A DNA stretch of 37,929 nucleotides from the NCBI GenBank assembly GCA_902579395.1, contig CACHGK010000009.1, forward strand, positions 1 through 37,929, read 5' to 3'. Of this stretch, positions 1-37,929 are shown in pieces. Numbering within the stretch: position 1 is the first letter of the stretch; every line of letters starts with the position of its first letter. The notes below the pieces were generated by a model. That model saw nothing but the letters and a program-made list of their open reading frames with translations, did not search any database and was not told the origin of the DNA. The position numbers were made by a program, and so were the translations under genes. This DNA comes from an uncultured Alphaproteobacteria bacterium (GTDB lineage: Bacteria; Pseudomonadota; Alphaproteobacteria; Methylaequorales; Methylaequoraceae).

Positions 1-797
1 TTATTTAAATCGTCACCGGATTGTGGGTCAGGGTTTCTTAATTCATACATTGTTCTTTCTGAGGGTGACTTCCATCTATTAAGAAAATCATTGCTATTAT
101 TTTGATTTATATCAAGAAGATACTCATCAAAATATAATACAGAGAGTTTTTTTTCTTTTGACTGAAATTGTTGCGATCCACTTTCTAATAGAATTTTGGT
201 GGAATCTCCAGTTGATACAATTTTTCCTTTTTTGGCAATTAATGTTGAAGTTCTTTCCTCATCTCTAGTATCGTGAATAAAAACATTGTGTAAACCGTCA
301 TGCTTTCTCTCTTTAACAAAAATTGTGAAATCTTTTCCAAATGTGTTGAAGGTTCCCTCCTGTACGAGAGTAGAGGAGTAATCATTCTTCAGACTGTATA
401 AAAGAATCTTAAAGTTTTCATTAGATCTTGGGGATTGATATAAAGTGAAGAAAAAACTCATACTACTCATGACTATAGAAAAAATTAATGTAGGTTTTAA
501 GATATCATAAAAAGAAAAATTAGCGGACAGTAAAACTACTAATTCTTTGTCAGTTTGCATTCTTGAGAAAACAAAAAATACAGACAAACTTATTATAACA
601 GGAAGTAAAATTGGAATTATTTGTGGCAAAGAAAGTAAAATTAATTTTATGAAAATTAGAAATGGCAAACCTCTTCCAACCATAAGTTCTATTAATTGGA
701 CACTTTTTGCTAAACAGAATAGAGAAATTATTAAAATGAGAATTAATAAAGAATTGCTAAATAGTTGTCTTATTATATATTTATCAACTAAATTCAT
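1..797 (-). CDS. lptF: LptF-type LPS export permease, N-terminal part
   Basis: The first 265 residues read from an ATG at 797 on the minus strand; the gene runs off the left edge. The start MNLVDKYIIRQLF, followed by several hydrophobic segments (about residues 10-35, 50-75 and 95-118) and then a soluble beta-rich stretch, is the layout of LptF/LptG (YjgP/YjgQ) permeases. These are inner-membrane subunits that pull lipopolysaccharide from the membrane onto the Lpt bridge with LptB2. The residues FSRMQTDKELVVLLSA match the conserved cytoplasmic coupling region of the family. It is divergent from pepA, an arrangement common in Proteobacteria, where lptF is followed by lptG; lptG would lie beyond the edge. 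LptF rather than LptG is inferred from the pepA neighbour. Confidence 0.85.
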   Translation of the reverse strand, partial: MNLVDKYIIRQLFSNSLLILILIISLFCLAKSVQLIELMVGRGLPFLIFIKLILLSLPQIIPILLPVIISLSVFFVFSRMQTDKELVVLLSANFSFYDILKPTLIFSIVMSSMSFFFTLYQSPRSNENFKILLYSLKNDYSSTLVQEGTFNTFGKDFTIFVKERKHDGLHNVFIHDTRDEERTSTLIAKKGKIVSTGDSTKILLESGSQQFQSKEKKLSVLYFDEYLLDINQNNSNDFLNRWKSPSERTMYELRNPDPQSGDDLN

Positions 798-863
798 TGA
801 ATATTTGGAAAAAAAACAATATACATTATTTATTACAAATTTTGACTACAATTAATACATCTA

Positions 864-2336
864 ATGAAAATAACTTTTGAAAACAAACATTCGGATAAAT
901 CCCACTTGATAATCATCTGTTCTGATAGCTCTAAAATTATCTCTTCAAAATATCTCAACAATGAAGAAAAATCTTTAATAAATAATTATTTTAAAATTAA
1001 TGATAGCAAAGGTGAGTTGATAGACACATTACACTTTAATAGCGGCAAAAGTTTTAAATCAATTTCGGTTGCAAAACTTAAGCTTAATAAGGAAAAATTT
1101 AAACATTGGGAACTAGAATCTTTTGGGGGTAGAATTCTAAGTTTTATTGAGAAAAAAAAGAAGAAAACCATTTCATTATTGTTTGAGAATTCTAATTTTG
1201 ATGAGGCTTCAATTTGTGCAATATTAAATGGTATTAAGTTAAAATCATACAGTTTTGATAAATATAAAACTCTTACAAAAAATAATGATAAAGTAAACAC
1301 TGTAAAAGTCATCGATTCTGATAGTTATGTTGGAAAAACTGAAAAAGAAAAAATAATTGCAGAAAAACAAGTAAAAGGTATTTTCTTAACCAGAGATTTA
1401 GTTTCCGAACCTGCTAATGTTCTATATCCCTCCAAATTTGTAGATATTTGTAATGTACTAAAGAAATCGGGTGTAAAAACTGAGGTTCTAGATGAAAAAA
1501 AAATGAAATCTCTGGGTATGAATGCTCTACTTGGAGTAGCCCAAGGATCGGTTAGACCTGCAAGAGTAATGATAATGCATTGGAACGGCAGTTCCAATAA
1601 AAAAGAAAAGCCTTTAGCATTTATTGGAAAAGGAGTTACCTTTGATACAGGAGGTATTTCAATCAAGCCATCAGGTGGTATGGAAGATATGAAATGGGAT
1701 ATGGGAGGAGCAGGTGTGGTTGCAGGTTTAATGTATACTTTGGCTCTTAGAAAAGCAAAAACAAATGTAATAGGTGCAGTTGGGTTAGTTGAAAATATGC
1801 CAGATGGCAATGCACAAAGACCAGGAGATGTTGTTCAATCTATGTCAGGACAAACAATAGAAGTGTTGAATACAGACGCTGAGGGCCGCCTCGTCCTTGC
1901 TGATGTTTTATGGTTTGTTAAAGAAAAATATAAACCAAAACTTATGGTTGATCTTGCAACTCTTACCGGCGCAATCATTGTTGCATTAGGAGATAGATAC
2001 GCTGGTCTCTTCTCAAATAATGATAAATTAGCTGAGCAACTATACGAATCTTCAAAAGATACAAATGAATTAATTTGGAGACTTCCACTAGATAAAGACT
2101 TTGATAAATTATTGAATTGTCAGATTGCTGATATGAAAAATATAACCGGAGCAAGAGGGGCTGGGAGTATTACGGCAGCTCAATTTCTTCAGAGATTTGT
2201 TGGCGATGTGGCCTGGGCACATTTAGATATCGCAGGAACGACATGGTCAAAAAAAGGAACAGATTTTTCTAGACCTGGTGGGACTGGATTTGGAGTCAGG
2301 TTATTAGATAACTTTGTAAAGAAAAATTATGGATAA
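864..2336 (+). CDS. pepA: Leucyl aminopeptidase (M17 family)
   Basis: A cytosolic two-metal aminopeptidase that removes N-terminal residues from peptides. The 490-residue length is normal for the family. The poorly conserved N-terminal domain (about 1-165) precedes the catalytic domain, in which the metal/substrate lysine motif [10 protein letters not shown] lies near residue 255 and the M17 signature [12 protein letters not shown] at residues 336-347. The start ATG has no clear Shine-Dalgarno sequence, only an AT-rich leader, as in several genes here. It is divergent from lptF (66-base gap) and its stop overlaps holC by 8 bases, so pepA, holC and ndk are probably co-transcribed. In some bacteria PepA also binds DNA; nothing here tests that. 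Confidence 0.95.
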
Positions 2337-2793
2337 AAAATCAAAAGGTACTCTTAATTTTTATACAATTAAATCTAATTTTAATGAAATTCTTTTTAAA
2401 TTATGTAAAAAAATCCTCAACTCCAATTTGAAGATTTATGTTAATTTTGAAAAAGAAGAAACTAAATCATCAGTTGATAAATTTTTGTGGACAAAAGAAA
2501 AAAATAATTTCCTTCCACATAAAGTTGATGGAGAAAAAATAACTAATAGAGATAATATCATATTATTTTGTGGTTCTACTAAAAATAGAAGTTTTCTTAG
2601 TGGTTTCAATTCTCTTGTTGTTTCTCCATGTGTATCAATTAGAACATTTGATTCATTTAAAAAATATTTAATATTCTCTTATACAAAAGATAATCTTTTT
2701 AATCACAAACTTAGTGATAAATTAACCAAAAAAGGCTTTACTTTGAGTTGGTATGATGAGTGTAGCCCATTTAAATGGAAGAAAATTTCATAA
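2329..2793 (+). CDS. holC: DNA polymerase III chi subunit
   Basis: A 154-residue HolC homologue. Chi links the clamp loader to single-strand-binding protein at the replication fork. The region around [15 protein letters not shown] matches the conserved chi core, in which a short loop with Trp and Pro-His precedes a Rossmann-like sheet. The family is weakly conserved, so position supports the call: pepA-holC is a conserved pair in Alpha- and Gammaproteobacteria, and the ATG sits inside the pepA 3' end (8-base overlap). The protein is Lys-rich, as are its neighbours. ndk follows after 16 bases. Confidence 0.8.
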
Positions 2794-2809
2794 AATCTTG
2801 GAGGAGTAT

Positions 2810-3235
2810 ATGGATCTTACCTTATCGATAATAAAACCAGATGCAGTTAAAAGAAACTTAATTGGAAACATTAATGCTTTAATAGAAAATAATAAGATCA
2901 AAATTGTTGCTCAAAAGATGATAAAACTTTCCATTGATGATGCTCAAAATTTTTATTTCGTTCATAAAGAAAGAGCTTTTTTTTCAGATTTATGTAATTA
3001 CATGATTTCTGGACCTATTGTGGTTCAAGTTTTACAAAGTAAAGATGTAGTCAAAAAATATCGAGATCTGATGGGTTCTACAAATCCTGAAAACGCAGAT
3101 GACAATACTATAAGAAAGCTTTTTGGGTTATCTGTCGAGGAAAACTCAGTTCATGGTTCAGATAGCAATGAAAATGCAAAGATTGAAATTGAATTTTTTT
3201 TTTCAAGTAGAGAAATATTTAAATCTAATAAATAA
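2810..3235 (+). CDS. ndk: Nucleoside diphosphate kinase
   Basis: Transfers the gamma-phosphate from ATP to NDPs through a phosphohistidine. The 141-residue protein begins MDLTLSIIKPDAVKRNL and carries the active-site motif NSVHGSDS with His115, followed by the usual EIEFFF ending. An in-frame ATG lies 57 bases upstream at 2753, but 2810 is chosen because it has a strong GGAGG five to six bases upstream and gives exactly the family N-terminus. Its last 11 bases overlap the 3' end of the convergent coxIV-type peptide gene. Confidence 0.96.
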   Translation: MDLTLSIIKPDAVKRNLIGNINALIENNKIKIVAQKMIKLSIDDAQNFYFVHKERAFFSDLCNYMISGPIVVQVLQSKDVVKKYRDLMGSTNPENADDNTIRKLFGLSVEENSVHGSDSNENAKIEIEFFFSSREIFKSNK

Positions 3236-3347
3236 GAAAGAACCATAGAACTGCTAAAAGTATAATAATCAATACCGACGTGATAATAGTTGCTTTCATG
3301 AACTTTGAAAAAAATTCTTCATGTTCTTTGCCGTCAAACTTACTCAT
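3225..3347 (-). CDS. aa3-type cytochrome c oxidase subunit IV-like peptide
   Basis: A 40-residue peptide, easy to miss in annotation. It has a charged N-terminus (MSKFDGKEHEEFFSKFMKAT) and then a single membrane helix of about 19 hydrophobic residues ending WFFLIY. A His-Glu pair, a short amphipathic stretch with Phe-Met-Lys and one helix is the pattern of the bacterial aa3 oxidase subunit IV family (Pfam COX4_pro_2), which sits in the inner membrane with cytochrome oxidase. Its ATG overlaps the TGA of purN (ATGA), so it is translationally coupled to purN. Its 3' end overlaps ndk. The family call rests on pattern recognition of a very short protein; that it is a coding gene is firmer. Confidence 0.7.
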   Translation of the reverse strand: MSKFDGKEHEEFFSKFMKATIITSVLIIILLAVLWFFLIY

Positions 3348-3916
3348 TCCAATTTCTCCAATTTTTTCAATACTTTTATATACAATTTGTGTTCTTTCAT
3401 CAATATTTTTTTTTTGAGTGAATTTTCATTATCAGAGCTTAGAACTCGAACCACTTCTTGATCCAAAATCTCACCAGAATCTAGTTTATTATTGACATAG
3501 TGAACCGTACATCCTGAATATCTAACATTCATTCTTATTGCTCTATCATGGGTATTCAGACCTTTAAAAGCAGGTAATAAGGATGGATGTATATTAATAA
3601 TTTTTTTCTTCCATTTATTTACAAAATTCTTACTTAATATTTTCATAAAACCAGCCAAACATATGAGATTGATATTAAATTCTTTTAAGTGAAGAGATAT
3701 TGAATTTTCAAAATCATATTGGTTTTTAAATTTTTTTGAGTTTATTACTTTGCAATTTACTCCAAATACCTTTGCTTTTTCTAAACCCTTTGAATTAGGG
3801 TTGTTTGATACCACTGTTAGCACTTTTGATTTAATCTCTCTTTTTTTACACGCATCTAAAATATTTAGCATGTTACTCCCATTTCCAGAGATTAAAATGG
3901 CTATTTTATATTCCAT
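3344..3916 (-). CDS. purN: Phosphoribosylglycinamide formyltransferase
   Basis: Third step of purine synthesis: transfers a formyl group from 10-formyl-THF to GAR. It has 190 residues, normal for PurN. The phosphate-binding loop ISGNGSN is at residues 9-15 and the catalytic triad is present as Asn108 and His110 in INIHPSLLPAFKG and Asp146 in KLDSGEIL. Its ATG lies inside the purM 3' end (16-base overlap) and its stop overlaps the coxIV-type peptide start, forming a coupled purM-purN-peptide unit on the minus strand. Confidence 0.95.
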   Translation of the reverse strand: MEYKIAILISGNGSNMLNILDACKKREIKSKVLTVVSNNPNSKGLEKAKVFGVNCKVINSKKFKNQYDFENSISLHLKEFNINLICLAGFMKILSKNFVNKWKKKIINIHPSLLPAFKGLNTHDRAIRMNVRYSGCTVHYVNNKLDSGEILDQEVVRVLSSDNENSLKKKILMKEHKLYIKVLKKLEKLE

Positions 3917-4965
3917 TCGCCAAAGTTCTTAATTAAGACATTAGATTTAAAATCTTTATTTTTTTTAACATTTCCTATTATCTGAAAAATAATTTTATTT
4001 TTATTAAAAAAATTTAAAACTTTCTTAAGGTTTATCTTTTTTACTATTAAAATCATACCCAATCCACAATTGAAAGTTTCTAACATTTGCTTATTTGAGG
4101 ATTTTGTAATTTCTTTTATCCACAAAAATTTTTTTGGAATCAAAAAATCTTTAAAATCAATTATGCCTAACAAATTCTTAGGAAGTGCTCTGGCTAAATT
4201 TTCATAAATGCCTCCTCCAGTTATATGTGCCATGGAGCTAATAAGATTTTTTTTAACTAGGGGTAAGATTTCATTTACATATATTTTTGTTGGTATAAGT
4301 AAATCTTCACCTAGTTGTTTTTTTGAAGACTTATAGGGAGGGGCGGAATATGGAGATAACTTATTTTTTTTTAAAGCTTTTCTTATTAAAGAATAACCAT
4401 TTGAGTGAAATCCACTCGATTTAAGACCAATTAGAATACTATCGCTTTGAGCATTATGTTTATTAATAAGTTGTTTTCTTTCAACCACACCTACAGCGAA
4501 ACCTGCTAAATCAAAATCATTTTTTTTATATATGCCTGGCATTTCTGCCGTTTCTCCACCAATAAGAGAACAACCTGATTTTTTACAACCTTTATTAATG
4601 CTTGATATTATTTTAAGAAAATTTACATCTGAAATCTTTGATGATGAATAGTAATCTAAAAAGAAGATTGGTTCACCTCCATTTGCTAAAATATCATTTA
4701 CACACATAGCAACTAAATCAATCCCCAAGTAATCTAGTTTGTTGTAATCAAGAGCTAATTTAAGTTTTGTTCCAACACCATCAGTACTACTGAGCAGAAT
4801 TGGATCTTTATATTTTAATTTTTTTAAGTCAAAGAGTGAGCAAAACCCCCCAGAATTTTTTATAATTTCAGTTCTGTAATTAGAATGAGTTATTTGTTCT
4901 AATTTTTTTACCAGTTTTGAAGCTTTTTTTGTATCTACTCCTGAGGATTTATAAGTAATTTTTAT
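3901..4965 (-). CDS. purM: Phosphoribosylformylglycinamidine cyclo-ligase, probable ATA start
   Basis: ATP-dependent ring closure of FGAM to AIR in purine synthesis. Homology extends well upstream of the first ATG (4728): the reading frame contains the PurM N-terminus, with GVD near residue 10, the GGF...LFDL loop and then STDGVGTKLK and GIDLVAMCVND. No ATG, GTG or TTG exists at the expected start. A TAG stop lies four codons upstream. An ATA codon at 4963-4965 gives (M)KITYKSSGVD, matching family N-termini, and has AGGAG six bases upstream. The result is 354 residues, close to the usual 345. The run of six G's within the gene keeps frame when counted carefully. An ATT two codons later is the alternative start. 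Confidence 0.88.
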   Translation of the reverse strand: MKITYKSSGVDTKKASKLVKKLEQITHSNYRTEIIKNSGGFCSLFDLKKLKYKDPILLSSTDGVGTKLKLALDYNKLDYLGIDLVAMCVNDILANGGEPIFFLDYYSSSKISDVNFLKIISSINKGCKKSGCSLIGGETAEMPGIYKKNDFDLAGFAVGVVERKQLINKHNAQSDSILIGLKSSGFHSNGYSLIRKALKKNKLSPYSAPPYKSSKKQLGEDLLIPTKIYVNEILPLVKKNLISSMAHITGGGIYENLARALPKNLLGIIDFKDFLIPKKFLWIKEITKSSNKQMLETFNCGLGMILIVKKINLKKVLNFFNKNKIIFQIIGNVKKNKDFKSNVLIKNFGEWNIK

Positions 4966-5011
4966 ATCTTGCTCCTAAAATAACTTTAATTATTTCTAAA
5001 AAAAAAATTAA

Positions 5012-5020
5012 TGCTATAAA
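5012..5020 (+). promoter_or_regulatory. Possible extended -10 promoter for DUF2066-hdaA
   Basis: TGCTATAAA resembles an extended -10 element (TGn then TATAAT) in the 94-base divergent gap between purM and the DUF2066 gene. No good -35 is visible at 17 bases, which extended -10 promoters tolerate. In DNA this AT-rich such matches occur by chance, so this is only a candidate. Confidence 0.3.
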
Positions 5021-5059
5021 ATTCTTTAAGAAAGGTAAATTAAATAAAAATATAATATT

Positions 5060-6160
5060 TTGAGAATTTTTATAATAAATATTTTAGTATTTTATTTTCT
5101 CAGTTTTTTGGATGTGAGAGCAAATGAATCGATTTATACAATAAAAGATAATGAAATCTTCCTTCAAAATGACAGAAATGTCCTTGAACTTAGAGAAAAT
5201 GCAAGGGAAATAGCTTTCTTAAATGCTTTCAACATTCTTACCAAAAAAATTCTTGAACCTGTCGAAATTAGAAAAATAGATAGACTTGGTGATATTGATA
5301 TATCAGCATTTATAAGAGATTTTAAAGTTGTTGAAGAAAAAATTACAGATATAAACTATAGTGCAAATATTCTTATCAATTTTAATCGTGACTCAATTTT
5401 ACAGTTTTTTGAAAAAAATGGGATTAAAAGTCAGATACTTGTTTCAGAAGAGTATTTGGTTTTCCCAGTTTTCAAAAAATTTAATACAATTTATCTATGG
5501 GAGAACGATAATTATTGGTACGACTTTCTCCTAAGGGAATATGATGAATTAGGACTTCTAAAACTTTTTTTTCCAAAAAAAAATCATATTAATAAATTAA
5601 AAATATCTGGAGCAGAAGTTCTGGATGAAAATATTGAGTCCATAACAAAATTTCTAATTAATAATGAAAAGAAAAAAGCAATTATTTTGATACTGGAAGA
5701 AAATTATAATTTGAGTTTAAATAAACTCGAATCGTCAGTTTCAGCAAAGGTTTTTTTTGAAGGAAAAATTGAAGTAATCAAACTATTTCAGCAAGATATT
5801 TACAAAGAAAACTCAGAATTATCAAATGTTAAATTGATTTCAAAAATAATAATAAATGAATTGCAAAGTTGGTGGAAGAATCAAATAGCTTTAATGGATT
5901 TTAATTCTCAAAAAGAATTTGTTTTTTACATAAAAATAGATCCAAAAAATTTGAAGCAGAACCTCTTTGTTGAAAATACAATGATTAGTGTTTTAGGTAA
6001 TGAAAGTTTCCAATTGTTTGAATTTAATAACAGTGAAATTATTTATAAGGTAAAGACAAGATACACTAATGAGCAGTTAAATAAATTGTTGGAAAAGGAC
6101 AATCTTAGATTAATAAATTTACCTTCTCAAGAAAAATATTTCATATTACAGCCATATTAA
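5060..6160 (+). CDS. DUF2066 family exported protein
   Basis: A 366-residue protein of unknown function that I assign to the DUF2066 family from its layout and from its usual place just upstream of hda in Proteobacteria. A probable signal peptide (residues 1-20, hydrophobic, ending near VRAN) points to the periplasm. The rest is mixed alpha/beta and Lys/Glu/Asn-rich, with no catalytic motif that I recognise. The TTG start at 5060 is used because a stop lies 15 bases upstream and no ATG gives the signal peptide; the nearest AAAGG is about 25 bases away, so initiation looks weak. Its TAA overlaps the hdaA ATG (TAATG). Confidence 0.65.
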   Translation: MRIFIINILVFYFLSFLDVRANESIYTIKDNEIFLQNDRNVLELRENAREIAFLNAFNILTKKILEPVEIRKIDRLGDIDISAFIRDFKVVEEKITDINYSANILINFNRDSILQFFEKNGIKSQILVSEEYLVFPVFKKFNTIYLWENDNYWYDFLLREYDELGLLKLFFPKKNHINKLKISGAEVLDENIESITKFLINNEKKKAIILILEENYNLSLNKLESSVSAKVFFEGKIEVIKLFQQDIYKENSELSNVKLISKIIINELQSWWKNQIALMDFNSQKEFVFYIKIDPKNLKQNLFVENTMISVLGNESFQLFEFNNSEIIYKVKTRYTNEQLNKLLEKDNLRLINLPSQEKYFILQPY

Positions 6161-6855
6161 TGAAACAAAATATTCTCAAATTTAACTTTGAATTAAAAAG
6201 TAAAGAATTTTTTGTTAATGATAAAAACTATTTTGCATATAATTTGGTAAAAAATTGGCCAAATTGGAATAATCAATTTGTTTATATTTATGGTTTAGAA
6301 AAATGTGGCAAAACATCAATAACTGAAATTTGGAAAGACAAATCAGAAGCCAGATATTTAAATAGTAAAAATTTTGATCAGAAACTTCCTGACGCTCTAG
6401 ATATTTTGCATATTCAAAATAATAATTGGATTATTGATGATATAGACAAGTTAATAATAAAAAATGACATTTCAATTCTAAAAAAGATCTTAAATGTAAT
6501 AAATATTATGAAAGATAACCCCAATTCTTATTTGCTCATGACTGGCAAACTATCTCCTAGGCAGATGAATTGTGAGCTAAAAGATCTTTCTTCAAGGTTG
6601 TTGGGTTCTTTAGTAGTTGAAATAAAAGATCCTGATGAGGAACTTCTTTCTTTAATTATTCAAAAATACTTAAAAGATAGAAATATAATTCTTAAAGACA
6701 AATGTCTTTCTTATATTTCTGATCGAATTGAGAGAACATATGATTACGCACTGAGATTAGCAAAGAAAATTGATTTAATGTCACTAGAGAGTAAATCAAA
6801 TATTTCTATTTATTTTTTAAAATCACTATTTGAGAAAATAAATAGAAATATTTAA
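6160..6855 (+). CDS. hdaA: HdaA-like DnaA regulatory inactivator
   Basis: A 231-residue short AAA+ protein lacking a DNA-binding domain, as in Hda/HdaA, which with the DNA-loaded sliding clamp stimulates ATP hydrolysis on DnaA after initiation. The Walker A region is GLEKCGKTS, the Walker B WIIDDID, and DLSSRLLGS carries the box VII arginine. Near the N-terminus QNILKF keeps the Gln, Leu and Phe spacing of clamp-binding hexapeptides. DUF2066-hda adjacency supports the call over another DnaA paralogue. Its last four bases overlap the convergent rnd gene. Confidence 0.85.
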   Translation: MKQNILKFNFELKSKEFFVNDKNYFAYNLVKNWPNWNNQFVYIYGLEKCGKTSITEIWKDKSEARYLNSKNFDQKLPDALDILHIQNNNWIIDDIDKLIIKNDISILKKILNVINIMKDNPNSYLLMTGKLSPRQMNCELKDLSSRLLGSLVVEIKDPDEELLSLIIQKYLKDRNIILKDKCLSYISDRIERTYDYALRLAKKIDLMSLESKSNISIYFLKSLFEKINRNI

Positions 6856-7640
6856 ATCTCAAGTTTTTTAATAAGTTTTGACTTAAGATTAATATCCCCG
6901 TCAGTACTACTGATTATCTTAATATCTTGATCACTAATAATTCTTCTTACAGGTACGTTCTTTTTCATTGCTAATTTTTCTCTGATTCTGCAATATTTTT
7001 TTAGTTTATTTTGCTCATTATTATTTTTTGGATTAAATTTAATCTTTTTCCATGCAATTTCAGCTCTTTCTGTAAAAATTTTTTCATATGTAACTTTTTT
7101 ATAATATTTTCTGAGTTTTTTTTTTTTGTAAATATCTAACATTGACGATATTTTTTTAAAAAGCGGAATTAAATATCTTACATCATTTAATGCGTATAAA
7201 ATTTCTTTACTATCTAAAGGTCTCTTACGCCAATCCATAAATTGCTTTCTTTTATCTAATTTTATTCCCAGCAAATCTTCACATGCTTTTGCGTAACTTG
7301 TAGAATGAGGATATCCTAAAGCAATAAGACATATTTGTGTATCAGCAACAGGTCTTGGGATTTTTTTAAACATATTAAAAAAGATTTCGATATCTTGTCG
7401 TGCTGCATGAAAAATTTTTTTAATTTTTGTATTAAATAGAATTTTTTTCAAATACGATAAATCAAGTTTGTGACTTATTGGATCAAGAAAAATACATTCA
7501 CTTGAATTTGACAACTGAATCAAACATAACTGCGGAAAATAAGTGTCAACACGATAAAATTCAGTATCTATAGCAATTAATTTATCTTTTTGACATTTTT
7601 CATAGAATTGTTTTAATTGATCATTATTTATTTGCAACAC
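6852..7640 (-). CDS. rnd: Ribonuclease D, short form
   Basis: A DEDDy 3'-5' exoribonuclease for tRNA 3' end trimming. The catalytic acids are visible as IAIDTEFYR (ExoI), HAARQDIEIF (ExoII) and YALNDVRYL (ExoIII, Tyr-x3-Asp). At 262 residues it is about 110 shorter than typical RNase D (about 375): one HRDC-like segment remains (about residues 195-250, with the CRIREKLA motif) and the second HRDC domain is absent. The stop is clean and the neighbouring genes are intact, so this is a compact form rather than a broken gene. It is divergent from aspS across 40 bases. Confidence 0.88.
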   Translation of the reverse strand: MLQINNDQLKQFYEKCQKDKLIAIDTEFYRVDTYFPQLCLIQLSNSSECIFLDPISHKLDLSYLKKILFNTKIKKIFHAARQDIEIFFNMFKKIPRPVADTQICLIALGYPHSTSYAKACEDLLGIKLDKRKQFMDWRKRPLDSKEILYALNDVRYLIPLFKKISSMLDIYKKKKLRKYYKKVTYEKIFTERAEIAWKKIKFNPKNNNEQNKLKKYCRIREKLAMKKNVPVRRIISDQDIKIISSTDGDINLKSKLIKKLEI

Positions 7641-7680
7641 AGTTGATTTTTATCATTAATTATATTTATCTTCAATTTAT

Positions 7681-9447
7681 ATGAACAAATATAGATCACA
7701 TAACTGCGGTGAGTTATCATCAAAAGACAAAGATAAAAATATTTTTTTATCAGGATGGATAAATAAAAAAAGAGACCATGGAGGATTACTGTTTGTTGAT
7801 CTGAGAGACCACTTTGGTGTAACTCAATGTGTTTTTGATTCTAGCATAGAGGGTTTTAAAGAATTAGAATCGATGAAATTAGAGAGCATTATCAAAGTAA
7901 CAGGAAAGGTTGTGAAAAGAAGTGAAGAGACAATTAATAAAAATCTACCGACCGGAGAGATAGAGATTTCTGTTGAAAATTTTTCAATATTAAATCAATC
8001 TGATCAGATTCCATTTCAAATAGCTGTTGATGACGATACTCCAGAAGACCTAAGATTAAGATATAGATATCTCGACCTCAGGAGAGAAAAAATACATAAG
8101 AATGTTATTCTAAGATCTAAGGTAATTAATAGTATAAGAAATAAAATGATTGCAAAAGGTTTTCTCGAAGTTCAGACCCCTATTTTAACTGCTTCTTCTC
8201 CCGAGGGTGCTAGAGACTTTTTAGTTCCAAGTAGATTAAATAAGGGGAAATTTTATGCACTACCTCAAGCACCACAAATTTTTAAGCAGTTACTAATGGT
8301 TTCAAATTTTGATAAATATTTCCAAATAGCACCATGTTTCAGAGATGAAGATGCCAGAGCTGATAGATCTCCAGGTGAGTTCTATCAATTAGATTTTGAG
8401 ATGGCATTTGTTGAACAAGAAGATATTTTTAATGAGATAGAACCTGTTATATTTGAAATTTTTAAAGAGTATTCAGACAAAAATATCTCATCTCCACCAT
8501 TTCCTAGAATAAAGTACAGAGAATCAATTGAAAAATATGGCTCTGACAAGCCAGATTTGAGAAACCCTCTTGAAATTAAAAATCTTACAGAGTGTTTTAT
8601 TGATTCAGGTTTTAAGATTTTTGAAAACAATATAAGAAATGGTTGCGTTGTCAAAGGAATTAGAGCACCTAATTCAGCAGAAAAACCGAGGACATGGTTT
8701 GATAAACTTAATAATTGGGCAAGGGAAAATGGTCAAAAAGGTTTGGGGTATGTTATTTATAGTGAGAATGAATTTAAAGGTCCAATTGCCAACAATCTGA
8801 AAGAGAAAAATCTTAAACTTATCTCTAAATTAACTGCTTTAGAAAATGGCGATTCGGTTTTCTTTATCTCTGACAAAGAAGATCATGCAAATAAATTTGC
8901 ATCAATTGTAAGGAATGAATTATGTAATCAACTTGATCTTCTAAAGACAAACGAGTTTAAATTTTGCTGGATTGTTGATTATCCAATGTATGAAATCAAC
9001 CCAACAACCAATAAAATAGACTTTAGTCATAATCCTTTCTCAATGCCACAAGGAGGTCTAGAATCACTCAAAAATAAAAATCCATTAGATGTTTTAGCAT
9101 GGCAATTTGACATAGTTTGTAACGGAATTGAATTATCTTCTGGAGCAATAAGAAATCATAAACCTGAAATAATGGTCAAAGCATTTGAGATAGCTGGATA
9201 TGATATTGATCAACTTAAAAAAAAATTTGGATTCCTATTCAACGCTTTTAAGTTTGGAGCGCCTCCCCATGGAGGTTCGGCTCCAGGTATTGATCGAATG
9301 ATAATGCTTCTGGCAGATGAGGAGAATTTGAGAGAGGTTGTTGCATTTCCAATGAACCAACAAGCAGAAGATTTAATGCTCTGCTCACCTACTGAAATTC
9401 CAGAAAAACATCTGAAAGAGCTCGGAATTTTATTAAAAAAGAAATAG
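7681..9447 (+). CDS. aspS: Aspartyl-tRNA synthetase, probably non-discriminating
   Basis: A class II synthetase of 588 residues, the bacterial length. An N-terminal OB anticodon-binding domain (about 1-105) precedes the catalytic core with motif 2 (FRDEDARADRSPGEFYQLD) and motif 3 (GGSAPGIDRMIML), interrupted by the bacterial GAD insertion (about 285-415). In the anticodon-binding region the sequence is KKRDHGG with His33; a His here is associated with AspRS that also charges tRNA-Asn, whereas E. coli has Leu. With gatCAB 9 kb away this suggests Asn-tRNA formed by amidation. Convergent with rpmG, six bases apart. Confidence 0.96.
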   Translation: MNKYRSHNCGELSSKDKDKNIFLSGWINKKRDHGGLLFVDLRDHFGVTQCVFDSSIEGFKELESMKLESIIKVTGKVVKRSEETINKNLPTGEIEISVENFSILNQSDQIPFQIAVDDDTPEDLRLRYRYLDLRREKIHKNVILRSKVINSIRNKMIAKGFLEVQTPILTASSPEGARDFLVPSRLNKGKFYALPQAPQIFKQLLMVSNFDKYFQIAPCFRDEDARADRSPGEFYQLDFEMAFVEQEDIFNEIEPVIFEIFKEYSDKNISSPPFPRIKYRESIEKYGSDKPDLRNPLEIKNLTECFIDSGFKIFENNIRNGCVVKGIRAPNSAEKPRTWFDKLNNWARENGQKGLGYVIYSENEFKGPIANNLKEKNLKLISKLTALENGDSVFFISDKEDHANKFASIVRNELCNQLDLLKTNEFKFCWIVDYPMYEINPTTNKIDFSHNPFSMPQGGLESLKNKNPLDVLAWQFDIVCNGIELSSGAIRNHKPEIMVKAFEIAGYDIDQLKKKFGFLFNAFKFGAPPHGGSAPGIDRMIMLLADEENLREVVAFPMNQQAEDLMLCSPTEIPEKHLKELGILLKKK

Positions 9448-9453
9448 TTTAAA

Positions 9454-9621
9454 TTATTTGATTTTTTGTTCTTTAAATATTACGTGTTTCCTAACTTTGG
9501 GATCATACTTTTTTAGCTCAAGCTTCTCAGTCATAGATTTTGGATTTTTAAACTTTACGTAGAAGTACCCAGTGTTGGCAGAACTTACCATCTTTACCTG
9601 TATTGTATTTGATTTAGCCAT
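9454..9621 (-). CDS. rpmG: Ribosomal protein L33
   Basis: A 55-residue L33 of the large subunit. It has the typical alphaproteobacterial start [15 protein letters not shown], the NTGYFYV motif, and [15 protein letters not shown] near the end. It lacks the two Cys pairs of the zinc-binding form, so it is the zinc-independent (C-minus) type usual in Gram-negatives. It is the last gene of the long minus-strand unit, 42 bases after the DUF983 gene. Confidence 0.96.
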
Positions 9622-9663
9622 ATAATTTTTATATAAATATTTGAATCCATGTCAAGTTTAACA

Positions 9664-10005
9664 TTATTTATCTCCTAAAAAAATTTGAATACCAATAAAT
9701 GCACCTTTTATTCTTGGCAAGAGCCATAGACTCATTACAATTGTTATAATAGGCCATAGGATCATTTGGCTTATAATGGGTGGACTAAAATATTTTTCTA
9801 TCAACAAAATAATTGGAATTAATATATGACCTACAATAAAAATTGTTATATAAGCAGGACCATCGTCAGATTTATAATCAGAAAGTCTTAATCCACATTT
9901 TTTACATTTTTTATAGGTCTTTATATATTTTTTGAAAATAGGGGAACCTGCACACTGTGGACATATTTTATTAAATCCTCGTTTCATTAATATTAACTTT
10001 TTCAT
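9664..10005 (-). CDS. DUF983 membrane protein
   Basis: A 113-residue protein with an N-terminal zinc-ribbon-like module (CPQC at 16-19 and CKKC at 34-37) followed by two or three hydrophobic segments (about 52-70, 80-95 and 98-110). CPxC, then CxxCG, then GPAY and a pair of helices is the DUF983 pattern; function is unknown. It commonly lies next to rnr and rpmG in Alphaproteobacteria, exactly as here (eight bases after rnr), and probably sits in the inner membrane with the ribbon in the cytoplasm. Confidence 0.85.
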   Translation of the reverse strand: MKKLILMKRGFNKICPQCAGSPIFKKYIKTYKKCKKCGLRLSDYKSDDGPAYITIFIVGHILIPIILLIEKYFSPPIISQMILWPIITIVMSLWLLPRIKGAFIGIQIFLGDK

Positions 10006-10013
10006 AATTTTAA

Positions 10014-11471
10014 TTAAGCAATGATTTTCACTTTTTCTCCTAGAATTTTACCAGATTTGATATCATTTCGTTTGATTTTAAATGAAACTTTTTGACCAAT
10101 CTTAAAATCATTTTCATTTTTTCTTTTTCTTTCTATTAAATTATCGAAACGATTTTTTATTCTCACTAAACATGAAAATGGCAGTTCAAATGCTTTAATA
10201 AAAATCCCAAATGACTCAATTCCGTCAATTACTCCAGTAAAGAATTTTTTATTTTTATTTTTGATGTATAAACAACATGCTTTTTCAAGTATGTTTCTTT
10301 CGATTACATCTGATTTTTTTTCTTGAGAGGTTAAATGTTCAGACAAACCCTCTTCATGCACATTTTTATTGTTATTAAAAACAAAATCAATGAGATTTCT
10401 ATGTACATCTAAATCTGAATATCTTCTGATGGGTGAGGTAAAATGCGTGTAGTAATCTAAACCTAATCCAAAATGCCCACAATTTTTATTTCCATAATAT
10501 GCTTTTGCCTGAGTTCTTAATAATGCGTCATTTAAGAAAATTTTTTTTTCATTAATTTTGTTTAGGACATTATTAAAATCTTTTTGGTTTTTAAATTTTT
10601 CATTATTGTAAAGATTATTTTCCTTAAGAATTTTCTTTAATTCTTTAATTTTTTCTTCCCTGGGTTTCTCGTGATTTCTGTATATTGAACTAATTTTATT
10701 TATTTTAATGTATTTAGCTACTGTTTCATTTGCTAAAACCATAAACTCTTCAATAAGTTTATATGAAGTAAGATCTTCTTTTCTTTTAAAAAAAAAATCT
10801 TCATTGACCTCCTGAATAATTTGAAATTCATTTCTTGAGAAATTTATTTTATTTCTTGAAGCTGATATTCTTTCTAAAGTCTTATATCCTTTAAATAAAT
10901 TTTGAATAAGTTCAAAATTTTCGTGTTCTTTAATCTTGTTAAAATAGATTTTGTCAACTTGATTATAAGTTAATCTTGCCACTGAAATAATTTTTGCTCG
11001 ATGAATATAAAAATTTAATATCTTATAATTTTTTATTTGAACTTCAATAATAAGGCATGCTCTTTCTTTTTTTGGAATTAAAGAGCATATGTTATTTGAT
11101 ATTAACTCCGGAAACATCGGTATCACTCTGTCAGGAAAGTAGAAAGAATTACCTCTTTTTTTAGCTTCTATATCAAGAGGATCATTTTTCTCAATAAAAA
11201 AGCTTACATCTGATATTGCAACCATTATAGTTGTAAGACCGTTATGATTGCTTGACCATACAGCATCATCGAAGTCTTTGCTATCTTCTCCATCTATTGT
11301 GACAAATGGAATGCTAGTAAAATCTTTATGATATTTAATTTTTTTATTTTCAATTTTATTAAAATGAGTCTTAAAAGATTTTGGAAATCTTTCTCTCAAT
11401 GAATTCTGTTTAATTTCATCTTCAATGATCTCAGATAATTTTAATTTATATTTGTTTCTTTTTATTTTCAC
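10014..11471 (-). CDS. rnr: RNase R-type exoribonuclease lacking N-terminal cold-shock domains
   Basis: A 485-residue RNB-family 3'-5' exoribonuclease. The catalytic signature TIDGEDSKDFDDAVW with its clustered Asp residues lies near residues 58-72; in E. coli RNase R (813 residues) it is more than 250 residues in. The RNB domain is followed by one S1 domain (about 405-485, starting FFTGVIDGIESFGIFI). The HTH, CSD1 and CSD2 regions are missing. There is no room for them: a GTG at 11469-11471 is the start, a stop lies two codons upstream, and topA ends 29 bases away. The Lys-rich C-terminal tail of RNase R is also absent. It probably remains an active nuclease with altered RNA loading. The conserved topA-rnr neighbourhood supports RNase R over RNase II. 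Confidence 0.88.
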   Translation of the reverse strand: MKIKRNKYKLKLSEIIEDEIKQNSLRERFPKSFKTHFNKIENKKIKYHKDFTSIPFVTIDGEDSKDFDDAVWSSNHNGLTTIMVAISDVSFFIEKNDPLDIEAKKRGNSFYFPDRVIPMFPELISNNICSLIPKKERACLIIEVQIKNYKILNFYIHRAKIISVARLTYNQVDKIYFNKIKEHENFELIQNLFKGYKTLERISASRNKINFSRNEFQIIQEVNEDFFFKRKEDLTSYKLIEEFMVLANETVAKYIKINKISSIYRNHEKPREEKIKELKKILKENNLYNNEKFKNQKDFNNVLNKINEKKIFLNDALLRTQAKAYYGNKNCGHFGLGLDYYTHFTSPIRRYSDLDVHRNLIDFVFNNNKNVHEEGLSEHLTSQEKKSDVIERNILEKACCLYIKNKNKKFFTGVIDGIESFGIFIKAFELPFSCLVRIKNRFDNLIERKRKNENDFKIGQKVSFKIKRNDIKSGKILGEKVKIIA

Positions 11472-11500
11472 TTTTTAGAAATTTATTTTTAATAATTAAA

Positions 11501-13957
11501 TTACTTTTTTTTTCCATTTGTAGATTTTTTTAGGTTGTTATTCATTATTTTGATTGCATCCTCCAATGACACTTTTTTGGTTTCATATTCTTTAGGAATC
11601 GAGTAATTCTTTTTATTACATGACAGATAGTCAGGTCGGCCTTTGATTCCCTTTTTCTGGACAATCTCTTTTTTTATTTCTGGATGAATGCCAATAACCA
11701 ACTCTTTTCTTTCATCTAAATATTTTTGAATTAGCTCAATTGCCCTATTAATTCCAATTTCAGTTACATCATCTTCTTTCAAAGAAATAAATTTCTTATC
11801 ATGTTTGAGGTATGGTCCGTAAGGACCAATGGAGGCTAGTATTTCTTCTTTAGAATCAGGAAAAATTCCAATAATTCTTGGTAACATAATTAATTTTAAA
11901 GATTTTTCTAAATCAATTTCTTCATTAGACATATTTTTGGGGATTCCAACTCTTTTAGGTTTATCGAAGTTAGTTTGCATTTCTAGATATCTTCCATATC
12001 TGCCTATTTTTAAAAATATATCTTTTCCAGTTTTTGGGTCTTTTCCTATTTTTTTTCCATCACCAGTAAGCTCAGTGTTATCAGAGTCTTCTCCTATAGT
12101 TGAACTAAATTTACATCCATCTGATTCTTTACTATAATTAGTACAACCTAGAAAAGGTCCTGAAGAAGCAAATTTAATAGTTAATTGACCATCTGAGCAC
12201 TTTGGACAATCCTTCTTTTTTATTATTTCAGGGCTCAGCTCATTTATTTTATTAATAACTTCAGTAATACTTTTAGACTCAACATCTTTTACGGTGCTAT
12301 TAAGTAATTCAAGAAAACTTTGAAGCGTAATTTTCCAGTTTGATTTAGATTCTGTTATTAAATCAAGTTGCTCCTCTAAATTTGCTGTAAATTTATAGTC
12401 TACAAACTTAAAAAAGAATCCGTCTAAGAATTTAGATAGTATTTTTCCTCTAGATGTTGGAATTAAAGATTTATTTTTTATCGTGATATATGAGTTTCCT
12501 TCGAGTCTAGTAAAAATAGAAACATAAGTTGAGGGTCTCCCAATTCCTAACTCTTCTAATTTCTTTATCAGACCAGCCTCTGAAAACCTATTAGGTGGTT
12601 TTGTGAAATTTTGTTTAATGTCGACTTTTGATTTATTCATAGTGTGTCCTATTTCCAAATTTGGTAAAGGTTGCTGGTCATCATTTTTATCTGAGTAATT
12701 ATATATTTTTTTAAAACCTTTAAAAATTTCTACTGATCCGGTGGATTTAAGAACAAAGTTTCCACCGTTAAGAATATAAGTGGTTTCTAAACTTTTACTC
12801 TGAGCCATTTGAGATGCTATTGTCCTTTTCCAGATAAGTTCGTATAATTTGAATTGATCCTGATTAAGTTTATTTTTAACCTCCTCTGGTTTTACTTTCA
12901 ACTGAGTGGGTGTTACAGCCTCATGTCCTTGTTGAACAAACTTTGATTTTTCTTTGTAATCTATTTGTTCATTAGACAAAAATTCATTTCCAAATTCTTT
13001 TTTTATTATCTCTCGAAGATTTATTATTTCTTCTTTCTTCATTCTATTTGAGTCTGTTCTATGATAAGTGATTAAGGCGCCAAGTTCAGAAATTCCGTCT
13101 TTAAGTTGTTGAGCAATTGTGTTGGTATATTTTGGGCTAAACCCAAGTTTAGATGACGCGTCTTGTAACAATAGAGAATTTGAAAAAGGAGAATATGGTT
13201 TTCTGCTTTTTTCTTTTTTTATGACATCTACAACAGTAAATTCTAAACTCTGAATTTTTTTTTTAATATTTACTGCTTGATTTTCATTTTTTATTGATAG
13301 TTTCTCAAATTTTTCTTGGTTTTCTGAATGTAAGTTACACTTCATTGAATTTTCTTTTTTATCAGATAACTCAATTTCAATTTCCCAGTATTCCTCAGCA
13401 ACAAAAATGTCGATTTCTTTTTCTCTTGCACATAAAATTTTAAGAGTTGGTGACTGAACTCTTCCTGCAGATTTCCCAAAAATGGTTCTTCTTGTGGTGA
13501 TAGGAGAGATTTTATACCCAAAGAATTTGTCAAGAAACCTTCTGGTTATTGCTGCATTCACTAGATTTTGATTTATATTTCTTGGTTTATTGATTGCTTC
13601 AATTATGTCTGTTTTTCTTATTGCTGAAAATTCTATTCTTTTAAAGGTTTTGTTATTGATAAGATTTTTTTCTTTACAAAGTTCAACAACATGCCACGCA
13701 ATTAATTCTCCTTCTCTGTCAGGGTCGAGTGCCAAAAAAACTTCATCCGCCTTTTTAATTCCATTTATTAAGGGATCGGCTTTTTTTTTGTCAACAACCC
13801 ATTCTTTAACAGTAAAATCTTCATCTTCTTCGATTCCAATTCCTTTTTCTGGAAGATCTCTGAAGTGTCCTATACTTGATACTACGTCAAAATTTTCGTC
13901 AAGATATCCTTTAATCGTTTTTGCCTTAGCTGGTGATTCTACAATAAGAAGTTTCAT
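11501..13957 (-). CDS. topA: DNA topoisomerase I
   Basis: A type IA topoisomerase of 818 residues that relaxes negative supercoils. The N-terminal Toprim domain begins LLIVESPAKAKTIKGYL and has the DPDREGE metal motif (residues 78-84). The catalytic tyrosine is Tyr298 in ITYHRTDS, and the GIGRPSTY motif follows. The C-terminus has one four-Cys zinc ribbon (starting CPKC near residue 577), then two or three zinc-free repeats and a Lys-rich tail. It follows plsY after 49 bases; the dprA gene often found between them is absent. Confidence 0.97.
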   Translation of the reverse strand: MKLLIVESPAKAKTIKGYLDENFDVVSSIGHFRDLPEKGIGIEEDEDFTVKEWVVDKKKADPLINGIKKADEVFLALDPDREGELIAWHVVELCKEKNLINNKTFKRIEFSAIRKTDIIEAINKPRNINQNLVNAAITRRFLDKFFGYKISPITTRRTIFGKSAGRVQSPTLKILCAREKEIDIFVAEEYWEIEIELSDKKENSMKCNLHSENQEKFEKLSIKNENQAVNIKKKIQSLEFTVVDVIKKEKSRKPYSPFSNSLLLQDASSKLGFSPKYTNTIAQQLKDGISELGALITYHRTDSNRMKKEEIINLREIIKKEFGNEFLSNEQIDYKEKSKFVQQGHEAVTPTQLKVKPEEVKNKLNQDQFKLYELIWKRTIASQMAQSKSLETTYILNGGNFVLKSTGSVEIFKGFKKIYNYSDKNDDQQPLPNLEIGHTMNKSKVDIKQNFTKPPNRFSEAGLIKKLEELGIGRPSTYVSIFTRLEGNSYITIKNKSLIPTSRGKILSKFLDGFFFKFVDYKFTANLEEQLDLITESKSNWKITLQSFLELLNSTVKDVESKSITEVINKINELSPEIIKKKDCPKCSDGQLTIKFASSGPFLGCTNYSKESDGCKFSSTIGEDSDNTELTGDGKKIGKDPKTGKDIFLKIGRYGRYLEMQTNFDKPKRVGIPKNMSNEEIDLEKSLKLIMLPRIIGIFPDSKEEILASIGPYGPYLKHDKKFISLKEDDVTEIGINRAIELIQKYLDERKELVIGIHPEIKKEIVQKKGIKGRPDYLSCNKKNYSIPKEYETKKVSLEDAIKIMNNNLKKSTNGKKK

Positions 13958-14006
13958 AACAATGGAATTAACTATAGTCTTAAGTAAGAAAAGTCAAAAT
14001 GAATTT

Positions 14007-14594
14007 TCACTTTTTTAAAATAATTTTAGATTCATTTCCATTTATTAATCTTTTAATATTAGAAATATGTTTTAAAAAAATCATGATCACAATTATTAAC
14101 ATCGTTAAAAATAAACTATCATGATTATGAAATATAATTAATAGAACAACCGATGAAGCAAATAAGGCAGAAAGAGAAGAATATTTACTTATTATTGCTA
14201 CAATCAACCAAGTGAAAATAAAAATTAATCCATAAATTATGTTATAGGCGGTTAAGCAACCAATGATTACAGCAATTCCCTTTCCACCATTAAATTTTAT
14301 CCAAATTGGAAATAAATGTCCTAAAAATATGAAAAAAATTAATAAATCAGGCGTAATCTGAGTATTTTTTAATAACATTAAAGGGATGTATCCCTTAAAT
14401 ATATCACAAATTAAAGTAATTAAACCAAGTCGCCATCCACTTGTTCTTGTAATATTAGTTGCTCCAATATTTTTCGAACCTTCAAGCCTGGGATCATTTT
14501 TTTTAAAAATTAAAGATATCAATAGACCAAAAGGTATTGACCCTATGATATAACATAGGATAATTGTTAAAAGAATATCAAAACTTAAAAACAA
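14007..14594 (-). CDS. plsY: Acyl-phosphate:glycerol-3-phosphate acyltransferase
   Basis: An inner-membrane enzyme making lysophosphatidic acid from acyl-phosphate, the first membrane phospholipid step. It is 195 residues with about five hydrophobic helices. The three PlsY motifs are visible: GSIPFGLLIS near the N-terminus, the Gly-Ser-Lys-Asn-Ile-Gly-Ala-Thr-Asn motif at about 39-47, and GHLFPIWIKFNGGKGIA at about 90-106. It overlaps the end of the pyrC-like gene by 17 bases, so translation is probably coupled. Confidence 0.95.
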   Translation of the reverse strand: MFLSFDILLTIILCYIIGSIPFGLLISLIFKKNDPRLEGSKNIGATNITRTSGWRLGLITLICDIFKGYIPLMLLKNTQITPDLLIFFIFLGHLFPIWIKFNGGKGIAVIIGCLTAYNIIYGLIFIFTWLIVAIISKYSSLSALFASSVVLLIIFHNHDSLFLTMLIIVIMIFLKHISNIKRLINGNESKIILKK

Positions 14595-15894
14595 GTTTTC
14601 CTCTTACAAATGTTATCAAATTTAGCCCTTCAACTAAAATCCCATCAAATGGTGAATTTTTTGATTTACTAAAAAAATTTTCTGGCTTAATCTTCCAAGG
14701 CTTTTCTAGGTTAAAAATTGCTAAATCAGCATCACAACCCGTTTCTATTTTACCTAAATTTAATCCAAGAATATCAGACGGATTTTTAGTAATTAATGAT
14801 ATTGCTTTAACCAAATCAAGTTTCTCATTTTTTACAAGACTCAGTGTCATTGGCAAAAGTGTTTCAAGTCCTACACCACCAAATTCTGCTTGCTTAAATG
14901 GAATTCTTTTAGCATCTTGATCTTGTGGAGTATGGTCTGATACAATTGCGTCAATAGTTCCATCAAATAAACCTTTAATAATCTCTTTCCTGTCATCTTC
15001 GGATCTTAACGGAGGGGATAGCTTAGAAAATGTTCTATAATTTTCAAGAGAAAGTTCATTCAACAAAAAATAAGGAGGTGCTGTGTCACAGGTAATAGGC
15101 ATCCCTTTTTTTTTGGCATTTCTTATGATTTCAACAGTTTCTTTGGTAGAAATATGACTCACGTGATATCTACAATTTGTATCTTTCACAAGCCATAAAT
15201 CTCTTTCAACTATCATAGCCTCTGTGTAACTTGGTATTCCCATTAAACCCATTCTTGTCGAGACTTCACTTTCATTCACATCTCCACCGAAACTCAGCTC
15301 AGGTTCCTCAGCATGTTGAATAACTAAACCATCAAAAGATTTTACATAGTTTAACGCTCTTCTCATAACTCTAGCATTTGAAACACTTTTATTACCATCA
15401 GTAAATCCTACCGCACCAGATTCATACATTAATTGAAGTTCTGATATTTCTTCGCCTTTTGACTCTCTAGTTATACAACCTGTACAAAAAACTTTGCTGA
15501 GTGCTACCTCTCTTGCCTTTCTTTGAATGCTTTGAATAATGGCAGGCTGATCAATTGTTGGAGATGTGTTTGGCATACAGATCATGGAAGTAATGCCTCC
15601 ACTCGCAGCAGCCATGCATGCACTCTCAATAGTCTCTTTGTGTTCAAGTCCAGGTTCACCTAAATTTACTCTCATATCAACAAAACCAGGTGAAACATAA
15701 AGATTTTCACAATTAATAATTTCAATTTTCTCTGAATTCATAGAAATATTTTTCTCTATTGAACTAATAACCTTATTTTCGATAAGAACATCTTTTTTTT
15801 CTATTTTTTTAGTTTTGGGATTTATAACTTTGCCATTTTTAAGTAAATAGCTTTTAAGATTTCTTTTGTTATTAAAAGGGTTATTTTTATTCAT
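14578..15894 (-). CDS. Dihydroorotase-like protein with missing metal ligands
   Basis: A 438-residue amidohydrolase homologous to class I dihydroorotase, four bases after pyrB. The overall family pattern is kept (PGFVDM, NLGEPG, CMPNTSPTIDQP, QHAEEPEL, SHISTKETVEIIR, IVSDHTPQD). However, the HxH metal pair is replaced: residues 73-77 read DMRVN instead of D-x-H-V-H. The region normally Thr-Pro-His-His reads APPY. Alphaproteobacteria often encode such a degenerate homologue beside ATCase (annotated pyrC or pyrX), and in Pseudomonas an inactive homologue supports the ATCase holoenzyme. I infer a structural or regulatory partner of PyrB, with true dihydroorotase elsewhere; weak catalysis cannot be excluded. 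Confidence 0.85.
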   Translation of the reverse strand: MNKNNPFNNKRNLKSYLLKNGKVINPKTKKIEKKDVLIENKVISSIEKNISMNSEKIEIINCENLYVSPGFVDMRVNLGEPGLEHKETIESACMAAASGGITSMICMPNTSPTIDQPAIIQSIQRKAREVALSKVFCTGCITRESKGEEISELQLMYESGAVGFTDGNKSVSNARVMRRALNYVKSFDGLVIQHAEEPELSFGGDVNESEVSTRMGLMGIPSYTEAMIVERDLWLVKDTNCRYHVSHISTKETVEIIRNAKKKGMPITCDTAPPYFLLNELSLENYRTFSKLSPPLRSEDDRKEIIKGLFDGTIDAIVSDHTPQDQDAKRIPFKQAEFGGVGLETLLPMTLSLVKNEKLDLVKAISLITKNPSDILGLNLGKIETGCDADLAIFNLEKPWKIKPENFFSKSKNSPFDGILVEGLNLITFVRGKLVFKF

Positions 15895-15898
15895 TTTA

Positions 15899-16843
15899 TC
15901 AATCTTTTTTTATTAGAGCATTTAGACATGCCATTCTGACTGCCACTCCCATTCTTACTTGTTCAAATATTGCTGACCTATCCAAATCATCAGCTAATTC
16001 AGAATCAATTTCAACTCCCCTATTCATTGGTCCTGGGTGAAGAATCAGTGCATCGGATTGAGCATATTTTAATTTTTCTCTATCAATCCCATAAAATCTA
16101 AAATATTCTCTTACTGAGGGAACAAAAGATCCTGACATTCTCTCTAATTGAAGTCTAAGCATAATAATTATATCTACATTTTTTAAACCATCTTTCATTT
16201 TGTAAAATACTTTTACTCCTAATGATTCAATATCTTTAGGCATAAGGGTGGCTGGACCAATAACCCTAACTTCAGCGCCAAGTGTGTTTAAAAGATGAAT
16301 ATTTGATCTTGCAACTCTACTGTGCATGATATCTCCACAGATTGCTATCTTTAGTCCACTTATTGACTTTTTACGGCTAAGTATTGTTAAAGCATCAAGG
16401 AGTGCTTGTGTTGGGTGTTCATGAGGCCCATCACCGGCATTAATTACCCCACAATTAACTTTTTCCGATAAGAGCTTTACTGCTCCAGCATCATGATGTC
16501 TGACAACAATTAAATCGGGTTGCATTGCATTTAATGTCATTGCTGTATCGATCAATGTTTCACCTTTTTTTATAGAGCTTGTTCCTACAGAAATATTTAA
16601 CATATCTGCACCAAGTTTTTTTCCTGCTAACTCAAAAGAGGTTCTCGTTCTAGTAGAATTTTCAAAGAATAAGTTAATACAAGTCTTATTTTTGAGGTAA
16701 TTAAGTTTTTTGCCATTTTTATTTAAATATGAAGCAAATTTTTGAGATAAATTTAAAAGAAAATTAATTGTGTCTGGGAGAAGCCCCTCTATTCCTAAGA
16801 GATGCTTATGAGGATAACTTTTTAGTTTATTTTCCTCTTTCAT
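15899..16843 (-). CDS. pyrB: Aspartate carbamoyltransferase catalytic chain
   Basis: Condenses carbamoyl phosphate with aspartate in the first committed step of pyrimidine synthesis. It has 314 residues. The carbamoyl-phosphate motif [13 protein letters not shown] is near residues 55-67, followed by [17 protein letters not shown] and the aspartate-loop [12 protein letters not shown] near the C-terminus. No pyrI regulatory subunit is adjacent; the dihydroorotase-like gene follows by four bases and may assemble with it. Confidence 0.97.
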
Positions 16844-16888
16844 TAAAATTTCATACTATAGCTTATATCAAATTGTTCAATAAAGAAG

Positions 16889-18115
16889 TTAAATAATCTT
16901 GTTTCTTTTAAGTTTTTTCAAATCTTTGTCTTTTAGTTTCAAAAAATCTTTAAGAACTTGAATTGTGTCTTCGCCAAGTATGGGAGGAGTTTTTTTATAT
17001 TTAACTTTCGATAATGAAAAATTCATAGGACTACCTATCAATTTAATTTTTTTATTTGGAGATTTTTTGTGATTCATTGAAACTATCATATTTCTTGATT
17101 TTACTTGTTCATCGTTGAATACTTGTCTGATATTATTAATAGGACCGCACGGAACATTTACTTTTATTAGCCCATTAACCCACTGATTTATTGTCTTAGT
17201 TTTAAATGTTTTGTTAATAATTTTATTTAATTGCGTTCTATTTTTTACTCTAGATGAATTAGTTTTAAATTGTGGTTTATTAGAAATTTCTGGGATATTA
17301 GCAAACCTACAGAAATCTTTAAATTGTCTATCATTAGCTATTGCCAAAACCATTAGTCCATCCTTAGCTTTAACGGTTTGATAGGGAACAATTGATGGAT
17401 GATCATTTCCTATCCTTTTGGGTATAATTTCTGAAACCAAGTAATTCTGAGCCATGTAACTCAACCATGAAACTTGAGAATCCATTAGAGAAATATCAAG
17501 TTGTTGCCCTTTCCCAGTAATATCCCTAAATCTCAGAGCAGAAAGTATAGCAATGCTCGAGTATAAGCCCGTGATAATATCGGAAACCCCAACTCCTATT
17601 TTTGTGGGACTGCCTTTCTCTTCCCCGGTAATGCTCATTATACCTCCCATAGCTTGGACAAGGTAATCGTATCCGCCTCTCTTAGAGTAGGGACCGTTTT
17701 GTCCAAAACCAGTTATTGAGCAATAAATAATATCAGGTTTAATTTTTTTTATGCTTTTATAATCTAATCCGTATTGTTTCAGGTTACCCGCTCTAAAATT
17801 TTCGACTAGTATGTCACAATTTTTTACAAGTTTTTTTGCAATTTCTTGTCCTTCTTTTTTTGTTAAATTCAATTCAACTGATTTCTTATTTCTGTTCACA
17901 CTTAGAAAATAGGCACTTTCCATTGGATTTTTTGAGTTTTTATCAAGATAGGGAGGCCCAAGGTTCCTTGAATCGTCTCCTGTCAAAGGCCTTTCAATTT
18001 TTATAATATTTGCTCCAAGATCTCCAAGTACTTGAGTTGATGTTGGTCCAGCCAAAACTCTAGTTAAATCAAGAACATTAATACCATCTAAAGGTTGTTT
18101 AATTTTTTTTTTCAT
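16889..18115 (-). CDS. CaiB/BaiF family (class III) CoA-transferase
   Basis: 408 residues of the formyl-CoA/L-carnitine CoA-transferase family, which moves CoA between acyl groups through an aspartyl-CoA thioester. The N-terminus LDGINVLDLTRVLAGPTSTQ and IKIERPLTGDDSR are typical, as are the GG-Y-D segment, the glycine-rich GGIMSITG, and a conserved Asp in GVSDIITGLY that is the likely nucleophile. The substrate cannot be read from sequence: formyl-CoA, succinyl-CoA:mesaconate and other relatives share these motifs. It sits between ruvX (17-base overlap) and pyrB with no pathway partners nearby. Confidence 0.9.
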   Translation of the reverse strand: MKKKIKQPLDGINVLDLTRVLAGPTSTQVLGDLGANIIKIERPLTGDDSRNLGPPYLDKNSKNPMESAYFLSVNRNKKSVELNLTKKEGQEIAKKLVKNCDILVENFRAGNLKQYGLDYKSIKKIKPDIIYCSITGFGQNGPYSKRGGYDYLVQAMGGIMSITGEEKGSPTKIGVGVSDIITGLYSSIAILSALRFRDITGKGQQLDISLMDSQVSWLSYMAQNYLVSEIIPKRIGNDHPSIVPYQTVKAKDGLMVLAIANDRQFKDFCRFANIPEISNKPQFKTNSSRVKNRTQLNKIINKTFKTKTINQWVNGLIKVNVPCGPINNIRQVFNDEQVKSRNMIVSMNHKKSPNKKIKLIGSPMNFSLSKVKYKKTPPILGEDTIQVLKDFLKLKDKDLKKLKRNKII

Positions 18116-18584
18116 AATTTAAAATTTTAAAATTCAAAAAATCCTCTAAAATCACCATCGCTGCATATTTATCAAGAGATCTTTTTTGCTTTTTTGTGCT
18201 TTTGAAAATATTTTTTGTCCTGTGTTCCGCTTCAATACTGGTGAAATTTTCATCCCAAAATAAGATGGGAAGTTTTATTCCAGATTTTTCTAAAAAGCGA
18301 TCAATATTTTTTGTAACGTCAATAATAGATTGACTCATTTTATTGATTTTTCCACCCTCGTCATTTGGCAATCCAACTAAAATTCCGCCAACCTCAAATT
18401 CACCTATTAAATTTTTTATGTTATTATTTAAGTTTTTATTCTTAAATATTGTCTCGATAGGCAAGCTTATTTTTTGATTTTCGTCTGAAATAGCCATTCC
18501 AATTTTCTTCTTTCCACAATCCAAACAAATAATTTTTTTTTTATTAGTTTTTTTTTTAAACTCTTTTATATTGCGAACTAGCAT
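18099..18584 (-). CDS. ruvX: YqgF/RuvX pre-16S rRNA nuclease
   Basis: An RNase H-fold nuclease of 161 residues, implicated in 16S rRNA 5' end maturation and originally proposed as a Holliday junction resolvase. Catalytic-acid segments are ICLDCGKKKIGMAISD (residues 19-34), GGILVGLPNDEGG and WDENFTSIEAEH, with the terminal DKYAAMVILEDFL. The first 17 residues are a Lys-rich extension. It heads the long minus-strand unit and is divergent from gatC (38 bases), a common alphaproteobacterial arrangement. Confidence 0.93.
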   Translation of the reverse strand: MLVRNIKEFKKKTNKKKIICLDCGKKKIGMAISDENQKISLPIETIFKNKNLNNNIKNLIGEFEVGGILVGLPNDEGGKINKMSQSIIDVTKNIDRFLEKSGIKLPILFWDENFTSIEAEHRTKNIFKSTKKQKRSLDKYAAMVILEDFLNFKILNYEKKN

Positions 18585-18622
18585 ACCTGATGTTATTTAT
18601 AAATTAATCTAGTTTTTTAATT

Positions 18623-18910
18623 ATGTCTATCGATAATTCTACAGTAAAGAAGGTTGCCTCTCTGGCAAGAATTGAAATTAAGAGTGATGAAGAAGATACT
18701 CTCATCAAAGAATTAAACAATATCATTTTATGGGTTGATGAATTACAAAAGGTTAATACTGATAAAGTTGATCCAATGTTATCCGTTTTTAATGAATCAA
18801 TGCCGATGAGACAGGATATTGCTAAGTCGAACTATTCAAATAAATTAATCATGAAGAATTCTCCAAAAAGTAATTCAGGATTTTTTGTTGTGCCGAAGGT
18901 TGTAGAATGA
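18623..18910 (+). CDS. gatC: Asp-tRNA(Asn)/Glu-tRNA(Gln) amidotransferase subunit C
   Basis: 95 residues. GatC wraps around GatA and stabilises the GatCAB complex. The start STVKKVASLARIEI and the C-terminal motif MRQDIA...SPKSNSGFFVVPKVVE are the conserved family ends. Its TGA overlaps the gatA ATG (ATGA, four bases), coupling translation. Confidence 0.95.
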   Translation: MSIDNSTVKKVASLARIEIKSDEEDTLIKELNNIILWVDELQKVNTDKVDPMLSVFNESMPMRQDIAKSNYSNKLIMKNSPKSNSGFFVVPKVVE

Positions 18911-20358
18911 CAGAGTTTAGTAAACTTAGCATTTCCTCTGCAATAAAAGGACTAAACAATAAAGATTTTACCTCGGTGGAATTAACCCAATATTACATAG
19001 AAAAAATTCAAGAAAATTCAAATCTTAACTGCTTTATAACTCCAACTTTTGAAACTGCACTTGAGATGGCAAAAAAATCTGACGAAAACATCACAAAAAA
19101 AAAACAAAGAAGTTTAGAGGGAATTCCAATTGGCATGAAAGATCTTTTTTGCACAAATGGAACAAGAACCACCGCCGGTTCGAAAATTTTAGAAAACTTT
19201 ATTCCCTTTTATGAATCTACTGTATCAGAAAATCTCTGGAATTCAGGAGCAATAATGTTGGGGAAAACTAATATGGATGAATTTGCGATGGGATCAGCAA
19301 ACACTACAAGCTTTTTTGGTAATGTAATTAATCCATTAAACCCGAAATCTTCAAAGAATTCTGAGTTGGTTCCAGGTGGTTCTTCAGGAGGTTCTGCATC
19401 GGCAGTTTGTTCTGGTCTTTGCATGGGTGCAACTGGATCAGATACTGGGGGTTCGATTAGACAACCTGCTTCTTTTTGTGGTATTGTAGGTTTGAAACCT
19501 ACTTATGGAAGATGCTCAAGGTTTGGAATGATTGCTTTTGCATCCTCATTAGATCAGGCTGGCCCAATTACTAAAACTGTTGAGGATTCTGCATTAATGT
19601 TACAATCTATGGCAAGCTTTGATCAAAAAGACTCCACAAGCTCAAGGAAAAAGATTCCCAACTTTCTAGACTTTAAAAATATTGAAATCAAAGGAAAAAA
19701 AATAGGTATTCCAAAGGAATATTTAATTGATGGATTGAATTCAGAAATAAGGCGAGTATGGGATCAAGGAGTTAATTGGTTTAAATCAGAAGGGGCCGAA
19801 ATAGTTGATATCTCTCTGCCACATACGAATTCTGCTTTGCCTGCTTATTATATTATAGCGCCAGCTGAGGCATCAGCAAATTTAGCAAGATATGACGGAA
19901 TCAGATATGGTTTTAGAGAGAATGAAAAAGATATAAAAGAGCTTTACGAAAAAACCCGTGGCAAAGGATTCGGAAAAGAAGTCAAAAGGAGATTAATGAT
20001 TGGAACGTACGTTTTGTCTGCTGGATATTATGATGCATATTATCTGAAGGCATTAAAAGTTAGAAAATTGATATCAAATGATTTTGAAGAGGTTTTTAAA
20101 TCTTGTGATTTAATTTTAACTCCTACTACCCCAAATGTTGCATTTCCAATTGGAGAAAAACAGACGGATCCCATTGAAATGTATCTAAACGATGTTTTGA
20201 CTGTGCCAGCAAGTCTTGCTGGGTTACCTGCGATTTCAGTTCCGTCAGGTTTTAATGATGAAATGCTTCCAATAGGATTACAAATTATTGGGAGGCCTTT
20301 TGATGAAATTTCAGTTTTGAGCGCTGGAAGTATGATTGAAAGATTAAGAGGTTTTTAA
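18907..20358 (+). CDS. gatA: Asp-tRNA(Asn)/Glu-tRNA(Gln) amidotransferase subunit A
   Basis: The glutaminase half of GatCAB, releasing ammonia that tunnels to GatB. It has 483 residues of the amidase-signature family, with the Ser-cisSer-Lys triad in IPIGMKDLF (Lys78), GGSSGGSASAV and TGSDTGGSIRQPA. Its TAA overlaps the gatB ATG by one base. Confidence 0.97.
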   Translation: MTEFSKLSISSAIKGLNNKDFTSVELTQYYIEKIQENSNLNCFITPTFETALEMAKKSDENITKKKQRSLEGIPIGMKDLFCTNGTRTTAGSKILENFIPFYESTVSENLWNSGAIMLGKTNMDEFAMGSANTTSFFGNVINPLNPKSSKNSELVPGGSSGGSASAVCSGLCMGATGSDTGGSIRQPASFCGIVGLKPTYGRCSRFGMIAFASSLDQAGPITKTVEDSALMLQSMASFDQKDSTSSRKKIPNFLDFKNIEIKGKKIGIPKEYLIDGLNSEIRRVWDQGVNWFKSEGAEIVDISLPHTNSALPAYYIIAPAEASANLARYDGIRYGFRENEKDIKELYEKTRGKGFGKEVKRRLMIGTYVLSAGYYDAYYLKALKVRKLISNDFEEVFKSCDLILTPTTPNVAFPIGEKQTDPIEMYLNDVLTVPASLAGLPAISVPSGFNDEMLPIGLQIIGRPFDEISVLSAGSMIERLRGF

Positions 20359-21806
20359 TGGAATATTTAATTGATGGATCTATGAATAAATGGGAATTGA
20401 TACTTGGTTTAGAGGTTCATGCTCAAATAAGTTCAAGATCTAAATTATTTTCTGAAGCGCCAACTAATTGGGGTGCAGATCCAAATTCACAAGTAGATTT
20501 GGTGGATTGTGGAATGCCAGGTGCTTTACCTGTTATCAATGAATATTGTGTTGAACAAGCTATCCTAACTGGGTTGAGTTTAAATGCCAGAATAAATAAA
20601 ACGTCTATTTTTGATAGGAAGAATTATTTTTACCCAGATTTACCTCAAGGTTATCAAATTTCTCAATTTGAATACCCAATAGTCGGAAAAGGCTTTATTG
20701 TAATCAATTGTGATGGCGTGGAAAAACAAATAGGCATAACCCGCTTACATTTAGAACAAGATGCTGGAAAAAGTATGCACGATCAAGAAGTAGAAAGTTC
20801 GTTTATTGACCTTAATAGATCTGGGTGTGCATTAATGGAAATTGTTTCAGAACCAGATATGAGAAGTCCTACTGAAGCAGCGGAATATGTAAAGAAGCTA
20901 AGAAATATTTTGAGATATATAGGGAGTTGCGACGGAAATATGGAAAAAGGAAATTTAAGAGCTGATGTTAACGTTTCTGTTAGGCTTCCCGGGGAGGAAC
21001 TTGGCACTAGGTGTGAAATTAAAAATGTTAATTCAATAAAGTTTATACAACAAGCTATAGATTACGAGTCAAAAAGGCAGGTTGAAATTTTAGAAAGTGG
21101 TGGCAGTATTAAACAGGAAACAAGACTTTTTGATCCAAATAAAGGAGAAACAAGATCTATGAGGGGGAAAGAGGAATCACATGATTATAGATACTTTCCA
21201 GATCCGGATTTACCCCCACTCGTACTTACGGATGAAAAAATTAATAAATTAAAGAAGACATTACCAGAACTTCCTGATGATAAAAAAAAAAGGCTTATGA
21301 GTGAATTTAAGTTGAATGATTATGATGCTGAGATTTTAGTGAATGATAAAGATATAGCAGAATTTTTTGAAAGTACGGTTTGTGGAAGGGATGGAAAAAT
21401 TGTATCAAACTGGGTAACTGGAGAAGTATTTTCGTATCTAAAGAGAATAGAAAAAAATATTAAAGAATCTAAGATTACATCAAATAAACTTGGTGGACTT
21501 CTAGATTTAGTAATTGATGGTACTATTTCAAACAGACAAGCAAAAGAAATTTTTGAAGATTTCATTGACTCTGATGAAGATCCAAGAAAATTTATTCAAG
21601 AAAGAGGACTTGTTCAACTATCGGATATGAATGAAATTGAAAATTTAATTAAATCAGTTTTACAGCAAAACCCAAAAATGGTTGAAGATTATAAAAATGG
21701 AAAGGAAAAGTTATTTGGATTTTTCGTAGGACAAGTTATGAAAGTTTCAGAAGGGAAAGCTAATCCTAAAATTGTGAATGAAACTCTCAAAAAATTATTA
21801 AAGTAG
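20358..21806 (+). CDS. gatB: Asp-tRNA(Asn)/Glu-tRNA(Gln) amidotransferase subunit B
   Basis: 482 residues. GatB phosphorylates and amidates the mischarged aminoacyl-tRNA. The core begins WELILGLEVHAQI and includes RKNYFYPDLPQGYQISQ and SMRGKEESHDYRYFPDPDLP; the C-terminal YqeY-like tRNA-binding tail covers about residues 330-482. The start at 20358 overlaps gatA. An in-frame Met at 20382 would give an N-terminus closer to most homologues. tRNA-Ser follows nine bases after the stop. Confidence 0.97.
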   Translation: MEYLIDGSMNKWELILGLEVHAQISSRSKLFSEAPTNWGADPNSQVDLVDCGMPGALPVINEYCVEQAILTGLSLNARINKTSIFDRKNYFYPDLPQGYQISQFEYPIVGKGFIVINCDGVEKQIGITRLHLEQDAGKSMHDQEVESSFIDLNRSGCALMEIVSEPDMRSPTEAAEYVKKLRNILRYIGSCDGNMEKGNLRADVNVSVRLPGEELGTRCEIKNVNSIKFIQQAIDYESKRQVEILESGGSIKQETRLFDPNKGETRSMRGKEESHDYRYFPDPDLPPLVLTDEKINKLKKTLPELPDDKKKRLMSEFKLNDYDAEILVNDKDIAEFFESTVCGRDGKIVSNWVTGEVFSYLKRIEKNIKESKITSNKLGGLLDLVIDGTISNRQAKEIFEDFIDSDEDPRKFIQERGLVQLSDMNEIENLIKSVLQQNPKMVEDYKNGKEKLFGFFVGQVMKVSEGKANPKIVNETLKKLLK

Positions 21807-21815
21807 CTTCAATAA

Positions 21816-21907
21816 GGAGAGGTGGCCGAGTGGCTGAAGGCGACGGTTTGCTAAACCGTTATAGGTGGCAACATCTATCGTGGGTTCGAATCCCATCCTC
21901 TCCGCCA
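21816..21907 (+). tRNA. tRNA-Ser(GCT)
   Basis: A 92-base type II tRNA. The acceptor GGAGAGG pairs with CCTCTCC, followed by the discriminator G and an encoded CCA (21905-21907). The anticodon stem CGGTT/AACCG encloses the loop TTGCTAA with anticodon GCT. A long variable arm (ATAGGTG pairing with CATCTAT, one G-T pair) and the T arm GTGGGTTCGAATCCCAT are clear. It reads AGC and AGT codons. It lies close behind gatB and may share its transcript. Confidence 0.97.
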
Positions 21908-21991
21908 TTTCTCTAATAAACAGAGATCTTATGACTTGAAAACACTATAAAAAAAGGACTTATGGAAAAAAATTGTGGTAGAATTGAGGTA

Positions 21992-22414
21992 TTAATTGAT
22001 AGAATAGGCAAAATATATTAGAGTTAAAATATAATAAAAAATACCTAATATTGACACGAACATTGAAAAAAATGTTAATCTCATACCAAGTCTTCTTTTT
22101 GCAAGATCTTCATTAATAGAAGAAATTGCCTTAGAATGAATGGTCCTTCCTATTGAAAGAATGATTAAGGAGGATACGGAAAAAAAAAGTAAATTATTAA
22201 AATATAAAATAAAACTTAAAATGATAATTAAAGGAACGGTTTCGCAAAAGTTTGCATGTGCTCTTATGGCTCTCTCAAGTTCTTGACTCTTAAAGCCGAT
22301 TGAAGTTTTTGTATTTCTGCGATTTTTAACAACATTCATAAACAATTTATGATAGTGTCTACAAAGATAGAGAATAGATAATAGATAAATTATTTCAAAA
22401 ACTGTTCTATACAT
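21992..22414 (-). CDS. MAPEG family membrane protein
   Basis: 140 residues with four predicted membrane helices (about 5-22, 58-78, 80-95 and 110-133). The signature in the second segment, ERAIRAHANFCETVP, is the MAPEG motif, where Arg, His-x-Asn-Phe and Glu-x-x-Pro are conserved. Bacterial MAPEG proteins (YecN group) are glutathione-linked or of unknown activity; no substrate can be read here. It converges towards the tRNA and diverges from the photolyase genes. Confidence 0.85.
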   Translation of the reverse strand: MYRTVFEIIYLLSILYLCRHYHKLFMNVVKNRRNTKTSIGFKSQELERAIRAHANFCETVPLIIILSFILYFNNLLFFSVSSLIILSIGRTIHSKAISSINEDLAKRRLGMRLTFFSMFVSILGIFYYILTLIYFAYSIN

Positions 22415-22474
22415 TGATTTTTTTTTTTTATTTTTTAAATATATTCATATCTATAAAGAAATAAATATAAAAAT

Positions 22475-23887
22475 ATGAATGATGAAATAGCTATACATTG
22501 GTTTAGACAGGATCTTAGAATTTCTGATAATCCATCTTTAAATTTTTTATCAGAAAAATATGATAATATTGTTGCTGTTTATATTCTAGATGAAGTTAAT
22601 TGTGATAGAAAAATGGGCTCTGCTAGTAAGACCTGGCTTCACCATTCGTTATTATCTTTAAATGAAAAATTAAACAATAAATTATTAGTTTTTAAGGGAA
22701 ACCCTGAAGTAGTTTTTAATAACTTGGTCGATAATTATAATGTTAAACAAATTTCTTGGTGTAGATGTTACGAACCTTGGATAATAAAAAGAGATCTGAA
22801 CTTAAAAAAAAATCTAAAAAATAAAGTTCAAATAAATTCGTTTAATTCTTCTCTCTTGTGGGAACCATGGGAGGTTTTAAAAAACGATGGTTCTCCCTAT
22901 AAAATATTCACACCATTTTACAAAAGAGGTTGTCTAAATTCAAAACCACCAAGAAAACCAAAATCTCAAGAAATAAACTTTTTTAATCATAATATTAAGT
23001 CCCAAAGTATATTTGACCTTGAATTAACATCAAGTAAGTTCTGGGAAAAGAAAATAATCAAATATTGGAATATTGGAGAATCCTTTGCCTCAAAATTGAT
23101 GAACGACTTTTTTTCAATCGGAATCCAAGATTACTCCGAGGGAAGAAACTTTCCAATAAGAAAAAATGTATCTAGATTATCTCCATATTTACATTGGGGA
23201 CAAATATCACCTCATACCTTATGGTATGAAGTTAGTAATATTGAACAAGAAGTTGGCGAAAAAAATGCAGAGATTTTTAAAAGTGAATTAGGATGGAGGG
23301 AATTCTTCTATAATCTTCTATACCACTTCCCTAAGATTCAAAAATTTAATCTTCAAACAAAATTTGATAAATTCCCCTGGGAGAATAATAACAGTTTTTT
23401 CGATGCATGGAAAAAAGGTCAAACGGGTTTCCCGATTGTAGACGCAGGAATGAGAGAGTTGTGGGAAACTGGATACATGCATAACAGAGTGAGGATGATT
23501 ACTGGCTCTTTTCTAGTAAAAAATTTGCTTATCCACTGGAACCAAGGAGAAGAATGGTTTTGGGATTGTCTCTTTGATGCTGATTACGCTAGTAATTCAG
23601 CAAGTTGGCAGTGGGTTGCCGGCACAGGTACAGATTCTGCCCCTTACTTTAGAATATTTAATCCAGTAACACAGGGAAAAAAGTTTGATCCAACAGGTGA
23701 GTATATAAGGAAATTTATACCTGAGTTAAGAAATTTCCCCTTAAAGTACCTCTTTGAACCATGGGAGTGCCCACCAAATACATTAAAGAATTTTAAGTTA
23801 GGGATAAATTATCCATTTCCAATTGTTGATGTAAAAACATCAAGAGAAAAAGCTCTCGACGCTTTTGCCAAAATTAAAGTTAATTGA
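22475..23887 (+). CDS. phr: Class I deoxyribodipyrimidine photolyase
   Basis: 470 residues, normal for microbial CPD photolyases that use blue light and FADH- to split pyrimidine dimers. The alpha/beta antenna domain begins IHWFRQDLRISDN. The FAD-binding helical domain has LGWREFFYNLLYHFP, GMRELWETGYMHNRVRM, DADYASNSASWQWVAGTGTDSAPYFRIFNP and then TQGKKFDPTGEYIR. These match the CPD-repair type more than plant-like cryptochromes. One base separates its stop from the next gene, making it first of a four-gene light-repair set. Confidence 0.95.
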   Translation: MNDEIAIHWFRQDLRISDNPSLNFLSEKYDNIVAVYILDEVNCDRKMGSASKTWLHHSLLSLNEKLNNKLLVFKGNPEVVFNNLVDNYNVKQISWCRCYEPWIIKRDLNLKKNLKNKVQINSFNSSLLWEPWEVLKNDGSPYKIFTPFYKRGCLNSKPPRKPKSQEINFFNHNIKSQSIFDLELTSSKFWEKKIIKYWNIGESFASKLMNDFFSIGIQDYSEGRNFPIRKNVSRLSPYLHWGQISPHTLWYEVSNIEQEVGEKNAEIFKSELGWREFFYNLLYHFPKIQKFNLQTKFDKFPWENNNSFFDAWKKGQTGFPIVDAGMRELWETGYMHNRVRMITGSFLVKNLLIHWNQGEEWFWDCLFDADYASNSASWQWVAGTGTDSAPYFRIFNPVTQGKKFDPTGEYIRKFIPELRNFPLKYLFEPWECPPNTLKNFKLGINYPFPIVDVKTSREKALDAFAKIKVN

Positions 23888-23888
23888 T

Positions 23889-25379
23889 ATGAAAAAAAAA
23901 CTTTTTATTATTTTAGGTAATCAGTTATTCAATCCTTCTTTTTTTGAAAAATATAGAGATGATCATATTTTTGTTATGTTTGAGGATAATGGTCTTTGTA
24001 CTTATCAGAAACATCACAAACACAAAATTCTTCTTTTCCTTTCTGCGATGAGGTCATTTTCTGAAGAACTCAAAAAAAAAAAGTTTCAATTGATTTATAA
24101 GAAATTAGAGGAGGAAGATTTTTCAAAAGATTATTTGGAAAAGTTATCCATCATTGTAAGGGATTATAATATTAATGAGGTTTCTCTATTCGAGGTAGAG
24201 GATAAAAAATTTGAGAATAAATTAATAGAAACCTTAAAAAATCTTGTAAAAATCAATTATATAATTTCTCCAATGTTTTTAACGACAAGAGAGGAGTTTA
24301 AAAATTATATTGGTTCAGTAAAAAAGCCCTTCATGGCTCAGTTTTATAAAAGTCAGCGTAAAAAACTAAATTTGCTCATGGATTCCGAAAACAAACCAGT
24401 TGGAGGAAAATGGAGCTTTGATGAAGATAATAGAAAGAAAATACCTCAAAATATTAATTTACCTGATAAGTTTTATTTTAATGAGACAGAAAATACAAAA
24501 ACATTAAAAAAGTTAATTAAAAAAAAATTTTCAGATCATCCTGGAGAGCTAGAAACTTTTTACGCATGTACGACAAGAGAAGATGTAAATACCTTTTTGG
24601 ATTTTTTTATTTCAACAAAATTTGAAAATTTTGGTGATTATGAGGATGCAGTTGATAGAAGGGATAATATTTTATTTCATTCTGCTCTAAGTCCATATAT
24701 TAATATGGGGCTCATTACGCCTTTAGAAATACTTGAAAAGATAGAGAAAACTCCACCTAAAAAATTAAATTCATATGAAGGTTATATCCGTCAGTTAATT
24801 GGTTGGAGAGAATTTATTAGAGGAATTTATCAGAATTATGAAAAGGAATTGGAAAGCAATAACTTCTTTAATCATAATAATAAAATGAAAACCTCATGGT
24901 ATGATGGTACTACTGGTTTAGAGCCTCTTGATTTTTCAATCAAAAATGCTCTGACATACGGCTGGACTCATCATATTGAAAGACTGATGATTTTATGTAA
25001 TATAATGAATCTTTGTCAATTAAATCCAAAAGAAGTTTTCAAATGGTTCATGGAAATGTTTATCGATTCTTCTGAGTGGGTAATGTCACCGAATGTTTAT
25101 GGTATGGGTTTATTTAGTGATGGTGGTATATTTGCTACAAAACCGTATATATGTGGCTCATCATATTTTCTGAAAATGATGGATTTCAAGAAAGGTCCAT
25201 GGTGTGAGGTTATGGATGGTCTTTATTGGAGATTTATTGATAACAACAAAGATTTTTTTTTAAGTAACCCAAGATTATCAATGATGGTAAGAATTCTAGA
25301 AAAAATGAAGAATGATAGAAAAGCAAGAATTTTTGCTGTTGCAGAGGAATTTATTCAAAGGAATACCCATGCAAATTAG
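23889..25379 (+). CDS. Photolyase-related protein (COG3046 type) without Fe-S cysteines
   Basis: 496 residues of the deoxyribodipyrimidine photolyase-related family, which includes bacterial (6-4) photolyases such as PhrB. The N-terminal half (IILGNQLF, then an Arg/Lys-rich antenna domain) and the FAD region (IRQLIGWREFIRGIY, ALTYGWTHHIERLMI, EWVMSPNVYGMGLFSDGG) are conserved. Fe-S members carry CxxC and a further Cys between KMSDY and the LYW motif. Here that stretch is shortened to about 11 residues (KMMDFKKGPWCEVMDGLYW) with one Cys, so the 4Fe-4S cluster is probably absent. The ATG at 23889 is preferred to 23865, which lies inside phr. Whether it repairs (6-4) lesions or only senses light is open. 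Confidence 0.88.
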   Translation: MKKKLFIILGNQLFNPSFFEKYRDDHIFVMFEDNGLCTYQKHHKHKILLFLSAMRSFSEELKKKKFQLIYKKLEEEDFSKDYLEKLSIIVRDYNINEVSLFEVEDKKFENKLIETLKNLVKINYIISPMFLTTREEFKNYIGSVKKPFMAQFYKSQRKKLNLLMDSENKPVGGKWSFDEDNRKKIPQNINLPDKFYFNETENTKTLKKLIKKKFSDHPGELETFYACTTREDVNTFLDFFISTKFENFGDYEDAVDRRDNILFHSALSPYINMGLITPLEILEKIEKTPPKKLNSYEGYIRQLIGWREFIRGIYQNYEKELESNNFFNHNNKMKTSWYDGTTGLEPLDFSIKNALTYGWTHHIERLMILCNIMNLCQLNPKEVFKWFMEMFIDSSEWVMSPNVYGMGLFSDGGIFATKPYICGSSYFLKMMDFKKGPWCEVMDGLYWRFIDNNKDFFLSNPRLSMMVRILEKMKNDRKARIFAVAEEFIQRNTHAN

Positions 25380-25719
25380 AGTTTTATATAACAAGTCTTG
25401 TAGAATTTGTAGAAAAGAAATTGATCATTACAAAAAATACAGTGATAAAAAAATATCGTGGATAGACATTTTAAATGATAAAGAGGCCAAGATGCTAACT
25501 TCAAAAACTAAAATTGAATTACTTAGAAGAATGCATGTTATTAAAAATGGTGAAATAGTTGAAGGTGCCAAGGCATTTCTAGAAATTTGGAAGAGGATAC
25601 CAAGGTACAGGTTTCTATATTACATTTTTAAAATAAAATTTTTTTATTTTATACTTTTCATTTTTTATGAAATTGCTGCAATTTTTCTTTTTTGGAAAAA
25701 TAAACATTTATTAAAATGA
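25369..25719 (+). CDS. DCC-family (DUF393) thiol-disulfide oxidoreductase-like protein
   Basis: 116 residues with the N-terminal motif [19 protein letters not shown], a thioredoxin-like CxxC (Cys9, Cys12) of the DCC/DUF393 family, and a hydrophobic C-terminal segment (about 85-108) that may anchor it to the membrane. Usually the motif is Asp-x-x-Cys-x-x-Cys; here Asn replaces Asp. The ATG at 25369 has AAAGGA nearby and overlaps the previous gene by 11 bases; an upstream in-frame ATG (25312) lies inside that gene and is rejected. It is translationally packed with the photolyase genes and DUF2256, suggesting a shared role. Confidence 0.82.
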
Positions 25720-25853
25720 AGAAAAAAAATTTGCCTTCAAAAATTTGTATAATTTGTGGTAGACCATTTGCTTGGAGAAAAAAATGGAAAAGTGATTGGA
25801 TTAACGTAAAATATTGTTCTAAGAGATGCTCTAATCAATCTAATCTAGTTTAG
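25716..25853 (+). CDS. DUF2256 zinc-ribbon peptide
   Basis: A 45-residue peptide whose ATG overlaps the preceding [17 protein letters not shown] and [10 protein letters not shown] give four Cys (11, 14, 34, 38) in a treble-clef-like arrangement, the DUF2256 pattern. Members often accompany cryptochrome/photolyase genes; the role is unknown and may involve binding a metal or flavoprotein partner. Its last 14 bases overlap the convergent peroxiredoxin gene. Confidence 0.88.
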
Positions 25854-26490
25854 TGTACCTCAAATAAGATTTTATTTTTTTAAAATCACCAAACAACTCC
25901 TTGGCTTCCTCATCAGAAACAGCAGGAATGATTATCACATCGTCATTTTGATTCCAGTTGGCAGGAGTTGCTACTTTTTTTTTTGTACTTAATTGAATTG
26001 AATCCAAAACTCTTAAAATCTCATTAAAGTTTCTGCCTGTAGTCATTGGATAAGTTAACATCATTCTAATTTTCTTTTCAGGGTCAATTAAAAATATTGA
26101 TCTTACTGTGGCATTAGTTAAAGCTGTTCTTTCAACATCATTAGATTCATCAGCTGGAAGCATATTGTACAATTTTGCAATTCTTAGATCTTGATCTGCG
26201 ATTAGTGGATAATTTACAGAAGCATCTTGAGTTTCTTCTATATCTTTTTTCCATTGAATATGATCTTCGATTGAATCAACACTTAAACCAATTAATTTAC
26301 AATTTCTTGATTTAAATTCATCTTCAATCTTTGCCATATAACCAAGTTCAGTAGTGCAAACCGGAGTAAAGTCCTTGGGATGAGAAAATAATAATCCCCA
26401 AGAATTCCCTAAAAAAGAATGAAACTCCAGTTTTCCAAGAGTTGTGTTTGCCTCAAAATCTGGTGCTATATCATTAATTCTTAACATCAT
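25840..26490 (-). CDS. 1-Cys peroxiredoxin (Prx6 type)
   Basis: 216 residues that reduce H2O2 and alkyl peroxides. The peroxidatic Cys45 is in [15 protein letters not shown], with the Arg/Trp/Pro context of the Prx6 group ([18 protein letters not shown]) and the long C-terminal dimerisation arm (about 165-216) including [22 protein letters not shown]. No resolving Cys is in the usual 2-Cys position. Two Met codons open the frame (26490 and 26487). It lies beside photo-repair genes, fitting light and oxidative stress defence. It is divergent from the decarboxylase gene. Confidence 0.93.
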
Positions 26491-26565
26491 TCATAAATAA
26501 TAAGATAATAATTAATTCACTTTATATTAAAAATTTTTAATTATAACAATTTAATAATAAACTGT

Positions 26566-27696
26566 ATGGTAACAAATTTTAAAAATTCTTCAATAAAGAA
26601 TCAGAAGGACTCCTTCTTTATTTACTATCCTAAAAATTTATTAAAAAGAATTAATAGTTTTAAAAACGAATTTAATGGAAAGGTACTTTATGCTGTAAAA
26701 GCTAACCCATCAGAATTTATAATTAAATCACTCATAAAAAATGGTGTAAAATCTTTTGATGTTGCATCTATTAAAGAATTAAAGTTAGTTAAAAAAATTT
26801 ATCCTAATGCTAACATTTTTTTCATGAATCCTGTCAAGTCTAGAGATTCAATCAGAAAGGCCTATACCTTCTTTAACGTTCGAAATTTCGCAGTTGATAG
26901 TTTGGAAGAATTAAAAAAAATTCATGAGGAAACAAATTTTGCCAATGATTTAAAAATTCACATGAGACTCAAAGTACCAAATAATTTTTCAGCAATAAAC
27001 TTGTCTAATAAGTTTGGTGTAACAATAAATGAGGCTCCAAGAATTTTAAAAAGAATAGATAATATATCCTCTCAAGTTGGAATATGTTTTCATGTAGGTT
27101 CACAATGTTTTAATCCTGAGGCTTTCAAGATTGGTTTAAAAAAAACCCATGAGGTTTTAATGAGTAGTGGAGTGAAAATTAATTTTATAAATGTAGGAGG
27201 GGGATTCCCAGAAAATATTTGTGGGAAACCAATTCCAAAACTTTCGAATTTTTTTAATATAATAAATAAAAATTTTTCAAAATTCTTCAAATGTTTTTCT
27301 CATGATATTCAACTTTTTTCTGAACCAGGCAGATCAATAGTTTCAGATTGTTTATCTTTAGTTGTAAAAGTCAATCTAAGAAAAAAAAAGAGATTATTTA
27401 TAAGTGAGGGTATTCATAGCTACTTGAATAATGCTGGTTACCATAATTTTATTTATCCTGTTAGATTATTTAATAGACAAGAAACGAAAGCAAAAATTAA
27501 AAAATTTTGTTTTTACGGCCCCACTTGTGACTCAAATGATTATATGAAAGGTCCTTTTGTTCTTCCCGACTCGATAAAAGAGGGTGATTGGATTGAGATC
27601 AAAAATATGGGTGCCTACTCCATGTCAATGAAAACAGACTTCAATGGTTTTCTTAAAAAACCAAGAATTTTTGTCATTAGAGACGAAATAGAGTAA
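26566..27696 (+). CDS. Ornithine decarboxylase-type PLP enzyme
   Basis: 376 residues of fold type III (alanine racemase-like barrel) decarboxylases. PLP lysine is Lys45 in LYAVKANPS. Also present are CFHVGSQC (175-181), the phosphate loop VGGGFP and SEPGRS (252-257). The active-site Cys321 is in YGPTCDSNDYM, the motif that separates ornithine/lysine decarboxylases from arginine decarboxylases and diaminopimelate decarboxylase. It most likely makes putrescine (or cadaverine) for polyamines. It stands alone, convergent with the EamA transporter. Confidence 0.9.
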   Translation: MVTNFKNSSIKNQKDSFFIYYPKNLLKRINSFKNEFNGKVLYAVKANPSEFIIKSLIKNGVKSFDVASIKELKLVKKIYPNANIFFMNPVKSRDSIRKAYTFFNVRNFAVDSLEELKKIHEETNFANDLKIHMRLKVPNNFSAINLSNKFGVTINEAPRILKRIDNISSQVGICFHVGSQCFNPEAFKIGLKKTHEVLMSSGVKINFINVGGGFPENICGKPIPKLSNFFNIINKNFSKFFKCFSHDIQLFSEPGRSIVSDCLSLVVKVNLRKKKRLFISEGIHSYLNNAGYHNFIYPVRLFNRQETKAKIKKFCFYGPTCDSNDYMKGPFVLPDSIKEGDWIEIKNMGAYSMSMKTDFNGFLKKPRIFVIRDEIE

Positions 27697-27718
27697 AGTT
27701 GCTAATAACCTTTAGATT

Positions 27719-28585
27719 TTAAACAAGAAAATTTACACCTACAGTAATAAAAGAAACCCCTATAATCTTTTGTTTTGAAATTGCTTCATTAAAAAAAATT
27801 TTTCCTAAAATCACAGCACTAAATTGCCCTGTAGCTCTTTTAATAGACTCCATTATAGGAACAAAGTTTGATAAAATAGCGTAAAACTGTAATATTGTAG
27901 CAATTGTACCAACCAATATTGTAATGAAAATAATTATGTAACTTTTGATTTTTAGTTTACTGAAAATTTCAAAATTAGATTTAGAAAAAAAAAGTAGAAT
28001 AATTAGAGTAAAAGAAGATTGTATAAGTCCATGAATGTTTATTGAGCTATGTTTTAAACATATCTTATCCAGAATGGGTGTCAAACTCCAGAAAAATGAA
28101 ACAAATATCATTAGTTTTGCACTAAGGCTTTTTTTAATTTTTGTTATACTTTTCAAAAGATTAGAAATTTCAAATCTTTCTGAATATAAGATTAAAGTGC
28201 CAAAAATAATTAATAAAATTCCTGTATATTGAATAATATCCAACCTCTCATTCAAGAAAAATAAAGAAAAAATCGAGCTAAAAAGAGGAGTAAAAGATAA
28301 TAGAGGAATTGTGAGACTTAGATCAGATTCTCTTATAGACTTTAAAAACATAAGCGCTGAAACAATACCCAAGAAAATTAGTGAAATCCCTGGAACTAAG
28401 TAAGGATTAATTGACAGAAAGAAATGTTCTCTAATACACCAAAAAGAAAAAACTACTACTTGTATTAATGAAAATAAAATTAATAAAATCTTTGGATTAA
28501 TATGATTAAGACTAATTTTTCTAGTAAGATCAAATAAAGCCCAAAAAATTGCTGAAAGAGTGCATATAAGAATGGAGAATGACAA
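27719..28585 (-). CDS. EamA/DMT family transporter
   Basis: 288 residues with about ten hydrophobic helices arranged as two repeated EamA halves. The half-repeats end in similar Pro/Gly-rich segments (LSFTPLFSSIFSLFFLNERL, then GTLILYSERF, and GQFSAVILGKIFFNEAI with GVSFITVGVNFLV). DMT transporters export amino acids, nucleosides and other metabolites. The substrate is not readable, and neighbouring genes do not settle it, though a polyamine or amino-acid link to the adjacent decarboxylase is possible. Confidence 0.88.
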   Translation of the reverse strand: MSFSILICTLSAIFWALFDLTRKISLNHINPKILLILFSLIQVVVFSFWCIREHFFLSINPYLVPGISLIFLGIVSALMFLKSIRESDLSLTIPLLSFTPLFSSIFSLFFLNERLDIIQYTGILLIIFGTLILYSERFEISNLLKSITKIKKSLSAKLMIFVSFFWSLTPILDKICLKHSSINIHGLIQSSFTLIILLFFSKSNFEIFSKLKIKSYIIIFITILVGTIATILQFYAILSNFVPIMESIKRATGQFSAVILGKIFFNEAISKQKIIGVSFITVGVNFLV

Positions 28586-28836
28586 AGTTTATCTCGTATT
28601 AATTTTTTTCATTTATTATCGTGCGCTGAAAATATTATTAGCCAGAGTAAGGTAACAAAAATTTATGAAAAAGATAGATATCTAAATAATTAAATTAGAA
28701 AAAAAATATTGTAAGTCTAAAAGATTCGAAGCTTATCAAAAGAAAGTATAAAAATTAAAAATTTGAGAAAAATTTTATCTGAATAAATTTTTGTGACAGA
28801 AAATTTTATATCATAAGTCAATAACACTTGACTAAT
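28586..28836. other. 251-base intergenic region without a recognised gene
   Basis: The largest gap in the window, between the EamA gene start and the flgF end, both on the minus strand. It is very AT-rich. I find no open frame longer than a few codons, no tRNA fold and no convincing hairpin followed by a T-run. It should hold the EamA promoter and the end of the flgBCDEF transcript. Confidence 0.5.
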
Positions 28837-29628
28837 TTACATTCCTGGCATTCTCATTAAACTTGCACCCACAGAATCTAACTCTTCCGACATCTGAATA
28901 AATTTAACGTGCATTTCAAATTTTCTTTGCTGATCAATAGTATTAACCATTTCTTCGACAGCGTTAACATTACTTTTTTCGAGAAAGCCAACAACTATCT
29001 TAGCTTGTTGGTTTGGCTGAATTTCTACGATTTCTTGATTACCATCTTCATTTTGTATAGGCTCAATTCTTATATGACCATCCAATGATTTCTTTAATTT
29101 ATCAGTTTCTAAGGGGTCATATGTTGCAATTACTCCAATATTTTCCGGTAAAGCATCCGGTTCAGCGCCTATTGGTTTAATAAACACTTCACCTTGAGGA
29201 GAAATATTTATTTCTCTGAAGGCTGGTAAAACAATTGGCTGAAGACCAGCATCAAGAACTTTATTTCCTGCACCATCAAGTAACTCTCCGTTCTCACTTG
29301 TTTGAAGATCCCCTCTTCTTGACAAAGAGGGCTGTCCTCCGTCTCGTGGTTGTATAACAAAATAACCAGTACCTTCTATTGCTAAGTCTAGTGGATTTTG
29401 TGTTGCTTCCATTGTACCTTGTTGAATTGAAAATCCTCCTATATTTCTTGCAGATATAATTCTTGGTTCTACACCATTTTGTCTATTTAGATAGATAGAG
29501 CCAAAGTCAGATACTACATCTTGTCTAAATCCTGGTGTATTCAAGTTAGCTAGATTATGAGATGTTGCAACTTGATTTTCCATGAGCATTTTCAAACTAT
29601 TCAAAGCTGTTTGTGCCATTCTATCCAT
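28837..29628 (-). CDS. flgF: Flagellar proximal rod protein FlgF
   Basis: 263 residues. FlgF is a periplasmic rod component exported by the flagellar secretion system. The N-terminal rod motif SHNLANLNTPGF, IEGTGYFVIQPRDG near residue 85 and the C-terminal heptad helix ending MSEELDSVGASLMRMPGM are typical. The MDRMAQTAL start favours FlgF over FlgG, which begins with a Leu-Trp motif. GAGGAG precedes the start. It is the last gene of the flgB-C-D-E-F unit; flgG is not in the window. Confidence 0.93.
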   Translation of the reverse strand: MDRMAQTALNSLKMLMENQVATSHNLANLNTPGFRQDVVSDFGSIYLNRQNGVEPRIISARNIGGFSIQQGTMEATQNPLDLAIEGTGYFVIQPRDGGQPSLSRRGDLQTSENGELLDGAGNKVLDAGLQPIVLPAFREINISPQGEVFIKPIGAEPDALPENIGVIATYDPLETDKLKKSLDGHIRIEPIQNEDGNQEIVEIQPNQQAKIVVGFLEKSNVNAVEEMVNTIDQQRKFEMHVKFIQMSEELDSVGASLMRMPGM

Positions 29629-29658
29629 ATTAAAATCTCCTCGGAATTTCTAGTTTAG

Positions 29659-32600
29659 TTACATTCTAATATTAACAATTGCCTGAGTTGTTGCAGCAGT
29701 AGTTTCAATAGACTTCGCATTTGCTTGGAAGTTTCTTTGCGCAGTTATTAAGTTAACCAACTCTTCTGTAATATCCACGTTGGATCTTTCCAATGAACCA
29801 GAAAGGACTGTTCCAAAACCCTCAGCACCAGCTTCACCAACTGTCGCCGTACCCGAAACTGCTGTTTCTACATATGTTGCGTTACCAATTTGTTTTAAAC
29901 CGTTTTGGTTATTAAAGTTTGCAAGAACGATTTTTCCAAGTGGATTGTTCTGACCATTTGTATAGTTAGCTCTTACAGTACCAGAGGCGTCAACTTCTAA
30001 ACCGTCTAAACGTCCAGACGTAAAACCATCCTGGTTTACCGTTGACACGAAAAATGGTTGTGCTAACTGGGTAGACTTTGTAAAGTCAATATCAAGATCA
30101 ATACTAAATCCTGCTTCTTGCTTTTCATAATGTACACCTTGTTTAGGACTTACAATTCTGCCTGATTTGTCAAAAGTTAATTCACCTTCGTCGATGTATA
30201 AAGGGAAATACCCGTCAACTAAGTTAGCAGGTGGAGTCGTTACCTTGTTTCCTTGTGCATCAACAAATAAAGCTAATCCTTCACTATTTGTTGCTTGTTT
30301 TAAGTTATAAATTTGAGGAACAGAACCAACACCAAGATCAACATTGTCTAGTCCAAATTTAGTTGCTCCTCTAACTTTAATTGTTGAGTCCCTACCTGTA
30401 GTACCATTTGTAAATGTAAACCTGTTTGTAGATGAATCGTATTTAACTGTTATACCACCACCAACAGTACCAGAGGTGTCCTCGATTTGATTTATTCTTT
30501 CTTGAAGTGCTTCAGCTAAAGTAGTTCCAACATAAAAACCTTGAGGTATTTCGATGATACCTGCAACACCATTAACCGAAACGTTAAATATATTTTCATT
30601 ATTCTGATTTGATAATCTAAAAACTTGTGTAAGGTCTTCGGTAGCAGTTGCTCCTACTGCTTGTGCAGGCTGAGCCGCCAAACCTTTAGCTTCAGTTTTT
30701 AGAGCATTTGTTTTTGTTTTCCCAATTCCAAGAAGGTTATTATCACCTGAGAAGAAATCAGTTGTATCCGTAATTGATCCATCGGTAGTAGATAATGCAT
30801 ATCTACCAACAACAATATCAGAGGCTGTTTGATCTGTTGTTACTCCTAGTGCACCATTTGCAGCAATCGTTTCACCTGTTGTGCCACTACTAAATTCAAA
30901 AGCTTTTAATTCACTATTGTAACCAACTTTGATTCCAAAACGTTTGTCATTTAACTGAATCTCAGCACCGTCAGCAACGAAAGTTGCTGCAGAGAATTTT
31001 TCACCACCTCTAATGAGGGTAGTTGTAGTATCATCTGCAGTAGGTATACCTAAATTATTTGTAGACGTTGCAGTTGATGAACCAAAAATTTTAAAACTAT
31101 TAAAGTTACTGTTCGTTCCCGTTCCAATTAAGTTTCTATCAACTTCAAATTGTAATCTTTGGTTAAGAACATCATAAGTAACTTCAATTGGTGGGTTTTT
31201 TTCGTCTACCCACTGCATTTGAGCCGGCACCTTATCTGTTGCTGAACCATCACCATTTAAATGATCATCTCGTGTTGCAGCACTTGCATTACTTCCAATT
31301 CCAATTAAATCGAATGTATCTAGTGTTGTGCCAGACGTAGTTTTATCATCTTTTAATGTAAATTGCTCAGTAAAAGCATCAAGTATGTTTTTGCCTGAAT
31401 TACCAGCAACCATTTGTCTATTTGTATATGAATGTTTATTAGCAGTACCAATCTCTCTTAGAACAAGTTTTTTATTACTAAAATTAACATCTGATCCTTT
31501 ATATACTGCTGTTGGATCCGATCCTTCAAAGAAGGCCTCAGTTGATGTTGATATGGTGCTGTAAATATTGGCATCATTACCTGTAGCGAAATCAATGCTA
31601 AAATCTGAGTCTGGTAGATTCATTCCAGCAGTACTACATTCAATATAGTATTGAGCATTTCCACCTACTGTTTCTGAACCAACACTTGTTACTGTAAATT
31701 CTCTCCCATTAATAAATTCACCATTAGTATTATCAGTAGTATTTGCATAGAATTGACCTATTAATCTTACTTTTGAGTTTGCGGCAATATTATTAGATGC
31801 AGGATTAGTTGTACCAAAATGAAATCTGATAGTATTTTCAGATTGATCATAAAAAACTGCTTTACCAGGATTAGCCGTTGCTCCAGTTGGATTAATAGCC
31901 ATTTGTGTCATTTTATCATAAACATGAACTTGTGGGCTTTTCCCAAAATATGAATAAGTCAGATACTGCTTAGCCGCACTAAAACTGTTAGCTGCTGTTG
32001 CGTGAGTGGAGGAATTTCTTTCAAATTCAAAAGCTTGACTTTGTTCAAGCATTGTTGTCATTTCTTTACCTGCTGCTCTGTAAAATAGTTGGTTTGAAAT
32101 ACCTAAAGCAGATGCCTTTGCGGTATCAACCACACCACCAGCAGTTGCTCCCGTTTGTGCAGAAACAGCATATGTGTTTAATGAATCATTTAATCTAGCT
32201 TGAGTATGCGCTAAGAATTGATCTCGAGTAAAGTCTGGTGATGCACCAGTTAAAACAATACCTTCTTTTGTAGAAACATAAGAATCGGCTAATAAATCAA
32301 CACTTATAGGTGTTGTTAAGCCGGTTGATGTTCCATCAGCATTTAATTTTTGAAGATCAATTGTTAGAGTATCGTCAACGTTTTGAACGATTTGAATTTT
32401 TTTGTCATCACCGTAAGCTGCATTAACTGATCTTTGTATTTCCTTTGCTAAATCAGCTGCGTTATATGACCCAGGTCTTATATCAATATTAACTGGTTGG
32501 TCACTCCCATCCACATTAATAGTCATAAAGTTAGTTCCCCAATAAATTTGAGAACTTGTGTCACCACTTTCCCTTGTTGAATTAAACTGAAGTGGGTCTG

Positions 32601-33564
32601 TAACAATAGTCACTGTCTTATCTCCTTCTTCTCCGAAGTCAAAGGCACTTGATTCACCAGTTATTTTTGCTGGAGTTGAGTCAACTAATGTTTTTAAATC
32701 ATCAAGTTTATACAAAGCTGAACCTTTTCCTTCAAGAAAGTAGTTATCGTCAGGAACTTTAGTAGTTTGTTGACCAAATCTATCAATAAAAATTGGTTGT
32801 TTGGTATCATTCACAGCTTTAACTAAGTCTGGATCAATAACCGTGTCATTAATTACTAATCTTGTATCATATTTGTTGGTTGGGTCAGATGCTGATGCAG
32901 CTTGAGTTCTAATAAAGAAAATAGTTGCAATTGTTGGATTACCTAAATCATCAAAGATTGTTATTGAGGTTGAATTATTATAAGTAGTCGGATCATTGGG
33001 ATTAAATACATAACCACTAGCAAATTGAGCATTGTCTGTTATCACATCACTTGTGGCTGAAACGTTAACACCTAACTCAATTGCTGTTGTTGCTTTTGGT
33101 GTCCCTGAGGTAACTGGCAATTGAAGTGGTATTGCACTTGTCAAATCTTTTGCAGTAACTGAACCATCGGCATTAACTGGAAAAGTTAAAAGAAACTGCC
33201 CAGACGAATCTGTAACATATCTATCATTGTTCACATTAAATGAACCATTACGTGTATAAACTGTTTGTCCAGATGTTAAAGATGGTTTTAAAGAGAAAAA
33301 ACCTTGCCCCGATATCGCCATGTCAAGAACGTTTAGAGAGGAGGTAATGTTACCTTGAGTAAACTGCTGTTTTACACTTTTAAGAATTGTACCAGAACCG
33401 ATTGATGAAGATGCATTTTGTAATGGTGATGTTGCAAAAATATCACCAAATTCTGCTCGTGACCTTTTAAAACCAGTCGTGTTAACGTTTGCGATATTAT
33501 TCGATGTAGCCGAAATATCTGACTGTGCTCCATTAAGTCCGGTAAGTGCTGTGTAAAATGACAT
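29659..33564 (-). CDS. flgE: Giant flagellar hook protein FlgE
   Basis: 1301 residues, about three times E. coli FlgE (402). The D0 ends are intact: MSFYTALTGLNGAQSDIS and TSNNIANVNTTGFKRSRAEF at the N-terminus, and LERSNVDITEELVNLITAQR with NFQANAKSIET at the C-terminus. Standard D1 segments ISGQGFFSL and TRNGSFNVN (about 85-112) and GLEVDASGTVRANYTNGQ (about 1188-1205) flank the expansion. The extra roughly 900 residues form surface domains rich in Thr, Asn, Asp and Ser. Two similar modules occur at about 346-406 and 990-1066, each with a short strand, Gly-x-Tyr, an Ala/Leu-rich helix and strands, resembling flagellin IN-type modules. AGAGGAG precedes the ATG. The frame is uninterrupted, so it is not a fusion artefact. 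Confidence 0.95.
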   Translation of the reverse strand: MSFYTALTGLNGAQSDISATSNNIANVNTTGFKRSRAEFGDIFATSPLQNASSSIGSGTILKSVKQQFTQGNITSSLNVLDMAISGQGFFSLKPSLTSGQTVYTRNGSFNVNNDRYVTDSSGQFLLTFPVNADGSVTAKDLTSAIPLQLPVTSGTPKATTAIELGVNVSATSDVITDNAQFASGYVFNPNDPTTYNNSTSITIFDDLGNPTIATIFFIRTQAASASDPTNKYDTRLVINDTVIDPDLVKAVNDTKQPIFIDRFGQQTTKVPDDNYFLEGKGSALYKLDDLKTLVDSTPAKITGESSAFDFGEEGDKTVTIVTDPLQFNSTRESGDTSSQIYWGTNFMTINVDGSDQPVNIDIRPGSYNAADLAKEIQRSVNAAYGDDKKIQIVQNVDDTLTIDLQKLNADGTSTGLTTPISVDLLADSYVSTKEGIVLTGASPDFTRDQFLAHTQARLNDSLNTYAVSAQTGATAGGVVDTAKASALGISNQLFYRAAGKEMTTMLEQSQAFEFERNSSTHATAANSFSAAKQYLTYSYFGKSPQVHVYDKMTQMAINPTGATANPGKAVFYDQSENTIRFHFGTTNPASNNIAANSKVRLIGQFYANTTDNTNGEFINGREFTVTSVGSETVGGNAQYYIECSTAGMNLPDSDFSIDFATGNDANIYSTISTSTEAFFEGSDPTAVYKGSDVNFSNKKLVLREIGTANKHSYTNRQMVAGNSGKNILDAFTEQFTLKDDKTTSGTTLDTFDLIGIGSNASAATRDDHLNGDGSATDKVPAQMQWVDEKNPPIEVTYDVLNQRLQFEVDRNLIGTGTNSNFNSFKIFGSSTATSTNNLGIPTADDTTTTLIRGGEKFSAATFVADGAEIQLNDKRFGIKVGYNSELKAFEFSSGTTGETIAANGALGVTTDQTASDIVVGRYALSTTDGSITDTTDFFSGDNNLLGIGKTKTNALKTEAKGLAAQPAQAVGATATEDLTQVFRLSNQNNENIFNVSVNGVAGIIEIPQGFYVGTTLAEALQERINQIEDTSGTVGGGITVKYDSSTNRFTFTNGTTGRDSTIKVRGATKFGLDNVDLGVGSVPQIYNLKQATNSEGLALFVDAQGNKVTTPPANLVDGYFPLYIDEGELTFDKSGRIVSPKQGVHYEKQEAGFSIDLDIDFTKSTQLAQPFFVSTVNQDGFTSGRLDGLEVDASGTVRANYTNGQNNPLGKIVLANFNNQNGLKQIGNATYVETAVSGTATVGEAGAEGFGTVLSGSLERSNVDITEELVNLITAQRNFQANAKSIETTAATTQAIVNIRM

Positions 33565-33584
33565 GTTTTTTCTCCTCTATTTAA

Positions 33585-34289
33585 TTAATTATTTGATTTA
33601 AACTTTATCGCCTCAGATGCAGAGATTTCACCATAATCCTCTGTCTCTAAGATAACATCCTCACTATTTTTCGGTGCTGATGCTGCAATAACTTTGTTAT
33701 AAACTGCTGTGTTAAGTCCATCTGAGCCCTCAGCATTTCCTGAATAGGCTTGGATTGATAATTTTGTTTTATTTTTCTTAATTTCATCGGGTATATCAGT
33801 CCAACTAAACCCTACTAATCCTTTTTCTTGAGAACCTAAATTCATTGAATGAATAATCTCACCACTAGAATTTGAAAATGTTAAACCTACATCATTTGAA
33901 TATGCCGGTAAGTCAACTACACCATGAATTTCTCCATTATCATCAGGACTTGCTACCTGACCTGGAACCAATACTGAATGACCAAGGAATTGCGCTGCAG
34001 TTGCCACTCTGTTTGGTTCTAATTTTGAACCAAGGTTCGTCAAATTATTATTTATCTCTGTAATTCCTGTAACTGTAGAAAATTGCGCCATTTGGGCAAT
34101 AAAATCTCCGTTATCCATCGGTGCAAAAGGATCCTGATTTTGAAGTTGTGTTGTCATTAATTTTAAAAAGTCCTCTTGACCTAACGAGGTCTTTTTACCA
34201 GCTTTGGCAGCTTCATCCTGAGTCTTTACTCCAAGTTTATTTAAAATATTGTTTAAAGATTGTTCCGAAGTTTTTGAAATATCCGTCAT
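33585..34289 (-). CDS. flgD: Flagellar hook cap protein FlgD
   Basis: 234 residues. FlgD caps the growing hook and guides FlgE assembly. The conserved N-terminal block LGQEDFLKLMTTQLQNQDPF with MDNGDFIAQMAQFSTVTGI covers about 32-75, and a FlgD-Ig/Tudor-like region follows (VGLTFSNSSGEIIHS onwards). The Gln-rich region is retained. It is 20 bases upstream of flgE in the same unit. Confidence 0.95.
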   Translation of the reverse strand: MTDISKTSEQSLNNILNKLGVKTQDEAAKAGKKTSLGQEDFLKLMTTQLQNQDPFAPMDNGDFIAQMAQFSTVTGITEINNNLTNLGSKLEPNRVATAAQFLGHSVLVPGQVASPDDNGEIHGVVDLPAYSNDVGLTFSNSSGEIIHSMNLGSQEKGLVGFSWTDIPDEIKKNKTKLSIQAYSGNAEGSDGLNTAVYNKVIAASAPKNSEDVILETEDYGEISASEAIKFKSNN

Positions 34290-34303
34290 ACTTTCTCCTT
34301 AAT

Positions 34304-34717
34304 TTACTTTCCTATACTTGCAGTTTTGAGCATTAGTGCTCTAACAGTTGATATTACTTCTACATTATTTTGATATTGTCGAGACGCCTCTAGCATATCA
34401 ACATATTCCTCTTCGATATTTACTGGTGCTCTATAAATAAATCCGTTTTCATCAGCAAGTGGGTGACCAGGTTTAAATTCTTTAATTGGATCAATATCCA
34501 TTTTTTGAACTGTTACTGCATCAACAGTAGAAATTCCCCTTTTTCTTATTAAGTCAAAATACTTAGTTTCGAAAACAGGTTTTACTGGTTTGTAGGCGTC
34601 CTGTGGACTTGAAGCTATATTGTCGGCATTGGCAAGGTTACTTGCGGTAGCATTAAGTCTTACTAATTGAGCTCCCATCGCTCTTTGTGCAATATGATAA
34701 ATATTTTTAATATCCAT
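34304..34717 (-). CDS. flgC: Flagellar basal-body rod protein FlgC
   Basis: 137 residues of proximal rod protein. The N-terminal NATASNLANADNIASSPQDAYKPV motif and the C-terminal helix with VDMLEASRQYQNNVEVISTVRALMLKTASIGK are diagnostic for FlgC. It starts at 34717, overlapping the flgB stop by one base. Confidence 0.95.
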   Translation of the reverse strand: MDIKNIYHIAQRAMGAQLVRLNATASNLANADNIASSPQDAYKPVKPVFETKYFDLIRKRGISTVDAVTVQKMDIDPIKEFKPGHPLADENGFIYRAPVNIEEEYVDMLEASRQYQNNVEVISTVRALMLKTASIGK

Positions 34718-35106
34718 TATTCACCTCTTATAGCGCTTTTAAGACCCTTGATTTTCGAATTTATAAAATCCAGAGTAGTTTGATATCTTATTGAATTTTC
34801 TGCAAACTCCATTTGTTCAACAGCGAGTTCCACTGTGTTGCCATCAACAGATGGGTTAATTGACTGTCTATATTGTACTTTGCCAGGCAAACTATTTGAT
34901 GTTAATGCAATGTGTTGAGAATTTGAAGTTTTCAAGGGACCAACGTTTAATGATCTAGCTAATTCCACTTCAAATTTAACATCACGAGCTTTATAATTAG
35001 GCGTTGCAGCGTTTGCAATATTTGATGCAAGAATTTCTTGTTTTTTATTTCTTACTCTTAGTGCATTGCTCAATACATTTAATTGTTGTTTAATATTATC
35101 TACCAT
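34717..35106 (-). CDS. flgB: Flagellar basal-body rod protein FlgB
   Basis: 129 residues, first gene of the flgBCDEF unit. The rod motif ILASNIANAATPNYKARDVKFE lies at about 25-46 and the terminal helix contains EQMEFAENSIRYQTTLDFIN. The ATG has no strong Shine-Dalgarno sequence, but a sigma-54-type promoter lies about 35 bases upstream. fliE, which often follows flgC, is absent from the unit. Confidence 0.94.
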   Translation of the reverse strand: MVDNIKQQLNVLSNALRVRNKKQEILASNIANAATPNYKARDVKFEVELARSLNVGPLKTSNSQHIALTSNSLPGKVQYRQSINPSVDGNTVELAVEQMEFAENSIRYQTTLDFINSKIKGLKSAIRGE

Positions 35107-35127
35107 TTCATTAATTTTTAATAGTTT

Positions 35128-35143
35128 TGGTTTAGAATTTGCA
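35128..35143 (+). promoter_or_regulatory. Sigma-54-type promoter for the Lys/Glu-rich gene
   Basis: Read on the plus strand: TGGTTTAGAATTTGCA. GG at 35129-35130 and GC at 35141-35142 have the exact sigma-54 spacing and a full TTGCA -12 half, but the -24 half is weaker than on the other strand. The predicted start near 35154 gives a leader of about 21 bases that contains AAAGG before the ATG at 35175. It shares the central GC with the flgB promoter, so the two cannot be occupied together. Confidence 0.55.
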
Positions 35144-35155
35144 AATTAAATGCCA
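35140..35155 (-). promoter_or_regulatory. Sigma-54 (RpoN) -24/-12 promoter for flgBCDEF
   Basis: Read on the minus strand: TGGCATTTAATTTGCA. The consensus TGGCAC-N5-TTGCA is matched at all fixed positions but one (T for the last C), with the GG and GC exactly 12 bases apart. The predicted start near 35129 gives a 5' leader of about 23 bases to the flgB ATG. RpoN with an enhancer-binding activator commonly drives rod/hook genes in Alphaproteobacteria such as Caulobacter. Confidence 0.72.
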
Positions 35156-35174
35156 AAAGAAAGGTAATAAGAAA

Positions 35175-36137
35175 ATGGATGAAAAAAATACTATGAATTC
35201 TGACTTAGATCCCGAAGTAATAAAGGTTAGAGACAAAATTATAAGTAAAATCGGAGATAAACCTCTTGATGAAGTTAATTCAATTATAAAAAAACTATTA
35301 AATGAAAGTATGGATGATGTAACAAGGTTAGGTGCGCTTGCAGCTAGGTTAAAAATTATAAGATCTAAGATTGAATTACTTTACGAAAGTAAGGTCGATA
35401 TTAAACCAAAAAAAGAAGATAAGAAACCAAACGTAGATGTTAAAGAAGAGAAAAAACCAGAGCCTAAAAAGGAAGACAATTGGGTTCGAGTTAAAATGCT
35501 TGAAGCAGCCGAGGTTAATGGCAAACAAATTGCTGAAGGTGTTATTCTTGATGTTAAGGAAGAAGACAGTAAAAAGCTAGTTGACTCAAAAAAAGCAGAA
35601 ATAGTTGAGGAGGAAACAGAAGGTGCAACTCCAATTCAAAAAAGTGAAAATTTGGAAAAAGTTGAGAAGGAAGTCAAAAAAGAAGCTATAGAAACAGAAG
35701 AAGCTAACAAAAAAGATGAAGATCAGAAAAACAAAGAGGATAATAAAGTTTTAAAAAGTGAAGTAAGTATTGAAGAGGTTCAGGACGATAAAAAATCTGA
35801 AGAATCCAAGGCCAAAAATTTACTTGAAAAACATGAAGATGCTGTTTCCGATGACAATGAAGAAAAAGAAAAAGTTGTTAACGAGGAAAAAGCATCAGAA
35901 GCATCTGATATTGTAAAGGAAAAAAAAGTTGAAGCAGAGAATAAAAACTCCCCTCAAACTTCAGAACCTTTGAATAAAGAGGATACTGAAAATAAGGATG
36001 ATACAGAAAAAAAAGAAGAAAATATTAATAAACAAACTAAAAATGAAGATGTTGAAACTAAATTAGAGACATCTGAAAAAAAAGAAGAAAATAAAGAAAA
36101 TCATAGACCCGATGGTATTGAAGATAAAAACGCTTAG
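35175..36137 (+). CDS. Lys/Glu-rich protein of unknown function at the flagellar locus
   Basis: 320 residues; not a family I recognise. Residues 1-72 look helical (PLDEVNSIIKKLLNESMDDV, ARLKIIRSKIELLYESK). Residues 101-146 form a small predicted beta module (NWVRVKMLEAAEVNGKQIAE, then GVILDVKEED and AEIVEE) resembling short phage-type domains in which V-x-V, a glycine turn and 'A-x-x-L-V' recur. Residues 147-320 are almost entirely Lys, Glu, Asp, Asn and Ser, probably disordered. No signal peptide or membrane segment is seen. The start at 35175 is chosen over the TTG at 35139 because of AAAGG and because 35139 would overlap the promoter. It is divergent from flgB. Confidence 0.8.
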   Translation: MDEKNTMNSDLDPEVIKVRDKIISKIGDKPLDEVNSIIKKLLNESMDDVTRLGALAARLKIIRSKIELLYESKVDIKPKKEDKKPNVDVKEEKKPEPKKEDNWVRVKMLEAAEVNGKQIAEGVILDVKEEDSKKLVDSKKAEIVEEETEGATPIQKSENLEKVEKEVKKEAIETEEANKKDEDQKNKEDNKVLKSEVSIEEVQDDKKSEESKAKNLLEKHEDAVSDDNEEKEKVVNEEKASEASDIVKEKKVEAENKNSPQTSEPLNKEDTENKDDTEKKEENINKQTKNEDVETKLETSEKKEENKENHRPDGIEDKNA

Positions 36138-36165
36138 TCCAGGTAAATAGGTTGAAAATTGAGAA

Positions 36166-36579
36166 ATGATCAGATTTTTGAATATAATTAATTTGATTAA
36201 ACTTTTAATTAGAAATTTAAAAATTTCATTTAATTCAAAAAAAAATTTTTATTTAGTTATGATTTTAATCTTTTTCTTATCATCTTGTGATGATCTGTTC
36301 TTAAGATTTAAGTATGAGACTCTTAACTGTAAAAAAAATAGTTTTAATTTAGATAAAATATCGATAAAGAATGAAAAAGTTGATTCGCTAGCTGATGTCC
36401 AATTTGGTGATATTTACCATTCGATAAAAATTGTTGAGACCAATGATGATTTTACTATTCTTAAAAATAATATTATGGATATAGAAATTAAAATTTTCAA
36501 AAGAACTGAAAGAGTTGATGTTAGACTTAAAAACACTATAAAAAGACTATCATGTGAAAGACAAACTTTTAAAATGTGA
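36166..36579 (+). CDS. Small putative lipoprotein
   Basis: 137 residues as read from 36166; unknown family. A hydrophobic segment followed by the lipobox LSSC (Cys41) predicts a lipoprotein. A second in-frame ATG at 36259 gives a signal of nine residues, MILIFFLSS, which is very short, while the upstream start gives a long Lys/Arg-containing n-region; the true start is uncertain. The mature part is a beta-strand-like 96 residues with two further Cys (55 and 130 in the long numbering). It lies 28 bases after the Lys/Glu-rich gene and may share its promoter. Convergent with the DUF6115 gene, one base apart. Confidence 0.65.
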   Translation: MIRFLNIINLIKLLIRNLKISFNSKKNFYLVMILIFFLSSCDDLFLRFKYETLNCKKNSFNLDKISIKNEKVDSLADVQFGDIYHSIKIVETNDDFTILKNNIMDIEIKIFKRTERVDVRLKNTIKRLSCERQTFKM

Positions 36580-36580
36580 G

Positions 36581-37006
36581 TTATACTTTCCCATGATATT
36601 TTAGTATAGGTTCAATCTCTTCATTGCTGAGTCCTGTAGATTTGGAGATTTCCTCCAAACTGCTACCCTGATTTGCCATTTGAATAGCTGCTGTTATTTT
36701 TGAATCTCCTTTATTAGAGTCTGCCAATCTAGAGATTTCTAAATCTAGTTTATCCAAAGTATACTTATAATCATTTAAAATTTTTTTTTGTTCATTTAAG
36801 TTGAGTTCAAGGGATCTGAATTCTTCAATTAGATCTTTAATTGCTCTTTCTAATATTGAGATTTTATTAGAATTATCTTTATTTTTTAAAAAATCGAAAT
36901 AAAAAGCAGCTGAGGCTACTAAAATAAAGAAAATGGTTATAGATATAATTAATGTTGAAGAGTTACCGACAAGATCATTTTCTAAAAAAGACTCAAGAAA
37001 GTTCAT
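36581..37006 (-). CDS. DUF6115/DUF2802-like membrane-anchored coiled-coil protein
   Basis: 141 residues: one N-terminal membrane helix (about 18-37), a coiled coil (about 48-95) and a C-terminal helix-turn-helix-like motif (MANQGSSLEEISKSTGLSNE, ending ILKYHG). This three-part layout, with the final motif, is that of the DUF2802/DUF6115 proteins found in flagellar and chemotaxis clusters; function unknown. It is the last gene of the flgA-flgM-flgN-like group, 36 bases after its neighbour. Confidence 0.75.
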   Translation of the reverse strand: MNFLESFLENDLVGNSSTLIISITIFFILVASAAFYFDFLKNKDNSNKISILERAIKDLIEEFRSLELNLNEQKKILNDYKYTLDKLDLEISRLADSNKGDSKITAAIQMANQGSSLEEISKSTGLSNEEIEPILKYHGKV

Positions 37007-37042
37007 AATTTTATTTTAGTATTATATTAACTTAAAACAACT

Positions 37043-37321
37043 TTATTTAAATTTTCTGCTATCAATAAATTCTTTAAATTCTTTAAATATTTTATTGTTA
37101 AAATTATTCTTTTTTTCTAGGCCGTTAATCACTTCCTTTACTGATTGAAGTTTTTTTAGAAAATTAGATTTTTCTAGTTCATGTTGATTCTCATCTATAT
37201 ATTTTTCTAGTACAGGGGAAAGGGATTGTAATTTTTCTTCAAGCGTTTCTAATTCTTTTAAATCATTAGAATCCTTGACCTTATTCAGAAGATTAAGTAA
37301 TAAATCGATTTTGTTTTCCAT
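37043..37321 (-). CDS. FlgN-like flagellar export chaperone candidate
   Basis: 92 residues, almost wholly helical with heptad-like Leu spacing (LLLNLLNKVKDSNDLKELET, then LEEKLQSLSPVLEKYI). Its place directly after flgM (13-base gap) and its size suggest FlgN, the cytosolic chaperone for hook-filament junction proteins, although FlgN is usually 110-140 residues and the family is poorly conserved. Without a profile match this is mainly a context call; FliT-like is an alternative. Confidence 0.5.
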   Translation of the reverse strand: MENKIDLLLNLLNKVKDSNDLKELETLEEKLQSLSPVLEKYIDENQHELEKSNFLKKLQSVKEVINGLEKKNNFNNKIFKEFKEFIDSRKFK

Positions 37322-37334
37322 TAGCTGACGCTAA

Positions 37335-37646
37335 TTACTTCATTTCTTTGTAAGCGTCAAATAAAGCTGCTGTTACCTTATCTAGATCAAGCGGATAATT
37401 TCCAGTTCTTATTGCTTCTTTGATTCGTGTTGTGGTAACTCTGTCGATAGGAGGTTCTTTACTCATACTTTTTATTTTCTCCTTAGTTATGAACTGCGAG
37501 ACCTTTCCATCGTGAGTATCAACTCTTTTATTAGTTGGGTTACTTGCTTTCTGCACCTCAGCCTTAACTTTCGTATCGTCTTGGATTACTTTTTTACTAC
37601 TGTTAAGACTTGTGTTTACAGTTTTATTTTTGATTTGGTCAATCAT
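37335..37646 (-). CDS. flgM: Anti-sigma-28 factor FlgM
   Basis: 103 residues: a disordered, Lys/Ser/Thr-rich N-terminal half and the conserved C-terminal sigma-28-binding region EPPIDRVTTTRIKEAIRTGN followed by YPLDLDKVTAALFDAYKEM (about 63-102). FlgM holds FliA inactive until the hook is complete and it is exported. AAGGAA lies five bases before the ATG. It follows flgA by 33 bases, the classical flgA-flgM order. Confidence 0.9.
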   Translation of the reverse strand: MIDQIKNKTVNTSLNSSKKVIQDDTKVKAEVQKASNPTNKRVDTHDGKVSQFITKEKIKSMSKEPPIDRVTTTRIKEAIRTGNYPLDLDKVTAALFDAYKEMK

Positions 37647-37679
37647 AATTATTCCTTAATATTATATAACGACTATAAA

Positions 37680-37929
37680 CTAATTTTGTTTAGTGTTTAA
37701 TATAACTTTTTTTTTATTTTTTGCATATCCTTCGATTATCTTACCACTTTTTATATTTTTTACTCTTATTTTTTCCATAAAATTTGCATCTTCCATTGCT
37801 AAACCTTCCTCTTTTATTGTAATAAACGACTTATTATTAATAATTGTTACTAGTGCGTTTTTTTCAATTAGCCAATCATTTTTAAGACTTGAATATTTTA
37901 ACCCCTCGTTAGGTCTTACGCTTTTTGTA
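37680..37929 (-). CDS. flgA: Flagellar P-ring assembly chaperone FlgA, C-terminal part
   Basis: The last 82 residues are visible; the gene enters from the right edge. The SAF-like C-terminal domain pattern is clear: SVRPNEGLKYSSLKNDWLIE, then NALVTIINNKSFITIKEEG, LAMEDANFMEKIRVKNIKSG and KIIEGYA. FlgA is periplasmic and helps FlgI form the P ring. The order flgA-flgM supports the call. Confidence 0.85.
   Translation of the reverse strand, partial: TKSVRPNEGLKYSSLKNDWLIEKNALVTIINNKSFITIKEEGLAMEDANFMEKIRVKNIKSGKIIEGYAKNKKKVILNTKQN

Follow-up and report, generated by a model that had tools for sequence, protein, structure and literature searches.

The flgB intergenic region

In this study, we analysed a window of 37,929 nucleotides (the whole stretch of DNA under examination), which is contig 9 of a 1.30-Mb alphaproteobacterial genome that is about 80% complete. 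The window carries the hook/rod operon flgB-flgC-flgD-flgE-flgF on the minus strand and, divergent from it, a Lys/Glu-rich gene on the plus strand; flgB and the Lys/Glu-rich gene are separated by 68 bp, with a dyad at the centre of the gap. The features of the locus are listed below.

28837-34717, minus strand: rest of the flgB operon, from open reading frames (ORFs)
28837-29628, minus strand: flgF-like ORF, assigned by Pfam
29659-33564, minus strand: flgE, assigned by position and N-terminal sequence
33585-34289, minus strand: flgD, assigned by Pfam
34304-34717, minus strand: flgC, assigned by Pfam
34717-35106, minus strand: flgB, first gene of the operon (Pfam Flg_bb_rod)
35125-35158, no strand: putative symmetric double sigma-54 element GG-N10-GC-N10-CC, 34 bases, from sequence and conservation
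35125-35130 and 35153-35158: outer arms TTTTGG and CCAAAA
35128-35143, plus strand: putative sigma-54 promoter TGGTTTAGAATTTGCA toward the Lys/Glu-rich gene, predicted start about 35154
35136-35147: inner palindrome AATTTGCAAATT, from sequence
35140-35155, minus strand: putative sigma-54 promoter TGGCATTTAATTTGCA toward flgBCDEF, an exact TGGCAYN5TTGC; -24 GG at 35154-35153, -12 GC at 35142-35141, predicted start about 35129
35141-35142: shared putative -12 GC at the dyad axis, invariant across all loci examined
35160-35165, plus strand: AAAGGT, ribosome-binding site of the Lys/Glu-rich gene, directly outside the dyad; GAAAGG is kept in the window's own family, f1
35175-36137, plus strand: Lys/Glu-rich gene, 320 aa, with a conserved N-terminal three-helix segment and a conserved small beta segment

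The double element had been reported by an initial annotation of this DNA, and its bases and coordinates were borne out, with GG at 35129-35130, GC at 35141-35142 and CC at 35153-35154 and a spacing of exactly 10 on either side. Toward flgB, the minus strand reads TGGCAT-N5-TTGC with GG-N10-GC, an essentially perfect sigma-54 promoter sequence whose GG and GC are invariant among relatives. Toward the Lys/Glu-rich gene, the plus strand reads TGGTTT-N5-TTGC, which has the same GG-N10-GC spacing, TGG at -24 and TTGC at -12, but departs from the full -24 consensus TGGCAC in that the CA after TGG is missing (TGGTNY in most genomes). Many natural sigma-54 promoters deviate at the bases following the -24 TGG, and TGGTNY would therefore mark the plus side as a weak promoter and not as a non-member.

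Within the window, the double site TGGN8TTGCAAN8CCA occurs once against 0.01 matches expected from shuffles, and TGGCAYN5TTGC once against 0.04 expected. The looser single pattern TGGN8TTGC is common, with 12 matches, so the plus half is unconvincing alone and it is conservation that carries it. Counting 24 bases from the -24 G, transcription is predicted to start at 35154 on the plus strand and 35129 on the minus strand, 25 bp apart, each predicted start coinciding with the -25 base of the opposite -24 box. Recomputed from these positions, the leaders would be 21 nt long to the ATG at 35175 (plus) and 23 nt long to the flgB ATG at 35106 (minus), in agreement with the 21-23 bases first estimated.

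The two conserved segments of the divergent protein are joined by Lys/Glu-rich low complexity, which continues after them; the C-terminal of the two has the pattern W-x-R-V-x-M-L-E...VNG...I-x-DV. A search of Pfam and NCBIfam with this protein returned no family match, and its AlphaFold model (about 85 pLDDT for the N-terminal helices, pTM 0.40 for the whole) was too weak for a fold search. The gene had been called an orphan, a label that has to be abandoned, as it represents a conserved family that lies head-to-head with flgB in marine Alphaproteobacteria. This linkage to flgB suggests that the protein may have a role in flagellar assembly. Downstream of it, a 137-aa gene (36166-36579) with a lipoprotein-like start and no family match may be co-transcribed with it. 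Elsewhere in the window, the FlgE-type hook protein (29659-33564) is unusually long at 1301 aa, and a FlgM-like anti-sigma-28 protein, below cut-off, at 37335-37646 adjoins a FlgA-like chaperone.

Conservation and loss of the mirrored half

Family f1 consists of pelagic marine Alphaproteobacteria, and a protein search located flgB in 26 of its members, the window's genome included. The dyad TTTGGCAYTYAATTTGCAAWTTYYAAACCAAA is present in 25/25 of those in which the upstream region is available, with zero indels inside it, while outside it the flgB leaders differ from genome to genome in both length and sequence. For other families, the divergent gene served as bait (alignment A1, 12 proteins, 4 of them from motif-selected loci), because selecting loci on the motif itself was to be avoided. 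This bait detected the gene in 10 of the 385 genomes searched across the class, in 76 of the 136 genomes from the order of genome G242 and in 6/28 from the order of G179.

At these protein-homology loci the mirrored GG stands at its exact spacing in f1 (25/25), f109 (33/33), f174 (2/2), f176 (7/7) and f18 (6/6). GG-N10-GC-N10-CC is thus present in 73/73 genomes of five families, 48 of them outside f1, and the GG/GC spacing that had been singled out for comparison with relatives is kept on both strands. The spacers drift: the mirrored genomes contain 36 different dyads and not one change of spacing. Over 57 distinct extended sites from these genomes, TGG and TTGC of the plus strand never change (2.0 bits), and the three bases after the plus GG vary along with the spacer (TGGTTT, TGGTGT, TGGTCT, TGGTAC, TGGCCC, TGGATC, TGGTGC). 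That this geometry is kept over five families points to a promoter type that is probably real and previously undescribed.

The same alignments bear on another account of the dyad, namely that only the flgB-facing sigma-54 promoter is real and the TTGG arm makes up one half of an operator, bound by a dimeric regulator that covers the promoter and is either a repressor or an enhancer-binding protein (EBP) acting as one. The element is indeed a dyad, a similar dyad recurs at motA, and Caulobacter FlbD is reported, according to the title of a reference in PMC3096577, to be a repressor as well as an activator at ftr elements. A dimeric regulator would, however, keep its own contact bases symmetric. 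Among the 36 distinct dyads, only GG and TTGC are symmetric throughout; the other positions come out at roughly the level that independent arms would give, apart from one, two bases outside TTGC, that is mildly more symmetric (0.81 against 0.59 expected). The fully symmetric bases are exactly those that sigma-54 reads, at its exact spacing, which argues against a dimeric operator. The initial annotation had held that conservation of the arms only would favour an operator; full symmetry proved to be confined to GG and TTGC. In addition, the other promoters of the regulon yielded no copy of the exact dyad, and the arm is gone in family f175, whose divergent gene is preceded by a box of another kind. 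We consider the operator quite unlikely.

The mirrored GG is absent from 34/34 f175 loci, where it stands at background frequency, and from the single f104 locus (1/1). In f175 and f104 together, conservation drops to 0.07 and 0.43 bits at the two G positions and to 0.83 at the first T of TTGC; the flgB half retains its TGGCA and TTGC. One would expect this of a plus half that is a sigma-54 promoter on which selection has been lifted in these families. Upstream of the divergent gene, a TGTCGT/TGCCGT box is found at 33/34 f175 loci as opposed to 1/73 mirrored loci, at a near-constant distance from the divergent ATG (27-29 nt in most, 9-10 nt in genus g291), which is most simply read as a switch of the f175 divergent gene to another promoter. 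The genomes of f175 are not independent and the loss is essentially one evolutionary event, so it amounts to one comparative datum and not 34. As f104 and f175 demonstrate, the locus can do without the plus half, which counts against a bidirectional promoter as the best explanation.

At loci L170-L199 and L248-L255 of f175, the TTGTCGTA/TTGCCGTA box is in many cases preceded by AACTTTA and a T run; the box is possibly another flagellar or cell-cycle promoter type. A link between the mirror and the distance to the divergent ATG (Fisher test) was withdrawn after g291, where the ATG lies 44-45 nt away without a mirror, a distance that overlaps the 21-48 nt of mirrored loci; the association of mirror loss with the f175 box stands. 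A GTDB scan also gave motif matches outside marine Alphaproteobacteria (Campylobacterota, HTCC2255 and others). These fall mostly within coding sequence, many of them in one conserved gene (glyA-like N-terminus), and therefore lend no support to the element. A match in a flagellin spacer of genome G408 was rejected as a further case, as it is not divergent.

Sigma-54 machinery and a model for the element

The genome contains an intact rpoN (C4:97717-99177, with three of three sigma-54 domains present) and four proteins that strongly match the EBP domain: NtrC, NtrX, which lacks GAFTGA, and a head-to-head pair from the flagellar cluster (G000:C4:118871-121280), encoded beside fliF-fliG genes. 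Both members of the pair have GAFTGA; the 354-aa protein has a Fis-type helix-turn-helix (HTH) and lacks a receiver domain, and the 385-aa protein lacks an HTH. The pair resembles the FleQ/FleT arrangement of Rhodobacter sphaeroides. Thus the check for rpoN and a flagellar EBP that the initial annotation had suggested turned up both, two flagellar EBPs being present, and together with the two-strand conservation of spacing this supports its proposal that face-to-face sigma-54 promoters may share the -12 GC. Exact TGGCAYN5TTGC sites precede flagellin, flgG, a flgE/F-like gene, FliB-like genes, glnB/K and others, and we therefore regard the sigma-54 flagellar regulon as real. None of the other regulon sites inspected has a mirrored CC. 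A reversed-pattern control for this site scan is probably biased by scarce CG and was excluded from significance. A search for a nearby enhancer (UAS), based on how well codons are conserved in the two flanking genes, flgB and its divergent neighbour, brought out no clear element. The FliB-like (lysine-methylase-type) genes, at G000:C2:141407 and C3:109193, each lie behind a sigma-54 site; at C3:109142/109193 there is a divergent sigma-54-like pair whose boxes are separate.

We propose, with a probability of roughly 80%, that the element is a bidirectional sigma-54 promoter with a shared -12, which would co-express the divergent gene with the hook/rod operon and be biased toward flgB. The one central GC would serve as -12 element for sigma-54 holoenzyme whichever way it binds, with the outer GG pairs acting as the two -24 elements. 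Since the sites overlap, two holoenzymes could not bind simultaneously; judging from this geometry, holoenzyme would bind in one orientation at a time and then wait as a closed complex until opened by a flagellar EBP, probably the FleQ-like/FleT-like pair near fliF-fliG. The asymmetry between TGGCAY on the flgB side and the weaker TGGTNY on the side of the divergent gene suggests biased co-expression: the consensus -24 would make flgB the stronger direction, and the weaker opposite -24 would let the Lys/Glu-rich gene be expressed in linkage with it but at a lower level, tied to the rod/hook stage.

Could the element instead be a regulated switch, in which different signals or activators pick the direction, so that a cell produces hook/rod proteins or the Lys/Glu-rich protein but not both? 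The overlap enforces exclusive occupancy, there are two different flagellar EBPs, only one of which has a DNA-binding domain, and sigma-70 bidirectional promoters compete when one direction is activated (PMC12825309). The same sigma factor would, however, serve both directions, nothing found separates their activators, and the conserved co-location with a flagellar operon fits co-expression. At sigma-70 bidirectional promoters the other direction is repressed only upon strong activation, and basal firing is not high enough for the directions to compete (PMC12825309), so a decision switch does not follow from exclusive occupancy. Of the mutually exclusive switch first proposed, exclusive occupancy is thus retained, by geometry only, and commitment to one gene or the other is unsupported; we attach little probability to the switch. 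We regard it as very unlikely that the Lys/Glu-rich gene is transcribed from an ordinary sigma-70 promoter and that the mirrored GG plays no part in a promoter: although TAGAAT (35133-35138) resembles a -10 box in this genome, most f1 relatives have TGGAAT in its place and it is the GG that is invariant, and we found neither a sigma-70-like pair in 35000-35300 nor a conserved sigma-70 alternative across 72 genomes.

Known bidirectional promoters and a second, looser case at motA

Bacterial bidirectional promoters have been described for sigma-70, where the -10 itself is nearly symmetric. Divergent sigma-54 promoters of a flagellar locus are known from flaN/flbG of Caulobacter; these reportedly lie apart, and what they have in common is a set of ftr enhancer elements and not a -12. 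Going by the title of Mullin and Newton (1993), as listed in PMC3096577, that locus is similar to ours in pairing an alphaproteobacterial hook-region operon with a divergent unit under sigma-54 and shared regulatory sequences. The two divergent units orp1/orp2 of Desulfovibrio vulgaris (PMC3897727) are likewise co-activated by sigma-54 and one EBP, but from separate promoters with IHF and EBP sites in between. Upstream of R. sphaeroides flgB2, divergent flagellar promoters also occupy a short gap, but they are CtrA-dependent, with two separate CtrA sites, and the partner gene is fliI (flgB2/fliI2; PMC6180460).

The closest likeness is to the shared -10 promoters of Warman, Grainger and colleagues (PMC12825309, PMC10268837), in which a pseudo-symmetric core is read on both strands, opposite starts lie at a fixed short distance, and one polymerase at a time gives rise to two mRNAs. 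Those promoters depend on sigma-70 and a shared -10, with typical start distances of 18, 10 or 23 bp, whereas the flgB element would be activator-dependent and use sigma-54, with a shared -12 GC and a predicted 25 bp. By sequence, the flgB element has one core on both strands, with the shared GC at the dyad axis and conserved together with both of its partners, and this core would be used from both strands; it is the sigma-54 -12 in place of the sigma-70 -10. The element would work like a Warman/Grainger bidirectional promoter, yet is not a member of that group as defined. Searches of open-access literature brought up sigma-70 bidirectional promoters that share a -10 and sigma-54 promoters that diverge but are separate, and no sigma-54 pair sharing a -12; this provisional absence agrees with the initial annotation, which knew of no described pair with such a shared element. 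If our reading is correct, the sigma-54 counterpart would extend the bidirectional-promoter idea to an activator-driven polymerase, and competition between directions would be set at loading, not melting, since sigma-54 polymerase waits as a stable closed complex. The deep conservation of the element and its one clear loss offer a ready natural comparison.

The same genome has a related dyad, TTTGGTATTAAAGTTGCAGAATCTGTACCAAA, in the gap that separates motA from a divergent Lcl_C-domain gene (G000:C4:100688-100719; L200 6689-6720). The motA-facing box is present in 22/22 genomes of the family and the mirrored GG in 16/22; in the 6/22 that have lost the mirror, the divergent Lcl_C-domain gene is retained wherever it could be checked. 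The motA dyad has the same layout under looser constraint and lends the bidirectional reading weaker support, and its loss of the mirror with the gene retained counts against that reading. A wider reading would make the flgB and motA elements members of a distinct class of shared-minus-12 sigma-54 promoters, used at least twice, in which the EBP pair sets the direction of loading and the element acts as a ratio controller or checkpoint between hook/rod and Lys/Glu-rich protein; we regard this as speculative and unlikely. Taken as coding sequence, the 3-mismatch dyad at G000:C4:100688 would read F-G-I-K-V-A, an assignment that we rejected, as mapping places the dyad in the intergenic region before motA.
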